DNA of 64,000 nucleotides from Funiculus sociatus GB2-C1 (lineage in GTDB: Bacteria; Cyanobacteriota; Cyanobacteriia; Cyanobacteriales; FACHB-T130): positions 1 through 64,000 of the forward strand of contig NZ_JAMPKJ010000003.1 of assembly GCF_039962115.1 (NCBI RefSeq). The letters run 5' to 3'. This document shows positions 1-64,000 of the stretch, piece after piece. Position 1 is the stretch's first letter. Each line of letters starts with the position of its first letter. The notes beneath the pieces were generated by a model. That model searched no databases. It was not told where the DNA came from and saw only the letters and a list, made by a program, of their open reading frames with translations. A program made the position numbers and the translations under genes.

Positions 1-100
1 CAAATTGTCTGCCACAATCTCGACATTTAAAATTTTGTTTACCAGTGTGAGTATGACCATTTTTTACAACGTATTGAGAGTCGCACTTGGGGCATTGCAT
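1..100 (-). CDS. IS1-family transposase InsA-like N-terminus, cut by window edge
   Basis: Reading leftward from an ATG at position 100, the frame stays open to the window edge. It begins MQCPKC and continues with KNG, GKQNF, KCRDCG and RQF. This is a CxxC...CxxC zinc ribbon of the kind that opens IS1-type InsA/InsAB transposases, where it helps bind the element ends. Only about 33 residues are inside the window, so I cannot tell whether the transposase is intact. The start of the IS probably lies between here and position 155. The family call rests on the zinc ribbon and the GKQNFKC spacing alone. Confidence 0.6.
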   Translation of the reverse strand, partial: MQCPKCDSQYVVKNGHTHTGKQNFKCRDCGRQF

Positions 101-155
101 AAGCTAAAAATTACGGTAGGTTGAATAATTAAAATTATAGTTCATTAGCATTACT

Positions 156-413
156 ATGCAGGACTACCCCTTAGTCGGTATTGCCTGGATTTACATTGTG
201 CAATTCAAGCTTTATAGAACTGTAAACGAACTTTATCGCCAAGCTGGAATGAAAGAACCGCTTGTAGTTTGGTGGATTTTTATACCAGGTTTTAATTTAA
301 TTGTCGGCTTGAGACAAATTCATTTCTTAAGCGAGTATTGGGCAATAAAACAGGGGATAGATGTTAAAGATCCGCTTGCTGACAATATTCCACTTCTTTC
401 AGCGAATGCTTAA
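156..413 (+). CDS. small putative membrane protein next to IS fragment
   Basis: An 85-residue product with two hydrophobic stretches (about residues 5-17 and 36-52) separated by a basic and polar segment (KLYRTVNELYRQ). The pattern of an aromatic helix, a short amphipathic segment with LYR, and a second helix ending in a Pro-Gly turn recalls the DUF4234-type small membrane domain, but I cannot confirm that. The start sits about 55 bases from the start of the divergent transposase fragment. The gene may therefore be the surviving 3' part of a longer gene cut by the insertion; the in-frame stop upstream (position 138) lies in what could be IS end sequence. Function unknown. Confidence 0.4.
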   Translation: MQDYPLVGIAWIYIVQFKLYRTVNELYRQAGMKEPLVVWWIFIPGFNLIVGLRQIHFLSEYWAIKQGIDVKDPLADNIPLLSANA

Positions 414-450
414 CAGATGCAGCTTTAATACTTGTCCAATAATACAGACC

Positions 451-525
451 TAACCTCTACCCCTTCCCGGAATCGGGAAGGAGAAAAGCCCCTCGCCTTG
501 TAGGGAAAAGGTTGGGGAGAGGTTA
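451..525. repeat. palindromic intergenic repeat
   Basis: The ends TAACCTCTACCC and GGGGAGAGGTTA are imperfect inverted copies, and an inner perfect hairpin (CTTCCCG/CGGGAAG, 463-480) lies between them. Such CCTC/GAGG palindromes are common non-coding elements in cyanobacterial genomes; a related one occurs at 49988-50053. It lies between two convergent genes and may also act as a transcription end. Confidence 0.5.
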
Positions 526-549
526 ATAATCCTATCTATTGGATGAAGG

Positions 550-1635
550 TTAACCGGGAATATAAGGACGTTCGCCATCTTGAAAGCGTCGCCAAGATGT
601 TTTTAAAGCGCTAGGAGCAGGATAATTAGTGTCATAAACGACAATTACATTTGTGAGGTTCCGTCCAGCCGGAAGCAAAATTTTACCGTTATGGGCTAAA
701 GCTTCTGAAGCACCGCCATCCAAATTCATTGCTTCAACACAGCCAATGGCCTTCATGATTTCGGCTTCTTGTTGTAATGTTAAACTAGCCAGAAAGCTAA
801 TTAAAAATAGTTGTTTTCTATTGGCTGGAAAACCAATGGCGGTGCGATAGCCTTTATTTAAAACATTCGGCTCAGAGAACCCTTCTGATAATGGGGAAAG
901 CCAGATTTTTCCATCCCTGATTAGTCTCGGCCCACAAGTAAGAGAAAACCAGTGTTGATCCCAATTTGGTTTACCTTGCGATCGCGCTGTAATCATTTCT
1001 AGTTGATTACCCGCTTTTATCCCCAAAGTAGTCCCATAATTTTCCCAACGGCTGTATTTCAGAAACTTGCCGCCAGCTACCATATTACCCATAACCACCT
1101 TTTTGTCATTTTTACTAAAAAAGGTGCCGTTAGCAACCACTGCGGCATTCTGACGCGCCACCAGCTTTGCAAAAGGTTCATCTCCAGTCGTCGCAGTTTG
1201 CGTGTTAGCATAAGTAGCATTATTAGCTAACCCAATGGTAAGAAAAATTTCCGGGTCGCTGAGGTCAATGGTTGTTTGATAAAAAGACACTCCGGCGACA
1301 GTTTTCTTAGTAACTTTTACAGGTTTTCCTTTTAAATTCGGGGTAGGAGTTGGTTTAGGTGTAGAAGTAAGTTTTGGTGTAGGCGTACTACTGGGTAAAG
1401 GCGCTGATGTGGCGATAGCTTGGGGTATAGGCTGTTGAGTTACGTCTTGTTGAGACTTTTCCCAGAGAGCGATCGCTTTCTCCCATAATTGACCAACAAA
1501 ATTGATAACTTTGCTACGATTTTGAGCAATTGAAAAGAATTCGGTTAAGACTTTAGCTAGTGCTAAACCTATTAAAAATAGGAAAGTGCGCCGCAACATT
1601 TTACGGCAGCCATTTGGTTTTTTGCACTCTGGCAT
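550..1635 (-). CDS. phosphodiester glycosidase family protein (NAGPA/DUF2233 type)
   Basis: A 361-residue membrane-anchored protein. An N-terminal hydrophobic helix (about residues 14-30) is followed by a Pro/Thr-rich linker (about 68-105), then by a domain ending in the NLDGGASEAL motif. That motif is characteristic of the phosphodiester glycosidase/exopolysaccharide family related to the mammalian N-acetylglucosamine-1-phosphodiester alpha-N-acetylglucosaminidase. The YRTAIGF segment and the final NVIVVYD strand also fit. The expected location is outside the cytoplasmic membrane, acting on a sugar phosphodiester of the envelope or exopolysaccharide; the substrate is unknown. A second Met at residue 13 (position 1599) is an alternative start just before the hydrophobic helix. 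Confidence 0.75.
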   Translation of the reverse strand: MPECKKPNGCRKMLRRTFLFLIGLALAKVLTEFFSIAQNRSKVINFVGQLWEKAIALWEKSQQDVTQQPIPQAIATSAPLPSSTPTPKLTSTPKPTPTPNLKGKPVKVTKKTVAGVSFYQTTIDLSDPEIFLTIGLANNATYANTQTATTGDEPFAKLVARQNAAVVANGTFFSKNDKKVVMGNMVAGGKFLKYSRWENYGTTLGIKAGNQLEMITARSQGKPNWDQHWFSLTCGPRLIRDGKIWLSPLSEGFSEPNVLNKGYRTAIGFPANRKQLFLISFLASLTLQQEAEIMKAIGCVEAMNLDGGASEALAHNGKILLPAGRNLTNVIVVYDTNYPAPSALKTSWRRFQDGERPYIPG

Positions 1636-1742
1636 ACTCAGCTAGTTATGTCTATCTATTGATATTGAACGATACATTTGGATAAGTAGGGTCAGCAATA
1701 AACACCCTACAACTATCCTTATAGAATCAGCAATAGCTCAAG

Positions 1743-2180
1743 CTATTCCGGAGGCGATTGTAAAGTTAATAATGTATCAGGCAAAGCCATAAGAATTTGC
1801 TTTAATTCTGCTTCCTGAATGTGCTTAACTGCTTGTTTAACACTAAGCCACTCTCGCTTTCTTAAGTTAGCTTCCGGCCAATCTTCCAGTACCGTTTCGA
1901 CTTGTAATAAAAAGGTCTCAACTCGACAAGTACGCCCCCACTTTTGATAGTCGTAAGTACCCATTGTTGTAGGCAGTACCTGACCAATGACTCCAGCTTC
2001 TTCCCAGGCTTCCTTTGCTGCCGAATCTTGCGGTGACATCATAAACTCAATCATTCCTTTAGGAATCACCCAGCGTTTACCTGTCGAAGAAGTGATTAAC
2101 AAAACTTCGATTTTACCGTTTTTGATCCGGTATGGAATTACCCCCGATTGCTCAATAACTCCGGCTGATTTTGAGATCAT
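1743..2180 (-). CDS. Nudix hydrolase
   Basis: A 145-residue single-domain Nudix protein that hydrolyses nucleoside-diphosphate-linked compounds; the exact substrate is not predictable. The Nudix helix runs from PKGMIE to AAKEAWEEAGV. The EAWEEAG core that binds Mg2+ is intact, while the canonical positions GX5E and RE read Met and KE. This PKGxIE...DSAAKEA form is a recognised sub-group resembling diphosphoinositol-polyphosphate or Ap4A hydrolases. The domain starts with the usual SAGVI strand. It is transcribed in the same direction as the flanking peptidase and glycosidase, with about 100 bases on either side, so a shared transcript is possible but not shown. Confidence 0.85.
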   Translation of the reverse strand: MISKSAGVIEQSGVIPYRIKNGKIEVLLITSSTGKRWVIPKGMIEFMMSPQDSAAKEAWEEAGVIGQVLPTTMGTYDYQKWGRTCRVETFLLQVETVLEDWPEANLRKREWLSVKQAVKHIQEAELKQILMALPDTLLTLQSPPE

Positions 2181-2252
2181 ACGTTTAATTTTTTTTATTA
2201 ATTTTTCCAGCGTATTGCTCCCTATATTTGTTAGGTATTAGTTAGTTAGTAA

Positions 2253-2269
2253 GGTGGGCATTGCCCACC
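2253..2269. terminator. short GC-rich hairpin after the prolyl oligopeptidase gene
   Basis: GGTGGGCA-T-TGCCCACC is a perfect palindrome 11 bases past the stop codon of the leftward peptidase gene. It could end that transcript. No clear T-run follows, and the same sequence type is a common intergenic repeat in cyanobacteria. Confidence 0.4.
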
Positions 2270-2279
2270 CTACGTTATG

Positions 2280-4364
2280 TTAAATGTCAACTGCTATGTC
2301 CAGAGAACGCACTAAGAAAGCCCACTTGTCTGCAACTTCTTCAATAATTTTAGCTGTTGGCTTGCCAGCACCATGTCCCGCTTTAGTCTCAATTCTAATT
2401 AACACCGGATTTTTACCCGCGTGTGCCTCTTGCAAAGCAGCAGCAAACTTGAAACTGTGGGCAGGCACCACCCGATCGTCGTGATCGGCTGTTGTGATCA
2501 TCGTAGCTGGATAGGACGTTTCGCTTTTTAGATTATGCAGTGGCGAATAAGCATAAAGCGCCTTAAACTCATCTGGGTTTTCCGCAGAACCATACTCAGA
2601 ACACCAAGCCCAGCCAATCGTAAACTTATGGAAACGCAACATATCCATTACGCCGACAGCAGGCAATGCCGCACCAAATAAATTCGGGCGTTGTGTCAAA
2701 CAAGCACCCACCAATAATCCCCCATTACTGCCGCCGCCGATAGCTAGTTTTGCAGGCTTTGTGTACTTATGGGAAATCAGCCACTCGGCTGCGGTGATGA
2801 AATCATCAAAAACATTTTGTTTATTTAGCTTCGTTCCTGCCTGGTGCCATTCCTCACCATATTCACCGCCACCGCGCAGATTGGGAATCGCATAAACTCC
2901 GCCCATTTCCAGCCAGATCAAACTCCCAACAGAAAAGCTTGGTGTTAGAGAGACATTGAAACCGCCATAGCCATAAAGATATGTTGGGTTATTTCCATCC
3001 AGTTGCAACCCTTTTTTGTGGGTGATAAACATAGGCACTTGGGTGCCATCTTTGCTGCTGTAAAATACCTGGTTTGTCTCGTAATCGGCGGGATTGAAAT
3101 CAACCTTGGGTTGGCGGAAAATTGTACTTTCTCCGCTTACCATGTCGTAGTGATAGATAGTTGCTGGTGTGGTAAAGCTGGTGAAACTGTAGAAGGTTTC
3201 TGTGTCGTAGCGCTTGCCGCTAAAACCACCAGCAGAACCGATTCCCGGTAATTCGACTTCCCGGACAAATGCGCCATTTAGGTCGAAAATTTTAACTTGT
3301 GTGTGGGCATCTTTTAGATAATCAACCACAAATTGATTATTTAGCAGTCCGACACTTTCAAGGACTTCATCTGTCTGGGGGATAATTTCTTGCCATTGCG
3401 ATCGCGCTGGGTTTTTGGTATCAATAGCAATAACGCGACCGCGTGGCGCATCCAGATCGGTGCGGAACCAGAACACATCACCATCATTGTCGATAAAGCT
3501 ATAGTTAGCCTCAAACTCGTTAATAAGTTCTACTACCTCAGCATTTGGGTTTGCCAAATCCTTGTAGAAAATCAAGTTTTTCGGGTCAGTTCCTAACCAA
3601 ACGCTGACAATCAGGTAACGTCCGTCCTCGGTTACGCCACCGCTGAATCCCCATTCCTTTTGATCCGGGCGATGATAGATCAGGATATCTTCTGACTGCG
3701 GTTTACCTAACTGGTGGTAGTAGAGTTTTTGGTAATAATTAACGTCTTCTAATTTTGTTTCTTTGTTGGGTTCGTCGTAGCGACTGTAGAAAAAGCCTTG
3801 ATTGTCTTTAGTCCAAGATGCGCCAGAGAATTTAATCCATTTGAGATGATCTGATATATCTTCGCCTGTTTCAATGTCGCGTACTTTCCACTCTTGCCAG
3901 TCGGAACCAGAGGTAGATAAACCATAGGCCATCAGTTTAGCGTCTTCGCTAATGGAAACGCCAGACAAGGCGACTGTGCCATCTTCTGAAAGCTTATTGG
4001 GATCGAGTAAAACTTTTGGTTCAGCGTCGAGGGAAATTAAAGTGTATAAGACGCTTTGATTTTGTAAGCCATCGTTTTTGAAATAGAAGTAGCGAAGTGC
4101 GCGATCGCCTTCTTTAAAAGGAATACTAAATTTCTCATAATCCCACAATTGGGTTAGCCGCTGCTTAATCTTTTCGCGGACTGTAATTTCATTTAAGTAT
4201 TCAAAAGTGACTTGGTTTTGCGCTTCCACCCAAGCCTTTGTTTCGTCTGAGTCTGGATCTTCAAGCCATCGGTAAGGATCTTCTACTCTTGTACCGTGAT
4301 AGTCATCAACTTGATCGACTTTTTGGCTAGTTGGGTAGGCTAGGGGTTTATCTGGATATGACAT
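2280..4364 (-). CDS. prolyl oligopeptidase family serine peptidase (S9A)
   Basis: A 694-residue protein of the usual prolyl endopeptidase length, which cleaves short peptides after proline. The N-terminus (SYPDKPLAYPTSQKVDQVDDYHG, written here in two parts: SYPDKPLAYP and VDQVDDYHG) with VEDPYRWLEDPDS is the classic opening of the alpha/beta-hydrolase lid. Residues about 80-400 form the beta-propeller. The catalytic domain holds the nucleophile in GGGSNGGLL (Ser546), the acid in ADHDDRV and the histidine in AGHGAGK. There is no signal peptide, so it is probably cytoplasmic, as is typical. The start is the first Met and matches family N-termini. Confidence 0.93.
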   Translation of the reverse strand: MSYPDKPLAYPTSQKVDQVDDYHGTRVEDPYRWLEDPDSDETKAWVEAQNQVTFEYLNEITVREKIKQRLTQLWDYEKFSIPFKEGDRALRYFYFKNDGLQNQSVLYTLISLDAEPKVLLDPNKLSEDGTVALSGVSISEDAKLMAYGLSTSGSDWQEWKVRDIETGEDISDHLKWIKFSGASWTKDNQGFFYSRYDEPNKETKLEDVNYYQKLYYHQLGKPQSEDILIYHRPDQKEWGFSGGVTEDGRYLIVSVWLGTDPKNLIFYKDLANPNAEVVELINEFEANYSFIDNDGDVFWFRTDLDAPRGRVIAIDTKNPARSQWQEIIPQTDEVLESVGLLNNQFVVDYLKDAHTQVKIFDLNGAFVREVELPGIGSAGGFSGKRYDTETFYSFTSFTTPATIYHYDMVSGESTIFRQPKVDFNPADYETNQVFYSSKDGTQVPMFITHKKGLQLDGNNPTYLYGYGGFNVSLTPSFSVGSLIWLEMGGVYAIPNLRGGGEYGEEWHQAGTKLNKQNVFDDFITAAEWLISHKYTKPAKLAIGGGSNGGLLVGACLTQRPNLFGAALPAVGVMDMLRFHKFTIGWAWCSEYGSAENPDEFKALYAYSPLHNLKSETSYPATMITTADHDDRVVPAHSFKFAAALQEAHAGKNPVLIRIETKAGHGAGKPTAKIIEEVADKWAFLVRSLDIAVDI

Positions 4365-4440
4365 AGGGTTAGACTTTAGGCAACACTGTCCAGTCTAGCG
4401 TCAGATTTACTCTATGTTCACGCGCCCTAGATTATTGGTT

Positions 4441-5283
4441 TCACAGCAGCCCTAATTCTGTCAAAATTTGCTTAGTTAGCTGGATTCGTTTTTTCATGAG
4501 TGCTTCTTTAGAAGTAGCTTCTAGGTTAGTAGCAAAGAAATAAACATTGTCTTCTCTTTCCAAATAACCAACAAACCAACCTAAAGCTTTTCCGTTAACT
4601 ACCCCACTTAAACCTGTTTTTCCACTCAATTTGTAAGAATTAGTTTTTTCTAAAACCAGAATATCTTTGACAATATCAGTTGTGCGCTTGGATACAGATA
4701 ATTCTTGATTGTAGAACTTCTTTAAGAATTCCACTTCTTCATTTGGCGATATTTCCAAGGAACTGCCAAGCCAAAACTGGTCGATTGGCCCAGAAATATC
4801 TTCATTTCCATACTGGAATTGCTGGAGATACTTGTTATATCTTTCCTTACCTACTTGTTTAGCAATCTCTTGATAATACCAGACAACCGAGTATTTTATT
4901 CCTGAGCGAAGGTTGGTATCCTGTTGCCACTCGGCAGGCCACCATGCCTCAGATGGATGCTTGTCACTAGCGTAAGGAGTTATAACATTTTCGTCTTTAA
5001 CAACACCAGTTTCTAAGGCAATTAATGCGTTAGGAATTTTAAAGGTTGAGTGCGGGCTAAATCTTTGGCGACAGCGCGATTCATTGTATCGAATATACTT
5101 ATTATTCTTGAGATCGTATAGAACAAAAGCACCCTCAGTATCTTTAAAAAGTGCATTTAAAACTGATTCGTTAGCATTACTTACGGGAATGGCGTTAGTT
5201 ACGGGAATATGATTTACTATAAATACGAATGATAGAGAAAGTATAAATAATAAAAGTGCTGACAAGAGTTTGGGAGTTTTCAT
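4441..5283 (-). CDS. class D (OXA-type) beta-lactamase
   Basis: A 280-residue exported serine beta-lactamase. All class D signatures are visible: STFK (79-82; Ser79 nucleophile, Lys82 the carboxylated lysine), SVV (132-134), YGN (158-160), the omega-loop WLGSS (Trp171) and KTG (222-224). A signal peptide spans residues 1-31. It hydrolyses beta-lactams in the periplasm, or in the ancestral role acts on a cell-wall precursor analogue; the substrate range cannot be read from sequence. It is chromosomal, with no IS or integron nearby, and its base composition is like its neighbours, so it looks resident rather than recently acquired. It lies about 80 bases downstream of the start of the prolyl oligopeptidase gene, on the same strand. 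Confidence 0.92.
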   Translation of the reverse strand: MKTPKLLSALLLFILSLSFVFIVNHIPVTNAIPVSNANESVLNALFKDTEGAFVLYDLKNNKYIRYNESRCRQRFSPHSTFKIPNALIALETGVVKDENVITPYASDKHPSEAWWPAEWQQDTNLRSGIKYSVVWYYQEIAKQVGKERYNKYLQQFQYGNEDISGPIDQFWLGSSLEISPNEEVEFLKKFYNQELSVSKRTTDIVKDILVLEKTNSYKLSGKTGLSGVVNGKALGWFVGYLEREDNVYFFATNLEATSKEALMKKRIQLTKQILTELGLL

Positions 5284-5384
5284 TTTTAAGAAATTGGCGA
5301 TCTGTTTACTTCAATACAACCTCATAAGCTTATCAGGTGTATGGGTTAAATTTGTTGAGCCAAAATGCCATCATTTTTTACTGA

Positions 5385-5427
5385 TGTCCAAAAGATGCGA
5401 TTTTAATTGGTGTCCAAAAGATGCGAT
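5385..5427. repeat. two direct copies of a 17-bp sequence
   Basis: TGTCCAAAAGATGCGAT occurs at 5385-5401 and again at 5411-5427, a spacing of 26 bp. The region lies upstream of the beta-lactamase gene (starts 5283) and downstream of the CheA gene. It may be a tandem protein-binding site or a simple duplication; I see no protein coding here. Confidence 0.6.
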
Positions 5428-5463
5428 CGCGTCCTTTTTCTCATAACCAATATAAAAATGCGA

Positions 5464-5502
5464 GCAATATGTAGAGACGTTGTATAGGTCTCTACATATT
5501 GC
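5464..5502 (-). terminator. terminator hairpin of the hmp/che operon
   Basis: A perfect 15-bp stem (GCAATATGTAGAGAC and its complement) with a 9-base loop begins 11 bases after the CheA stop codon. Read on the minus strand, the hairpin is followed within a few bases by ATTTTTATATT. It is the only strong stem between the end of the chemotaxis genes and the beta-lactamase gene. Confidence 0.65.
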
Positions 5503-5512
5503 CCATACTTTG

Positions 5513-8500
5513 TTAAGCGTTGCTATTGATACTCAGCAACACCTCACCTTTAATCATTCGCTGCGCGGCATCGAGAAGCACCTCTTCCAAATAAGGCTTG
5601 GTAAAGTAACCCTTAGCTCCGAATTGAGCTGCCATTTGCTGGTGCTTACTAGCGCCGCGAGAGGTCAGCATTGCCACTGGCAGATGGCTAAGTGTGGGGT
5701 CTTTCTGAATCCGCGAGAGCAGCTCCAGACCGTCCATGCGGGGCATTTCAATGTCACAGAAGACAATCTCGCAAGGTAGACCAGAGCGGAGCTTATCCCA
5801 GGCTTCCTGACCGTCACGGGCTTGTTCCACGCGGTATCCCGCCTTGTTGAAAGTCATAGAGAGCAGTTCGCGCACCGTAATCGAGTCATCCACAATCAAG
5901 ACCATCGGATCGGTCTTAACCTCTGGAACTTCCACAGGAGCAGGAACACCACTCTTATCCCACAGAGACACGCCACGGTCTTTTCCAATTCGTCCCGTCG
6001 CTAAGTCAATCAGCTCTAGAACGTCGGCAATAGGCATAATCCGACCATCCCCCAGGACAGTAGCACCAGCAACGCCAAGGGGCTTGGGTACGGGGCCTTC
6101 CAGTTGCTTAATTACAATTTCCTGCTCGCCTAACACCTGATCCACCTGGACGGCGATGTAGTTGCCAGAACTGCGTAGCACTACAACCGAAATCATATCG
6201 TCGTCCCGTTTGCCGCCGTAAACGTTGCCTCGACTGAGGTGACGATTGTATGTCAGCAATTCACTAAGGGGCTGGAAGGGCATTAGTGAATCGCGCCAGT
6301 AGATACAGGTCTGACCTTCAGCGTTAGTTTGGATGCGTTCTTGAGGCACATCCAGCATATCTTCCACCCCATCCATTGGAAAGGCAATCCGCGTTCTGTC
6401 GATCAGGCAGCAGAGGGCTTTACAGATACTTAAGGTGAGGGGTAGGCGGACGGTAAAGGTGGTTCCCTTGCCCAGCGTGGAATCTGTGTTAATGACACCG
6501 CGAATTTCGGTCAAGTTTTCCCGAACTACGTTCATCCCAATACCACGACCTGCGAATTCGTCTTCTTTATCTTTGGTAGTAAAACCGGGGTGGAACAGCA
6601 GATCGTACACATCCAAGCGGGTCATGGTTGTGGCTTGCTCTGGGGTAATCAAACCCTTTTCAATCGCTTTGCTTTTCACCCTTTCGGCATCAACACCTGC
6701 TCCATCATCAGATACAGAAATCACGGTTTGGTTGCCTTGGTGGAAAGCGCGGATGGTAATCCGACCTACTGGCGGTTTACCAGCAGCTTTACGCACTTCT
6801 GGGGTTTCAATGCCGTGGGTAATGGCATTGTTAATCAGGTGCGTCATCGGGTCGGAGAGGTGTTCTAGGATCACTTTGTCGAGCAAGGTTTCCCGACCTT
6901 CGATGTGCAGTTCTGCTTGCTTGCCACAACGGATGGAAATGTCGCGCACGGCACGGGGTAAGCGATCGGCTGTATTGGCAAAAGGCACCATTCGACTTCG
7001 GGTCAGCCCTTCTTGTAGCTGAGAGGTTATCTGCCGGAGCATCCGAGCCACCTGATCGGTTTCATCGACCAGGAATTCGATGTCAGCAGCCGACTCTCGG
7101 ACTCGGACAATCAGCTCAATGATTTCCTGGGAGAGGGTGTGGAAAGGCGTAAACAAATCGAGTTCTAGCTCACCCAAACCAAATCGGCTATTTGGGGGGG
7201 TATTATCTTGGGATTGGGAATCGCGATCGCCGCGTGGGTTGAACCGATTACCCTGACGGCTGGCGAGGAGGGAGCTTTCCAGAAGCGATCGCTCATACCG
7301 ATCCTGCATTCTCGCACCCACATCGCTGAGTTGCTGTACCTGGTGCAGTAAGTTATCCAAGAATTGCCGCAGGCGTTCTTGATCCTGCTCCAAGGTGTTG
7401 CGGTTCACGACCAATTCCCCAACCAGGTTGCTGAGGTTATCCAGATGTTTTACTGGCACCCGCATTGTTTGCTCAAACACCTTAATTTGGCGGGTACGAT
7501 TCACTGGGCGAACTGGACTAGAGCTGGTTTTCGCACTCCTTGGTACGCCCATTGTCTCCTCAGCTTGCCCCAGCAGTATCTCCAAATCCCCAAATTCATC
7601 ATCAATGGTGTTGCTAACGGGTGCAGCGCTCTTGGATGCCTGCTTCGCTTTGGGAGTAATCGCCTGCGGTTCATCTCCTAGTAAGGCTTCCAGGTCAGCA
7701 AACTCATCAAGCATATCTGCTGATGCCGTCTCCTGTTCACCCAGCAAGGCATCTAACTCGTCAAACTCATTGTTTAGTACGAGGTCTGGAGTTATTTGAT
7801 CCCCGATTGCATCCTCACCCAGTAATGCCTCTAACTCGTCAAACTCATCTGCTCCCAAAAATTCGGCGGTTGATACCTTGTCTTCTTCAAAAGACAGAGC
7901 GTTAAAATCAGCGGTGCTTAGTTCTTCAGTCGTTTCAGAAGTCTGATTATCATTTTCTTCTTCTGCTGTCAAGCCCCAAAGCGCTTCAATTTGATTCAGC
8001 TGATTTGTAGCGATCGCTAAATCTTCTGAAGGCATCTGGGCAGTAAACAGATCCTCCTCAAAATCTAGCATATCTCCGATTTCGGCTGGCTCAACACCTA
8101 ACAAATCCGCTTGGCTCAAGTCCGCATCTTCAGGCACCGCTGCTGACAGCATATCCCAGTCTGCATCCAGTTCACTGCCCAACAAATTGTCTGCATCCAA
8201 ATCCAGCGCCTCATTAGTTGCAGACAAATCCTCACCGAACATATCGTCCAGATTTTCGGTGGGTGACATTGCTGCTGGTGAGATATCCCACTCAGCGTTC
8301 ATATCGTCGCTGGCAAACAAATCTTGAGTAGTTGCAGACAAATCCTCACCGAACATATCGTCCAGATTTTCGAGTTCCAGCGATTGCGTAGTTGCAGACA
8401 AATCCTCACCGAACATATCGTCCATTTCGGCTGGTGTGGCAGACAAATCCTCACCAAACATATTGTCCATTTCGGCTGGTGTGGCAGACAAATCCTCACC

Positions 8501-11500
8501 GAACATATCGTCCATTTCGGCTTCGGCTGCTGGCATTGAAGACATATCCCACTCAGCGTTTATGTCGTCGCTGGCAAACAAACCTGACTCTGATAGTTCC
8601 AGCGCCTCAGTAGTTCCAGACAAATCCTCACCGAACATATTGTCCATTTCGGTGGGTGTGGCTGACAAATCCTCACCGAACATATTGTCCATTTCGGCTG
8701 GTGTGGCTGACAAATCCTCACCGAACATATTGTCCATTTCGGCTTCGGCTGCTGGCATTGAAGACATATCCCACTCAGCGTTCGTGTCGTCGCTGGCAAA
8801 CAAACCTGACTCTGATAGTTCCAGCGCCTCAGTAGTTGCAGACAAATCCTCACCGAACATATTGTCCAGATTTTCGAGTTCCAGCGCCTCAGTAGTTGCA
8901 GACAAATCCTCACCGAACATATTGTCCATTCCGGCTGGTGTGGCTGACAAATCCTCACCGAACATATCGTCCATTTCGGCGGCTGCTGGCATTGAAGACA
9001 TATCCCACTCAGCGTTTATGTCGTCGCTGGCAAACAAACCTGACTCTGATAGTTCCAGCGATTCCGTACTTCCAGACAAATCCTCACCGAACATATTGTC
9101 CAGATTTTCGGCTGGTGTTGCAGACAAATCCTCACCGAACATATTGTCCAGATTTTCGGCTTCGGCTGCTGGCATCGAAGACATATCCCACTCAGCGTTC
9201 ATGTCGTCGCTGGCAAACAAACCTGACTGTGATAGTTCCAGCGATTCCGTACTTCCAGACAAATCCTCACCGAACATATTGTCCAGATTTTCGGCTGGTG
9301 TTGCAGACAAATCCTCACCGAACATATTGTCCAGTTCCAGCGATTCCGTACTTCCAGACAAATCCTCACCGAACATATCGTCCAGATTTGCGGCTGGTGT
9401 GGCTGACAAATCCTCACCGAACATATTGTCCAGATTTGCGGCTGGTGTGGCTGACAAATCCTCACCGAACATATCGTCCAGATTGTCGAGTTCCAGCGCT
9501 TGAGTAGTTGCAGATAAATCCTCACCGAACATATCGTCGAGATTTTCGGCTGGTGTGGCTGACAAATCCTCACCGAACATATCGTCGAGATTTTCAGCTT
9601 CCGCTGGTGCCATTGAAGACATATCCCACTCAGCGTTCATGTCGTTGCTGGCAAACAAACCTGACTCTGATAGTTCCAACGCCTCAGTAGTTCCAGACAA
9701 ATCCTCACCGAACATATCGTCCAGATTTTCAGATGGTGTGGCTAACAAATCCTCACCGAACATATTGTCCATTTCGGCTTCGGCTGCTGGCATCGAAGAC
9801 ATATCCCACTCAGCGTTCATGTCGTCGCTGGCAAATAAATCCTCATCTGATAGTTCCAGCGCCTCAGTAGTTGCAGACAAATCCTCACCGAACATCGACT
9901 CGATGTTTTCGGCTTCTATTGGTGGCACCGTTGCTGAGGGAATTTCCCAGTCTGAGTCAGTTTCACTAGACAACAGGTTTTGTTCATTCCAATCCAAAGC
10001 ATCTGTACTTGAAGATGCTTCGGTATCAAACACAACCAGGCTATTTTCTGCATCATCAAAAACTGATGATTCTAAAGACGTGTCGCCTGTATTAAATAAG
10101 TCATCGGAGGATGAAAGGGTTCCCGACTCACTTATACTTGTGTCGAGCAGATAAGTAAAATTGCCCTGTTGGTTAGTATCAAAAGCATCCACATCTGTAT
10201 TTGCTTCGGATAGGTTAAAGCCCGTTAAGTCTAGGCTGCTATCCCAGTCAGAAGTTTCCGTTGCTTCTGGTTCTTCACTAAAGAAGTTATCCAGTGCTGT
10301 ATGGGGGGTTTCTTCTTGGAGTTCTGTGAAGTCTAAGTTCAGCGGTTCGTCTAGATATTCGTTAACATTTTCCTCTGGTGTCGCGCTTTCGGCTGCACTA
10401 TCCCAATCCATGTTGAAGGGACTGGGGTGAGGACTGTCTAAATCAAGCAATTCCAGTGCATCTGTTGTGGTTGCTGTTTCTGAGGTTTCAGAGAGTGCAA
10501 ATGGATCGCCTGCTGCCCATTCACTGGGTATTTCCAGATTATCTAAAGCTGATAATGGATCTTCAAGCTGAGTTTGATTAAATTCCTGGCTGTTTGGATC
10601 TTCGTCTGCTGAGGTTGATTCTGATAGGGCTGGGTTGTCGATTGTATCCCACGCCAAGTCTGCTGCTGACCTGTTTTCTGTGTCTGCTGGATTGGTGTCT
10701 TCAGTATTGGACGTGAAGGGCCAGTTAAAGTCAAGGTTCACATCATTTACAACATTGGTTTCGGTAGAAGCGATCGCATCCTCATCTGGCATAGCTTCCC
10801 CTACCCCATCCAAACCAAACACTTCTAATTCCTCTGCGGTACTTCCATTTTCCTCAAGCCAAAGGTCGCCGTTTTCGTCTAGCACCAGTTCTTCTAAAAC
10901 ATTGTGACTCTCTGGTGTAGCAACTGGCGTTTCAAACAAATTCAAGTTGCTAAAATCTGGTTCTTCTTCCCAACCAGCATCTGTCGTCCAACTTTCGTCA
11001 TCTGCCATCATACCGCCGTTCAAATTGTCGCTCAAAGCGGCATCCGTATTTAGCTCATCGCCAAACATCGAATCTGACCAATCTTCAGGAGAACTGGTCA
11101 AAGATGGTTCGGTTTCTGAAACACCATCAAGTATTTGCAAATCTTCACTCGACCAGTCAGCAGTCCAGTCATCTGCTGCTTCTGTGGTAGACATCACTGG
11201 TTGAGTGTCCCAATCTTCTAGAACTTCGTCGGAAGTTTCTGCTGTCAAGTCAAAGTCGAACGACTCCAGTGAACCAGGTGCTGCATCGAAAATAGATTCA
11301 TTTTCGTCGGTATCTGTACCCACAGCATTCCCATCCTCGCCAAATGATTCTTCCAAGTCTGCCGCTGCTACAGCCATTTCCACATTGTCAGCAGCAAGAA
11401 TGACAACCAAATCTTCATCACTCAGTTCGGTTGCTCCTGTGGCTGTTGTTGCGATTTCTGGTGAATCGGATTCTTCCTCGTCTATAAAATTATCGTCCCA

Positions 11501-13069
11501 GAGACTGCTTAAATCTTCTGATGTCGTATTGACTGAACTATCGTCCTCAAATAGCATATCGGCAAAGCCATCATCAACCGATTGGAGAGAAGGTTGCTCA
11601 TCTACTGTTGCTTCGTCTACAAAGTCTTCGCCAAATAAATTGGTTAATTCGTCTCCCGCTGTGGCTGTGGGTGAGGGTTTTGCTATTCCACTTAATGAAT
11701 CGCCCAAAAGATCGGAAAAATCATCGAAAGAATCGCCTTCTTCGTCAAAATCGCTTTCCCCGTGACGCTCATTTACCAGGTCATGACCAACATCGCTGAG
11801 GACTTCTTCTTCTTGCCAGGTTTCATCTAGTTCCGGACTTTCGCCTTCAAAGAGGTCTGCGAGGCTGTTGAGTTCTGCCATCCCCACTTCTGGCCCACTG
11901 GGATCGGCGCGGTGGGTGGCTGATTCTTTACTCCGACCTTTGTTATTAGCTGGCTCAAAGAACATATTATCTACGTCTGGCGAAAGGGCTTGTTCCTGCC
12001 AAGAAGTAGCGCCAGAGGACACGGAGGCAACGATTTCTTCTTGGATTGGCGTATCGGTGTAGCGATCGCCATCGATGGCGATCACGGGATGATTGTGAAG
12101 ATTTCCCGCCTCTACTGCCAATACGGTGCGATCGCTTGTCTGGTGTGCTGACTCAAAAGTAGCGATCGCTCCCTGGAGATAGTTTTCTGCTTCGTGAGTT
12201 TCACCAGTCGCGACTACAGTAGTTAACGGTATCAGTGCTTTTAGCTGGGAACTTGGCTCTATTGATGTTTCCCGACCTGCCAACACCAGTTCTTGAGCTT
12301 GTTTTATCTCTTTAATAACAACGCTGGCAAGAATGCGATAGGAATTTTCTGGATTAGCGATCGCGCTTCCAGCTGTCCGAATCAGCTGCGACCATTTTGG
12401 CAACTCAAATTGCTCGCCCAAAAGCTCTAAACTGCCGCAGATTTCCTGAAGTTTTTCCCTACACCTGGCAGAGTCCGGCTGCTTAAATAACTGCAACATC
12501 TCCCGCAGCTGGCTCAGCACATCGCTTGTAAATACGCTTTTTTGCGCCTGCCCATCTCGAACGCTGCTCCCAGCGTACTGTGCAGACATTACCATTGGTG
12601 CCTCAGCCTTAGTGCTGTTAGCCGCCTCTAAAGCCATGCCACCAGCCCCGCCCACCAGTAACGCCATGTGCTGGTTGAGTTCCTCAAATACAGGCTCCAC
12701 CCCTGACATGATGCTGTTGCCAATATCTTCCGTCAGACCGAACGGGCCGCTTAGCTGCTCTATCAGTTCCTTGAGAGTATCAGAAACTCGCAAAAATAGG
12801 GACTCCAGCTTTTGGTCAATCTTCACCGGACACTCTTTGAGAATTTTAAAAGAGTCTTCTAAGCGGTGGGAGGCTTTCTGAATGCTATTGAGTCCTAGCA
12901 TTGCCGCCCCTCCTTTAACCGAATGGGCGGCGCGGAATACTTCATTTACCATTTCCGGGTCTTCAATCGTGCTTTGCAGATTCATCAAACCCTGTTCAAT
13001 GGTGTTGAGGTGGTCTTTAGCCTCCTCAATAAAGTAGCCCATGATTCGCTGTTGTTGTTCCGGCTGCAT
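5513..13069 (-). CDS. hmpE: giant CheA-type hybrid histidine kinase (HPt, kinase, CheW, receiver)
   Basis: A 2518-residue kinase of the Pil/Hmp chemotaxis system, which phosphorylates CheY-type regulators in response to the receptor HmpD. Order: HPt domain with phospho-acceptor His49 (AAHSVKGGAA); an acidic disordered linker of about 1,700 residues; P3 dimerisation helix (from about 1868, VGELVVNRNTLE); ATPase with N box (LINNAITHGIE), G1 (DDGAGVD) and G2 (GRGIGMNVV); CheW-like domain (about 2250-2390); C-terminal receiver with DDS and acceptor in CDIEMP. I chose Met at 13069 because AGGGA lies just upstream, the HPt domain starts there, and the 47 residues before it translate a heptad repeat. 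The architecture matches PilL of Synechocystis and HmpE of Nostoc. The linker is unusually long. It is last in a leftward operon. Confidence 0.93.
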   Translation of the reverse strand: MQPEQQQRIMGYFIEEAKDHLNTIEQGLMNLQSTIEDPEMVNEVFRAAHSVKGGAAMLGLNSIQKASHRLEDSFKILKECPVKIDQKLESLFLRVSDTLKELIEQLSGPFGLTEDIGNSIMSGVEPVFEELNQHMALLVGGAGGMALEAANSTKAEAPMVMSAQYAGSSVRDGQAQKSVFTSDVLSQLREMLQLFKQPDSARCREKLQEICGSLELLGEQFELPKWSQLIRTAGSAIANPENSYRILASVVIKEIKQAQELVLAGRETSIEPSSQLKALIPLTTVVATGETHEAENYLQGAIATFESAHQTSDRTVLAVEAGNLHNHPVIAIDGDRYTDTPIQEEIVASVSSGATSWQEQALSPDVDNMFFEPANNKGRSKESATHRADPSGPEVGMAELNSLADLFEGESPELDETWQEEEVLSDVGHDLVNERHGESDFDEEGDSFDDFSDLLGDSLSGIAKPSPTATAGDELTNLFGEDFVDEATVDEQPSLQSVDDGFADMLFEDDSSVNTTSEDLSSLWDDNFIDEEESDSPEIATTATGATELSDEDLVVILAADNVEMAVAAADLEESFGEDGNAVGTDTDENESIFDAAPGSLESFDFDLTAETSDEVLEDWDTQPVMSTTEAADDWTADWSSEDLQILDGVSETEPSLTSSPEDWSDSMFGDELNTDAALSDNLNGGMMADDESWTTDAGWEEEPDFSNLNLFETPVATPESHNVLEELVLDENGDLWLEENGSTAEELEVFGLDGVGEAMPDEDAIASTETNVVNDVNLDFNWPFTSNTEDTNPADTENRSAADLAWDTIDNPALSESTSADEDPNSQEFNQTQLEDPLSALDNLEIPSEWAAGDPFALSETSETATTTDALELLDLDSPHPSPFNMDWDSAAESATPEENVNEYLDEPLNLDFTELQEETPHTALDNFFSEEPEATETSDWDSSLDLTGFNLSEANTDVDAFDTNQQGNFTYLLDTSISESGTLSSSDDLFNTGDTSLESSVFDDAENSLVVFDTEASSSTDALDWNEQNLLSSETDSDWEIPSATVPPIEAENIESMFGEDLSATTEALELSDEDLFASDDMNAEWDMSSMPAAEAEMDNMFGEDLLATPSENLDDMFGEDLSGTTEALELSESGLFASNDMNAEWDMSSMAPAEAENLDDMFGEDLSATPAENLDDMFGEDLSATTQALELDNLDDMFGEDLSATPAANLDNMFGEDLSATPAANLDDMFGEDLSGSTESLELDNMFGEDLSATPAENLDNMFGEDLSGSTESLELSQSGLFASDDMNAEWDMSSMPAAEAENLDNMFGEDLSATPAENLDNMFGEDLSGSTESLELSESGLFASDDINAEWDMSSMPAAAEMDDMFGEDLSATPAGMDNMFGEDLSATTEALELENLDNMFGEDLSATTEALELSESGLFASDDTNAEWDMSSMPAAEAEMDNMFGEDLSATPAEMDNMFGEDLSATPTEMDNMFGEDLSGTTEALELSESGLFASDDINAEWDMSSMPAAEAEMDDMFGEDLSATPAEMDNMFGEDLSATPAEMDDMFGEDLSATTQSLELENLDDMFGEDLSATTQDLFASDDMNAEWDISPAAMSPTENLDDMFGEDLSATNEALDLDADNLLGSELDADWDMLSAAVPEDADLSQADLLGVEPAEIGDMLDFEEDLFTAQMPSEDLAIATNQLNQIEALWGLTAEEENDNQTSETTEELSTADFNALSFEEDKVSTAEFLGADEFDELEALLGEDAIGDQITPDLVLNNEFDELDALLGEQETASADMLDEFADLEALLGDEPQAITPKAKQASKSAAPVSNTIDDEFGDLEILLGQAEETMGVPRSAKTSSSPVRPVNRTRQIKVFEQTMRVPVKHLDNLSNLVGELVVNRNTLEQDQERLRQFLDNLLHQVQQLSDVGARMQDRYERSLLESSLLASRQGNRFNPRGDRDSQSQDNTPPNSRFGLGELELDLFTPFHTLSQEIIELIVRVRESAADIEFLVDETDQVARMLRQITSQLQEGLTRSRMVPFANTADRLPRAVRDISIRCGKQAELHIEGRETLLDKVILEHLSDPMTHLINNAITHGIETPEVRKAAGKPPVGRITIRAFHQGNQTVISVSDDGAGVDAERVKSKAIEKGLITPEQATTMTRLDVYDLLFHPGFTTKDKEDEFAGRGIGMNVVRENLTEIRGVINTDSTLGKGTTFTVRLPLTLSICKALCCLIDRTRIAFPMDGVEDMLDVPQERIQTNAEGQTCIYWRDSLMPFQPLSELLTYNRHLSRGNVYGGKRDDDMISVVVLRSSGNYIAVQVDQVLGEQEIVIKQLEGPVPKPLGVAGATVLGDGRIMPIADVLELIDLATGRIGKDRGVSLWDKSGVPAPVEVPEVKTDPMVLIVDDSITVRELLSMTFNKAGYRVEQARDGQEAWDKLRSGLPCEIVFCDIEMPRMDGLELLSRIQKDPTLSHLPVAMLTSRGASKHQQMAAQFGAKGYFTKPYLEEVLLDAAQRMIKGEVLLSINSNA
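8220..9910 (-). repeat. in-frame tandem repeats of the CheA linker (23 MFGEDL units)
   Basis: Within the CheA gene (about residues 1050-1620) the motif MFGEDL occurs 23 times, mostly as LDDMFGEDLSATPAE or LDNMFGEDLSGSTESLEL. It is interspersed with seven copies of a longer unit containing NAEWDMSS. The DNA is also near-identical between copies (for example AAATCCTCACCGAACATAT), so the array arose by recent duplication. The units are acidic, with one Met-Phe pair each. This is coding repeat, not CRISPR. Confidence 0.95.
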
Positions 13070-13084
13070 AGCAGTGTCCCTATC

Positions 13085-13133
13085 AGTGCTGAGTGCTAAG
13101 TGCTGAGTGCGTAGCACAGGTGTCTCGCCTGTG
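13085..13133. repeat. GTGCTGA heptad array and short hairpin upstream of the CheA gene
   Basis: Heptamers GTGCTGA/GTGCTAA follow each other at 13085-13110. The palindrome CACAGG...CCTGTG follows at 13115-13133. These are STRR-type intergenic sequences. They extend the CheA reading frame upstream by chance, which is why the longer start is rejected. The rest of 13070-13322 has no gene. Confidence 0.6.
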
Positions 13134-13322
13134 TGTCCTGATGATTGCTGAGTGCTGTCTCTTGAGTAGATTGCTTTTAATGTACCCAATCTACTCAAAA
13201 TCGACATCACCAGTCATTAGTCATTAGTCGTTAGTCAGTCTTCAGGCAAGATTCAACTTCTTGAAACGAAGTCATGTTTTAACAACTTTCCCACCTGACA
13301 ACCTGACAACGCCAACTGACCC

Positions 13323-16202
13323 TTATTTTCCCTCGGTAGCTTCGATGCGGAAGCGTTCCACGGAAGTCAGCAAATCTCGCGCCACGCCGACCAGATTTTG
13401 CAGCGCATTTGACACCCTCTGAGCTTCCTGTGAAGTTTCTTGCGCGGTCAGTTCCACCGACTGCATCACCTGAGCCACAGCAGAAGAAGTTTCTGTCTGT
13501 TCCACAGTGTCAGCGGTAATCGAACGCACTAGCGCATCAATGCGATTTGACACCTGAATGATGTCTTCTAGACTGCGTTTTGCCTGTTCTGCCCGTTTAG
13601 TTCCCTCAATTACCTGCTGGGTACCTTCTTCCATTGCCGTCATCACCGAACCCGTTTCCTGCTGGATTTGTAGCACGATCTGCTCAATTTCCTTAAGAGC
13701 TTTCGCGGCTCGGTCTGCCAGTTGTCGCACTTCATCTGCCACCACCGCGAAGCCGCGACCCGCTTCGCCAGCCCGTGCTGCCTCAATACTGGCATTGAGC
13801 GCCAACAGGTTAGTACGGGAGGCAATTCCGGAAATCAAGGCGACGATCTTGGAAATTTCCTGGGAAGATTCCGCAAGCCTCTTGACTTTTCGAGTAGTTT
13901 CTGCTACCGTTTCCCGAATTTGCAGAATACCAGCAACCGTTCTTTCCACCGACTCCCCACCCCGGAGGGCGGTAGCAGAGGCTGCGCGGGCAACATCTTC
14001 AGCTTCTCGTGCATTCTCGGCAACGCGCTGAATCGATCCGGTCATCACCTGAACCGAGTTTAGAGTTACTGCCAACTCTTCTGCCTGACGCAAGGCATCG
14101 CTTGACAGACTACGGGCGAAAGATTCGCTATCAGTAGCATTTTTACTAACTTGTCGGGCTGCCATTTTCACCTGCTGCACAATTTCCCGCAGGTTTTGAA
14201 TTGTCAGGTTAAACGAGTCGGCAACCGCTCCCAACACGTCGGCGGTGACTTCTGCTTGTACAGTGAGATCCCCACGAGCAGCACCTTCCACGTCATCTAA
14301 CAGTCGAATAACTTGCCGTTGTAAGTCTTCTTTGGCTTGCTCTTGCTCTTCGGCTTTACGTTGGGATTCTGATGTGGTGATCAGGATAACGCGAGACATT
14401 TGGTTAAAACCAGCGGCTAGGGTGCCAAATTCGTCTTCTGTGTAGACGGTAGCTTGAGCGTTGAAATTGCCACTCGAAACTGATTCAAATTGGTTTTGCA
14501 GGTCTTCAGTGGCTCTTTTAATTTGTTGGGTGGTGATTCGCCCTAAAGCTAAAGTTGTGCCAAAGCTGGCGGCACCTGCAAAGAGAGTCATGACCCAGCC
14601 AGTGCTGCGGAGATGGTTAACAATGGGGCCTTTGTTGGCTTGGGGAGAGGCGTTGGCGGAGATTTGGCTAACTACGGCGACGACGATGGCGGAAACTACT
14701 CCGGCGATCGCAGCTGCAATCAGCGGTTTTCTTTTTAAAGGAGCATTTTCATAGAAAGCAAGCGGCCCTTGCTCAACGGTAACGTTTGCCTCAGCTCTAG
14801 TAACATCTGGGGAAAAGTGCGGTACTTGTTCGCTAGTTCCAGTGAAGGTGAAATTTTCATCATCCTGAACGCTAGTACCCAGATCGCCAGCTTGTCCAGA
14901 TGGAATTCGCTTATCTACTTTCCGGACAAAATCTTTGGGCGAAGATCGCCGGGAAATTCCACTCAAGTCTGAATTTCCCGAAGTGAATCCTTGACTATTG
15001 CCTTCACGTTGCAGATCGAAATCCGGAATACTAGCTAAATCATCGCCAAAATCACCAAATTCGTCTAAAAAGTCGCTGCTACTTGTATGTAGTCCGCTAC
15101 TACTGGGAGTATCTGATGAAAGTGAATCCAGCGAGTCATAGTTAATTGCTTCGTCAAAAGCCTCAAAATCAAAATGCTCTTGAGCGCTGTTGCCATTTTG
15201 GTCTGAGTGAGATACAAAAGTTACGTCTTCATGGTAAGGATGAGTCTCAAACGACCGATTTCGGGAGCCTATCGAGTCACTTATCGTTCCATACGGTTCA
15301 GTGTCGTCTGTGGAACCCAGGCTATCATATCCAAAACTGTCGTCTGGAGTTAGATCGTTTTCCAGCTCTTTTGCCCTCATTAAAAGAGTTTCATCTTCAA
15401 GAGGGAAGCGCTCGAAATTGTTTGTTTCTAAAGAGTCAGCAGCATTTGGAAGTTCATATGTCGAACTTTGACTAATATCGAATGTGTCATCACCCGTAAA
15501 TTCATCATTCGGCAGTTCATCAAAGTCACTAAAGGCATCGATAGGAAACAAAGCCGGATCGTTGGATGCTACCGGATCGTCCAGGTCGTTTTCAGACCAC
15601 GATTGTACAAACGGATCGTGATAGCTTGCTGGTGTCTCCGGAGTTGAATTCTCAAAAGCCTGATTACCAAAAGGATCAGCCTCTGGGTAAGCCTCTATAT
15701 CTTGAAAATCTCCAGAGTCAAAATCATCTAGAGAGCCGAAATTTTCCGTCTCCATGTCTGAAGCTGGCGAGGAATTCCATGCCTCGTTAGCGTCTGGATC
15801 TTCCAGAGAATTCCATGTCCCTATTCCTTCAGGAATATAATTGTCACCATCCGCGAACTCTTCGTGGTTGCCTGACTCATACGTTTCAACTGGCGTATCA
15901 GATACACCCACTGATTCCGAGTAGTTTTGACAAGAAACAGCGTATTCTATTCCATTGTTGGCACAATCAATAAATTCTGCATTGTCAGTCAGGCTAGGCA
16001 CCAACTCATATTGTTCCCGTGCGATGTCATACTGCCGTAACCCATAACAGTAAATATGACCTTTCAGGATTCGAGCATTCGGATCATCCGGATAATGTTC
16101 GACCAAGCGATCGATAATAGTAGCCGCCTCTTCGTAGTTACCCAGAGTGTATGCCGAAAAGGCGTGTTGATATTCTTGTGAGTAATCTGTACTTGATTTC
16201 AT
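13323..16202 (-). CDS. hmpD: methyl-accepting chemotaxis receptor with TPR and acidic linker
   Basis: A 959-residue receptor of the Pil/Hmp system (PilJ-like). Residues about 8-90 form a TPR-like helical region ([36 protein letters not shown]). Residues about 95-470 are acidic, Ser/Asp-rich and probably disordered. Two membrane helices follow at about 490-510 and 535-558, separated by only about 20 residues, so there is no periplasmic sensor domain. Next come HAMP regions (about 560-690) and the signalling hairpin, with the tip in [17 protein letters not shown]. It couples through CheW (hmpC) to CheA (hmpE). The Met at 16202 is preceded by GGGGAAGG. The longer frame upstream only translates a GTAAAAA heptad array. 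Confidence 0.92.
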
Positions 16203-16223
16203 TTGCCTTCCCCAGCTAAAGAA

Positions 16224-16258
16224 GTAAAAAGTAAAAAGTAAAAAGTAAAAAGTAAAAA
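16224..16258. repeat. five perfect copies of GTAAAAA
   Basis: Five uninterrupted heptamers GTAAAAA fill the spacer between the CheW and receptor genes, just upstream of the receptor's ribosome binding site. It is an STRR-type heptad array. On the coding (minus) strand it is a pyrimidine-rich leader. Confidence 0.9.
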
Positions 16259-16330
16259 TCAAGAAAAAAAGAAATATAAAACCGCAAAAAAGTTTTTTCT
16301 TTTGCCTTTTGCCTTTTTACTTTTGCCTTT

Positions 16331-16861
16331 TCATGCCGCCCACCGCGCTGAGCGAACAATTGCCACTTGGTCTAACAATCTCAGAAACTGATTGCTGGCT
16401 TCATCTAACAACCACTCGCCTCGCAAAAAAGGCGCCATACTGTCTGGAACGTTGGTTAGCATTTGCACCTGATCGATATCAAGCCAGTCCATCCCTACAA
16501 TACGGTCAACAGCTAAACCTAACATAGTGTCCTGGTCTTCAACGGCAATCACCGGAATTTCCGGTTTATCTGTATTCAAAGGTTGGGAATCCCCTAAAAA
16601 TTGACCCAAGTCTGCCACCCAAATCACTTGTCCGCGCCAGTTTAGTGTTCCCAATAGTAAGGGAGAAGCATTGGGAATGGGAGTAATCCTGTCTGGTGAC
16701 GAGGAAATCACTTCGCGGATTCCACTTGCTCCCAAGGCAAACTCATTACCTGAAGGAACGTAGAAACGCAAATGTAATTCGCCTTCAGGACTCTCTAGTT
16801 CCTGAAAATCCGGTGAGTGATCTTGACCGCTGCTTGTTAAAAAGTCTGGATTGCCTACCAT
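16331..16861 (-). CDS. hmpC: CheW-type coupling protein
   Basis: A 176-residue CheW-domain protein that links the receptor HmpD to the kinase HmpE. The domain covers about residues 28-170 and shows the family landmarks LHLRFYVPSG, FALGASGIREVI, LLGTLNWRGQVIWVADLG and the Asp/Gly turn LGLAVDRI. Residues 1-27 are a polar tail. It lies between the receptor and CheY genes, in the same order as pilH-pilI-pilJ in Synechocystis and hmpB-hmpC-hmpD in Nostoc. Confidence 0.93.
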   Translation of the reverse strand: MVGNPDFLTSSGQDHSPDFQELESPEGELHLRFYVPSGNEFALGASGIREVISSSPDRITPIPNASPLLLGTLNWRGQVIWVADLGQFLGDSQPLNTDKPEIPVIAVEDQDTMLGLAVDRIVGMDWLDIDQVQMLTNVPDSMAPFLRGEWLLDEASNQFLRLLDQVAIVRSARWAA

Positions 16862-16871
16862 CCCATCTCCT

Positions 16872-16946
16872 CTAATTAAAAATCAAAAATTAAAAATGAA
16901 GAAAAAGTTTTTAAGTTTTCATCTTTAATTTTTAATTGATTTTTAG
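16872..16946. repeat. AT-rich inverted repeat between cheY and cheW genes
   Basis: Arms AAAAATCAAAAATTAAAAAT and ATTTTTAATTGATTTTTAG are imperfect inverted copies that fold the CheY-CheW spacer. The element touches the CheY stop codon. It may tune read-through from hmpB into hmpC or be a decayed repeat. Confidence 0.45.
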
Positions 16947-17308
16947 CCTCGTAGCAGCTGTTTTACCGTACCAATCAGCTCGGTTGGCTGAAAAGGTTTG
17001 GCTATGTAAGCATCTGCACCTTGTTTCATGCCCCAATAGCGGTCAAATTCTTCTCCTTTCGAGGAACACATTACCACTGGAACATTCTGAGTTTTTGGGT
17101 CAGCTTTGAGCCGACGGCAAACCTCATAACCATTCATCCGAGGCATAACAATATCCAGTACCACCAAATCGGGGCAAGACTTGAGAATTTGTTCCAAGGC
17201 TTCTACGCCATCAGTGGCAATTGTAACTGTCAACCCACTTCCTTTTAGGAGGTCTGAGATCATTGCCCGTTGGGCGGGACTGTCTTCTACAACCAGAACT
17301 ACACTCAT
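16943..17308 (-). CDS. hmpB: CheY-like response regulator
   Basis: A 121-residue single receiver domain. The acidic pocket is Glu9-Asp10, the phospho-acceptor is Asp52 (VLDIVMPRMNGYE), the conserved Ser/Thr position is in MCSSKGEE and the lysine is Lys104 (IAKPF). There is no output domain, so it works by protein contact, as PilH/HmpB does. The GYEVCRRLKADPKTQNVPVV stretch is typical of pilus-type regulators. It is second in the leftward hmp operon, 82 bases before hmpC. Confidence 0.93.
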   Translation of the reverse strand: MSVVLVVEDSPAQRAMISDLLKGSGLTVTIATDGVEALEQILKSCPDLVVLDIVMPRMNGYEVCRRLKADPKTQNVPVVMCSSKGEEFDRYWGMKQGADAYIAKPFQPTELIGTVKQLLRG

Positions 17309-17624
17309 AACTCTCTACCTCCCTGTCTGCCGGTTCAAACATGAACGCTCACGACTCACGCTTGGTTCACCCCTAGACCTTCTAATAATTCAAGTATCCC
17401 ATCTAACTTTAGACTCATGCCGGGGCTAAGTTTACAGATATACTGATTTGCTCCGGCGCTGATGACTCCAGTGGTGTCTGTAGTCGATAGTCTGTAGTTC
17501 ACCGTCCCTAGTCCATAGTCTATTCCTAGATTAATCATTAACTAAGCCGAAGCCCCAAGCTGGGGCAATTTTTTAGTAGAAGAGGAGAGGAAAAATTCTC
17601 TTTGCCCTCTGCTCTTGTGTTTCT
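17309..17624. other. 316-base spacer between hmpA and hmpB
   Basis: No supported gene. Heptad-like TAGTC/TGTAGTC repeats occur around 17476-17530. A 60-residue frame on the minus strand (17356-17538) begins in that repeat and has no ribosome binding site; its second half (GVISAGANQYICKLSPG) could be a decayed regulator fragment, but I cannot support it. Confidence 0.4.
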
Positions 17625-18947
17625 TTACCCAGCCCGTACATCTGTTTGTTCTATCTCGCGATCTAAGCCGGAAGGGTAGGTGCTGTCGGGGAGTATAGCT
17701 TCCTTTTCGCCTGGGCCAATGTATTTTTCTAGTAGCATCAATAACTCACTTTCTCCAAACGGCTTGGTTAGGTAGTCAGTTGCTCCTACCATTCGCGCTC
17801 TAACGCGGTCGATAAATCCATCTTTGCCTGTCAGCATGACGATGGGCGTTTGCCGAAAAGCTGTTGACTTGCGGAGCATGGCACAAATTTCATATCCGTC
17901 TAGTTCTGGCATTGCTAGGTCGCAGAGGATCAGGTCGGGTTTGAGTTGGAAGACGAGACTAAGGGCTTGCAGGGGATTGTTAATCGCAACTGCTTCGTAA
18001 CCCTGTTGATTTAGGGTATATTCAACTGCTTTTCCTATGGCAACGTCATCTTCAATACAGACAACACGAGGAACTTGGGTTTCTTGGGTTGGATCGGGTT
18101 TTAATCCTACGCCTACTTTGGTACGGGGGGGTTTGAAACCTGCTCCTATGGTTTCGTCGTTGGTGGAATTTAGTAGTTGTACCCAGCCTTGTTGTACATA
18201 AGGATAGATCGCTCTAGCTACGGTTAAGATATCGCGGTTCAAGTATCGGGATAGCTGGCGCAGGGATGTTTTTCCGTCTAGCTGACGCTCTAGGGTGTTA
18301 AAGGCGTTGTGCGGGAGGGCGTTGCCTAAAGCGGCGGGATCTGTAATTACTGGACATTGGTCGGGGGACTGGATGTGGGGATGAAACTGTTTCCACTCCT
18401 GCACCTGCTTCATGATTTTGGCGACTAGCGGGGCAATTTCTAGGGTGGTTAGTTGGGGTGCTAGTGCTGGCCCGATGTCGAAGATGAAAGCTCCTTGGTG
18501 GAGGCCCAAAAGGTCGAAGAGGGTTTCGTGTACCATGCTGCGGATGATACTGCGCCCTTGTGCTGGTGTAAGGATATGATTTTCGAGCATTGCCCACAGG
18601 TAGCCGTACTCTGGCGCGTTTATGGAATCAATTGCGGGGACTTCTAGGTTGTTGAGGGCGGTGTCGGCTCGGTAGCGACGCAGGTAATCGCGCAGGCGCG
18701 ATAGGCTGAGAGTGCCATCGCTAGCATAAGCTATTTGCCCGTTGTGAAAGAAGACGAACCAGAAGGGTCCTGGTTCTTTTAGTTTGGCTTCGCGTCCGGG
18801 CATATTACGCGATCGCGCTCCGGCACTCTCAGAGGCACCAGAGGCAGAATGGCTGTATGCCTCTACAAATAATTCCCCTGTTCGCTGACCTAATTCGATC
18901 AGTTGCAGGATGCTGCGTATATCAATTTCATTTAACGTTCCCTGCAT
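17625..18947 (-). CDS. hmpA: PatA-type response regulator (PATAN domain plus receiver)
   Basis: A 440-residue regulator, first gene of the leftward hmp operon. The N-terminal PATAN/DUF4388 region (about 1-265) starts MQGTLNEIDIRSILQLIELG, the signature of PatA/PilG/HmpA proteins that transmit chemotaxis signals to pilus motors. The C-terminal receiver (about 298-415) has CIEDD, phospho-acceptor Asp in LILCDLAMPELDG, the Thr in MLTGKDG and Lys in LTKPFGE. The linker (about 273-294) holds two tandem 11-residue copies, GAGFKPPRT and GVGLKPDPT, encoded by a dispersed-repeat-like sequence. A Ser/Ala/Arg insert (about 31-54) also interrupts the first strand pair of the PATAN domain. Confidence 0.9.
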   Translation of the reverse strand: MQGTLNEIDIRSILQLIELGQRTGELFVEAYSHSASGASESAGARSRNMPGREAKLKEPGPFWFVFFHNGQIAYASDGTLSLSRLRDYLRRYRADTALNNLEVPAIDSINAPEYGYLWAMLENHILTPAQGRSIIRSMVHETLFDLLGLHQGAFIFDIGPALAPQLTTLEIAPLVAKIMKQVQEWKQFHPHIQSPDQCPVITDPAALGNALPHNAFNTLERQLDGKTSLRQLSRYLNRDILTVARAIYPYVQQGWVQLLNSTNDETIGAGFKPPRTKVGVGLKPDPTQETQVPRVVCIEDDVAIGKAVEYTLNQQGYEAVAINNPLQALSLVFQLKPDLILCDLAMPELDGYEICAMLRKSTAFRQTPIVMLTGKDGFIDRVRARMVGATDYLTKPFGESELLMLLEKYIGPGEKEAILPDSTYPSGLDREIEQTDVRAG

Positions 18948-19553
18948 GTAATGAAAACGCTCTCCTAATTACCGTTTTAAGAAAAAAGTTAATGCTGTAT
19001 TCCGGGGAAGTGTTGATTTAATTGGCCATGTCTGCTATAAAATTCTTTACAATTATGCCCTTTTTCTTTTGGCAACGGATTGAACCAGATAATACAGTAC
19101 CAGGGATCGTTCTGGTGGGGAGGTGAAAATGCTTAGTCTGAATCTGGACTCGTAGCAAGACGAATGCTTTAGAGATTGCTTCCGATGAAGGTAAGCTCAA
19201 CGGAAAATGAAACTATCTGACATACAGTGTTGAGATTGGGCGGGTTTTCAAGTTAGATATTAAATAAACAGAAAATCGAAATATATTTAGTTTAATTTAA
19301 GTCTTGACGGCGCTGCCAATACGGGCTTATTCATCGAGTTTTTTCACAGGAAACTGACCACCAGTCATAATGGCTAAGAGCGGGGTGTCAATTACTCTCT
19401 TTCAAAGCCTTGTGGGTTGCCACTCCCACAACAGGGACACAAAAGGTTAGGATCTCGATTGTATTAGCCTTACGCAATTGTCACCTTATGGCTCTGGTTG
19501 GGCCAAAGGTCGGTCAAGAATCAGGCACAACACACATCAAGAGGACCATCAGT
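18948..19553. promoter_or_regulatory. divergent control region between hmpA and hmpF
   Basis: A 606-base gene-free interval that must hold the promoters of both the leftward hmpA-E operon and the rightward hmpF gene. I see no convincing -35/-10 pair. A TTGTGGG/CCCACAA hairpin lies at 19410-19431 in the probable hmpF leader. In Nostoc these genes are hormogonium-induced; whether the same holds here is inference. Confidence 0.4.
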
Positions 19554-21314
19554 GTGCTGTATCTAGCAGAAGTACAAAAGCAGAAATCTGGGTTAATGGG
19601 TTTTAAGACCGACCTAAAACTGCTGGCTTGTCAGCGGACTGACCAGAGTTGGAGTGCGGTGACTGCTGATGAAGTAATTCCCGCTCCCGATGAAGCCAAT
19701 AATTTTAATGCTGGCGTCTTGGTGTTAGTCGAGCTGAGTGGAAATAAACAAGTGCAGCGTCCGCCGACGGAGGCGGGGCGGCAGTTGGTGAGCATTTTGC
19801 AAAATTTCTCTCGCCAGCTGGAAAAGTCAAAAACCCAGGAAGAAGAAATTGAACAGTGGAAGCAGTCGCTGACTTATCAGAGTCAGGAGCTGAACCGTCG
19901 CGAGATGGAAATGGAAGCGCGGGTGGAACAACTGGCGCAGTTGGATGAAGATTTTGAACGGCTGGAGGCGCAGCGTCAGGAGATTGACACGGCGCGGGAG
20001 GAAACTCAGCGACTGCGGGAGGAGTTTGAGCGCAACCGCCTGGAGTTGGAGGGAGCTTGGGAACACCTGCGAGGCGAGACAAGACGGCTGGAGGAGCGAC
20101 AGGCGGAGTATCAGCAGGGAACGGTATTAGATGAGGCTCAGGGGCAAAAGATTCGGGAATTGCTCGATCGTTTAGCGGGGGCGATCGCGCCCACTGAAGC
20201 GATCCGGGAACAACTGAATCTGGCTTTTGAAATTGTCAATGGGCAGCAGGAATTGCTTAACGGGCATTGGCAGCAGCTGGAGCAACAACGCAATAGCGCT
20301 ACTCAGATGCAAGGAGATGTGGATCGGCAAACTCAAGAGCTGCAAAGGCGCACCGAGGAGTTGACCCAAGCTGAAAATGCTTTGGAAAAGGCGCGTTCGG
20401 AGCGGATGGTGTTTCAGAATGCTCTGGAAATGAAGCAGGAGTTTGCTCGGATGCAGGATCTCCAGTTGCGAACCCAACAAGAGCTTTACGAGCAACTTAA
20501 CCGTCTGGCAACGACTTCAGCAGATGTCAAAATTAGTCAGAAAATCGATCTGGAAGCCCTGGAGAAAATGCCATTAGGAGAGCTGCAAGAAGTTGTGCAA
20601 AACTTGCAGCAGGATTTGGAAAAAGTGGTGCGCTTTGTCAACGACCAGGAAGAAGAGCTGACATTTCAGCGCCAGACGGTGGACGAATTGCAGGCGAAGA
20701 TCAACCAAGCCAGCGAGTATGACCGGATGAGTCTAGAGAATGAACTGGCAGAGGAGCAGGATTGCTACCAAATGCTAGACGAAACGCTGGTAGGTCAACG
20801 CCGAAATCTGCGGGAGCGAGAAGAGATTTTGAACCAGCACCAGCGGGTGCTGCGGCGACGGCAGGGGGTTATAGAATCTGATGGGCAGGACAACCAGAAA
20901 ATTGATTTGGGGCCTGTTCTGAGTCAGCTGGACGGGCAACGACAACAACAATCAGAGGAACTGCAAAAGCTGGAAAGTCAGGTTGAGCAGATGCGTCTCT
21001 CGATCAGCCAAGCGCAGGGAATGATCGATCATCAAGCTGGCGAACAAGAGGCAACTCGCAACCAAATTAAGCAGCTAGAGCAGAATTTGCTCTCGTCGAG
21101 GACGGCTTTAGCTGAACTTTGGGCCAGGGTGAATGTTTATCAGGAAATGCTACAGCCTTATCAGGATCGCGTTAATGAGATGCGGCAAAAGTTGGAAGCG
21201 ATCGCGTCCACTTTAGCTCAGGTTCAGGAAACGGGTGACTATCAGCTGCAATCTATTGCCCAGATGCGGGAAGTTATCGTTAGTTTGATGAATGGGCAGT
21301 TTAATGCCGCGTAA
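19554..21314 (+). CDS. hmpF: pilus motility taxis coiled-coil protein HmpF
   Basis: A 586-residue protein with a short globular head (about 1-75, LYLAEVQKQK...LLACQRTDQSWSAV) followed by almost continuous Glu/Gln/Leu-rich coiled coil to residue 540. Head sequence, coiled coil and position beside hmpA-E match HmpF, needed for pilus-driven motility and polarity in Nostoc and Synechocystis (established knowledge of the family). I chose the GTG at 19554 because GAGGA lies 8 bases upstream and homologous heads begin at this LYLAEVQ. The longer frame from 19410 adds 48 residues with no family resemblance. Its end is convergent with tilS. Confidence 0.85.
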   Translation: MLYLAEVQKQKSGLMGFKTDLKLLACQRTDQSWSAVTADEVIPAPDEANNFNAGVLVLVELSGNKQVQRPPTEAGRQLVSILQNFSRQLEKSKTQEEEIEQWKQSLTYQSQELNRREMEMEARVEQLAQLDEDFERLEAQRQEIDTAREETQRLREEFERNRLELEGAWEHLRGETRRLEERQAEYQQGTVLDEAQGQKIRELLDRLAGAIAPTEAIREQLNLAFEIVNGQQELLNGHWQQLEQQRNSATQMQGDVDRQTQELQRRTEELTQAENALEKARSERMVFQNALEMKQEFARMQDLQLRTQQELYEQLNRLATTSADVKISQKIDLEALEKMPLGELQEVVQNLQQDLEKVVRFVNDQEEELTFQRQTVDELQAKINQASEYDRMSLENELAEEQDCYQMLDETLVGQRRNLREREEILNQHQRVLRRRQGVIESDGQDNQKIDLGPVLSQLDGQRQQQSEELQKLESQVEQMRLSISQAQGMIDHQAGEQEATRNQIKQLEQNLLSSRTALAELWARVNVYQEMLQPYQDRVNEMRQKLEAIASTLAQVQETGDYQLQSIAQMREVIVSLMNGQFNAA

Positions 21315-21319
21315 AAATA

Positions 21320-21354
21320 GTGTTGAGTTTTGAGTTATTTTCTGAATTCAACAC
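21320..21354. terminator. weak bidirectional hairpin between hmpF and tilS
   Basis: GTGTTGA (21320-21326) pairs with TCAACAC (21348-21354). The right arm overlaps the tilS stop codon and a T-rich stretch follows the left arm. It is the only candidate transcript end between these convergent genes. Confidence 0.35.
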
Positions 21355-22457
21355 TCAAATTTCCACAAAATCCAGTCACCCCAGACTTGGGCGATCGCGC
21401 CTCCGGGAAACGGATCGGTTTGGGAACGGTTGGAAGCTGTAATTAAGGCTGTCAACTTTTCAATTTGCTCGAAGCTGGGGGCTACTGGTAAGACTAAGGA
21501 GAGAAACTGGCGGATAACCCGGCGTTGTAGGGCCAAGGGTGCTTGACGCAGTACGAGGCGATTTAGTCGAGTAGGGATTGGGGATTGGGGATTGGGAATT
21601 GGGGATTGGGGATTGGGAATTGGGAATTGGGAATCGGAAGGATTCTTACCCAGCCCCCAGTCCCCAGCCCCCAGCCCCCAGTCCCCAGTCCCCAACCCCT
21701 GATTCATAGCTTGTTCTAGTAGCTGCTGGGCCGCTGTTTCGAGATATTCCACATCTGCCCGGAGGAGTTCCGCGGTTTGGGCTAAAGCTTGCTCAACTTT
21801 TGGGTTGAAGTTGGTTTGTAGGTAGGGTAGTAACTCGTGGCGGATGCGGTTACGGGCGTACTTTCGGTCTTGGTTGGTGGAATCTTCCCAGATGGCAAGC
21901 TGAAAGTTTTGGCAAAACTGGGCTGTTTGGGTACGGGTGACTTCTAGAAGGGGACGCATGAGTTGCAACCCAGGATTTAATTGACGCTTCCAGGTAAGGG
22001 CTTGCAAGCCATCGGCACCGCTACCGCGAATTAGGTTATATAGGAGAGTTTCGGCGCGATCGCTGGCTGTATGACCTGTGACGATGTAGGGGGAGTTGTT
22101 GTCGAGTGCGATCGCGCTTAGAGCTTGATAACGCCATTGTCGGGCTGCTGCTTCTGAGGCGATATTTTCGGTTTCTGGAGCGATTTGCAGATAGAAAGGG
22201 ATATCCCAAGTTAAGGCAAGATTTTCTACGTGGTTGGCATTTTCCTGGGAGTCTTTCCGCCAACGATGATCGCAGTGAGCAATTGCCAGATGCCATCCCC
22301 ACTTTGGTTGCAAATCTAGCAGTAATTTAATTAAGCAGAGGGAATCTTGCCCGCCAGAGACTGCTACTAATAGCCTTTCTCCACGGGGAATCAACAGGCG
22401 TTGCAAGAGAGTTCGGTGCAGCTGGGCATGGAGAGGTGTCCAAGTAGGTTGTGGCAT
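21348..22457 (-). CDS. tilS: tRNA(Ile)-lysidine synthase, with in-frame repeat insertion
   Basis: A 369-residue enzyme that modifies C34 of the CAU-anticodon tRNA-Ile to lysidine, changing decoding from Met to Ile; essential in most bacteria. The PP-loop SGGQDS (34-39) and the following [29 protein letters not shown] and [14 protein letters not shown] motifs are intact. Residues about 252-295 are encoded by a heptad repeat ([17 protein letters not shown] then [14 protein letters not shown]), inserted after the N-terminal catalytic domain without breaking the frame. Its ATG overlaps the glycerate kinase stop (TAATG), so translation is probably coupled. Confidence 0.93.
21573..21705. repeat. 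heptad-armed repeat element inside tilS
   Basis: On the plus strand, GGGGATT/GGGAATT heptamers (21573-21635) are followed by the unique core GGAAGGATTCTTACCCAG and then by CCCCAGT/CCCCAGC heptamers to 21705. The arms are roughly complementary and could fold. It is read in frame by tilS on the minus strand. A nearly identical core occurs in the element at 54495-54632. Confidence 0.9.
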
Positions 22458-23488
22458 TAGCGATCGCTTGGTCGATAAACATCACCCGGTGAATGGTCTG
22501 CATTAATCTCAATCACCAAATCTACCCAGTTGGGATTTGTGGTTAGCGGTTTAATAAATAACTCTGGGTGCAGCGATTTCCAAAAAAACTTGACAAATTC
22601 ATTAATTTCTGAATCACTCATTCCCGATTTACCAGCAGCGATCATTTCCCGTTCTGCCTGCTGTCGCCACGCTAGGGACAGGCGATAATCAACTGGATAC
22701 AGTACCATCAAACGGTCTAATCGCGCCCAAAGGGGTAAATACTCCTCTAACCGAGCATTCATATCGCGGGCAAACGTCTTGTCATCGGCAGTTAGAATCG
22801 GCGGTGGCGGGTTCTCAAAGGCAACTGGGTCAATGGGGCGGACACCGACAAACCAACCTTCAAATAGGACAATATCGGCACCCTGGACAATTTCCGCCTG
22901 GGTTCTGTCTCCCGCACCGTTCCAGGCAGATTTATCAAAACGGGGGATGGGAATTGGTTGTCCGTCAGGATGGCGCAGGCGATCCAAAACTGCTAAACCC
23001 AGGTCTATATCGTGAGTTCCGGGTGGGCCTCGCCAGATAAGGCGTCTTTCTTGCTTTCTTAAGGCGAGGCGATCGCTATAGGTTTTGTAGAGGTCATCGA
23101 GGGAAAGGCTAAGTGTGGATTTTCCCAAGTGTTTGAGAATTAAGGTGAGGATAGCGGCCAAGGTAGTTTTGCCAGTTCCCTGTCCGCCTAAAATTCCCTG
23201 GATCAGGGGATGTCCCAACTGTTGCTGAGACTGCGCCAGTTGCATTGCTAAGGGAAGCCAGAGGTTCCAGAGAGTTTCTAGGCTGGAGACTGGGTGGAGA
23301 TTTGGGTAGACACCCAGTAGGAGATGCGATCGCTCTCGAATAACTTCCTCAACATTAGCTGGTGTGATCCCGAAAGCAAGCGATCGCCGCTTATCTGATA
23401 ACATCACTTCAGCCAAATATTCCAACTCGCCTGAAGTCGGCGTTTGTCCTGCTAAAGAACGATTAAGAATTTCACTCAGAGATAACAT
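22457..23488 (-). CDS. glyK: D-glycerate 3-kinase (photorespiratory)
   Basis: A 343-residue kinase of the plant/cyanobacterial GLYK type. It phosphorylates D-glycerate to 3-phosphoglycerate, the last step of the photorespiratory C2 cycle. The P-loop GGQGTGKTT is at 101-109. LSLDDLYKTYSDRLAL, WRGPPGTHDIDLGLAVLDRL and IVLFEGWFVGVRP are family landmarks. It sits in the middle of a three-gene leftward operon in which both junctions are TAATG overlaps, with the ycf20-like gene upstream and tilS downstream. Confidence 0.9.
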   Translation of the reverse strand: MLSLSEILNRSLAGQTPTSGELEYLAEVMLSDKRRSLAFGITPANVEEVIRERSHLLLGVYPNLHPVSSLETLWNLWLPLAMQLAQSQQQLGHPLIQGILGGQGTGKTTLAAILTLILKHLGKSTLSLSLDDLYKTYSDRLALRKQERRLIWRGPPGTHDIDLGLAVLDRLRHPDGQPIPIPRFDKSAWNGAGDRTQAEIVQGADIVLFEGWFVGVRPIDPVAFENPPPPILTADDKTFARDMNARLEEYLPLWARLDRLMVLYPVDYRLSLAWRQQAEREMIAAGKSGMSDSEINEFVKFFWKSLHPELFIKPLTTNPNWVDLVIEINADHSPGDVYRPSDR

Positions 23489-23844
23489 TAGGAACCTAGT
23501 TTAAAGGCTTCAATGAACAAGCTGTAAGTCAGTCCAATTTTAAGAGCGTTCAAAATTTCTGATAGTAAACTGCGACGAGGATTACCAACAGCCGCCTGCG
23601 GGGAAAGCGGCTTCCCGCCATAAACATATCGGCTGACGAGTTCAGTGAAGAAAATCAAAATTCCCGCCGCAATTATATCTACCTCAGCGGTTTGTCCCGA
23701 CGTAGTGGGAATAGCAGTTCCCAGAAAGACACCAAACAGTAGACTAATAGTAACCAGTGATATTCGCCGCCAAGGATTGCTCAGCCATTGTCCCAGCCGA
23801 GCGGCGATAACATCAACAAAATTGTTCAGACGAGTCCTTTGCAT
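23488..23844 (-). CDS. DUF565/Ycf20 family membrane protein
   Basis: A 118-residue protein with the DUF565 (Ycf20) hallmarks: RLNNFVDVIAARLGQWLSNP, WRRISLVTISLLFGVFLG with a membrane helix at about 26-47, and a second hydrophobic segment (IIAAGILIFFTELVSRYVYG). Ycf20 is found in cyanobacteria and plastids and has been linked to non-photochemical quenching in algae and plants; its biochemical role is unknown. It is first in the operon with glycerate kinase and tilS. Its TAA stop overlaps the next ATG by one base. Confidence 0.85.
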   Translation of the reverse strand: MQRTRLNNFVDVIAARLGQWLSNPWRRISLVTISLLFGVFLGTAIPTTSGQTAEVDIIAAGILIFFTELVSRYVYGGKPLSPQAAVGNPRRSLLSEILNALKIGLTYSLFIEAFKLGS

Positions 23845-24025
23845 GATCGGGGCTGACGAGTGAAGTTGGCATTAGCAGACTTTGAGCCAATATTTCATGC
23901 TCAGATGTCGTGCGTTCTATAACCCTGCTTCAATAATATTAGGGTGGCGATGCTTTCAAGAGCAGCCTGTTGTTATGGAGATAGTTATTGCTAACCAGTG
24001 GTGCGGGGTAAAGCAGTTAAAAATT

Positions 24026-24622
24026 ATGAAAAAGCTTTTGAGCTTAAAAGTTTACCCTGGAGTTCTGATTGCTTTACTTTTAGGACTCTTTGTGTTGGGA
24101 ACGCAGTTTAGGGTAGAAACTGAGTCAGCGTCGCCAGATGCCTCCTTTTTAAAGAAAACTAAGCCTTCTGTGTTGCTTAATTCTGAAGGCGTGGAAAAGC
24201 TAAAGACTTCTGCGTTGTCGAACTCTATCCGAGTTTCCCCACCCTCAGTCATTCCACCAGCCGTAGTTACGGATCTTCAGGGGGTTTTACGGGTGAGTAA
24301 TCAAACCGATTACCCGGTGCGGCTGGCGTTCCTGGCGGCTATGGCACCGACTAAATTTTCTTCTGTTCCTGGGCTGTCTTCACCTAGTAGTCGCCCCTAT
24401 TCTATGCAGCCTGCACACTGGGATTTTGCGCCTGGGGAAGGTGGCAGCCAAGGACTGATTGTATCCCTACCAAATGGTGATTTCCAGCTAAAAAAGGGGG
24501 ATATTCTGGTGGCATTTGCCCAGGATGGCTCCCGCCAATACTGGGGGCCTTATGTTGTGGGCGAGACACCTTTGCCTGTATGGAATAGTCAGGTGTCGGA
24601 ATGGCAGCTGGTTTTACAATGA
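24026..24622 (+). CDS. exported or anchored protein of unknown function
   Basis: About 198 residues from the chosen ATG at 24026. It opens with a signal/anchor sequence (MKKLLSLKVYPGVLIALLLGLFVLG). The rest is a soluble domain with VLRVSNQTDYPVRLAFL and an acidic/Gly loop (WDFAPGEGGSQGLIVSLPNG), suggesting a beta-sandwich. I do not recognise the family. The longer frame from 23882 adds 48 residues that lack a ribosome binding site and overlap the promoter region of the divergent ycf20-like gene, so the internal Met just before the signal sequence is preferred. Probably located outside the cytoplasm. Confidence 0.6.
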   Translation: MKKLLSLKVYPGVLIALLLGLFVLGTQFRVETESASPDASFLKKTKPSVLLNSEGVEKLKTSALSNSIRVSPPSVIPPAVVTDLQGVLRVSNQTDYPVRLAFLAAMAPTKFSSVPGLSSPSSRPYSMQPAHWDFAPGEGGSQGLIVSLPNGDFQLKKGDILVAFAQDGSRQYWGPYVVGETPLPVWNSQVSEWQLVLQ

Positions 24623-24858
24623 GAATTTTATCGGTTGTTTGTTGGAAGCGGACAATATTTCAACTTGACAATTTGACAAACTTTTCTCCGAATAATAACC
24701 GGGAACTCCCGTGTACTGGCAGAGTCAGGAAATGCAACTGGGACAAGCGAGAGTATTAGCCCCTGCAACTGAGCATGAGCGTCGCATTTCCAGATAGATT
24801 AAGGTCTGGGAAGATGCTCTTTGGGGTTGCCCATTACTGAGGGACTGTTCGGGATTTC

Positions 24859-26775
24859 ATGAAATTTAGGGTAGATCAAGCGCTTAGACGTGGGTGGAAA
24901 TATTGGGATAAGCATCCAGGCGTTGCTTGGACGCTATCGATTCTGTGGGTGCTAGGGGTTTGCTGGCTGGCTTTTGTGTGGAATGTAGGCAGTATCGGTC
25001 TTATCGATGAGACGGAGCCGCTGTTTGCGGAAGCTGCCCGCCAGATGACGGTGACGGGAGATTGGATCACGCCGTTTTTTAATGGTGAGACGCGCTTTGA
25101 TAAGCCGCCGTTGGTGTATTGGCTGATGGCGATCGCTTATAAATCGGTTGGCGTGAATGAATGGGCGGTGCGGCTGCCTTCTGCTTTGAGTGCGATCGCT
25201 GTGACTGGGTTAGCCTTTTACACGTTGCGATACTTTGGGGCTACTTCTGGTGTTGTTGCGACGGGGCAATCTAGCGTTGGCAAACGGACACCTCCCCAGT
25301 TGTGGCTATCGGCACTGCTGGGTGCAGCTTTGATCGCCCTGAATCCTGAAATGATCGTCTGGGGACGAACTGGCGTTTCTGATATGCTGCTGACTGGCTG
25401 TATGGGTTGTGCAATCCTATCCTTTTTTCTTGGTTATGCTCAGCCCTCTCGCCCAGCAATTCAGTCACGTTGGTATCTGGCGTTTTATGTGCTGGTTGCT
25501 TTAGCTATTCTTGCCAAAGGGCCGGTGGGAATTGTGTTGCCAGTGCTAATTATTGGGACTTTTCTACTTTATCTGGGCAATTTCTGGCAAGTTTTACGGG
25601 AGATGCGCCCGATTAGGGGCTTGGCAATTGTCCTGGCTCTAGCAGTGCCTTGGTATGTTTTGGTAATTTGGCGCAATGGGGAAGCCTACATAGATAAGTT
25701 TTTTGGCTATCACAATTTTGAACGCTTCACGGGCGTTGTGAATGACCATTGGGCCCCTTGGTATTTTTATTTTCTGGTGGTGCTGCTTGGTTTTGCGCCT
25801 TGGTCGATTTATTTGCCGATAGCGATCGCGCGACTGCGCTTTTGGAAACGCGATCGCTGGCGTCAACAACCGCGTTCTGCTCAATTGGGTCTATTTGCCC
25901 TATTTTGGTTTGCTGGTATCTTTGGCTTCTTCACAGTTGCAGTGACTAAACTTCCCAGCTATGTGCTGCCCCTGATGCCAGCAGCGGGGATTTTGGTGGC
26001 GCTTTTGTTCAGCGAACAGATGACCTTTGTTAGTCGTCCCTTGTCTGTGGTCACAGAAGAGTCGTCAAGCTTGAACCCTCAAACGTTGGATTCTAACAAC
26101 CTTCCCATCCAACCTTCCCATCCAACCTCAAAGAACAAAGGACTCTTCTGGAGCGGCATTGTCAACGTAGTATTTTTGGCGGTGCTTGCTGGTGGTATTT
26201 TATACAGCCCAAATTTTCTGGGATACGATCCGGCTGTGCCAGATTTGCAGCAACTGGTGCAAAATTCCGGTTTGCCGGTGCGGGGATTTATCATCTGGGG
26301 AGCAGCTGCTGTTTCAGCAGCAGTGCTGTTGTGGCGACGCTGGTGGCGTTGGCTTTGGAGTCCCAATCTGATTGGGTTTATGGCTTTTATAATCTTTGTG
26401 TTGACACCCGCCTACTTCATGATGGATAACGCGCGTCAGTTGCCGTTGCGGGAATTAAGCGCGATCGCGGCTCAAGTTGAGCGGCCTGGGGAACCGATGG
26501 TTATGATTGGCTTCAAAAAGCCTAGCGTAGTATTTTACACCCAGCGTCCGGTAAATTACTTTGCCAAAGCTAGCTCGGCAATGGAATACATTGAAGCGAT
26601 CTCAGCCAGTGAAGCTAAGCCACCTTCGGTACTTATTCTTACCGAGCCTAAATATTTGCAGCAAACAAAGCTTGCGCCTCATCAATACCAAACTCTAGGT
26701 AAAGTTGGTGCTTATCAGCTTATCCGAATCTCGAAACAAATGGTTGCTTGGAGCGAGGCGGCTCGATCCAACTAA
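24859..26775 (+). CDS. GT39-type membrane glycosyltransferase (ArnT/PMT-like)
   Basis: A 638-residue polytopic membrane protein. The first extracytoplasmic loop has the DETEPLFAEAARQM and GETRFDKPPLVYWL motifs diagnostic of the ArnT/PMT glycosyltransferase 39 fold, including the acidic catalytic pair. About a dozen hydrophobic helices follow, then a soluble C-terminal portion (about 530-630). These enzymes transfer a sugar from a polyprenyl-phosphate donor to lipid, protein or polysaccharide outside the membrane. The acceptor here is unknown. The gene stands alone between a secreted-protein gene and convergent coiled-coil genes. The 236 bases before it hold no supported gene. Confidence 0.88.
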   Translation: MKFRVDQALRRGWKYWDKHPGVAWTLSILWVLGVCWLAFVWNVGSIGLIDETEPLFAEAARQMTVTGDWITPFFNGETRFDKPPLVYWLMAIAYKSVGVNEWAVRLPSALSAIAVTGLAFYTLRYFGATSGVVATGQSSVGKRTPPQLWLSALLGAALIALNPEMIVWGRTGVSDMLLTGCMGCAILSFFLGYAQPSRPAIQSRWYLAFYVLVALAILAKGPVGIVLPVLIIGTFLLYLGNFWQVLREMRPIRGLAIVLALAVPWYVLVIWRNGEAYIDKFFGYHNFERFTGVVNDHWAPWYFYFLVVLLGFAPWSIYLPIAIARLRFWKRDRWRQQPRSAQLGLFALFWFAGIFGFFTVAVTKLPSYVLPLMPAAGILVALLFSEQMTFVSRPLSVVTEESSSLNPQTLDSNNLPIQPSHPTSKNKGLFWSGIVNVVFLAVLAGGILYSPNFLGYDPAVPDLQQLVQNSGLPVRGFIIWGAAAVSAAVLLWRRWWRWLWSPNLIGFMAFIIFVLTPAYFMMDNARQLPLRELSAIAAQVERPGEPMVMIGFKKPSVVFYTQRPVNYFAKASSAMEYIEAISASEAKPPSVLILTEPKYLQQTKLAPHQYQTLGKVGAYQLIRISKQMVAWSEAARSN

Positions 26776-26790
26776 TAAAAGGCTCTGGCT

Positions 26791-26815
26791 CCCCTCCCCG
26801 CTGTTCGTGGAGGGG
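26791..26815. terminator. hairpin after the GT39 gene
   Basis: CCCCTCC (26791-26797) pairs with GGAGGGG (26809-26815), 15 bases after the stop codon. A second small stem (ATCCG/CGGAT) follows. It lies between convergent genes and may serve both. Confidence 0.45.
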
Positions 26816-26843
26816 TTATATCCGTAAGTAACCGGATTTTATA

Positions 26844-27920
26844 TCACTTAGTTTTCTGTAAGGTTTTTGCCTGCTCCAGAGTAATCTCTTTCAATGACTG
26901 GAAAGAACTGGCATTTGAGGCACCTTCAATTGCTTTAACAGCCAAATCCTGAACCTGTTTGAGGGCAAAGTCAAGTTGTTTAGAGAGGCTTTGAATTCGT
27001 GCTTCTTGATTACGAATAGTCTCGTCTAAGGATTGAATCTTTTGGTCGTGCAAACGCTTTTGCACTTCCACATCCTTAGCATACAAATCTGCCTTAATCT
27101 TAGTCTGGTGATGAGCAATTCCTTTGCCTTCTTCCTTGGCTTTTTTGATAGCAGCTTCCAATTCTTTCGGAAAAGCTTCTACCTTGGCTTTAGCTTCATC
27201 ATATTGTTTTTCTCGTTCAGCGATCGCTTTCTCTCTCTCAGCCCACTGTTTATCTTTTTCTTGCTGGAACTCTTCTATTTCCTTATACAATCCTTTCTTG
27301 TTTTGGTCGTACTCATCTTGATTGAGTTTGCGTTGCAGTTCTAGCTCATACTTATATTCTTTTTCATCTCGCTGTCGAGTTTTATTCAGCGTCTCATTTC
27401 GTTCTTTAACTAAGCGTTTACGTTCTTCTTGCTCTTTGAACCAAGCGTTTTTTTCCTCCAACGTTTGTTGTTCCAAAGTTTCGCGACTTTGGCTTAGTTC
27501 CTCGCCAAATTCCTTGGCGCTTTCCTCATATTGTTGGATTAGTGTATCCAACATTCCTTCTTCAATTTCTAGAGCGTGCAGCTCTTGTAATTGTGTAACC
27601 TCTGTTTCTACATTACTTCTGAATTCTTGTAATTTAGAAGCTTCTAAGGTGAGTTTTTCCGACAATTCACTGACAGCACCACCAAAGCCTAATTGTAGCT
27701 TTGCGAGGCTTTCAATCACGTTACCCATTTTTTCTTGAGCCGCAGCACCCTGATTCATAGTCGTCCAAGATTCTAATGGTAGTTTATCTTTAATCGCAGG
27801 CGGTTTAGCTTCACTCAGTTGCTTAAGTTGTGACTCTATGGCTGCTTTTTCCTTGTTTAATTCCTCATACGCCGCTAAGATTTCAGCCTTGGTATTTTTA
27901 TCGCTAGGTTTTCTCGCCAT
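26844..27920 (-). CDS. coiled-coil protein, paralog of the neighbouring gene
   Basis: A 358-residue protein that is nearly all heptad coiled coil, rich in Glu, Lys and Gln (for example EAKAKVEAFPKELEAAIKKA). It aligns over its length with the product of the adjacent gene: both start with a K-EIL-A--EL--EK--IES segment and share a GFG/EFG turn followed by T-EASKL and a run of LQEL. No enzyme motif or membrane segment is seen. I chose the ATG at 27920, with GGAG 7 bases upstream; the longer frame translates a heptad repeat (MGTGDWGLG). Function unknown; a structural or filament-forming role is a guess. Confidence 0.7.
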   Translation of the reverse strand: MARKPSDKNTKAEILAAYEELNKEKAAIESQLKQLSEAKPPAIKDKLPLESWTTMNQGAAAQEKMGNVIESLAKLQLGFGGAVSELSEKLTLEASKLQEFRSNVETEVTQLQELHALEIEEGMLDTLIQQYEESAKEFGEELSQSRETLEQQTLEEKNAWFKEQEERKRLVKERNETLNKTRQRDEKEYKYELELQRKLNQDEYDQNKKGLYKEIEEFQQEKDKQWAEREKAIAEREKQYDEAKAKVEAFPKELEAAIKKAKEEGKGIAHHQTKIKADLYAKDVEVQKRLHDQKIQSLDETIRNQEARIQSLSKQLDFALKQVQDLAVKAIEGASNASSFQSLKEITLEQAKTLQKTK

Positions 27921-27942
27921 TGCTAATCTCCTAATTTGTTTT

Positions 27943-27996
27943 TCCCAGTCCCCAATCCCCAATCCCCAGTCCCCAGTCCCCAATCCCTAACCCCTA
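27943..27996. repeat. CCCCAGT/CCCCAAT heptad array
   Basis: About seven heptamers of CCCCAGT, CCCCAAT and CCCTAAC types fill the spacer between the two coiled-coil paralogs. Only the C-rich arm is present, without the unique core seen in the larger elements. It touches the stop codon of the upstream paralog at 27994. Confidence 0.8.
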
Positions 27997-28998
27997 GTTC
28001 TCTCTTTTGGTTGTCAGCTTAGCAGAGGAACTTTCAAAAGCTCTCATGGCGATATCTTGTGCTTGCTTAGAGGCGGCTTGGAGTTGGGCGGTAATTTCTG
28101 TTATCTGTTCCATTTGTCTTTGAATTGTCTGTTCCAGAGATTGAATTTTAAATTCATTACTCTGTTTAGTAGCTTCCCACTCTTTCTCAGACAAATCAGC
28201 TTGCACCTTAGCGTCTTGGTGAACGTCTTTAATAGCTTCTTCTCTGGCTTTTTTAACAGCGTCCTCCAATTCTTTAGGAAATCCGTCTATTTTCTTTTGA
28301 TGCTCTTGAAACTCTGCTTGACGCGCTGTTAGATTATTTTCTCGTTCTAACCATTGTTTTTCTTTTTCTTTCTCAGACGCTTGCAATTCCCGTTCTAGGT
28401 TTCGCTTGATTTCTTCGTACTCATCTGTTTCCAGTTTTCGAGTTCTTTCTAATTCGTATTGATAATCTTCAGTTTCCCGCTGGCGTTCTGCGGTTAATAA
28501 GGCATTTTGTTCTTGGAGTGCAGTTTCGTATTCTTCTTGCTCTTTTTGCCAAGATTTGCGGATTATAGTTTGCTGTTTTTGCAGCGCTTCCCGCTCAATT
28601 GCAGTTTTTTGTTCTAGCGCTTTTAAGTTTTCTTGGTGTTCTTGAGTTAAGATGTGCAGCGCATCTGCTACTATTCTGATTTCTTGAAGTTCTTGTAGGT
28701 GTTGGGTTTCAATTTCTATCGCCCGTTTTAGTTCGTTTAACTTTGATGTCTCTCCTGTTAATTTTGTGGAGAGTCCGGTGACGATGCTGCCAAATTCTAA
28801 TTGCAGGTCTGCTAGACCTTTGACAATACTATCGACGGTATATGTAGACGCAGCTTGGAGAATTTCTTTGTTTTTTTCTTTTTCGGCTTCCTGTTCTTTT
28901 GTCGCTATTTTTGACTCGATTTTTTTCTTTTCTGTTAGAAGCTGCTTGAAGGCTTCAAGAATTTTTTCTTTGCTGTCTCTTGAGGCTATTTTATTCAT
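27994..28998 (-). CDS. coiled-coil protein, upstream paralog of the tandem pair
   Basis: A 334-residue, almost entirely coiled-coil protein (ETQHLQELQEIRIVADALHI, KLETDEYEEIKRNLERELQ). It shares segment order with the downstream paralog: N-terminal KEKILEAFKQLLTEKKKIES, a VDSIVKGLADLQLEFGSIV turn, long Glu/Gln-rich coil, a FPKELEDAVKKAREEA segment and a final short coil. ATG at 28998 is chosen because GGAG lies 7 bases upstream. The pair is probably one transcript that began as a tandem duplication. No function can be assigned. Confidence 0.7.
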   Translation of the reverse strand: MNKIASRDSKEKILEAFKQLLTEKKKIESKIATKEQEAEKEKNKEILQAASTYTVDSIVKGLADLQLEFGSIVTGLSTKLTGETSKLNELKRAIEIETQHLQELQEIRIVADALHILTQEHQENLKALEQKTAIEREALQKQQTIIRKSWQKEQEEYETALQEQNALLTAERQRETEDYQYELERTRKLETDEYEEIKRNLERELQASEKEKEKQWLERENNLTARQAEFQEHQKKIDGFPKELEDAVKKAREEAIKDVHQDAKVQADLSEKEWEATKQSNEFKIQSLEQTIQRQMEQITEITAQLQAASKQAQDIAMRAFESSSAKLTTKREN

Positions 28999-29196
28999 GC
29001 TTTTTCTCCATAACAAAGTTGCTCTGTTGCAGGTGTTCCTACAGCAGAGTGCAGCAATCTGTCCGGGAACGCTGTCCTCTAGTAGAACATTTGTTCTAGT
29101 GCAATATACTCAAGGATTAGCAGTAATGTCAAGGAAAGAAATACGTAGAAGCTGCGTATAAAATTGCTTTAAATTAAAAATCACAGACCTGCGTAA

Positions 29197-29217
29197 TTCC
29201 CAGGCTCAGCCTGGGAA
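29197..29217. terminator. TTCCCAGGC palindrome between two leftward genes
   Basis: TTCCCAGGC and GCCTGGGAA form a 9-bp stem with a 3-base loop, 15 bases after the stop of the hybrid kinase gene. The core TTCCCAG...CTGGGAACGA is shared with hairpins at 39116-39154 and 55366-55405. Confidence 0.55.
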
Positions 29218-29231
29218 CGAGGGAGAGCAGG

Positions 29232-32200
29232 TTAGAAGCTTGTTTGGGCGAGGGAGGCGTGAATGTGGTCTAGCACTTCTGCCATTGACAGGGGAGGTAC
29301 TGAGAGAATTTTGGTAGCGATCGCTCTCAAGGCTGCCTCAAACTTAATGGTCGCTTCATCCAAATTTCTCCCATCCCAGCGATGATCCAGCACCAAAATG
29401 GGCGGTAGAGCAGGCATCTGCTTCAAGGAGGTCAAAGCTTCCACCAGTGCTGGATAAGGCTTGATGTCCGCCAGATCGATGAGCAGTAAGTCTACGTTTT
29501 GGTGTTGCAGTTGACGGCATACTTCCGCCCAAGAACGCGAGAGTAAACTTTTAAACCCTGCGCTTTCCAGGTAGTGCAGCAGAGGGGAACCATTCGAGCT
29601 GCTAATTTGGGGGCTAGCCACAAATTGGGGGTCAAATGCTTCGCCTGTACGGTCGTAGGGAGAAGTATTTGCGCCTGTATCTATTCTCGATTCCCCAATT
29701 TCTTCGGTGGGGGAGAACACATCGGTGAGACTGCGGGCATCCACAACTAAAATATTTGATTGGCAGCTGATGCCAGCAGCAACTTGAATCACCTGCAATA
29801 AGGCATCCATATTCTCATGGCGATCTGATGCTAAACACGGAAATACGGAAAGACCAGTAACTTGATTTGCCGCTTGAGTAGTCTGGCGGTCTAAGGTTAT
29901 TAAGGGTAAAGAGGCAAGATCAGTTAACGAAAGCTCCTTTAAGTAAGCCAGAGGGTCTTCTAAACCAGCACCATCGAGGATGACGACATTTGGGTGCCAA
30001 ACACGCACCAAAAGTTCTGCCTGCTCTATATCGTCGGCTTCTAGAACTCGGTGCTTTGGCGACAGGCCCAATGCTGTAGGTGAGAATTCTATTGCTGCTT
30101 GCTCCTCAAAGGTAAGATGCAAAATCGTCAGACTGGGGGTAGGAGTTTCAGGTGCTTTTAAGCTAATCAGGCTGTGTCGTAATGCTTCTGTCTGTACTGG
30201 CAGGGTTAAAAAGCCATCTGCGCGGTTGGCCGATGCTTGCTCTTTTTCTCCTTGGCTTGCTGTCACGAGGACTGGGATGTGACGGGTTTGTTCATCTGAT
30301 TTGAGCAGAGTCAAAACGTCCCAACCGGAAAGCAGGGGTAGTAAGGGATTGAGCAGTAAGGCTTGTGGCTGCAACTGGCGTGCTTTTTCGATTGCTTCTG
30401 TACCAGAACGAGCGATCGCATATCGATAGCCCAAACCTGTCAGTTGCTGGGTTAAATCTTCGATGTACTGGGGTACAGCTTCGACAATTAAGATTAACCG
30501 ATTGCTAAATTTTGGATTTTGGGCTTTGGATTTTTGTTTATTAGAAATTGGGGGTTGGGAATAATCTTGCTCAGTCCCCAGCTTTTTAGAATTGGGTGGT
30601 GGAACAGGAGGTAGTAGCAGGGTAAACTGGCTTCCCTGACCAACTTTGGAGATAAACGAAATATCTCCGCCGTGCAGGTGAGCAAGGCGTTGGGTTAAAG
30701 CCAGTCCCAGACCTGTACCATCAAATCTGCGGGTGAGGGTATCTTCCAACTGTTGAAATTTCTGAAAGATTAAATGCTGTTTTGCTTCGGGGATGCCAAT
30801 GCCAGTATCCCAGATAGTAAAAGCAATCCAGCCTTCCCAACAAGCTACTTTCAGACCGATTGCGCCTCCAGATTCGGTAAATTTGAGGGCGTTGGAAAGC
30901 AGGTGAGTTAGCATCTGGCGCAGGCGCAATTCGTCTGCCACCATTGTTTCTAATTCGGGTTCTATGCTGAGTGTGAAGCTGATTTCTTCTTGTTCAAGAT
31001 CAGTTTCCAATGGTTCTTTACCTGGCTGGAGTTGTCGCGCTTGAGCAATGGCGCGATCGCATACTGTGGGAATATGCACTGGCTCTGGTGTCAGTTCCAG
31101 CTGCCCTGTCTCCATCCGGGTCAAATCTAAAATATCATTGACTACCGTCATCAACTGCCGCCCACTCTGATGAATCAGTCGTGCATAACGTGCCTGACGT
31201 TCATTCAGCTGCCCGATTAACTGATCTTTGAGCAAGCTGGCTAAACCTAGTACGCTCGTCAGGGGGGTTTTGAGTTCGTGGCTGATACAGGCTAAAAACT
31301 CATCCTTCATCCGGTTGAGTTGGACTAAATCGGCATTTTTAGCTGCTAATTCCTTGGCGAAGATGTGCTGCTCTGTTACGTCGGTTGCCATCACCAGCGA
31401 GAGGTCAGGGCTGAGCGAATGCAGGGGCGTTGTAGCGTTGTAGTTTTGTAGGTGTTCCCACTCCGATACTCGGATGCTCTTCTCCTCTACGTTAGTGCTG
31501 TTTTGGCGCAGGGGAATTGTGACAAATTGCCAGAGGCGATCACCTATCTTTTTTGTAGTTGGATTTCGCGTCACCGCCTCCCTAGAGGCCGTTTCCCTAG
31601 AGGCAATGGTTGCTTCTGTCGCTGATATTTGATGGTGATTTGTCTCGTCGGCACCTTCCCACCAATTTACAAATTCTGCTGCGGTACCCCTAGAACTTAC
31701 GCCCACTAACTCCTGTTGCCACAAGGAATCTATTAAGACAGGTGCTTCAGGCTCTTCTAGGTGAGGGTCAAGACTTTCTCCTATCTGCTGTCTCCAGGTC
31801 AGATTCTGGGCGATAATTTGCCCAGTTATCGTTTGCAACCTCAAGGGCAAAGGCAGTTGTTCCAAGAGTTGAACTAGGGACTCTTTGGTACAGGCAGTAG
31901 GGGAAGTAGATTCCAATTCTCCTGCGTTCCAATTCTCCTGAGTTCCTTTGCTCCTGGGTTCCTGGGTTCCTCGGCTCCTTTGCTCCATTTCCCCTGGAAT
32001 TTCTTCTATCGTTGCCAGAAATTTCACCAGACGTTGGCTATCCAACAAACCTAAGAATTTATCTGAGGGATCGACTACAGCCCAGTGTGGGAGATGTGTT
32101 TGGGAATTAGAAGAACGCAAATACAGCCAGAATTGGCTTAAAGAAATCCAAGCAGGCAAGGTTGCCACTTTTTCAATCAGCGGCAAATCCAGTTCGCACA

Positions 32201-32453
32201 GGGGTTGCTGCAAATCTATTGCTACCCCCGCAATTAGGTAATCTTGCTTCTTAAACTGGTTTTTTACGATCAGATGAGGCATAATTGCCCGGAGGTTTAC
32301 TACTCCTAGCGGGTGTTGTTGTTCGCTCACCACCACCACGCGATCGCAACCGCCAGAGCGAAAAATCTCTAAAAGAGATGCGAAGGCAGCTGTTTGTTCG
32401 CAAACAGGAACTCGTTCAATAAATTCCTTTAGACTGGGATTGGTAATGAACAT
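29232..32453 (-). CDS. CBS-containing hybrid histidine kinase with three degenerate receivers
   Basis: A 1073-residue cytoplasmic sensor kinase. Two CBS-like units (about 10-75 and 90-150), which usually bind adenine nucleotides, are followed by a PAS-like region (about 190-360) and HisKA with His392 (ACISHELKTPL). The ATPase has LLSNALKF, DTGIGIP and GTGLGLAL. Three receiver-like folds end the protein (about 640-760, 770-895 and 905-1065). The first has Asn at the acceptor position (LLLNPLLPLLSGWD). None has the conserved KP lysine. They are therefore likely protein-binding pseudo-receivers. Residues 156-179 come from an in-frame repeat. It is divergent from kaiA with 329 bases between, making a clock-linked role plausible but unproven. 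Confidence 0.85.
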   Translation of the reverse strand: MFITNPSLKEFIERVPVCEQTAAFASLLEIFRSGGCDRVVVVSEQQHPLGVVNLRAIMPHLIVKNQFKKQDYLIAGVAIDLQQPLCELDLPLIEKVATLPAWISLSQFWLYLRSSNSQTHLPHWAVVDPSDKFLGLLDSQRLVKFLATIEEIPGEMEQRSRGTQEPRSKGTQENWNAGELESTSPTACTKESLVQLLEQLPLPLRLQTITGQIIAQNLTWRQQIGESLDPHLEEPEAPVLIDSLWQQELVGVSSRGTAAEFVNWWEGADETNHHQISATEATIASRETASREAVTRNPTTKKIGDRLWQFVTIPLRQNSTNVEEKSIRVSEWEHLQNYNATTPLHSLSPDLSLVMATDVTEQHIFAKELAAKNADLVQLNRMKDEFLACISHELKTPLTSVLGLASLLKDQLIGQLNERQARYARLIHQSGRQLMTVVNDILDLTRMETGQLELTPEPVHIPTVCDRAIAQARQLQPGKEPLETDLEQEEISFTLSIEPELETMVADELRLRQMLTHLLSNALKFTESGGAIGLKVACWEGWIAFTIWDTGIGIPEAKQHLIFQKFQQLEDTLTRRFDGTGLGLALTQRLAHLHGGDISFISKVGQGSQFTLLLPPVPPPNSKKLGTEQDYSQPPISNKQKSKAQNPKFSNRLILIVEAVPQYIEDLTQQLTGLGYRYAIARSGTEAIEKARQLQPQALLLNPLLPLLSGWDVLTLLKSDEQTRHIPVLVTASQGEKEQASANRADGFLTLPVQTEALRHSLISLKAPETPTPSLTILHLTFEEQAAIEFSPTALGLSPKHRVLEADDIEQAELLVRVWHPNVVILDGAGLEDPLAYLKELSLTDLASLPLITLDRQTTQAANQVTGLSVFPCLASDRHENMDALLQVIQVAAGISCQSNILVVDARSLTDVFSPTEEIGESRIDTGANTSPYDRTGEAFDPQFVASPQISSSNGSPLLHYLESAGFKSLLSRSWAEVCRQLQHQNVDLLLIDLADIKPYPALVEALTSLKQMPALPPILVLDHRWDGRNLDEATIKFEAALRAIATKILSVPPLSMAEVLDHIHASLAQTSF
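31919..31988. repeat. heptad-like repeat read in frame by the hybrid kinase
   Basis: On the minus strand, units such as GGAGCAA, AGGAGCC, AGGAACCC and AGGAACTC follow at about 7-base spacing. They encode the linker with RSRGTQEPRSKGTQENW between the CBS and PAS-like regions. The sequence resembles intergenic STRR arrays rather than a conserved domain. Confidence 0.6.
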
Positions 32454-32782
32454 GACAAACCTGGCTCTTGGGAGAGTGACTTCTGCGCGGACGTACTTCC
32501 TTGGCTTCTCGGTAGGGGTTTCTCCTGCCTTCTGCCAAAAAAAGTTGGGTTTAAAAAAAAACTGGCGATCGCGCAGTTTCTTATGGAATATGAAAGTAGA
32601 GGTTCTGCTTAATTATTGCTCCATCCAGGCGACTCTCAGATACTCCTACTTACAATTAATTACAATTCGATTAATGTTTAAATTATTATTAAGTAGTTTT
32701 TGAACGATTCCGGTGAGAAATCCTCCTCGTGAAGGATGTCTCAATGGAAACACTGAATTAATTTATTACACTGACTAAGGTT
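32454..32782. promoter_or_regulatory. divergent control region between hybrid kinase and kaiA
   Basis: A 329-base gene-free stretch. The right half is AT-rich (32640-32700, with repeated AATTA and ATTAAT) and could hold the kaiA promoter. I see no unambiguous promoter hexamers or clock-box element. An in-frame stop at 32759 limits any upstream extension of kaiA. Confidence 0.4.
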
Positions 32783-33700
32783 TTGGATTCACCCCTGTCT
32801 ATTTGTACGTTTGTTTCTAATGAATCGCTGGCTAAGTCCGTGAGGGACGATTTGAGCAGCGATCACTATCTTGTAACTCAGGCGAGTTCCTTATCTGAGT
32901 TTTTTGCCGAAATCGAGCAACACAAGCAGGAGATCGATTGTTTGGTTTTACAGGAGGAAGGCGAGTTGCTACCCCTGTTTAACCAATTGTACGAACAAGG
33001 CACTCTGCTGCCAATTGTAATTTTCAAAAAGGTAACGCATGAACTCAGTAATTATGCGGTGATTACAGATAAGCCGAGTAACGTAAGTAGCGTCGCTGAT
33101 GCTAACCAATCGTTGGGGACTTATCTGTACCACGCTGCGGAAGTTCATGTAACCGCAAGCCAAGCCAACAAGATGACGCTGTTGATTGATCAAGCGATCG
33201 CTCGATTCCTCACCCTAGCACCCAGCTGTCGTCTCCCTGACCTTTCCGCCAACCTCGATCCCGTTACTGAGCTAAATACTCAAAGTTTCCTAATGCTACA
33301 GCAGCGTCGGCTAGCTGAAAAACTTCAGGAACGATTAGGGTATTTAGGCGTGTACTACAAGAGAAATTCCCAGGCTTTTTTCCGTCATCTATCGCGAACT
33401 GAAAGGCAAGAAATTTTAAACCAACTCAAAGCTGAATATCGCCAGATTGTCATAAATTACTTCTCCAAAGAGAGTACACTGAATCAAGCCATCGATCAAT
33501 TTGTCACAGTGGCTTTTTTTGCCGATATGTCCGTGTCTCAAATTGTCGAGATTCACATGGAATTAATGGATGAATTCTCCAAATACTTGCAACTAGAAGG
33601 GCGGAGCGAAGAAATATTATTAGACTATCGTCTGACCTTGATTGATGTCATTGCTCATCTGTGCGAAATGTATCGCCGTTCCATTCCCAGAGAGTCCTAA
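32783..33700 (+). CDS. kaiA: circadian clock protein KaiA, full length
   Basis: A 305-residue KaiA, the activator of KaiC autophosphorylation. The N-terminal pseudo-receiver domain (about 1-150, SPLSICTFVSNESLAKSV) lacks the phospho-acceptor, as in the family. The C-terminal four-helix domain (about 190-300) contains LAEKLQERLGYLGVYYKRN and HMELMDEFSKYLQLEGRSEE, which dimerises and binds the KaiC tail. It is the long form, unlike the shortened KaiA of some Nostoc species. The start is TTG; an in-frame stop 24 bases upstream leaves no ATG alternative near the family N-terminus. First gene of kaiA-kaiB-kaiC. Confidence 0.95.
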   Translation: MDSPLSICTFVSNESLAKSVRDDLSSDHYLVTQASSLSEFFAEIEQHKQEIDCLVLQEEGELLPLFNQLYEQGTLLPIVIFKKVTHELSNYAVITDKPSNVSSVADANQSLGTYLYHAAEVHVTASQANKMTLLIDQAIARFLTLAPSCRLPDLSANLDPVTELNTQSFLMLQQRRLAEKLQERLGYLGVYYKRNSQAFFRHLSRTERQEILNQLKAEYRQIVINYFSKESTLNQAIDQFVTVAFFADMSVSQIVEIHMELMDEFSKYLQLEGRSEEILLDYRLTLIDVIAHLCEMYRRSIPRES

Positions 33701-33713
33701 CTACTTAAACATT

Positions 33714-33750
33714 AAGAATTAAAAAAATTTAATTTTAAGTCTTAATTCTT
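33714..33750 (+). terminator. possible kaiA transcript end
   Basis: AAGAATTA (33714-33721) pairs with TAATTCTT (33743-33750), and four more T follow. It lies in the 75-base kaiA-kaiB gap. In other cyanobacteria kaiA and kaiBC are separate transcripts, which fits. The stem is AT-only and weak. Confidence 0.35.
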
Positions 33751-33775
33751 TTTTCAAGTCCTCAATTGCTAATTT

Positions 33776-34090
33776 ATGGCCGCCCTGAAAAAAACCTATG
33801 TTCTTAAGCTCTACGTTGCTGGAAACACTCCCAACTCAGTACGGGCTTTAAAAACACTCAAAAATATCTTGGAACAAGAGTTCCAGGGTGTCTATGCCCT
33901 GAAAGTGATTGATGTTCTCAAAAATCCCCAACTGGCTGAAGAAGATAAAATTTTAGCCACGCCGACTTTGGCAAAAGTATTACCTCCACCAGTCCGCAGA
34001 ATCATCGGGGATCTTTCGGATAGAGAAAAGGTATTAGTCGGATTGGATCTTCTCTATGAAGAACTCAGCCAAGCCGAATCAGATTTATAA
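33776..34090 (+). CDS. kaiB: circadian clock protein KaiB
   Basis: A 104-residue KaiB, which switches to a thioredoxin-like fold, binds the KaiC CI ring and sequesters KaiA during dephosphorylation. Landmarks are [40 protein letters not shown] and [20 protein letters not shown], with a short acidic tail. Length and sequence are standard. It is 75 bases after kaiA and about 120 bases before kaiC. Confidence 0.98.
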
Positions 34091-34212
34091 ATTATATTCG
34101 GGTGTATTAGTAATAAACCCTTACAACCAGAGATACTTACGCCTTTAAACTTTAGACTGGTCTATAGCCCTTACTCAGTTTCTGCTAATCTCTTATTTTT
34201 TTGACTCAAGTG

Positions 34213-35778
34213 ATGAATCAAACTAATCCAAGCGAGCATAAAGACGAATTGGCACCGCTAGGAGTCCAAAAAATTCGCACAATGATTGAAGGTTTCGATG
34301 ACATTAGTCATGGAGGCTTACCACTGGGGAGAACCACCTTATTCAGTGGCACATCCGGAACTGGTAAAACCTTGTTTGCAGTTCAGTTTCTCTACAACGG
34401 TATTACTCAGTTTGATGAGTCTGGCGTATTTGTTACTTTTGAAGAATCTCCTACAGATATCATAAAAAATGCCTCCAGCTTTGGTTGGGATTTGCAGAAA
34501 TTCATAGATCAAGGCCAGCTATTTATTCTGGATGCTTCTCCCGATCCTGAAGGACAGGAAGTTGTCGGTAACTTTGACCTGTCTGCCTTAATTGAGCGCA
34601 TTCAGTATGCCATTCGTAAATATAAAGCCAAGCGGGTTTCCGTTGACTCTGTAACAGCTATTTTTCAGCAATATGATGCCGCAGGGCTAGTACGACGGGA
34701 AATTTTTAGATTGGTAGCCCGCCTCAAACAAATTGGTGTCACCACCATAATGACGACAGAAAGGATTGAGGAATATGGCCAAGTGGCGCGATTTGGGGTA
34801 GAAGAATTTGTTTCTGATAACGTGGCCATTGTTCGCAACGTTTTGGAAGGAGAACGTCGCCGCCGCACCATTGAAATTCTTAAACTTCGCGGTACTACCC
34901 ATATGAAAGGCGAATACCCTTTCACCATTACCAATAATGGAATCAATATCTTCCCACTAGGAGCCATGCGACTCACCCAGCGTTCTTCCAATATTCGGGT
35001 GTCTTCTGGTGTCAAAACCCTCGATGAAATGTGTGGTGGTGGATTCTTCAAAGATTCGATTATTTTGGCAACAGGTGCTACAGGTACAGGAAAAACGCTT
35101 TTAGTAAGCAAATTTTTGGAAAATGCCTGCCTCAGGGACGAACGTGCCATCTTGTTTGCCTATGAAGAATCTCGCGCCCAACTTTCTCGCAATGCTTATT
35201 CCTGGGGCATTGATTTTGAGGAGATGGAGCAAAAAGGGTTGCTAAAAATTCTCTGTACTTATCCAGAGTCGGCTGGGTTAGAAGACCATTTGCAAATTAT
35301 TAAATCAGAAATTGCTGAATTTAAGCCGTGTCGCATTGCCATTGATTCCCTATCTGCTTTAGCACGCGGCGTTAGCAGTAATGCCTTCCGGCAGTTTGTA
35401 ATTGGCGTTACTGGTTATGCCAAGCAAGAGGAAATTACTGGCTTTTTTACCAACACAACTGACCAATTTATGGGTTCCCATTCGATTACGGATTCCCATA
35501 TTTCCACGATTACAGACACGATTTTGATGCTGCAATATGTGGAAATTCGCGGTGAAATGTCCCGTGCTATCAATGTTTTCAAGATGCGGGGTTCTTGGCA
35601 CGAAAAAGGTATCCGCGAGTACACTATCACTGATGAGGGAGCTGAAATTAAAGATTCTTTCCGTAATTATGAAAGAATTATCAGTGGCTCACCCACTCGG
35701 ATTGCAGTTGACGAAAAGAGCGAATTATCCCGCATTGTTCGAGGGATGAGGGACAATAGTAGCGATACGGTAATTTAA
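34213..35778 (+). CDS. kaiC: circadian clock ATPase/kinase KaiC
   Basis: A 521-residue double-domain RecA-like ATPase forming the hexameric clock core. CI: Walker A GTSGTGKT (46-53) and catalytic Glu77-Glu78 (TFEES). CII: Walker A GATGTGKT (288-295). The phosphorylation sites Ser431 and Thr432 lie in DSHISTITDT, exactly at the Synechococcus elongatus numbers when the ATG at 34213 is used. That is why I prefer it to the TTG at 34201. The C-terminal A-loop and tail that bind KaiA are present (about 485-521). Third gene of kaiABC. Confidence 0.98.
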   Translation: MNQTNPSEHKDELAPLGVQKIRTMIEGFDDISHGGLPLGRTTLFSGTSGTGKTLFAVQFLYNGITQFDESGVFVTFEESPTDIIKNASSFGWDLQKFIDQGQLFILDASPDPEGQEVVGNFDLSALIERIQYAIRKYKAKRVSVDSVTAIFQQYDAAGLVRREIFRLVARLKQIGVTTIMTTERIEEYGQVARFGVEEFVSDNVAIVRNVLEGERRRRTIEILKLRGTTHMKGEYPFTITNNGINIFPLGAMRLTQRSSNIRVSSGVKTLDEMCGGGFFKDSIILATGATGTGKTLLVSKFLENACLRDERAILFAYEESRAQLSRNAYSWGIDFEEMEQKGLLKILCTYPESAGLEDHLQIIKSEIAEFKPCRIAIDSLSALARGVSSNAFRQFVIGVTGYAKQEEITGFFTNTTDQFMGSHSITDSHISTITDTILMLQYVEIRGEMSRAINVFKMRGSWHEKGIREYTITDEGAEIKDSFRNYERIISGSPTRIAVDEKSELSRIVRGMRDNSSDTVI

Positions 35779-36155
35779 CCTTGGGTCTGTCAGTTAAGGG
35801 CTTATATCCGCAATAATACGGATATAAGCAAATCTTTACCTAGTAATAACCTAAGTCGGAATAGTATAGCTTCTTCAATTGCCTGTTAGCCTTGATTTTA
35901 ATGAAAGCTCCTGAATTCCGGTTATTGGTAATTACAACTACACTTTACACAAACTTCATAATTCTGCCTTCAGTTAGCTTCTTACTTAAAGATTAAGTGA
36001 AGATGGGTTTTAGCTATAGCAAAATTTTTCAAATAGAAATTAAAATGCAATTGATGTCAATCCGCATTTTTACGTAAATACCCGATCTTTAGGCGGCTAG
36101 GGTAAGGATACAGGTTCTTCGTATTCCGCCAAAGCTACAGGGGAGGTATATTCAA
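35779..36155. other. 377-base gene-free spacer after kaiC
   Basis: No gene is supported. The first 50 bases hold the kaiC hairpin listed separately. The rest is AT-rich sequence with no open frame of note, and ends in the GGGGAGG ribosome binding site of the methyltransferase. Confidence 0.5.
35800..35829 (+). terminator. hairpin following kaiC
   Basis: GCTTATATCCG and CGGATATAAGC form a perfect 11-bp stem with an 8-base loop, 21 bases after the kaiC stop codon. No long T-run follows, so it may be a 3'-end stabiliser or processing site rather than a classical intrinsic terminator. Confidence 0.55.
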
Positions 36156-37004
36156 GTGGTTACACTCGCAGAATCTCAACTTCAGTTAAGCGATTTTCAA
36201 CTGGTTCAAGAGATATATTTTCCCAAAAACTATGAAGCTAGCTCCATGTGGAAACTCAAGCAGTTGTTGTGGGAAACAGCTGTAGTGCAATGGGAACAAA
36301 CAGCAGAGTCTCTAGGAAGTTTTGGGGAAGTTTGGGAACCCCTACCTATTGGTAAACATTTTGATTCAATTTTGGATCTAGGTTGTGGATATGGCAGACT
36401 CGCTGCCTATCTTTCAAAGCAGAAAAAGATTACCTGCAACAATTATTATGGAATAGACATTTCCGAGAGTCTTCTGCGGCGTATGCTGGGGTATAAAAGA
36501 GCATATAATTTGTTTCCCTCAGCCGAGTTCTCTTTAATTTGTACCGCCGGGGATAAGTTGCCATTTGAGGACAACTCAATAGATTTTGTTAGAGCAAGTA
36601 GTATTTTCTTGAGTTTAGAAACAGAGCAACTAAAACACAATCTGGCAGAGATTGCTCGCGTTATCAAGCCGGGGGGAGTTTTTGTATTTGAAGATTTATT
36701 CTACAATCGCTACTGTCCGATGAATATTTTGGATAACGTTTTGAATAAAGCGAGGAAATCCAAACTCGATTTCGGTCATTTAAAGCAATATTCTTTAGGT
36801 GAGATAAAGCGTTTGTTGAAAAATTCTCAATTATCGCAGAAGTGTCCCCAATATACTATCAAACCGCATAAACCTGCTTTGCTGCAAGAAAAATTTGGGA
36901 ATGTGGGGATGCGTGTTTCTAATGACATCAATAAGGAAATAAATCCTCCCAAATTTTTGAAAGAGTTTTTAGCTTGTGGTTATAGCGTTTACAGCAAAGT
37001 TTAG
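36156..37004 (+). CDS. class I SAM-dependent methyltransferase
   Basis: A 282-residue protein with a class I methyltransferase fold. Motif I is ILDLGCGYGRLAAYL (about 72-86), the acidic residue ending strand 2 is in YYGIDIS, and the motif around LPFEDNSIDFVRASSIFLSL is the type-11 signature. The substrate is unknown. Start is GTG with a strong GGAGG 9 bases upstream. It stands alone, in the same direction as kaiC but 377 bases away. The C-terminal third (about 190-282) is basic and less conserved. Confidence 0.85.
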   Translation: MVTLAESQLQLSDFQLVQEIYFPKNYEASSMWKLKQLLWETAVVQWEQTAESLGSFGEVWEPLPIGKHFDSILDLGCGYGRLAAYLSKQKKITCNNYYGIDISESLLRRMLGYKRAYNLFPSAEFSLICTAGDKLPFEDNSIDFVRASSIFLSLETEQLKHNLAEIARVIKPGGVFVFEDLFYNRYCPMNILDNVLNKARKSKLDFGHLKQYSLGEIKRLLKNSQLSQKCPQYTIKPHKPALLQEKFGNVGMRVSNDINKEINPPKFLKEFLACGYSVYSKV

Positions 37005-37130
37005 ATGGGCTTCTATACTTTTTGGTTAATAGCTGTCATCCACAAGGGTGCGGTTACAGGGGCAAAGACTGCCCAAAAGCAGCGTCAAGATATTTTAGCC
37101 GTTGCGAAGGCAATGGTTTGTGGAGCATAG
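37005..37130 (+). CDS. 41-residue ORF directly after the methyltransferase
   Basis: An ATG immediately follows the methyltransferase TAG and opens a 41-residue frame with a hydrophobic start (MGFYTFWLIAVIHKG) and a basic, Ala-rich end (AKTAQKQRQDILAVAKAMVC). The abutting position would allow reinitiation. It could equally be a leftover fragment of a longer gene. I do not recognise it. Confidence 0.25.
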   Translation: MGFYTFWLIAVIHKGAVTGAKTAQKQRQDILAVAKAMVCGA

Positions 37131-37191
37131 AAGTATTTGGGCTTGTCTAATTTTTGGGAAAAACGCCTGACGACTAAAGTCAAGGGCGAAT

Positions 37192-37221
37192 AAACTAAGC
37201 CCGCGCAGGCGGGCTTAGTTT
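37192..37221. terminator. 13-bp perfect hairpin before tRNA-Arg
   Basis: AAACTAAGCCCGC and GCGGGCTTAGTTT form a 13-bp stem with a GCAG loop. On the plus strand the stem ends in TTTT, and on the minus strand in a T-rich arm. It can end both the methyltransferase transcript and the leftward tRNA transcript. Confidence 0.75.
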
Positions 37222-37254
37222 TAGCGATTTGTTGGGTTTCGCTATTGCTTTAAA

Positions 37255-37327
37255 CGAGCACGGAGGGATTTGAACCCCCGACACCCAGAACCGGAATCTG
37301 GTGCTCTATCCACTGAGCTACGTGCCC
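37255..37327 (-). tRNA. tRNA-Arg (anticodon CCG)
   Basis: The minus strand folds as a 73-base tRNA without an encoded CCA. The acceptor is GGGCACG/CGTGCTC with discriminator G, the D arm is GCTCAGTGGATAGAGC, the anticodon arm is CCAGA-TTCCGGT-TCTGG and the T arm contains GTTCGAATC. The anticodon CCG reads CGG arginine codons. Confidence 0.95.
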
Positions 37328-37367
37328 TGATATCTTTGGATAAGTATAGCATTGTTAGAGGTAATTG

Positions 37368-38663
37368 TTAGAGGTAATTGATGGGGTCTACTGGTTCGCC
37401 ATTTTTTCGTACCTCGAAGTGGAGGTGGGGGCCTGTGGAAAATCCGGTGGAACCAACAGATGCGATCGCATCTCCTCTTCTCACCAATTGTCCCTCAGAT
37501 ACATACAGTTGGCTAGAGTGAGCGTATAAAGTCGTAATACCCTTGCCGTGGTTGACTATTACTGCTTTGCCGTAACCGCCATACCAACCCGCAAAAATCA
37601 CCTCTCCACTCTCGGCGGCGCGGATGGTGCTGCCATAGCTTGCCGCAAAGTCAAGGCCGGAATGTAAGCGGCGGTAGCCTAGAATTGGGTGTATCCGCCA
37701 GCCAAAGTTGCTGCTAATTGCAGCATCGCTGGGATATCCGAAGATGCCACCAGTGCTACGCTTAATGTCGTCGCCGCGAAGAATGGCTTTTTCGGCGGCT
37801 TCTTTTGCTTTAGCTTCTGCAACCCGTTTTTGAATCAAGGTGGCGATGCCTTGGGAATCTTCTGCCAAAACTCTCTCGGCAGCTTCTAAGGCTTGTCTGT
37901 TGCTATTGAGGCGTTCAATCAGTTGCTGCTGCACCTGTCCCTGTGCCATAAAGTCTGCTTTTTGTAGCAGTAGCTGCTGGCTAATTAGGGCAATTTGATT
38001 TTCCTGCTGTTCGACTGCGATTTTCTGGCTGTTGATTTGATCTGACTCGACTTTCAGGTTGCTTAAAATTTGCCTGTCTGCCTGAAAAACTAATTTTATC
38101 TGACGACGGCGGTCAAAAAATTGATTAAAATTCTGGCTAGAAAGCAGGATATTCCAGCCTTGGTTAGTTAGGTTCTGGCGTTGCAGAAAACGCAATCTGG
38201 CGACGGTGGCGGCTTGCTTTTGTTGATAATCCCTTTGGGCGAAAAATAACTGGTTTTGTAACTTTTTTAATGTTTGGGTGGCTTGTTGTAATTGGTACTG
38301 GTAATCGTTGATTTGGGTGTCGGTTAAGTTAATATTTTGCTGTACTTTGCCTAGTTGTCCCTGTGCGGCTTTTTCGAGTTTTTGTAAGCGATCGCTTTCT
38401 TGGGAAAAATTAGACCTTTGTCGATCTAACTGTTGCTGCATCTGCTTCAACGTGTCCACTGTGACTGGCGGCGGCGTGGGAGATTCAGCCTTCACGGGCA
38501 TTGATAGCATTAGCCACAGGCAAAGGCAAAGGGCAATACCCCCAACAAAGCTTAAAAAGCGTCCGAAATTTCGGTGTAGCTTTCCCTCCCCAAATCTTCG
38601 GGCAAGACACAGCAGCAAAAGGTAATAATTCTGGCTTTGATTGGGAAATAAAGCTTTGATCAT
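37368..38663 (-). CDS. M23 family metallopeptidase with coiled coil (EnvC-like)
   Basis: About 431 residues: a signal or membrane anchor (FVGGIALCLCLWLMLSMPVKA), a long coiled coil (about 65-285 of the product) and a C-terminal LytM/M23 domain. The zinc motifs are HSGLDFAASYGS (HxxxD) and GPHLHFEVR (HxH), so the peptidase may be catalytically active, unlike degenerate EnvC. It acts on peptidoglycan cross-links in the periplasm, possibly at septa. ATG at 38663 is chosen because a TATAAT-like -10 at 38752-38747 leaves a normal leader; the frame could start at a GTG at 38738. It ends close to the tRNA gene. Confidence 0.85.
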   Translation of the reverse strand: MIKALFPNQSQNYYLLLLCLARRFGEGKLHRNFGRFLSFVGGIALCLCLWLMLSMPVKAESPTPPPVTVDTLKQMQQQLDRQRSNFSQESDRLQKLEKAAQGQLGKVQQNINLTDTQINDYQYQLQQATQTLKKLQNQLFFAQRDYQQKQAATVARLRFLQRQNLTNQGWNILLSSQNFNQFFDRRRQIKLVFQADRQILSNLKVESDQINSQKIAVEQQENQIALISQQLLLQKADFMAQGQVQQQLIERLNSNRQALEAAERVLAEDSQGIATLIQKRVAEAKAKEAAEKAILRGDDIKRSTGGIFGYPSDAAISSNFGWRIHPILGYRRLHSGLDFAASYGSTIRAAESGEVIFAGWYGGYGKAVIVNHGKGITTLYAHSSQLYVSEGQLVRRGDAIASVGSTGFSTGPHLHFEVRKNGEPVDPINYL

Positions 38664-38926
38664 CTCTAGTCGCCGGAAAGACCGCCTGCCCCACCAGTTG
38701 AAGCGATGTGGGTTATTTAAACATTTACCTGAGCGCACGGATTTCCATTATATAAATATACCACAAATAACCATTTTTACAAGCTGCGTAACGAAATAAA
38801 AAACTTAAAAAAACTTAAACCTGTTAGGTATCTTTGTACACCGTTTTTTGATAGCCCTAAAGTTAGATGAAGTTTTTTGCAGTTAAAGCAAACTAGGTAA
38901 TAAATAAGTATAAGCGATTAACAACA

Positions 38927-39088
38927 ATGACCACTGACAAAACAACGACTTCCCAAAATGCTGTAGGTGAAAGTAAAAAGGAACTCAATCAAAAAACATC
39001 TAAGCAATTTGTCATCAGCACTACGATTGGAGTTTTAACAATTCTGATTTTGGCTGCCAGTTATTATTACGGACTCATTGGCTCTTAA
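38927..39088 (+). CDS. 53-residue single-pass membrane protein
   Basis: A short complete frame: a polar, Thr/Lys-rich N-terminus (MTTDKTTTSQNAVGESKKEL) followed by one clean hydrophobic helix (FVISTTIGVLTILILAASYY) and the end YGLIGS. The helix close to the C-terminus and the soluble N-terminus resemble small accessory subunits of thylakoid complexes, but I cannot match it to a known Psb, Pet or Ndh subunit. It has its own spacer (188 bases or more from the divergent M23 gene) and is closed by a strong hairpin, which favours a real gene. Confidence 0.5.
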   Translation: MTTDKTTTSQNAVGESKKELNQKTSKQFVISTTIGVLTILILAASYYYGLIGS

Positions 39089-39115
39089 TATGGTCAGAGA
39101 ACACACTTAAATGCA

Positions 39116-39154
39116 AATCGGTCGTTCCCAGTCAGATGCTGGGAACGACCGATT
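39116..39154. terminator. 15-bp bidirectional hairpin
   Basis: AATCGGTCGTTCCCA and TGGGAACGACCGATT form a perfect 15-bp stem with a 9-base loop between the convergent 53-residue gene and trmFO. The right arm covers the trmFO stop codon. It shares the TCGTTCCCA/TGGGAACGA core with two other hairpins in the window. Confidence 0.75.
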
Positions 39155-40499
39155 AACCTATGGCAGACTTCCAACTAGCGAGATTCGCAAAAGCGCGATC
39201 GCGATAAGCGCCATATCGCTCCTGCTTATTGCGAATCCTTACAGGCAATTCCGGCAAAATGCCAAAATTGGGCGGCATCGGCTGAAAATGCTTTGGTGAA
39301 GCCGAACTAATAAACTCAAACAACGCCCCCATCATCGTCGTAGTTGGTAGCGTCAGCGGTTCTTTACCCAAAGCAATTCGCACCGCATTCATCCCCGCCA
39401 GCCAACCGCCAGCAGCCGCCGCCGTGTAACCCTCAGTTCCCACCAACTGCCCTGCGGCAAGCAACGTAGGGCGGTTGTGAAATTGTAAAGAAGGCTTTAA
39501 CAACTGCGGCGCATTAATAAACGTGTTGCGGTGCATCACGCCCAACCGCACAAACTCCGCATTTTCCAAGCCTGGAATCAAGCTAAACACCCGTTTCTGC
39601 TCGCCCCAGCGCAAATTCGTCTGAAATCCCACCATATTCCAGAGTTGCCCCGCCTTATCTTCTTGGCGCAACTGTATCACCGCATAAGGACGTTGCGACT
39701 GATTTTCTGGGGCGCGGAAATCACCTTTGCGGGTATCAAACAATCCCACAGGCTTCAGAGGGCCATAGCGCATGGTATCTTCTCCCCGTTGCGCCAGTTC
39801 CTCAATTGGCAGACAAGCCTCAAAAAACTTTGCCGTCTCCCGTTCAAAGTCTTTCAATTCCGTCTGTTCAGCCTTGCAGAGTTCCTCCCGGAAATGTAGA
39901 TACTGCTCCTTATTCATTGGGCAATTGAGATAAGCCGCATCTCCCTTGTCGTAGCGAGAAGCGAGGAAAGCAATGTCACGATTAATCGATTCTCCCACCA
40001 CAATCGGGCTGGCAGCATCGAAAAAACTCATGTATTCCATCCCCGTGAAGCGTTGCAAATCTGCCGCCAAATCGGGGGAAGTTAGAGGGCCAGTAGTGAG
40101 AACTGTAATGCCTTCTGTCGGGATTTGCGGCAATTCGCCGCGCCGCAACTCAATTAAAGGGTGAGAAGCAAGAGTTTCTGTTAATTCGCTGCTAAATTTT
40201 CCCCGGTCAACGGCTAAAGCCCCACCAGCAGGAACGGCGTGTTCGTCAGCTTTGCCAATGATAATTGAGTTGAGGCGACGCAGTTCTTCGTGTAAAAGAC
40301 CAGCAGCGCGATCGCTTGACATTGCCCCAAAGGAATTACTGCACACCAGTTCCGCCAAATGTTCTGAGTGATGGGCAGGACTAAACCGCTTGGGGCGCAT
40401 TTCGTGCAGCACTACAGGCAACCCAGCATTGGCAATTTGCCACGCTGCTTCCGTCCCCGCTAAACCCCCGCCTATAACTTGAATTGGTTGTTGTTCCAT
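39153..40499 (-). CDS. trmFO: folate/FAD-dependent tRNA m5U54 methyltransferase TrmFO
   Basis: A 448-residue flavoenzyme that uses methylenetetrahydrofolate and FADH2 to make 5-methyluridine at position 54 of the tRNA T loop. The N-terminal FAD-binding motif is [12 protein letters not shown] (9-20). The catalytic cysteine is Cys53 in [13 protein letters not shown], matching Cys53 of Bacillus TrmFO, and the second cysteine is in FFEACLP (Cys229). The C-terminal [20 protein letters not shown] motif is conserved. Length is standard. Monocistronic, ending at a hairpin. Confidence 0.97.
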
Positions 40500-40621
40500 C
40501 TAAATCTTTCCACCCCTAGTGCGGATTTTCTTTTAACGCAAAGGTGTACGCAAAGGAACGCAAAGAAATCCTTAGCGAATTGCCTTAAAAAACCAAATTA
40601 ACTGGCAGCACTCGCCGCGTT

Positions 40622-42127
40622 TTAAATATTTAACCATTGAGTAATAGTCCCAGGCACTGGCAAAAGAATGCTGACTAAAAGTGCTAACGCCAGCAATCCC
40701 CCAAAATCTCGCTTGTTGTCGAGTTCGCTGACATCGTTCAGCGCTGGTTCATCAGCTACAGGTATCAAGAATAAGAAAATTGCCCAGATAAACAAATCTG
40801 TCTGAACCAAAGACAATCCCAGCATCAGCAGCCTGGTAACTTGACCAATAGTAGCGCCAGTTCGTTGCCCAAACATAGCATGGACAATGTGACCGCCATC
40901 CAGATGTCCTACAGGCATCAACTTAAATGCCGTCCACACAAAACCAATGTAAGCCGCCACCGCTACCGGATGCAGCTTGATTGCCATATTCGACGTGAAT
41001 TCAGTTCCCAGCGCCAATTTACTCAGCACGGTTAAAAACAGAGAAAACCGGGGATTGAGGGAAGTGAAGTTTAAAATATTCGATTGGTCGGACAGGGGAA
41101 CTACCGCAGAATGAGCTAATCCCCACCACAATAGCGGTAACGCTACCACAAAGCCAGCTAGGGCGCTGGCAATGCCCACGTCAAATAATGCTTTCCGGTT
41201 GGGTATAGGCGATCGCCTTTGAATAAACGCCCCAAATGTCCCTAGGAAAAACGGCACGGGAATAAAGTAAGGCAGGGTGGTGCGAATTTTGTAATATTGG
41301 GCTGTCAGGTAATGACTTATTTCGTGGATGCCTAAAATTCCTATTAACGCTACAGCGTAGGGCAATCCTGCTAGTAACAAAGCTGGGTTTGATTGCAATT
41401 GTGAGTTAGAAACGCCTGCAATCTCCACCCCAACTAAAGCGGTGGTAAGCAAGGTAACGACCAGCAACGCCAAAGCTAAACCTGGTCGCTTCAAGGGTTC
41501 GGTGTTCTGTTGCGTCTCTGGGTGTGCTTGGGGATTGGGAACTAGAGCAAAAAACGGATCTTTGTTTAAACCTTCTTGAAAGACAACGAAGAAGCGATCG
41601 CTAAATAAATTCTCAATATTCTCCCTAATTGTCTTGTAAGCCACCTCCGGGTTAGAGCGCAACTTACCCCGACAAATCACCGCTTGCGGTCGATAATCAA
41701 TGTTCTGGAGGTAGTAAATCGACCAGGGAAAGCAATTTCGGAGATTAGTTTCTTCTGTTTTATCGATGGGACGATAGCTACTAACCGGCACGGGAGGCAC
41801 AACAGCCTTTGCCTCAGTTGGATTCTGACTCTGATTTGTTGCCGCCATCTCTTGCGTTTTTGTCGAGGGTGTGTTGATCTCCCTGCGACCCATCTGAATC
41901 AACACCCAGTACAATAACGGGCAGACGACGAACGGAGCAATTTCCAAAACTGGAGGCATCCGCGTGTCTTCACCGTAGACCAAAATCCAGCCAGTCCAAA
42001 TCAGTGCAGGAGTCATCATCACCAGCCACAATAGCCAGACTGGCGTTCGAGTGATGGTGGCAACACTACGCTTAACGATCAAGTAAGTAAATAGACCCAG
42101 TAAGATTAGGAGCAACCAGAGTTCCAT
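40622..42127 (-). CDS. site-2 protease family membrane metallopeptidase (M50, EGY-like)
   Basis: A 501-residue polytopic protease. The zinc motif is HEISH (268-272), and the second motif VGHLDGGH supplies the third ligand. Two N-terminal helices (3-20, 30-50) are followed by a Pro-rich linker and a soluble domain (FPWSIYYLQNIDYRPQAVIC). This arrangement is shared with plant EGY proteases needed for chloroplast development. The catalytic membrane core covers about 215-500. It probably cleaves a membrane-bound regulator or processes thylakoid proteins; the substrate is unknown. Confidence 0.9.
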   Translation of the reverse strand: MELWLLLILLGLFTYLIVKRSVATITRTPVWLLWLVMMTPALIWTGWILVYGEDTRMPPVLEIAPFVVCPLLYWVLIQMGRREINTPSTKTQEMAATNQSQNPTEAKAVVPPVPVSSYRPIDKTEETNLRNCFPWSIYYLQNIDYRPQAVICRGKLRSNPEVAYKTIRENIENLFSDRFFVVFQEGLNKDPFFALVPNPQAHPETQQNTEPLKRPGLALALLVVTLLTTALVGVEIAGVSNSQLQSNPALLLAGLPYAVALIGILGIHEISHYLTAQYYKIRTTLPYFIPVPFFLGTFGAFIQRRSPIPNRKALFDVGIASALAGFVVALPLLWWGLAHSAVVPLSDQSNILNFTSLNPRFSLFLTVLSKLALGTEFTSNMAIKLHPVAVAAYIGFVWTAFKLMPVGHLDGGHIVHAMFGQRTGATIGQVTRLLMLGLSLVQTDLFIWAIFLFLIPVADEPALNDVSELDNKRDFGGLLALALLVSILLPVPGTITQWLNI

Positions 42128-42430
42128 GATATAAATCTGAATTGGTCTACAGGAGAATTAACCAGAGCAGCTTAAGCTTGCTAGCTACTCTAATCACTGG
42201 CAAAGTACAACCAGATTCTCCAGAATACAGCGCTTTCCTTCCCGCCTCACAGCTTATGGCAGAACACTCTGGGGCTATTAAATAACCTCTCGCTGTCCTT
42301 GATGCCATTTAGACTTTTCCACCCAATCTAGATAGATTGAGTGCCACACCCTATATTCCATTGTAGAAAACCCAGGCAATATCCTGAACGATTGTTTTAG
42401 AAGATGTCAGTTGTCCCTGGTTTTTTTCTC

Positions 42431-42487
42431 CCAATCCCCAATCCCCAATCCCCAATCCCCAATTCCCAATTCCCAATTCCCAATCCC
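42431..42487. repeat. CCCCAAT/CCCAATT heptad array within a 360-base spacer
   Basis: Eight CCCCAAT or CCCAATT heptamers end at the stop codon of the leftward GAF/PAS kinase. Only the C-rich arm is present. The rest of the 42128-42487 interval shows no gene; it must hold the promoter of the leftward protease gene near 42128. Confidence 0.85.
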
Positions 42488-45400
42488 TCAATCTAAATTT
42501 TGCGCTTGCAGATAAACTGTGAACACCGTACCGACACCCTCTTGAGAATTAAACTCAATCGTACCGCCGTGCATCTCCACTAGCTGGCGAGTCAAAGCCA
42601 ACCCCAAGCCAGTACCCTCGTGCTGGCGATTTAGAGAACTATCAATTTGTTGAAACGCCTCAAACAAAAGATGCTGCTTATCTAGAGGAATGCCAATTCC
42701 TGTATCGGATACCTCAATCATCACCTTGTCGTCGATATACCCGATTCGCAGCCATACCTCACCCCCAGGCGGCGTGAACTTGACTGCATTTGAGAGCAGA
42801 TTCAGCAAAATTTGCTTCACCCGCCGTTCATCGCCACAAAATTCTTCCCCCTGAGGCAACCCAGTAAAATCTTCCATCAAGCTCACTTGTTGAGCTTGAG
42901 CTTTTTCTTGCAACAGTGCCAAGCATTCATTACCCACCCGCAGCAGAGAAAATTGACTTAGCGATAAAGATGCCTTACCTGCTTCAATCTTAGACACATC
43001 GAGAATATCGTTGATTAGCTGCAACAGATGCTGTCCGCTGCGATGAATAATGTTGAGATATTCTTTCTGTTTAACGTTCAGTTCGCCAAAGTATGGCTGC
43101 ATTAAAGCTGAAGACATACCAATCACAGACGTAAGCGGTGTCCGCAATTCATGGCTCATCGTTGCCAAAAACTCGGTTTTTGCCTGAGAAGCAGCATGAG
43201 CAGCAGTTAAGGCGTCTTGTAGCTGCTCAGTGCGTTCGGATAAAGCTTGCTTTGTTTTAAGTAGCTCGGTAATGTCGCGGGAAGTTCCTAAGCAAGCATA
43301 AACTTCGCCATTAGGGTGTTTTAGCGGCACACGGAAAGTATCAAAGTGGTGAGTTCCGTCTGCGAAAATCAGCCTTTCCTGCTCGTGTAGCGTTTCTCCG
43401 GATTCAAATACCCGCAGATTTTGTTTGGCAAAAGAATTGGCAACTAGCGGCGGGAAGCATTCGATTATAGGCCGTCCCTGAACTGAGTAACGGTTATCAA
43501 AGCCAATTGCTTTGGCAAAAGCATGGTTGCAAAAGCGCAGACGCATACCTTCGCGCTCTACCACAAAAATGTAATCTGGGTGAGCGTCAAAGAAACTTTC
43601 AAGCTCGGCGGTGCGCTCTTGCACTTGGACTTCTAAAGTTTGGTTTTGCTCTTGAATTTTTTGGTAGAGTGTCGCTTGGTAGATAGCGATCGCCAGCTGA
43701 TCGGCAACTGTGGTGACAAACCGTAATTCTGACTCGTGCCAGTAGCGGGGATACTTATCCTGACAGAAGTTGAGGAAACCCCAGATAGAGCCACTGCGGT
43801 GAATCGGCACCATTAGCCACGCTCCGGGATATTTTACTGCCAAGGAGCGATTAATCGGGTCATCTACTGTGCGCGTATCGCTCACCTGAACCATTTGCAA
43901 ATTCCGCAGCGCTCTGGAATAAGGGTTATTTTGATCGGGAATTATCAGGTTCATGGCTGTGGGAACATCACAATGAGCGCGATACTCCACGAGCGGCTTC
44001 CAACATTGCTGATCTTCTACGTATTGAAAAATTGAACATCGATCTGCCACCAGGAGATGTCCCAATTCCAACGTTACCGTCTGAAAAATATGAGACACGT
44101 CTAGAGAAGCACGGATCTGGGCAACCAGTCGATTTAGCAGCGCTGTATATGTAATCCGTTCCTCGGCTTGCTGATAAAGATTGGATAGATCGTGCGCTCT
44201 GTGCATCAGATGGAGCGTCAGATGAAGTAATTGCCGCTCCCAAGGTTGCCAATCTCGCTGTTCATCCCATTGCTCAACCACCAGCAAACCAACGACTACA
44301 GACGTGCCATTTAGAGGCGCGAGATTTTGCATCTCTAGATTCTGGTTCGGGTGTGTATGCAGCCATGTTAGAAAGGCAGATTGGGCTGCTCTGGCGCTAA
44401 GGTTTTGCTCAAGGTACGAGTCCATAGGCGATCGCTCTATCGCCCAAGGATTAGATTGATGGTGTTGTAAAAGACACTGTTCAACCTTCGCCCAGTCGGG
44501 ATAATGGTTTTGCCGCGAAGCAACGGGGATAGATGGAGCGTGAGCGATCGCACCCCAGATGACGCGCTCATCTTTGGGGCTATAGAACCCCATTAAACAC
44601 CGACTGACCCCTAAATTCTCCTGAATTAATGCTGCCGAACCCTGCAAAATCGCCTGGACTCCTTGAGTTGTCCAGGTAACGCGCAGCAGTTCGTGCAGTA
44701 ACTTTTCTTGCTGTAACCATTGCTGCTGTTGAGAAGGTGTTGATTGGGGATTGGGGATTGGGGATTGGGGATTGGGGATTGGGGATTGGGGACTGGGGAT
44801 TGGGGATTGGGGAATTCTTACTCTCCCCCTCTCCCACTCTCCCCCTCTGCTCCTCTCCCCCTCTCCCCTTCTCCCACTCTCCCCCTGTAATTGTGACTGT
44901 GAAAGCGCACTTACCAGCATTGAGGTAAATTCGCTTTGTGCTTCTGGCAGATTGGGCTGAGGATGCCAAGATGCGATCGCTTGCTCAAATATCTGCTTTG
45001 TTTCTGGTGTTAAGACCAGACCGCTTTGAATTTCGGTGCAAATTTTGGCAACAATCCCTGGATCAAACACAAAGGACAACTCATAACACTTAGCGTCCGT
45101 TGGTGAGTCTTGGGCTGCTTTGTAGGCTAAACATAGCACGTTGAAGCGATCGCCCATTCCCAAAATCGCCACAGATGCCAGGGAAAGAGCGTTTTCAGTT
45201 ATTATCTCCCTCCATTCGACAGAGCAAGGGAAGCAGCAGCGTAGTGCAGCGTTCTCCCCCACCCTACTTACTGACTCCTGGGTCGCCAGTGTCAAATAAC
45301 AGTTGTGTTGAGACAAATCGGGCAAATCGTGGGGAGTATTTGATACCAAATCCGGACAAAGGTCGTCAAATGTGAAATCTGACTCGCCAGGTTTGATGAG

Positions 45401-45511
45401 TAACACTCTAGAATTTTGCTCTGAAGCCAAAAACTTTAGCAGTGAGTGAGCAACAGACAAAACAGATAACCGACTGATAGAGTATCTGGGATTATTTTGC
45501 AGAAAAACCAT
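42488..45511 (-). CDS. GAF/PAS sensor histidine kinase with in-frame repeat insertion
   Basis: A 1007-residue cytoplasmic kinase. Residues 1-200 form an unassigned N-terminal domain, possibly DICT-like ([16 protein letters not shown]). Residues 208-257 are encoded by a heptad element ([13 protein letters not shown]). Then come a degenerate GAF (about 265-425), a clear GAF (about 440-610, [20 protein letters not shown]), a PAS domain (about 640-760), HisKA with the phospho-acceptor in [14 protein letters not shown], and an ATPase ([29 protein letters not shown]). No receiver or membrane segment is present, and the partner regulator is not in the neighbourhood. The GAF lacks an obvious bilin-binding cysteine motif. 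Confidence 0.87.
44742..44889. repeat. heptad-armed repeat element inside the GAF/PAS kinase gene
   Basis: Plus-strand GGGGATT heptamers (about ten, 44742-44811) are followed by a short core AATTCTTACT and then a C/T-rich arm (CTCCCCCTCTCCCA type) to 44889. The gene reads it in frame on the opposite strand. The core TTCTTAC is shared with the elements in tilS and at 54495 and 62258. Confidence 0.9.
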
Positions 45512-45802
45512 GAGCTTGAGCGCTGGGGAAAGGCGGTAAAAACACTCACCAGTTTTGGTGATTGGGCATGAGAAATTCAGTAACCGACAGGTCGCCGCAT
45601 CGCAGTTCTTAACCCTCTCAAGTTTAGATTTTTCAACAATCTATTTATCGTCAAGCCTCTTGACTTATTCCCAATTTACGCTGGTCTTTTAATACAGAGT
45701 ATTAAGAACTAAGAACTGAGTAAAATCTTGTCACTTTGTAGCTAATTTTTGGGATTACGAGAAATCCCGTTAGTTACTCAGTTTTCATATCTTAGTTGTA
45801 AA

Positions 45803-47038
45803 TCAAGCTGCACCAGCAACTACGGTTTTAGCGGTTAACACCTCCAATGCGGCTTGATATTGGCTATCTGCCTGTGTACCGACCTGTTCAATAGTAATTG
45901 GCTCATTTGGCACTATTCGGTCTGGCGTGATACCCAATTTATGAATATCGTGGTGGTTTGGCGTTTCGTACTTGGCAACTGTCACCGCCAGTCCGGAGCC
46001 ATCGGGAAGGTCAAACAAAGATTGAATTAAGCCTTTACCAAAGGTTTTATCACCCACCAGTTGAGCGCGACCATTGTCTTGTAGCGCCCCTGCCAAAATT
46101 TCGCTGGCACTAGCTGTTCCCTGATTAACTAAAACTACCAGCGGAGCGCGAGTTAGTGCTGGTTGATTGGCATCAAAACTGCCTAAGATTCCTTGTCGGT
46201 TTACTGTATATACAATTGTGCCTTCATCTAACCAGAAACGGGCAATCTCAATCCCTGCTTGCAACAGTCCGCCGGGATTATTTCTGAGATCGAGAATGTA
46301 GGCTTGTGCGCCTTGTTTTTCTAGTTTGGCGACAGCATTAGCCAGCTCAGTTGGAGCGTTGGCGCTAAACTGGGAGAGGCGAATGTAACCTACTGGTATC
46401 TCGGAATTGCGAGAATCTAATGCTGCATAAACTGGGTTGAGGGCAATGCGATCGCGTACCAGCTTGATTTCTTTTGGTGTTTCTGCTTCGTGTTGCACTA
46501 AAACGGTAACGCTGGTGCCTGCTCTTCCGCGCATCCGGGCAGCAGCTTCGTCGAGAGTCAGTTCGGCGCTTGACACACCATCAATTTCCAGAATGCGATC
46601 GCGCGATCTGATTCCGGCTTTTTGGGCTGGCGAACCGTCTAACGGTGCCACCACTTGCAACTGCTTCGTCTCAGAATCCAGGGCAATTTGCAGTCCCACA
46701 CCCTGAAGCTCTCCCGAAGTATTCACTTGTAAACTTTTGTATTGGTCTGGTTTCAGGAACCGCGTGAACGGATCGTCCAGAATCCCAACCATTTTCTGAA
46801 TTGCCGTATAAGTTTCTTCACGATTCGACAGCGGTTGCTTGAGAGCTTTTTGCCGCGCCAACCACCAATTTTGATGATTAAAAGTATCATCCACATAGGC
46901 GTTATTGACAATGCGCCATGCTTCGTTCAGGATCTGCTGTTCCTGCGTCAAAGCCAAAGCAGGCGCACTCAACCAACTAAAGGCAACGATAGTTTGTATG
47001 ATCAGTACAAATAGAACCCGAAAAACTCGATTGTGCAT
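45803..47038 (-). CDS. ctpA: carboxyl-terminal processing protease CtpA (S41)
   Basis: A 411-residue exported protease that trims the C-terminal extension of the D1 precursor, which photosystem II needs to assemble its Mn cluster. A signal peptide (1-29) directs it to the thylakoid lumen or periplasm. The PDZ domain (about 100-185) holds GVGLQI and RIEIDG-type strands. The catalytic Ser-Lys dyad is Ser310 (GTASASEILAGAL) and Lys335 (DKTFGKG), with spacing as in Scenedesmus D1 protease. It is divergent from petB with 184 bases between, an arrangement known from other cyanobacteria. Other Ctp paralogs exist in this group, so D1 specificity is inference. Confidence 0.9.
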   Translation of the reverse strand: MHNRVFRVLFVLIIQTIVAFSWLSAPALALTQEQQILNEAWRIVNNAYVDDTFNHQNWWLARQKALKQPLSNREETYTAIQKMVGILDDPFTRFLKPDQYKSLQVNTSGELQGVGLQIALDSETKQLQVVAPLDGSPAQKAGIRSRDRILEIDGVSSAELTLDEAAARMRGRAGTSVTVLVQHEAETPKEIKLVRDRIALNPVYAALDSRNSEIPVGYIRLSQFSANAPTELANAVAKLEKQGAQAYILDLRNNPGGLLQAGIEIARFWLDEGTIVYTVNRQGILGSFDANQPALTRAPLVVLVNQGTASASEILAGALQDNGRAQLVGDKTFGKGLIQSLFDLPDGSGLAVTVAKYETPNHHDIHKLGITPDRIVPNEPITIEQVGTQADSQYQAALEVLTAKTVVAGAA

Positions 47039-47222
47039 AACACTCTAATCTCCCTTTCGGGCTATGTTACATTTTTTGTAGAGGCTACGCCTAGACAACC
47101 CGCAAGCGCTGCCTTTAAACTAGCCTCATCGAAACTGAAAGCCCCCCCCAAAGAGCGGCACACTGTCTCATAGGCTTCAATCGTGTCAAAAACAAGAATA
47201 AATTTTTAGGAACTCTGGCTTC

Positions 47223-47891
47223 ATGTTTTCTAAGCAGGTAACTGATTCAAAAGCATACAACTGGTTTGAGGAACGCCTAGAGATACAGGCGCTTGCCGAA
47301 GACGTCACCAGCAAGTATGTACCTCCCCACGTTAATATTTTCTACTGTCTGGGTGGGATTACTTTAACTTGCTTTTTGATCCAGTTTGCCACTGGATTCG
47401 CGATGACGTTTTACTACAAGCCAACCGTCACCGAAGCTTTCTCCTCAGTACAGTATTTGATGACAGATGTCAACTTCGGTTGGCTGATCCGCTCCATCCA
47501 CCGCTGGTCTGCCAGCATGATGGTGCTGATGATGATTCTGCACAGCTTCCGGGTGTACCTCACCGGTGGTTTCAAAAAGCCCCGTGAGCTGACCTGGGTG
47601 ACAGGTGTAATTCTCGCCGTTATCACCGTTTCCTTTGGTGTTACAGGCTACTCCCTGCCTTGGGATCAAATTGGTTACTGGGCGGTTAAGATTGTCTCCG
47701 GCGTTCCAGCTGCTATCCCCATTGTCGGCGATCAAATCGTTGAGCTAATGCGCGGTAGTGAAAGTGTTGGTCAAGCCACTCTGACTCGCTTCTACAGCCT
47801 GCATACCTTTGTGTTGCCTTGGCTGATTGCAGTCTTCATGCTGCTACACTTCTTGATGATTCGTAAGCAGGGCATTTCCGGTCCTTTGTAA
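47223..47891 (+). CDS. petB: cytochrome b6 of the cytochrome b6f complex
   Basis: A 222-residue four-helix thylakoid protein carrying the haems of the b6f complex between the photosystems. The axial ligands His93, His107, His194 and His209 correspond to 86, 100, 187 and 202 of the shorter numbering. Cys42 (NIFYCLGG) binds the extra haem c. The sequence from YVPPHVNIF onward is near-invariant. Followed 98 bases later by petD, with which it forms the petBD operon. Confidence 0.99.
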
Positions 47892-47904
47892 ATAGTGAAA
47901 AATG

Positions 47905-47927
47905 GCTAATGGTTAATAGCCATTAGC
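47905..47927 (+). other. small hairpin in the petB-petD spacer
   Basis: GCTAATGG and CCATTAGC form an 8-bp stem with a 7-base loop in the 98-base spacer. It may be a processing or stabilising element for the petB message. The same word is used in the longer hairpin at 62972-63026, so it may be a dispersed repeat. Confidence 0.45.
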
Positions 47928-47989
47928 TAAAAACCACTAGAAATCTCCAAACAAACCGTTAACAACTCATTAGGAGAACACTTCAAAAA

Positions 47990-48472
47990 ATGGGAACTCT
48001 AAAAAAGCCGAATCTGGCAGATCCAGAATTACGTGCAAAACTTGCCAAAGGCATGGGTCACAACTACTATGGTGAACCTGCTTGGCCTAACGACCTACTC
48101 TACATCTTCCCCGTGGTGATTATGGGGACAATCGCTCTTTGTACCGGGTTAGCTGTGCTAGACCCCGCTATGGTTGGCGAACCAGCAAATCCCTTCGCTA
48201 CCCCCCTGGAAATTCTTCCAGAATGGTACTTATGGCCTGTTTTCCAAATCCTGCGGATTCTACCCAGCAAACTGTTGGGTATCGCCAGCATGACCGCTAT
48301 TCCTTTGGCGTTGACTCTGATTCCCTTTATTGAGAACGTCAACAAGTTCCAAAACCCCTTCCGTCGTCCAGTCGCTACAACGGTTTTCCTCTTTGGAACC
48401 GTTGTTACCATCTGGCTTGGTATCGGTGCTACTTTCCCAATTGACAAATCTCTGACCCTTGGTCTTTTCTAA
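47990..48472 (+). CDS. petD: cytochrome b6f complex subunit IV
   Basis: A 160-residue three-helix partner of cytochrome b6 that completes the quinol-oxidation (Qo) site. The PEWY motif is at 77-80 ([16 protein letters not shown]). The N-terminus [20 protein letters not shown] is family-typical. Length and sequence are standard. It ends the petBD operon, with a strong inverted repeat 18 bases downstream. Confidence 0.99.
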
Positions 48473-48490
48473 AACGGTCATTTTTGCGAT

Positions 48491-48555
48491 TTAACGCCTG
48501 TGAGAGTTTCTTCAGCAGTTCTACGGTGCAGCTAGGAAACTTTTACAGGCGTTAA
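48491..48555 (+). terminator. petBD operon terminator-type inverted repeat
   Basis: TTAACGCCTGT (48491-48501) pairs with ACAGGCGTTAA (48545-48555). The stem is extended imperfectly by GAGAGTTTC against GAAACTTT. It is the only stem in the 211 bases between petD and the next gene. Confidence 0.6.
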
Positions 48556-48683
48556 TTACGAAATAGTGATGATAAATATTTCCTACTGGTAGTCTTAACA
48601 GAAAGCGCTACTTAAACTTAACTGGGAACCGCAATCAGCTTTGAAAGTCTTTTGAAGAAGATGGTTTTTAAGGACTTGAAACA

Positions 48684-49931
48684 TTGACCAACCATTCCAG
48701 TGCCTCTACCCCAACAGAAATAGAACTCCTAACATCCTGGGATACTGAAGTGGGAGAAAATACAGATTTTGCTGAGAAACTTAAGCCAGCCGCCAACCAT
48801 GCTTTCATTTTTCTGAGTGTTTTTGATTGCGAAGGTGGCATTCAATCTTATGTCAAGGACATTTTGAAGTCCTATCTCTCGTTGAGACAAGCTAGGGGGG
48901 AGGTATTTTTGCTGAGAGATGGTTCTGGATGCCCAAATTCGTTTGAAGGTAAGAACCTGAAATTTCATTATTTTAAAGGTAAAACTCGTCAGTTAGAGCG
49001 ATTGCTACTGGCAAGCGCATTTTTAAAGTATTTATTACTAAAACGCCCCCAGCACGTTTTTTGTGGTCATATTAATTTGGCACCACTGGTTAGATTCTTT
49101 TGTCAGCCGCTAGGGATTCCCTACACGGTGCTTACTTACGGAAAAGAGTTTTGGGAACCTTTAGGCATAAGCGATCGCACGGCTTTGGCGCAGGCATCGG
49201 GGATATGGACAATCAGTCGTTATAGCCGCGATCGCGCCTGTGCTGTGAATAACCTCGACCCCCACAAAGTGCAGATGTTACCCTGTGCGGTTGATGGAAA
49301 TTACTTTACCCCAGGGCCGAAACCGCAGAAATTGATCGAAAGGTATAATCTTGCTGGTGCCAAGGTATTGATGACTGTGGCGCGGCTGTGGTCAGGCGAT
49401 ATCTACAAAGGCGTGGATGTGACAATTCGGGCAATTCCGGCGATCGCTCAAGTATTCCCAGAAGTAAAATACCTGGTGATTGGTCGCGGCGACGATCAAC
49501 CCAGACTCGCCCAGCTTGCCAAAGATTTAGGAGTTGCTGACCGAGTTGTATTTGCCGGGTTTGTCCCCACAGAAGACTTGGTAGACCATTACCGCGTTGC
49601 TGATGCTTATATCATGCCTTCCCAAGAAGGCTTCGGCATTGTCTATCTAGAGGCGATGGCGTGTGGTATCCCGGTTCTATCTGGTGACGACGATGGTTCC
49701 GCTGACCCTCTACAGGATGGACGCTTCGGCTGGCGCGTCCCTCACCGCAACCCGGAAGCCGTTGCAGCTGCTTGTATTGAAATTCTTCAGGGAGGAGATC
49801 AGCGCTGTGATAGTCAGTGGTTGCGAGAACAAAGCCTTGCTTTGTTTAGTAAGGAAGCTCTTGCGGTGCAGTTAAAACAGTTGATTGAAGGAACCGCCCA
49901 GGCGCAAAGAACGCAGAGGAAAGTATTGTAG
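48684..49931 (+). CDS. family 4 glycosyltransferase
   Basis: A 415-residue GT-B enzyme that transfers a sugar from a nucleotide donor, probably for envelope or exopolysaccharide synthesis. The C-terminal donor domain has MTVARLWSGDIYKGVDVTIR, LVIGRGDDQPRLAQLAKDLG, VVFAGFV and the EX7E motif in PSQEGFGIVYLEAMACGIPV. The start is TTG with AAGGA 9 bases upstream; an in-frame stop lies just before, and no ATG is closer to the N-terminal fold. It is unrelated to petBD and has its own spacer. Confidence 0.88.
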   Translation: MTNHSSASTPTEIELLTSWDTEVGENTDFAEKLKPAANHAFIFLSVFDCEGGIQSYVKDILKSYLSLRQARGEVFLLRDGSGCPNSFEGKNLKFHYFKGKTRQLERLLLASAFLKYLLLKRPQHVFCGHINLAPLVRFFCQPLGIPYTVLTYGKEFWEPLGISDRTALAQASGIWTISRYSRDRACAVNNLDPHKVQMLPCAVDGNYFTPGPKPQKLIERYNLAGAKVLMTVARLWSGDIYKGVDVTIRAIPAIAQVFPEVKYLVIGRGDDQPRLAQLAKDLGVADRVVFAGFVPTEDLVDHYRVADAYIMPSQEGFGIVYLEAMACGIPVLSGDDDGSADPLQDGRFGWRVPHRNPEAVAAACIEILQGGDQRCDSQWLREQSLALFSKEALAVQLKQLIEGTAQAQRTQRKVL

Positions 49932-49943
49932 GAGGAGCTGCTA

Positions 49944-49976
49944 CCCCTGTGCGTGGCTTGCCCACGCACAGGGGTG
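49944..49976. terminator. 14-bp hairpin between convergent genes
   Basis: ACCCCTGTGCGTGG and CCACGCACAGGGGT pair perfectly with a 5-base loop, 13 bases past the glycosyltransferase stop codon. It is GC-rich and lies between convergent genes, so it can end both transcripts. Confidence 0.65.
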
Positions 49977-49987
49977 TCGCGTTTGAG

Positions 49988-50053
49988 GAACCTCACCCAA
50001 CGCTAGCTCCGGCAACCCTCTCCGCTGGCGAGGAGGAGTTGGGGGTGGGGTTC
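49988..50053. repeat. CCTCACCC/GGGTGGGG palindromic repeat
   Basis: GAACCTCACCCAAC and GTTGGGGGTGGGGTTC are imperfect inverted ends of a 66-base element, followed by TTTTG. It resembles the repeat at 451-525 in layout and is a common cyanobacterial intergenic type. Confidence 0.5.
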
Positions 50054-50081
50054 TTTTGTTATCGGCTAGACAAACTTAATA

Positions 50082-52112
50082 TTATTTGCCTTGACGACCT
50101 GGATTTCCAGGTGCTGCTCCTGCTCCTTCGTCGTTACTTGGTTGGTTACGATTTGAATTGCCTGGGTCGCAACCCTCTGGGCCATTACCTACGCCTTGGT
50201 TACAATTTTGACGCTGGTTAGTGCGATCGCGATCATCTACCTGACGGTTGTTACCAGGGGTTTGTTCTACCTCGCGGACTTGAGTCGGCTGAGGTGTCGC
50301 TTCTTCTCCTACCACGTAGGGTGAGGTGATGTTGCTAGCTTTGCCACTGCTGACCAAGGCTTGGTAGAGGAAAGCCGAGACATCTGCACGAGTTGCTACT
50401 TCATTGGGTTTGAGTAACTTGATGTCGGGATAGTTCACTACCAGACCACGTTCAGTAGCTGCGGCGATCAAACTGCGATCGCTACTAGGAATAGTAGAGG
50501 CATCCCTGTAAACTTGCAGCAGGGTTTCGGTAGTCGTGGTGGCAGAAGAGTAATTCATTCCCTTTGCCAAGGCTACTAAGATGTCAAGACGAGAAAGGTT
50601 TTGCGTGGGGTTGAACCGGTTGCCAGAAGCGCTCAAAAAGCCCATTTCATAAGCTTCTCGTATGGCAGTATATGCCCAGTAGTTTGAGGAAACATCTCTG
50701 AAAGCGATCGCATTCCTGACTTTACTCTTCTCAAACGCCTTCCGAATCATCGCCGCAAACTGGGCGCGAGTTACCGGCTGATCTGGACGGAAACGACCAT
50801 CGGGGAAGCCTTCGATAATCTCCAAGGATGCCAACTCGGCAATAAAACCTTTTGCCCAATGTCCCTGCGGCACATCCACAAAACTCGTCTGAACAGTTTG
50901 AGCCGCCGCCGCCACCTGTTGATATTTGGAAAGCAGTTGGCTAACTTGGTAGATGGCGTTACCAGCACCTACGTCCACCACTTGCACCAGCTTACCAGGT
51001 ATAGATGTCAAAACCGCCGCTAAGCTTGAGCTGTAAGCGCTCATCGTCTGGCTGGCAAGTGCATATTCACCACTGGTAAAGGAAGTGGGATAAACGTTGG
51101 TTGCAGCAGCGGGTACTCCGCTTAGCTGGAAAGAGCTGAGGTTAAGCTGCTCAACGCTACTGAGGAAGGTGACGCGCTCCTGGCTATTAATTTGAGTGTA
51201 GTAGTTGTAAACAGTGGTGCCGCTGTCAATATTGCCATCGGCGTTAGCATCAATCCCGTATACTGTCCGCACTACGCGCACTTGGGAAGGGTTCGGCGGC
51301 AGAATTAAGTTAACGGCGGCGTTTTCCGAGAGAAGTTCAAACTCGCTGTAACCAATCAGGCTGTTTTGCAAATTGTACAAGCGAACTACGACGCGATCGC
51401 CTGGTTTTACCCCTTGGACAAACTTAGCCTTTTGTTTGATTTTATACTTGAAATCACCCAGATATTTCTCTTGGGTATAGCTATTGCTTTGTTTCTCCTT
51501 CAGCGAAACGCGAGCAATCACATCAGATAAAGTGCCTGCTGGTTGCACAACCGTGAGGCTAAATCCTGCTGACTGGCTGACTGCTACTGTAGACTGCTGT
51601 GTGCTTGTAGTGCGCTGCTCAGTAGTCGTTCGTTCCTGAGTCGTGGTTTCGGTTCTCAGCCGAGCAGTCAGAGTCTTGGTAGCCGCTTCATCCCACTTTA
51701 CCAAAGAACCAGATTCATTAGCCCGATATATCCAGAGGTCTTTTGTTTGGGCGTTGGCTACCAGCACCACCCAGCCGGGAACAGTAGCCTCAGTGCAAGC
51801 AACACCGGCGGTAGTGATACCCAAACAACCATTTGACCAAGTTTGCCTTGCCACCTGAAGGACGCGAAGGGTAGAATTTTCTACACCCGTCCGCTGGACA
51901 ATATCTTTTAAAACGGCATCAGCAACAGGTTTCGGCAACTCAACAGCTTCTTCTGCTGCTGGGCTTACAGCAGGCTGCTGCACTAATATTTGTTCTCCAG
52001 ACTTGCCAGCTTGTGTAATTTCAGAAGGTAAGGCACTTGCAGTAGTGGCAATACTAAGACTCGTAGCAGCTAATACCATGCTGCCCAAAAAAGCAAAGGA
52101 ACTTCGATTCAT
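50082..52112 (-). CDS. exported SLH-domain protein
   Basis: A 676-residue secreted protein. It has a signal peptide (1-27), then a domain (about 45-170) with a TCTEATVPGW-like cysteine strand, a Thr/Gln-rich linker and a beta-rich middle (about 180-400). Three SLH repeats follow (about 410-620; WAKGFIAELASLEIIEGFPDG, YWAYTAIREAYEMGFLSASG), and a disordered Asn/Gln/Arg tail ending in NPGRQGK. SLH repeats bind peptidoglycan or its secondary polymer. Cyanobacterial SLH proteins are usually outer-membrane porins, but no clear porin barrel is visible, so a cell-wall anchored role is more likely. The real function is unknown. Confidence 0.82.
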   Translation of the reverse strand: MNRSSFAFLGSMVLAATSLSIATTASALPSEITQAGKSGEQILVQQPAVSPAAEEAVELPKPVADAVLKDIVQRTGVENSTLRVLQVARQTWSNGCLGITTAGVACTEATVPGWVVLVANAQTKDLWIYRANESGSLVKWDEAATKTLTARLRTETTTQERTTTEQRTTSTQQSTVAVSQSAGFSLTVVQPAGTLSDVIARVSLKEKQSNSYTQEKYLGDFKYKIKQKAKFVQGVKPGDRVVVRLYNLQNSLIGYSEFELLSENAAVNLILPPNPSQVRVVRTVYGIDANADGNIDSGTTVYNYYTQINSQERVTFLSSVEQLNLSSFQLSGVPAAATNVYPTSFTSGEYALASQTMSAYSSSLAAVLTSIPGKLVQVVDVGAGNAIYQVSQLLSKYQQVAAAAQTVQTSFVDVPQGHWAKGFIAELASLEIIEGFPDGRFRPDQPVTRAQFAAMIRKAFEKSKVRNAIAFRDVSSNYWAYTAIREAYEMGFLSASGNRFNPTQNLSRLDILVALAKGMNYSSATTTTETLLQVYRDASTIPSSDRSLIAAATERGLVVNYPDIKLLKPNEVATRADVSAFLYQALVSSGKASNITSPYVVGEEATPQPTQVREVEQTPGNNRQVDDRDRTNQRQNCNQGVGNGPEGCDPGNSNRNQPSNDEGAGAAPGNPGRQGK

Positions 52113-52242
52113 CGCGCTGTTCTCACACCTTTATAAACCGTTAGAGTGACTGTGAATGCGGTTAGAATGTTCCCTGATTTCTCTTTTTTTAAGTCATAAA
52201 ACACTAGGATAGAAAAAGAGTTTATAAATTTTAATACTTCTT

Positions 52243-53142
52243 GTGACTACCCAACAGATAACAACAACAAGCACGTTTGAAAAACTCAACTGGGCTTGGC
52301 AAGGCTACAAAATTCAGTACACAGTGATGGGAACTGGTCGTCCCTTGGTGCTGATTCATGGCTTTGGAGCTTCTATTGGACACTGGCGGAAAAATATACC
52401 AGTGTTAGCCGCCGGAGGCTATCGGGTGTTTGCGCTGGATTTGCTGGGGTTCGGCGGTTCTGATAAGCCAGCGTTAGATTATACCGTGGAGTTGTGGGAA
52501 TCACTGATACAAGATTTCTGGACAACGCACATTCAGGAGCCAACTGTATTTGTGGGTAACTCTATCGGCGGACTACTGGCGCTGATGATGGTAGCAAATC
52601 ATCCAGAGATGTCTGCTGGTGGGATTTTGATTAACTGTGCTGGTGGTCTAAATCATCGACCAGATGAGCTAAATTTACCTTTGCGGTTGGTGATGGGAGC
52701 TTTTACTAAGCTGGTTAGTTCCAAAATTGTCGGGCCATTTTTGTTTAACCGCATCCGCCAGAAAGACCGCCTCCGTCGCACTCTCCGCCAGGTTTACAAA
52801 GACCCGGAAGCGATTACAGATGAACTGGTGGATATGCTTTACGATCCTTCTTGTGACACTGGCGCACAGCAGGTTTTTGCTTCAATTCTGACTGCACCCC
52901 CTGGGCCTAGCCCATCAGAGTTGTTGCCACAAGTACAACACCCGTTGTTGGTACTCTGGGGAGAAAATGACCCTTGGACACCGATTAAAGCGGCTGAAAT
53001 CTACAGAAAACTAGGTGAAACTGGTCAACCTGTTGAGGTTGTGGGCATTCCTAAGGCTGGTCACTGTCCCCATGATGAACGACCAGACATTGTGAATGAG
53101 TTGATTTTGGATTGGTTGGCGAAGTATAGCAATCCTATTTAA
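52243..53142 (+). CDS. alpha/beta-fold hydrolase
   Basis: A 299-residue alpha/beta hydrolase. The oxyanion HGFG is at 39-42, the nucleophile Ser107 lies in VGNSIGGLLAL, the acid in LWGENDPWTP and the histidine in KAGHCPHDERP. It belongs to the large cyanobacterial/plant group of chlorophyll-linked and epoxide-hydrolase-like enzymes; the substrate is unknown. The start is GTG. The last codons (YSNPI and stop) lie inside an inverted-repeat element that begins at 53125, so the native C-terminus may have been altered. Confidence 0.87.
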   Translation: MTTQQITTTSTFEKLNWAWQGYKIQYTVMGTGRPLVLIHGFGASIGHWRKNIPVLAAGGYRVFALDLLGFGGSDKPALDYTVELWESLIQDFWTTHIQEPTVFVGNSIGGLLALMMVANHPEMSAGGILINCAGGLNHRPDELNLPLRLVMGAFTKLVSSKIVGPFLFNRIRQKDRLRRTLRQVYKDPEAITDELVDMLYDPSCDTGAQQVFASILTAPPGPSPSELLPQVQHPLLVLWGENDPWTPIKAAEIYRKLGETGQPVEVVGIPKAGHCPHDERPDIVNELILDWLAKYSNPI

Positions 53143-53227
53143 GTTGTGAACGAGTAATCGCCCTAGTGTAGAGACACGGCACTGCCGCGTCCCTACAGGG
53201 GTTCACGAATCATTTAGGATTGCTATA
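53125..53227. mobile_element. MITE-like element, copy 1 (TATAGCAATCC ends)
   Basis: The ends TATAGCAATCCTATTTAA and TCATTTAGGATTGCTATA are imperfect inverted copies over about 27 bases. An inner hairpin (TGTAGAGACACGGC / GCCGCGTCCCTACA type) fills the middle. No ORF is inside. TA at both borders fits insertion at TA, as for IS630/Tc1 relatives. The left end overlaps the hydrolase stop codon. A second copy is at 63560-63673. Confidence 0.65.
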
Positions 53228-53246
53228 TCAGCCTTAGTCAATTCTT

Positions 53247-53561
53247 TTGAAAACAGCTAAGAAAGAGCAAGGTAATTCTGAGATTCTGAGCAATTTATTT
53301 ATGCCCCGAACTATGGCTTCTGGGATATATGCGATCGCGCACATTGGTCATCTAAAGCTCTACGCTGGTGATGCCAGCAAAATTCAGGTGACATGGCCTT
53401 TGTTACTGGCCCAACTTAATAGTGGGGCTTATCCTAATGCAGCGTTGCAAGAGGTGTGGAACCAACAAGGACATAAGCGCCGCTTCACATTTCACACAAA
53501 GCCAAATATTGTTGGCGATACGGAAATTGTGGGTATTGAGCAACTTGTTGACGATGCTTAA
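53247..53561 (+). CDS. degenerate GIY-YIG-fold protein, probably not a nuclease
   Basis: A 104-residue product (TTG start; an ATG at 53301 would give 86 residues beginning MPRTMASGIYAIA). It fits a GIY-YIG domain: GIYAI, then LKLYAGDASKI (the YIG position reads YAG), then YPNAALQEVWNQQGHKRRF, which matches the HNxxLQxAWNKYGxxxF helix of homing-type GIY-YIG enzymes. The catalytic arginine eight residues after the second Gly is Thr (KIQVTW), and the following His is absent, so hydrolysis is unlikely. It could bind DNA or protein. The neighbours (hydrolase, DUF3891) give no functional hint. Confidence 0.6.
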   Translation: MKTAKKEQGNSEILSNLFMPRTMASGIYAIAHIGHLKLYAGDASKIQVTWPLLLAQLNSGAYPNAALQEVWNQQGHKRRFTFHTKPNIVGDTEIVGIEQLVDDA

Positions 53562-53709
53562 TATAAACGGAGCTGTTGCAGACATAAAATGAAATGGTAT
53601 AAGAAAGACCCGATGCGAGTTTAAGAAAGGAAAGCACCACTGCGTCTCTTATAGTGATACATCAAACTCGTGACGAGTATAGTTAAGAAGGTGCGGTAGG
53701 AACTATTGA

Positions 53710-54495
53710 ATGCTATATCGCAAAGATCCAGAGGGGCTTCTCGCGATCGCGCAACCTGCTCATGCGTGGGTTTCCGGTCAGTTGGCACGGGCTTGGGGAA
53801 ATGAATATTTTGGCAATTTGGCACCCAGAGAAGATGTCTGTATGGGTGCAGAACAACACGATATCGGCTGGTTTTCGTGGGAAAAGATGCCCACCTTCAA
53901 CCCCAAGACGGGTTTGCCGCACAGCTTCACGGAGCTGCCACGAAAGATACACATAGATATTTGGTCTGGGGCGGCAAGATTAGCGATCGCGCTGGGGAGA
54001 TATCCGGCACTTTTGGCTTCGCTGCATGGTACGCGCCTATACGAGCATTACGATGCTACCCATGATTCCCCAGAAGATGCCCAGCTTGTGCAGAAGTTCC
54101 TCGTGGGCGAACAGGCTTTCCAAAAGGAATTAATTGCCACCCTCCGCAACGATCCTGATTACGCACCCTACACTACACCAGAAGCGATCGCCCGGAATCA
54201 GCAGTTAGTTGCAATATGGGATGGTCTGTCACTTATCCTGTGCATGAGGCTCTTAAAAGAGCGATTAGTTGAGAAGGTTCCCACCGCTAACGCGGAAACG
54301 ACGCTGAAACTAACGCCCCTAAATGGCGATCCGACGCGAGTGAGTGTGAGTCCTTGGCCTTTTGCAAAGGAGACGGTGACGCTGGTTTGCGAGGGACGTT
54401 ATTTGTCAGAAACATTTGCAGATGAGGAGACGATGCGGAACGCGATCGCGATCGCTCCTTGGGCGACAATCAAAACCCACCTCAGCCCAGCATGA
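53710..54495 (+). CDS. DUF3891 family protein
   Basis: A 261-residue protein matching the DUF3891 pattern: LLAIAQPAHAWVSGQLARAWG at the N-terminus, AEQHDIGWFSWE (an HD-like pair, possible metal site), HIDIWSGAARLAIALGRYPALLASLHG and a C-terminal region with SVSPWPF. Function is unknown; the His-Asp arrangement suggests a metal-dependent hydrolase fold, which is inference. The end overlaps the start of a heptad repeat element by one base. Confidence 0.75.
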   Translation: MLYRKDPEGLLAIAQPAHAWVSGQLARAWGNEYFGNLAPREDVCMGAEQHDIGWFSWEKMPTFNPKTGLPHSFTELPRKIHIDIWSGAARLAIALGRYPALLASLHGTRLYEHYDATHDSPEDAQLVQKFLVGEQAFQKELIATLRNDPDYAPYTTPEAIARNQQLVAIWDGLSLILCMRLLKERLVEKVPTANAETTLKLTPLNGDPTRVSVSPWPFAKETVTLVCEGRYLSETFADEETMRNAIAIAPWATIKTHLSPA

Positions 54496-54632
54496 AAGGG
54501 GCTGGGGGCTGGGGACTAGGGACTAGGGACTGGGTACTAGGAACAAGGAACTGGGTAAGAGTCCTTCCAATCCCCAATCCCCAATCCCCAATCCCCAATC
54601 CCCAATCCCCAATCCCCAATTACCAATTCCCG
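54495..54632. repeat. heptad-armed repeat element, intergenic
   Basis: GGGACTA/GGGGCTG-type heptamers (54495-54556), a core that reads GGAAGGACTCTTACCCAG on the minus strand, and seven or more CCCCAAT heptamers (54570-54632). It is in the opposite orientation to the tilS copy, with 17 of 18 core bases shared. No gene is present here. Confidence 0.88.
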
Positions 54633-54639
54633 CTTTTAT

Positions 54640-54700
54640 GTTCTTATAAGTGCATCCAAACGTCTATCTTAAGAATTGTTATAAGAACTTAAGATAGACG
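54640..54700 (+). promoter_or_regulatory. two crossing inverted repeats upstream of the coiled-coil gene
   Basis: Repeat A: GTTCTTATAA (54640-54649) with TTATAAGAAC (54679-54688). Repeat B: CGTCTATCTTAAG (54661-54673) with CTTAAGATAGACG (54688-54700). The left arm of B lies in the loop of A, and the right arm of A lies in the loop of B, so as RNA they form an H-type pseudoknot or two competing hairpins; as DNA they are a 13-bp operator-like dyad. A TATAAA at 54721-54726 follows. Confidence 0.6.
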
Positions 54701-54799
54701 ACTATTTTAATAATTTTTAGTATAAATGAAGCAGGAAGGAAGGCGATTTTTGTCAAGACAGGGTGGTGAATTTTTCCAGTTATAGAGGCAGTACATGCC

Positions 54800-55333
54800 A
54801 TGCAGAAATATCAACAAGAGCGTCAACTGGCAGAAGATGAAGCATCTACTGATCCTTCTATAGAGTTTAGCGAATTGAATAGTCAGGATGAGAATCAGCT
54901 TTTGCGGGAACAGGTTGACACTTTAAAACTAGAGCTTAGTTACCAGAGTCAACAACTGCAACAGATACAGCAAGAGTTGAGTAATACAAACCAGGATTTA
55001 TGTACCGCACTTATGGCAGAGCGGTTAACGCTCGATGAAGCTAAGGACTTAGCTAAAGAAATTGTGATAACCCAAAAGCCTACCAGGGAATCTTTAGCCC
55101 AGCTGCTAAGTGCTATCTATATCTCTCCAGTCGAATCATGGGAGCTGGGGTGCATACCAAAGCCGAATCTTGCTGATAATAGTCGGTTTAGCTCTGAGGC
55201 TAATAAGTTTAACGAGCGGTTTGAGGTGCTTAAGACTCGGTTAACTACATTTCAGGATCAGCTTGCTAGGTTTAAGGCTAGGCGTGAGCAGCTGAGTGTT
55301 CAAATTAAGACTATTACTGAGACTAAGGAATAA
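54800..55333 (+). CDS. coiled-coil protein of unknown function
   Basis: A 177-residue acidic protein with coiled coil at about 25-80 (ENQLLREQVDTLKLELSYQ, QQLQQIQQELSNTNQD) and 135-177 (FEVLKTRLTTFQDQLARFKA). A helical segment in between (LAKEIVITQKPTRESLAQLL) contains TRESLAQLLS followed by the short motif SWELG. No signal peptide or catalytic motif is seen. It is preceded by the crossing inverted repeats and followed by a bidirectional hairpin, so it is a single-gene unit. Confidence 0.65.
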   Translation: MQKYQQERQLAEDEASTDPSIEFSELNSQDENQLLREQVDTLKLELSYQSQQLQQIQQELSNTNQDLCTALMAERLTLDEAKDLAKEIVITQKPTRESLAQLLSAIYISPVESWELGCIPKPNLADNSRFSSEANKFNERFEVLKTRLTTFQDQLARFKARREQLSVQIKTITETKE

Positions 55334-55365
55334 TTTGATAGCTACTACATAAGTCCTAAAAAATT

Positions 55366-55405
55366 TTCTCGTTCCCAGTGCCATACATGGGGATGGGAAC
55401 GAGAA
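55366..55405. terminator. 12-bp bidirectional hairpin
   Basis: TTCTCGTTCCCA (55366-55377) pairs with TGGGAACGAGAA (55394-55405) around a 16-base loop, between the convergent coiled-coil and HxlR genes. AAAAATTTT precedes and AATAAAAA follows, giving T-runs on both strands. Same core as the hairpins at 29197 and 39116. Confidence 0.7.
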
Positions 55406-55413
55406 TAAAAAGC

Positions 55414-55791
55414 CTAATGCTCCACTGTATTGTCGTAACGCTCCCGCGCTGCCTGCATCTCATCTATATGGGTTTCAGCCCACTTGCAGATAGTTGCTAA
55501 TGGTTCTATCAGCGTCTCTCCCAAAGGTGTCAAAGAATACTCAACTTTAGGGGGGACAACGGGGTAAACTTTTCGCACAACTAGCCCGTCACGCTCTAAG
55601 TTGCGTAGCGTTTGGGTTAACATTTTTTGCGACACACCGCTAATCTGTCGCTGAAGTTCGCTGTGGCGCTTAGTGCCAAAAGAAAGGGAATAAACAACAA
55701 TAACACTCCACTTGTTAGCAATCGTGTCTAATACTTGCTGCGTGGGGCAATTGGCGTTGAAAACGTCGGGTTCGGGAAATTTAGGCACCAT
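55414..55791 (-). CDS. HxlR-family winged-helix regulator
   Basis: A 125-residue regulator of the HxlR/MarR-like group. The conserved cysteine is in NCPTQQVLDTIANKWSVIVV (Cys15), a redox or electrophile sensor in several members (YodB, HypR, QorR). The recognition helix region is HSELQRQISGVSQKMLTQTL and the wing is VYPVVPPKVEYSLTPLGETL. It is divergent from two NAD(P)-dependent oxidoreductase genes, the classic arrangement in which HxlR proteins repress oxidoreductases until a quinone or aldehyde signal appears. The link is inference from family and position. Confidence 0.9.
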   Translation of the reverse strand: MVPKFPEPDVFNANCPTQQVLDTIANKWSVIVVYSLSFGTKRHSELQRQISGVSQKMLTQTLRNLERDGLVVRKVYPVVPPKVEYSLTPLGETLIEPLATICKWAETHIDEMQAARERYDNTVEH

Positions 55792-55796
55792 TTGGT

Positions 55797-55841
55797 AAGT
55801 ACAGCACTTTTTAGTACCTACTTGTTAAAAGATTTGTACTA
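55797..55841. promoter_or_regulatory. candidate HxlR operator with three AGTAC cores
   Basis: AAGTAC (55797-55802), TAGTAC (55812-55817) and GTACTA (55836-55841) lie just upstream of the regulator's start; the last two are exact inverted copies. Regularly placed GTAC cores suggest a protein-binding site for autoregulation. No footprint-based consensus is available to me for this protein. Confidence 0.4.
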
Positions 55842-55918
55842 TTGTAATCATACCTATAGGGGAATGAATTAAACAGCTTGCGTGCATTTTACACGAATGT
55901 ACAGATAAACAGATAAGA

Positions 55919-56066
55919 GGATGTCTGAAAAGTCATAATCGAGACGCTTAGAGGGTGGAGATCCCCCTTGCATCCCCCTTAAAAAGGGGGACTAAGACTT
56001 GATTCTCCCCCCTTGAAAAGGAGGGCTGGGGGGATCAAACTAACTCTTGACACTTCTGGGACATCC
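55919..56066. mobile_element. MITE-like element in the regulator-oxidoreductase gap
   Basis: The ends GGATGTCTGAAAAGT (55919-55933) and ACTTCTGGGACATCC (56052-56066) are inverted copies with 12 of 15 matches. Inside, GATCCCCC...GGGGGGATC forms a second inverted pair with further CCCCCTT/AAGGGGG stems. No coding frame. About 148 bp, a typical non-autonomous element. It separates the HxlR-proximal region from the SDR promoter. Confidence 0.65.
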
Positions 56067-56116
56067 GCTAAGTTTAGGAACTGGTATTTAAGTTAATAAA
56101 TCAAGGAAGTGAACCA

Positions 56117-56857
56117 ATGCAAATTGAAGGTGCAGTTGCGCTGGTGACAGGTGCAAATCGGGGAATTGGCAGGCAGTTTGTTGAGGCATTACGAACAGCA
56201 GGGGCAGCAAAAATTTATGCCTGTGCGCGTAAAGCTGAATCAGTTGCAGAGATAGTCTCTACTGACCCGGAACGGATTATTCCCATCCAACTCGACATCA
56301 CTGATGAGAAATCAGTCAATGATGCTGCTGCCAATTGCGGCGATGTCACCCTGTTAATCAACAATGCTGGTGTAGGGTTTGATGCAGGTTTGATCGCCGC
56401 GCCGGATTTGTCCCACGCCAAAACTGAGATGGAAGTTAATTATTTCGGCACCCTGAAGATGTGCCGCGCTTTTGCTCCCATCCTCAAAAACAATGGCGGC
56501 GGAGCGATCGCTAATATATTATCCTCGCTAGCTCTAGTAAATCTTCCTGTTCGTGGAAGTTACAGCGCCTCAAAGGCGGCTGCATTGTCGATGACGCAGG
56601 GGGTACGGGCTGAATTGGCGGCGCAGGGAACTCTAGTTGTCGCAGTGATGCCAGGAACGGTTGACACTGATTTCAGCAAAGACTATGACAAACCCAAGAC
56701 ACCCGCGGCTGAAGTGGCTCAGGCGGCGTTGCAGGCAGTTATTGATGGGGTGGAGGATGTCTATCCTGGGGAGGAAGCGACATATACGATTGCTCAATTG
56801 AGTAGCGATCGCAAGGCTGTCGAAAAGCAGCTTGCCCAATTTCTCCCCAATTTATAA
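56117..56857 (+). CDS. short-chain dehydrogenase/reductase (classical SDR)
   Basis: A 246-residue NAD(P)-dependent oxidoreductase. The cofactor motif is TGANRGIG (11-18), the structural motif is NNAGVG, the catalytic serine is in ANILSSLALV and the tyrosine-lysine pair is YSASK. Substrate unknown. A good ribosome binding site (AAGGAAG) lies 7 bases upstream. It is divergent from the HxlR regulator, with a MITE-like element in the gap, and followed 110 bases later by another NAD(P)-binding protein gene on the same strand. Confidence 0.93.
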   Translation: MQIEGAVALVTGANRGIGRQFVEALRTAGAAKIYACARKAESVAEIVSTDPERIIPIQLDITDEKSVNDAAANCGDVTLLINNAGVGFDAGLIAAPDLSHAKTEMEVNYFGTLKMCRAFAPILKNNGGGAIANILSSLALVNLPVRGSYSASKAAALSMTQGVRAELAAQGTLVVAVMPGTVDTDFSKDYDKPKTPAAEVAQAALQAVIDGVEDVYPGEEATYTIAQLSSDRKAVEKQLAQFLPNL

Positions 56858-56967
56858 GTCCTCAGTAGAGTGAGCAATATCTGCCTAGAAATATTTCAGC
56901 TCGAATCAATAGTTGCACAATTTAAAAAGTGGGCAATACCGACCTTTTTGTATGCGAGTAATAAATA

Positions 56968-57828
56968 ATGAATGACGCAATTTTAGTAACTGGTGCCACC
57001 GGAACCGTTGGCAGTCAAGTCGTCAAAAAACTGGCAGAAATTGGCGCAAATGTTCGTGCTGCTGTACGTTCAACCAGCAAGGCAGAAAAGTTAACTGGAG
57101 TAGAACTTGTAGAGTTTGACCTGAACAAACCAGAAACAGTTCAATCCGCCTTTACAGGAATTGATAAACTTTTCTTGGCAACGCCGCTAGTTGCAAACAT
57201 GGTAGAACTGGATGCTACAAGTTTAGAAGCTGCCAAAAAAGCAGGTGTAAAACACATTGTTAGACTGTCAGTAATGGGTGCAGATGGGGAACCAGCAAAC
57301 CCTTTGTGTAAATTGCACCGCGAAGTTGAAAAAATGATAGAATCTTCCGGGCTTTCCTACACTATCTTACGTCCTAATTCGTTTTATCAAAACTACATTA
57401 CTTTTACAGGAGGTACTATCAAAAGCCAAAACGCTTTTTATCTACCGCTGGGAGATGCAAAGCTTAGTCTTGTAGATACGCGCGATATTGCAGCTGTCAC
57501 CGCCGCCGTACTAACGGAAGAGGGCCATGAGGGCAAAACTTACTTGGTAACAGGTTCGGAAGCACTAGACAATAAACAGATAGCAGACATATTTTCATCT
57601 GTGCTTGGTAGAACTATTCAATATGTCGATGTTCCTGAAGATGCTGCACGAGAGGGGATGAAAGAGGCGGGAATGCCAGAGCCAGAAATGAATCTTGTTT
57701 TGGGATTGTATGCGGATCAAAAAGCGGGAAAATATTCAAATCTATCCCCTGTAGTAGAGCAAATAACGGGAAAGAAACCTATTAGTTTTGACCAATTTGC
57801 TAAAGATTATGCTGAAGCTTTTAAATAG
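56968..57828 (+). CDS. NmrA/QorB-like NAD(P)-binding oxidoreductase
   Basis: A 286-residue atypical SDR. The dinucleotide motif is VTGATGTVGSQVVK (7-20). Other family features are LFLATPLVANMVELDATSLE, AGVKHIVRLSVMGAD and LRPNSFYQNY in place of a classical YxxxK, as in NmrA, QorB and YtfG quinone reductases. The enzyme probably reduces a quinone or similar electrophile, which would fit control by an HxlR-type sensor. Located downstream of the SDR gene, and ended by a strong GC hairpin. Confidence 0.9.
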   Translation: MNDAILVTGATGTVGSQVVKKLAEIGANVRAAVRSTSKAEKLTGVELVEFDLNKPETVQSAFTGIDKLFLATPLVANMVELDATSLEAAKKAGVKHIVRLSVMGADGEPANPLCKLHREVEKMIESSGLSYTILRPNSFYQNYITFTGGTIKSQNAFYLPLGDAKLSLVDTRDIAAVTAAVLTEEGHEGKTYLVTGSEALDNKQIADIFSSVLGRTIQYVDVPEDAAREGMKEAGMPEPEMNLVLGLYADQKAGKYSNLSPVVEQITGKKPISFDQFAKDYAEAFK

Positions 57829-57869
57829 CGATATTGCATAAATTCCCGTCACCCACCTCAGTTTGCTTA

Positions 57870-57893
57870 CCCCACCCCGTTAACGGGGTGGGG
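57870..57893 (+). terminator. intrinsic terminator after the oxidoreductase pair
   Basis: CCCCACCCCGTT is followed directly by its complement AACGGGGTGGGG and then CTTTTAG. A GC-rich stem with a T-run 41 bases past the stop codon fits a Rho-independent terminator. Confidence 0.75.
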
Positions 57894-58012
57894 CTTTTAG
57901 ATCGCTTTTTCAGACCGTAATTAGTTGGCATTGCCTATTTTGCTAACCCATGAGGCATTAGCTGGTTGGAACAAGAAAAAATAAATATTTATTTTTTCCT
58001 TTTGCCTTTTAA

Positions 58013-59206
58013 TTACCCAACCTTAAAACCCATTTCCAGCAGTCCTTGGCGTAGCCTGTTTGCTTCTTCTGGGTTGTGTTGCTGGTGAAGCGCGATCGCT
58101 TGGCGAAATGCCTCTACACTGTCGATTACATTACCAATTTTCAGCAGTGCTACTCCCAGATTTTGGTAGGCTTCTGCATATTCTGGATGGAGTTTGGTGG
58201 CGTGCTGGTAAGATGCGATCGCATCCCGCAATCTTCCCATCGCCTTCAAGCTCATCCCTAAATTGTAGTAACCTAAAGCCAATTTAGAATCGATTTTCAA
58301 AACCGTTTGGTAAGCTTTTTCAGCATTGGCAAAATCCCCCGCAGCCATCAACAAATTACCCAAATTGTTATAAGCGCCGAGTTTCAACTTTGGCACAATT
58401 GGCTGTTTAATTGCCGCTTGATAATGTTTTGCCGCCTGAGTAGGGTTGTCAAGACGAGTGTAAGCATTGCCTAGATGGTAGTGTAACTCGTACAAAACAG
58501 AAGCATCAATATCAGTTGATTTCAAACCTTGTTCTAGAAGTTCAATCCCCTTACTCGTTTCTCCAGTTTGGACGTACAGCGCCCCTAGTTTGCTGCAATC
58601 GTAAGGATCATTGGGATGAGTTGCCAAAAAGCCTTCCATTGCCGCTTGCGCTCTGGCATATTTATTTAAAGATGCGATCGCTTCCGGTTGATAGCCATAG
58701 TGCAAAATCGCCACATCTGGCAAAGCGACAATCTGCCAATTTGGTTCTCGTTGCAACAATTCGCTAACGCTATCATCGACCATTGCATGATAAGGACGAG
58801 AAAAGCGAAGGGCTGGGTGATTGCGAAATAGACGCGAAACCAGAGAATACGGGGATTGCGACGCGCCGACTTCTTGGCGGATAAGATTGATAACGAGGTA
58901 GCGATCGCTTTCAATTGTCTGCTTTATCTGCGGTACAATTTCAGGAGTCAGCACCTCATCCGCATCCAAAACCAGAACCCAATCACCCTGCACATACTTC
59001 AGCGCTTCATTCCGCGCCGCCGCGAAATCATTACACCATTCAAAATAGTAAACTTTCGCCCCGAAACTTTTGGCAATTTCCACTGTTTTGTCAGTAGAAC
59101 CAGTGTCTAAGACGACAATTTCATCTACCACATCTTTAACACTATTAAGGCATCTAGGTAATGATGCCTCTTCATTTTTCACAATTATGCAGAAACTCAG
59201 CTTCAT
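58013..59206 (-). CDS. GT2 glycosyltransferase with C-terminal TPR domain
   Basis: A 397-residue protein. The N-terminal family 2 glycosyltransferase (about 1-190) begins LSFCIIVKNEEASLPRCL and has VVLDTGSTDKTVEIA and the DxD-type WVLVLDADEV. The C-terminal half (about 195-390) is a run of TPR units (YYNLGMSLKAMGRLRDAIAS, AYQNLGVALLKIGNVIDSVE). The usual role is sugar transfer in glycan or glycoprotein synthesis, with TPRs as a docking surface. This fusion is common in cyanobacteria. It stands alone. Confidence 0.9.
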   Translation of the reverse strand: MKLSFCIIVKNEEASLPRCLNSVKDVVDEIVVLDTGSTDKTVEIAKSFGAKVYYFEWCNDFAAARNEALKYVQGDWVLVLDADEVLTPEIVPQIKQTIESDRYLVINLIRQEVGASQSPYSLVSRLFRNHPALRFSRPYHAMVDDSVSELLQREPNWQIVALPDVAILHYGYQPEAIASLNKYARAQAAMEGFLATHPNDPYDCSKLGALYVQTGETSKGIELLEQGLKSTDIDASVLYELHYHLGNAYTRLDNPTQAAKHYQAAIKQPIVPKLKLGAYNNLGNLLMAAGDFANAEKAYQTVLKIDSKLALGYYNLGMSLKAMGRLRDAIASYQHATKLHPEYAEAYQNLGVALLKIGNVIDSVEAFRQAIALHQQHNPEEANRLRQGLLEMGFKVG

Positions 59207-59514
59207 TTTGTACCGTTAACTAACTTAAGCGTTTTTGCTACTTGGGTAAATAACCGGAGTTTCATACCCTTTCGCTTGTTGTTAATGACTAATAGACTTC
59301 TTGGATTCATCTCCCTGGAAAAAAATTTCCGGCTTCAAACTTAAACCCGTTAAAACGGGTTGAAATATTTACCCAGGAATCGTGACGATGACTTTAGTTA
59401 TGAATGCCAGAAGTCTAATGACTGTAGGAGCATTGCGGCAGAAAATTTATCGCAGTAAGCAAGAGATACAAGCCGCAATGCGGTGCTTCGCATCGCTTCC
59501 GCTAACGCCCCTAC
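59207..59514. other. 308-base spacer with small hairpin
   Basis: No gene is supported. AACCCGT and ACGGGTT (59344-59361) form a 7-bp stem, and short AATGACTAATAG-type repeats surround it. The left side must contain the promoter of the leftward GT2 gene at 59206. Confidence 0.45.
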
Positions 59515-61719
59515 TTACTCACACCTCGGATGCAGCCCACCTTGATCGCAGATAAAGCGAATTTGTTTAGTTTCTAAATTCTTAACTTTGGAAAAATTAA
59601 CGCCCTTGACACGAGCCGATGACGCTGCTGGCGGTAATTCTTGAATAAATTGATCTGACTGGCGCGGTTTTACATCGGCAAAAGTTGCCCCTTGAAAATC
59701 TGCCCCTTCTAAATTCGCGCCGCGCAAATCTGCGGCGCTGAGGTTGGCGTTGCGAAACTTGGCATTTTGCAGTTGAGCCTCGCTTAAATTTGCTCTCGTC
59801 AATTTAGTTGAGCTGAGGTCGGCATTTTGGAGATTTGCATTACGCAATTGAGCCTCTGTCATATCTGCTCCTTGCCAGTTTGATTGAGTAAGTAGGGCAA
59901 AATCGAACTTAGTACCGACGGCTCTCACCTTTCCCAAACGCGCACCAGAGAGATTTGACTGGGTAAGGTTAGCATCACCTAAATCTGCTCCTGTCAGGCT
60001 GGCATTTTCTAAGACGGCTTGACGCAAATCTGCTTCTATCAGCTTGGCGCTGCTGAGGTTTGCTCCCACCAGTTGAGCATTAGATAAATTTGCGCGGTTT
60101 AGGGTGGCGCGGATCAGGTTGGTGCGATTCAGGGGAACTTGGCTCAAAAAAGCATCCGTTAAGTTAGCTTCTTTCAAGTCAGCACCGCTTAAGTCGGCAA
60201 TCCAATCATCAAATGTGCCAAGTCGCCCGTCTTCACCAGTACCGAAAAAGCGGCTACCGCGTAAACTGGCACCTGTGAGGTTTGCCCCTTTGAACTGTAT
60301 CCTCGATAAATCAGTTTTGTCCAGAACTAGGGTGAATGGGGCAGGTTCTGTGGTTACTTTATCGAGGTTGGTGCGGCTGAGGTCAGTATTCTGGATTTGA
60401 GTAGTATAGATGCTGAGAATTTTCGCGATCGCTCTTTTGGTTGCTCCCAGTCGTCTTGCAATTAACTGTCGTTCTTCTAATGCACTACCGCGCAGCAGCG
60501 CTTCGTCTTTTTGCAAGGCCAGATTCAAGCGTTGCAAGTATGGTAAAGCTTTCGGCCCCACGCTCACCAAAGCTTGCTGAGTCGTGTCAATCAACCTCGG
60601 AGCAACTTCCTGACCGAGTAAATCTACTAAGAAAGGAACAGCACGAGAATCCTCAAGCCTTGCCAGCGCTAAAATTGCACTGCGTCGTTCCTCTATTTGG
60701 TAGGGGTAACTTTGGCTCAACTGATTCACCAGCGCTAAAAACACCTTGTTATTCTGTTGTTTAGCGTCGCGCCAGTTTGCCTGATTTTGAATATATATCT
60801 GAGTGCCAACAAAGGTTCCCAGGATAGCAATCATAGTGGAGACGGCGACAATCAGCAGCATTGTGCCGGGGTGTTGGCGCATCCAGTACCACAGATTTAG
60901 CTTGCGCCCTCTGGAACCTGAAGATAAAACGATGGTGGTGACTTTTTCGTGACGTTGGTCGTCCGTCTCACTCCAACTACTTTGCACCTCCAGCGTGACT
61001 GGCTTTTTGGGTCGCAGAGGTATTCCCCGGTCAGCTTCTGGGTAGGGTGTAAAAGTCGCGCTATCGATAACAAAGGTTCCGGCGATTCTATCGTGCAGGG
61101 TGCGGCGTTCTGGATCAAAAAGCGCGATCGCATTCTCCCCCAACCACATCAACGCCCCCAACCCCAGCAAAATGCCTAAATCGGGAAAAGCGCCGCTGTA
61201 GCGCCAGATTAGATAAGCCGTCGTAAAGGGTAATCCCCACCTACCTAAGCCTTCCCGCCACACAGCGCGGATTAATCCCGGCGAGCGGCCAGACTCCGTT
61301 ACTACTTGTACGCCTAAAGACCGCTTGGGGGAAGTTTGACCCCTTTTTCCCAATAAGTACAGTTGCCGCCCTACCACGAGGACAGGAGCCGCCAATGCCG
61401 CGCACCACAACAAATTTGTGAGTGGGGGAACTTGCTGGTTTGTTTCTCGGCGGGGAACCGCTAAAGTTTGGGCGATCGCATCCTTGGTATTCGCCAGCAC
61501 TGGGTTTAGGGGAACAGTTTCCGTAGCGGTGCAAGGCCACGTTCCGGTACACGACTTGGCTACAAGCCCGATGCTGTAAGGAACTAAGGCACTAGCAACA
61601 ACCAGAGAAATTTCCACGATGCTAGCAGCGCCACGTCGTAGACCTAGTGGCAATTGGTGCAGCTGTATTCGCCACGCTGGGCTTTTCCGATTCGAGGCTT
61701 TTTTTACTTGGGTAGCCAT
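59515..61719 (-). CDS. RDD-domain, HEAT and pentapeptide-repeat membrane protein
   Basis: A 734-residue protein with three parts. The N-terminal RDD-type membrane region (about 15-235) has RRGAASIVEISLVVASALVP and DRIAGTFVIDS; a further helix lies at about 285-305. HEAT-like repeats (about 335-400, SAILALARLEDSRAVPFLVD) follow. A C-terminal pentapeptide-repeat solenoid (about 440-700, with A(D/N)LxX runs such as LSGADLKEANLTDAFL) makes a right-handed beta-helix. Transport by the RDD part and protein scaffolding by the solenoid are plausible; neither is shown. ATG at 61719 is chosen over the Met five codons earlier because homologous starts read MATQ-like; this is a weak preference. Confidence 0.8.
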   Translation of the reverse strand: MATQVKKASNRKSPAWRIQLHQLPLGLRRGAASIVEISLVVASALVPYSIGLVAKSCTGTWPCTATETVPLNPVLANTKDAIAQTLAVPRRETNQQVPPLTNLLWCAALAAPVLVVGRQLYLLGKRGQTSPKRSLGVQVVTESGRSPGLIRAVWREGLGRWGLPFTTAYLIWRYSGAFPDLGILLGLGALMWLGENAIALFDPERRTLHDRIAGTFVIDSATFTPYPEADRGIPLRPKKPVTLEVQSSWSETDDQRHEKVTTIVLSSGSRGRKLNLWYWMRQHPGTMLLIVAVSTMIAILGTFVGTQIYIQNQANWRDAKQQNNKVFLALVNQLSQSYPYQIEERRSAILALARLEDSRAVPFLVDLLGQEVAPRLIDTTQQALVSVGPKALPYLQRLNLALQKDEALLRGSALEERQLIARRLGATKRAIAKILSIYTTQIQNTDLSRTNLDKVTTEPAPFTLVLDKTDLSRIQFKGANLTGASLRGSRFFGTGEDGRLGTFDDWIADLSGADLKEANLTDAFLSQVPLNRTNLIRATLNRANLSNAQLVGANLSSAKLIEADLRQAVLENASLTGADLGDANLTQSNLSGARLGKVRAVGTKFDFALLTQSNWQGADMTEAQLRNANLQNADLSSTKLTRANLSEAQLQNAKFRNANLSAADLRGANLEGADFQGATFADVKPRQSDQFIQELPPAASSARVKGVNFSKVKNLETKQIRFICDQGGLHPRCE

Positions 61720-61788
61720 GCAAGCATTCCACAACAGCGCTGACTAAAGACTAGAGACGGTGAAGCGTAGCGTCTCTAGTCTAAGGGT

Positions 61789-62136
61789 TTATTCTGCGGA
61801 CTTGGGGGCAATGAAAAATTTGTACACCAAGTACACTATCCCTGCTAATATTCCCAGACTGATCAAGGATGCAGTCAGGTACAAAACGCTTCTGAGGATG
61901 GCAAAACCAACTACAGCCGCTACTGCGATCGCCAATATTTTACCAACACCAGGCAGCCCGTTAAACCAGTTAGTGACTCTGTTCAACAGAGATTTGACTG
62001 TAGGATATTCCTTAGTCGTCATCTGGATAGGTTGTCCCGCCTCGGTTTCCACCGTTGGCGAGGATGGTACTTGCTCGATTTCGGCTTCTAGTTGTTGAAT
62101 TTTACGCTCTAAGTCTTGATTTTCTTGAGGATTCAT
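61789..62136 (-). CDS. small membrane protein with N-terminal coiled coil
   Basis: A 115-residue protein: a short coiled coil (LERKIQQLEAEIEQV), a polar linker, an amphipathic stretch (SLLNRVTNWFNGLPGVGK) and a hydrophobic hairpin of two helices (about 65-83 and 85-107), ending in KFFIAPKSAE. It resembles conserved small cyanobacterial proteins of unknown role. The two Gly-rich helices with Pro-Gly before them recall CAAD-like thylakoid curvature proteins, a comparison I offer with low confidence. Confidence 0.65.
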   Translation of the reverse strand: MNPQENQDLERKIQQLEAEIEQVPSSPTVETEAGQPIQMTTKEYPTVKSLLNRVTNWFNGLPGVGKILAIAVAAVVGFAILRSVLYLTASLISLGILAGIVYLVYKFFIAPKSAE

Positions 62137-62257
62137 CTTTGGTTTTTATACTCGCTTACAAAACAGACACGTTGGCACTTAGCTATGCCTTTATGTTTGC
62201 AATCTTAACCAAGGTTTGTTTCCAAAACACTAGGACTAAAAAAAATAACAGTTTCTT

Positions 62258-62420
62258 TGGATTGGGAATTGGGAATTGGGAATTGGGAATTGGGGATTGG
62301 GGATTGGGAATTGGGGATTGGGGAAGAGGAAAAAGTCTTACCTAGTCCCTAGTTCCTAGTTCCTAGTCCCCAGCCCCCAGCCCCCAACCCCAGTCCCCAG
62401 CCCCCAGCCCCCAACCCCAG
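62258..62420. repeat. heptad-armed repeat element, intergenic
   Basis: GGGAATT/GGGGATT heptamers (62258-62325), a core with AAAAAGTCTTACCTAG, then CCCTAGT, CCCCAGC and CCCCAAC heptamers to 62420. Same layout and orientation as the tilS copy, with a diverged core. It fills much of the 383-base spacer before the secreted-protein gene. No gene is seen in the spacer. Confidence 0.88.
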
Positions 62421-62519
62421 ACAGTGACACTTGAGAAATAGGAACATATGCGTAACACATTTAGCTTCTAATGTAGGAAGCTGATAGTATAAATGCCCTT
62501 AAAAAGGCAAGGGGATGAC

Positions 62520-62960
62520 ATGATGAAGACACTTTCTCAGTTGATGGTTGTTCCCGCGACCTTGGCTTTGATTTTGGCGGGTGCTGGTGTGGCTCGTAGT
62601 GATGCCCCAGTGATAGAAATTACGCCGAAATTGCAGCGCGATCCGCTTCAGATGAGCGGTACATCTGGCGGGCAAAAAAACAGCAATTGCGGTTATATTT
62701 CCCAGACACCGAATCAAGTGGTTAGGGTAACGGCAGACAAAATCGACTATTTGCGCTTGGGTGTACAAAGCACTACTGGTGAGCCTACGTTGCTGGTTGA
62801 TGGGCCAGGAGGACGCTTCTGCGTGTTGGCAGATAAAGCTTCTGGAGACAATCCAGAAATTTCGGGAGTTTGGCTGCGCGGTAATTACTCGGTCTATGTA
62901 GGCGATCGCACTGGCGGCAAGCATCCTTATACCTTATATATCACCCAACAAAACAAGTAA
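62520..62960 (+). CDS. secreted protein of unknown function
   Basis: A 146-residue product with a signal peptide (MMKTLSQLMVVPATLALILA, cleavage probably after ARSDA). The mature domain has two cysteines (SNCGY, GRFCVLAD) placed for a disulphide and the turn motifs LLVDGPGGRFC and VWLRGNYSVYVGD, suggesting a small beta-sandwich like bacterial pre-peptidase C-terminal domains. The start is ATG at 62520 (or the adjacent ATG at 62523) after AGGGG; the longer frame from 62493 lacks a signal-like N-terminus. Confidence 0.65.
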   Translation: MMKTLSQLMVVPATLALILAGAGVARSDAPVIEITPKLQRDPLQMSGTSGGQKNSNCGYISQTPNQVVRVTADKIDYLRLGVQSTTGEPTLLVDGPGGRFCVLADKASGDNPEISGVWLRGNYSVYVGDRTGGKHPYTLYITQQNK

Positions 62961-62971
62961 ATAGCTTATGG

Positions 62972-63026
62972 CAAAAGTTAATGGCTAATGGCTAATTGTT
63001 CAAGATCCATTAGCCATTAACTTTTG
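62972..63026. terminator. 20-bp perfect hairpin between convergent genes
   Basis: CAAAAGTTAATGGCTAATGG (62972-62991) pairs fully with 63007-63026 across a 15-base loop, then TTTTT follows within a few bases on the plus strand. It sits between convergent genes and can end both transcripts. Confidence 0.7.
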
Positions 63027-63032
63027 GCTTTT

Positions 63033-63413
63033 TCAGTCTTCTAGCTGTTTAGCTAATACCTCAACCGCTTCGACATCAATAGTTCCGGGAGGTGTCAAGC
63101 GGTTAAAATGTCCCTGTTCTATCTTGAGTGGTTCGTTGCAGTTGGGGCATCGACACTCAGTTCGATTCAAAGCGCGGAATTCATAGTTACAGACGGGACA
63201 CTCGTCACCAACTAAGTTGCGCTGCAACCACCAGCGAAAACCGAGGAAGGCGATCGCAGGCGTGATGAGGATTAACCCAATCAGAATCATAACCGACTTA
63301 ACTAACCAGCCCAGCCCAATCGACCCCAGCAACCAAATAATCAGCAGAAGGGTAAGCCAAGAGCCGACGCCAGAAAGCTTGAACTGAAAGGTATTGGTGC
63401 TGTTCTGGTTCAC
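63033..63413 (-). CDS. membrane protein with C-terminal zinc ribbon
   Basis: A 126-residue protein: two membrane helices (about 18-36 and 41-60) followed by a zinc ribbon with CPVC (EYNF side) and CRCPNC knuckles, and an acidic tail. The start is GTG at 63413 with GGAG 6 bases upstream; the frame from 63488 adds 25 residues without a ribosome binding site. Function unknown. Membrane-tethered zinc ribbons often mediate protein contacts. Confidence 0.65.
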   Translation of the reverse strand: MNQNSTNTFQFKLSGVGSWLTLLLIIWLLGSIGLGWLVKSVMILIGLILITPAIAFLGFRWWLQRNLVGDECPVCNYEFRALNRTECRCPNCNEPLKIEQGHFNRLTPPGTIDVEAVEVLAKQLED

Positions 63414-63559
63414 GGCAGTCTCCAATGAAAGCTTGCGTTGTATGGAATAGTTCCATCGTAGTTCAGATTCAATTGTCCCTGTTAACACCAGTCACTGCAA
63501 TAAGCGATCGCCGCCTGATGTCAGTTCGGTAGGATGCGATCGCGTTGTTTAGTTACGCC

Positions 63560-63673
63560 TATAGCAGTTCTAAACCAGTTGTGAAAAATTTTTTCGTTTT
63601 TAGCGCTCTCGTCAGGAGAGCAAGTCGCTCTCCTGATAGTCCCACACTTTACAAATGAAATAGGATTGCTATA
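63560..63673. mobile_element. MITE-like element, copy 2 (TATAGC ends)
   Basis: The ends TATAGCAGTTCTAAA and AATAGGATTGCTATA are inverted relatives of the ends at 53125-53227. The internal hairpin differs (TCAGGAGAGC/GCTCTCCTGA, 63612-63636). No ORF. It ends 5 bases from the mscS stop codon and probably serves as that gene's terminator. Confidence 0.55.
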
Positions 63674-63678
63674 TCTAA

Positions 63679-64000
63679 TTATTCTCCGTGCCTCATATAA
63701 ACTTCTCTACTAGGAAATGGAATTGTTATTTCTTCTTGCTGATAGCTGCGATGTAATCTTTTAATAAATTTATGTTTGGCAATTCGCTGATCCAAAAATT
63801 CATTTACCCTGAGAAACACCGTAAAGTTTATACTATGATCTCCAAAGTTTTGATAAAGTAAAAACGGCTCAAATCCAGTAATATCTGGGGCAATTTCTTG
63901 CATAACCTCCTTAGCCACCTCGATAGTTACTTTTTCAACGTGTTCCAAGTCGCTATCGTAACTGACACCTACCGTAACGTTCAAAGTAATTTCTTTTGCT
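63679..64000 (-). CDS. MscS-family mechanosensitive channel, C-terminal part, cut by window edge
   Basis: The frame is open to the right edge and reads KEITLNVTVGVSYDSDLEHV, the start of the MscS cytoplasmic alpha/beta domain, then IAPDITGFEPFLLYQNFGDH and the C-terminal KHKFIKRLHRSYQQEEITIP followed by FPSREVYM. These channels release solutes on hypo-osmotic shock. The pore-lining helix lies beyond the window. An internal TTG at 63984 is not the true start. Confidence 0.88.
   Translation of the reverse strand, partial: AKEITLNVTVGVSYDSDLEHVEKVTIEVAKEVMQEIAPDITGFEPFLLYQNFGDHSINFTVFLRVNEFLDQRIAKHKFIKRLHRSYQQEEITIPFPSREVYMRHGE

Follow-up and report, generated by a model that had tools for sequence, protein, structure and literature searches.

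What is a large histidine kinase-like gene doing beside the circadian clock genes kaiABC, and does its position reflect a part in timekeeping? In the window (the whole 64,000-nucleotide stretch of DNA analysed), the question is raised by an open reading frame at 29232..32453, which was present where the original prediction had placed it and to which we now assign the minus strand. As predicted, it diverges from the clock genes, which all lie on the plus strand from 32783 onward, i.e., kaiA at 32783..33700 (Pfam KaiA and KaiA_N), kaiB at 33776..34090, and kaiC at 34201..35778 (both by Pfam). The divergent intergenic region between the kinase gene and kaiA (32454..32782, no strand) covers 329 bases. 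The 1073-amino-acid (aa) product is read as CBS-CBS-PAS-HisKA-HATPase followed by three pseudo-receivers (R1, R2, and R3). We argue from sequence comparison that this family would be a strong candidate for a missing clock part, adjoining kaiA in most of the sampled kaiA-bearing cyanobacteria.

Linkage of the gene to kaiA across the phylum

The phylum was sampled through 386 genomes, among which kaiA was matched in 159, and the family was followed with a profile of R2 built from 45 rows and searched against all 386. A single strong match (82-164 bits, the next match being at 46 bits) was obtained in 103 genomes, and 110 were matched in total when weak matches are included. In 91 of the 103 genomes, the gene and kaiA share a contig, point away from each other, and lie 2.2-5.6 kb apart, and three others (G091, G298, and G097, the contig of the latter beginning inside the kinase gene) raise the linked total to 94, representing 54 genera and 22 families, with 42 of the 94 coming from family f6; one linked genome (G147) has internal stops in the gene. 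Two of the 103 were not placed, one because of a contig edge (G207) and one in which the gene adjoins a kaiC fragment (G326), and in the remaining seven (G105, G203, G123, G111, G262, G157, and G255) the gene is unlinked, with no kaiA match at all in G255. In a separate scan of named genomes, which used a single protein with poor peptide patterns and yielded seven loci, kaiABC was divergent from the gene at six (Trichocoleus, Rivularia, two Richelia, one Calothrix, and Plectonema), the sequence of the seventh, from a second Calothrix, being cut at the gene. The linkage is thereby conserved beyond the filamentous genomes that the original prediction had in mind. Linkage alone is no proof of shared function.

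A strong R2 match is absent from 57 of the 159 kaiA genomes and, together with the seven unlinked genes, this argues that the clock can run without the kinase. Three families (f26, f28, and f22) have no member among the 110 genomes matched by the profile, and the gene was likewise absent from all five f26 and both f28 kaiA loci fetched. Family f26 probably corresponds to marine picocyanobacteria, and f22 is represented by one genome, for whose KaiA the best structural match is 1r8j from S. elongatus. Upstream of kaiA, f22 and some f26 loci carry truB and the genes for the ribosomal proteins L21 and L27, and four of the five f26 loci carry a different histidine kinase tail to tail with kaiC, the one scanned being NblS, barely above the NCBIfam cut-off. 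In the remaining loci devoid of the kinase, the genes upstream of kaiA vary by lineage.

As a control for synteny, we clustered every open reading frame of at least 90 aa in 121 kaiA loci, comprising the window and 120 loci retrieved whether or not they carry the kinase. After kaiA, kaiB, and kaiC, the kinase gene was the most widespread (87 of the 121 loci, 52 genera, and 22 families). It was followed, once frames antisense to the kai genes are disregarded, by a real neighbor coding for a PMT_2-type membrane protein and present in 42 loci (28 genera and 10 families). Since these first stretches reached only ~1.5 kb past kaiC, 9 kb of downstream sequence was added for 51 genomes and the window, one per genus, all picked as kinase carriers, so that the count of 52 genera for the kinase in this extended set holds by construction. 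There, the PMT_2-type gene was found upstream in 26 genera and 9 families, and no gene past kaiC in the 52 genomes was common to more than one family (at most 21 genera).

Domain architecture and decay of the ATPase

In the window protein, HisKA (aa 382-450), HATPase_c (aa 507-616), and a single receiver (aa 654-761) score above the Pfam cut-offs, and the intact HisKA and ATPase parts announced by the original prediction were both found. The HisKA/DHp segment (31104..31310, minus strand as for all features of the protein) bears the phospho-accepting His392, kept in 86 of 86 aligned rows, and HATPase_c (30606..30935) is intact, with its N, G1, and G2 boxes. The N-terminus is less sharply delimited: a CBS match (aa 14-58) falls under the Pfam cut-off when the entire protein is scanned and reaches 24.6 bits against a cut-off of 24 when the N-terminus is scanned separately, delimiting a first repeat at aa 8-62 (32268..32432). 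Of 52 N-termini, each from a different genus, 44 matched PF00571 (CBS). A putative second repeat (aa 80-150, 32004..32216) was assigned by pattern only, from the alignment and the secondary structure of a weak model, and a PAS-like sensor stretch (aa 190-362, 31368..31886), which has no Pfam match in the window protein, is proposed from a conserved alignment pattern. Full-length AlphaFold modelling with eight sequences gave a mean pLDDT of 39.6, and secondary structure alone was drawn from it. CBS motifs that bind adenosine follow the pattern G-h-h-T/S-x-x-D, with the Asp contacting the ribose. In either repeat, this Asp is outside the six commonest residues at its position, and the idea that the CBS pair reads the adenylate state thus appears unsupported at the level of sequence.

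Three receiver-like folds lacking the KP lysine, one with Asn in place of the acceptor Asp, had been announced, and the site counts together with a model of R2 bear this out. Of 88 aligned rows of R1 (aa 654-761, 30171..30494), 74 have Asn and 4 have Asp where the acceptor would be; at the KP-lysine position, 64 read Leu then Pro and three, all from family f29, have Lys. R2 (aa 768-900, 29754..30152) is the family-specific pseudo-receiver. Modelled separately, it adopts a receiver fold without helix 1 (pLDDT 84.5, pTM 0.81), the corresponding region being 10 to 55 residues long over 86 rows, and a fold search against the PDB returned receivers as best matches (top Z 12.0, rmsd 2.9 over 120 residues); because receivers fill the PDB matches listed, this search does not separate the KaiA from the CikA pseudo-receiver as the nearer relative. 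The acid-pair position of R2 has, in the commonest rows, Leu followed by V, H, I, G, S, or T, with the acid pair absent among the rows listed. Of 86 rows, 83 carry Phe or Tyr where the lysine would be, but 72 retain the acceptor-position Asp and 79 retain the Thr. R3 (aa 900-1070, 29244..29756), delimited by alignment and low-confidence secondary structure only, was found in 59 of 86 rows; its lysine is missing and its acceptor position is mostly Cys, with Asp in the window protein. Neither R2 nor R3 is seen by Pfam in the window protein, and Response_reg gave a weak match in 7 of 45 R2 rows. The full receiver set (acid pair, acceptor Asp, Thr/Ser, and Lys) does not occur jointly in any of the receiver-like domains and, as far as these residues tell, R1 to R3 are unfit for a normal phosphorelay.

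The N and G boxes of the ATP site, present in the window protein, are altered in relatives: N- and/or G-box residues are lost in 7 of 86 rows, from families f4, f12, f25, and f27. Three of the seven are Thermosynechococcus, one belongs to a second genus of that family, and f27, f4, and f12 contribute one genus apiece; one Thermosynechococcus was recognised through its KaiA, which matches solved structures, and the other two share its genus label. For two of the seven (L100 and L111), Pfam did not find HATPase at E <= 0.1. One further sequence (L050, family f15), in which His replaces the G1 Asp only, was counted as intact, a point that weighs against the explanation favored below. Phosphatase activity in DHp domains is associated with a Glu after the His and a Thr or Asn four residues after the His. 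In the decayed rows, the His is kept in all seven, the Glu in six, and the Thr/Asn in six; Ser stands at the Thr/Asn position in 14 of the 86 rows, which also counts against that explanation. Measured by likeness to the window protein, R2 exceeds HATPase in six of the seven decayed rows and ties with it in L068, while HATPase comes out ahead of R2 in each of the 17 families that have no decayed member. A further unfavorable point comes from family f29, in which R2 is poorly conserved (28% to the window protein in L106) and R1 has the KP lysine.

Selection on the Thermosynechococcus protein was estimated from three pairs, with dN/dS of 0.015-0.037 for HisKA, 0.09-0.13 for R1, 0.09-0.16 for R2, 0.12-0.19 for HATPase, and 0.17-0.23 for the N-terminus; in two other families, four pairs with an intact ATPase gave 0 to 0.10 for this domain and 0.03 to 0.06 for R2. 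The ATPase-dead Thermosynechococcus protein is under purifying selection, looser on the ATPase and on R2 than in the intact pairs. Families f4 and f27 each include another genus with an intact ATPase. The KaiC tree, which lacks L100 and L106, groups the decayed L049 with the intact L040, and in the kinase tree L049 instead joins L100 on long branches, close to f25. Independent ATPase losses were probably three or four, a number made uncertain by the grouping of some ATPase-dead members in the kinase tree. Kinase and KaiC trees correlate at 0.64 (52 tips) and 0.70 (46 tips, ATPase-dead members left out), values too confounded for a claim of co-evolution. Since the ATPase has decayed in four families, "kinase" may misname the conserved function, and what the protein still does probably differs from the work of an ordinary kinase.

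Possible roles beside the clock genes

In our analysis, a CikA-like switch, gated by a pseudo-receiver and acting on a separate response regulator, would fit best, CikA serving here purely as an analogy. We propose, with a probability that we judge evenly balanced, a clock-associated two-component sensor in which pseudo-receiver contact with the Kai cycle gates the action of the DHp on a separate response regulator. In such a model, the CBS pair and the PAS-like stretch would read a cellular signal, and R1 to R3 would bind other proteins, with R2 as the family-specific domain among them. The state of the DHp helices would be set by contact with the Kai cycle, probably at KaiB or KaiC, and the helices would phosphorylate or, more probably, dephosphorylate a response regulator encoded elsewhere, RpaA being the obvious candidate. 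KaiB or KaiC, or the output regulator, is favored over KaiA as the partner because one genome (G255) keeps the gene with no kaiA match, its kaiC being present but far from the gene; KaiA may thus not be an essential partner. Moreover, the DHp helices and R2 are kept and the ATPase is dispensable in some lineages, which makes a gated phosphatase or scaffold a better description than a phosphate donor.

A more far-reaching form of this proposal, which we regard as possible but tentative, is that the protein could be an old regulator and the third pseudo-receiver clock protein besides KaiA and CikA, with R2 docking on the KaiB-KaiC night complex and the protein acting as an allosteric phosphatase or scaffold independently of its ATPase. 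If true, the textbook clock misses a regulator that neither the S. elongatus lineage nor marine picocyanobacteria possess.

Among explanations that give the protein no such contact, the pair could be kept through a shared divergent promoter region that neither gene can lose, with no role in timekeeping. The divergent arrangement over a short gap, as in the window, speaks for this, and the gene, being kept although unlinked in some genomes of four genera, can work without the neighborhood. Yet the spacing between the two open frames is anything from 71 bases to more than 1000, with 3054 in L143, and none of four regulatory patterns is in clear excess: CRP, NtcA, LexA, and HLR1-like sites in the intergenic regions of 86 loci did not clearly exceed shuffles, the NtcA pattern being found at 21 loci where shuffled sequences gave 16 on average and at most 21. 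Many different genes stand upstream of kaiA in genomes without the kinase, which argues that the kaiA promoter tolerates change, and we consider promoter sharing unlikely as the cause of the linkage.

The protein might instead regulate transcription of kaiA or kaiBC through a response regulator acting on the adjoining promoters, without touching Kai proteins. Two-component genes often adjoin their targets, and the invariant phospho-accepting His agrees with such a role. Against it, representatives of eight of the commoner neighbors gave no receiver or regulator match when scanned (four had no Pfam match), the ATPase-dead forms are hard to square with a phospho-donor, and in G255 the gene lies far from kaiC with no kaiA, so that transcriptional control of the neighbors appears rather unlikely. 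A conventional hybrid histidine kinase, relaying phosphate internally by way of one of its receivers, is very improbable, for the acceptor-position Asp of R2 and of the window R3 is offset by an R2 without acid pair or lysine, by the Asn of R1 and the prevalent Cys of R3, and by the loss of the ATP site in members of four families. Equally improbable is mere inertia, an old synteny without meaning: the PMT_2-type gene, kept on the same side, indicates that some synteny persists, but in the same loci the kinase is kept far above this or any other neighbor, and past kaiC nothing is shared beyond one family.

No paper describing the linkage was found in the literature searched, which covered few subscription papers and makes this weak evidence. 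For that search, all2883 and tll0480 were the locus tags that we took to be this gene. In the only paper found to contain all2883, the tag stands in a table of predicted CRP regulon members (PMC2633013). The primary model for the bacterial clock is S. elongatus (PMC12691664), and the gene most often kept beside kaiABC in other cyanobacteria may have been overlooked because the one S. elongatus-like genome sampled is without the family. The gene is a candidate clock input or output gene in filamentous and many unicellular cyanobacteria. The ATPase-dead Thermosynechococcus member, adjoining a kaiA whose protein matches solved structures, puts in vitro work within reach.

Comparison with known kinases

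The best NCBIfam match of the window protein is the HrmK-type hybrid histidine kinase NF038297, with 286 bits over aa 362-758, i.e., the core and R1, far under the curated cut-off of 725 bits; the N-terminus, R2, and R3 are left uncovered. In Rhodobacter sphaeroides, a histidine kinase encoded with kaiBC has been proposed as a redox input (cited in PMC5520375). The likeness to our gene considered here is one of locus, both being encoded in a kai locus, but in an operon with kaiBC in R. sphaeroides and divergent from kaiA here.

The family was predicted to be distinct from the known clock kinases, and its architecture agrees with this for both SasA and CikA. SasA, likewise a KaiABC-associated histidine kinase, carries a KaiB-like N-terminal domain, which the present protein lacks according to Pfam; a 409-aa open reading frame with a KaiB-like domain is found elsewhere in this genome.

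CikA binds fold-switched KaiB and dephosphorylates RpaA. The present protein resembles it in having HisKA and HATPase followed by a pseudo-receiver, and it may share the link to the clock, which we hypothesize here. CikA (described in PMC12691664 and PMC12265555) has a GAF domain, in contrast to the CBS pair and PAS-like stretch of our protein, in which no GAF was matched by Pfam before HisKA at E <= 0.1. A search of this genome for CikA through GAF positions gave four stretches, none of them callable as CikA. Finally, whereas CikA has one C-terminal pseudo-receiver, the present protein has two or three receiver-like domains, is encoded beside kaiABC, and has lost its ATPase in some lineages.

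Genes flanking the kinase and kaiABC

Among neighbours of kaiABC at the kaiA loci, the gene for a PMT_2-type membrane protein (24859-26775, forward strand) ranked second in conservation, being found in 28 genera and 10 families; the type is based on the PF13231 match of its relative at L096:338-2404, from a fetched locus. Immediately 3' of the kinase and on the same reverse strand (26844-29016) lie two tandem genes for proteins of 379 and 340 aa with a coiled-coil look, for which a blastp comparison against the remaining 120 kaiA loci gave no match and a Pfam scan nothing over the cut-off.

Conserved cysteines and a kinase gene with internal stops

Two cysteines of the kinase, both encoded on the reverse strand, are widely kept: Cys18 (32400-32402) in 90% or more of a set of 52 N-termini, and Cys873 (29835-29837), within the second pseudo-receiver R2, in 72 of 86 R2 domains. 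These residues may have a redox role. Separately, the kinase gene (at C1:539351-539590) of G147, a small genome of 2.8 Mb, carries internal stops and lies next to an intact kaiA.

Clock genes in other arrangements

The near-complete genome G255 (stretch L175) has kaiC and the kinase and lacks a kaiA match, and may possess a KaiA-less clock. In the genome of the window (G000), a 252-aa open frame contains a third KaiB-domain match (L168, C19:10799-11038), beyond kaiB and the SasA-like gene. In four of the five loci of the kinase-less family f26, probably marine picocyanobacteria, kaiC stands tail to tail with another histidine kinase (L116:11362-13374, reverse strand; also L113, L115, and L117), and the single one scanned matched NblS, narrowly above the NCBIfam cut-off.
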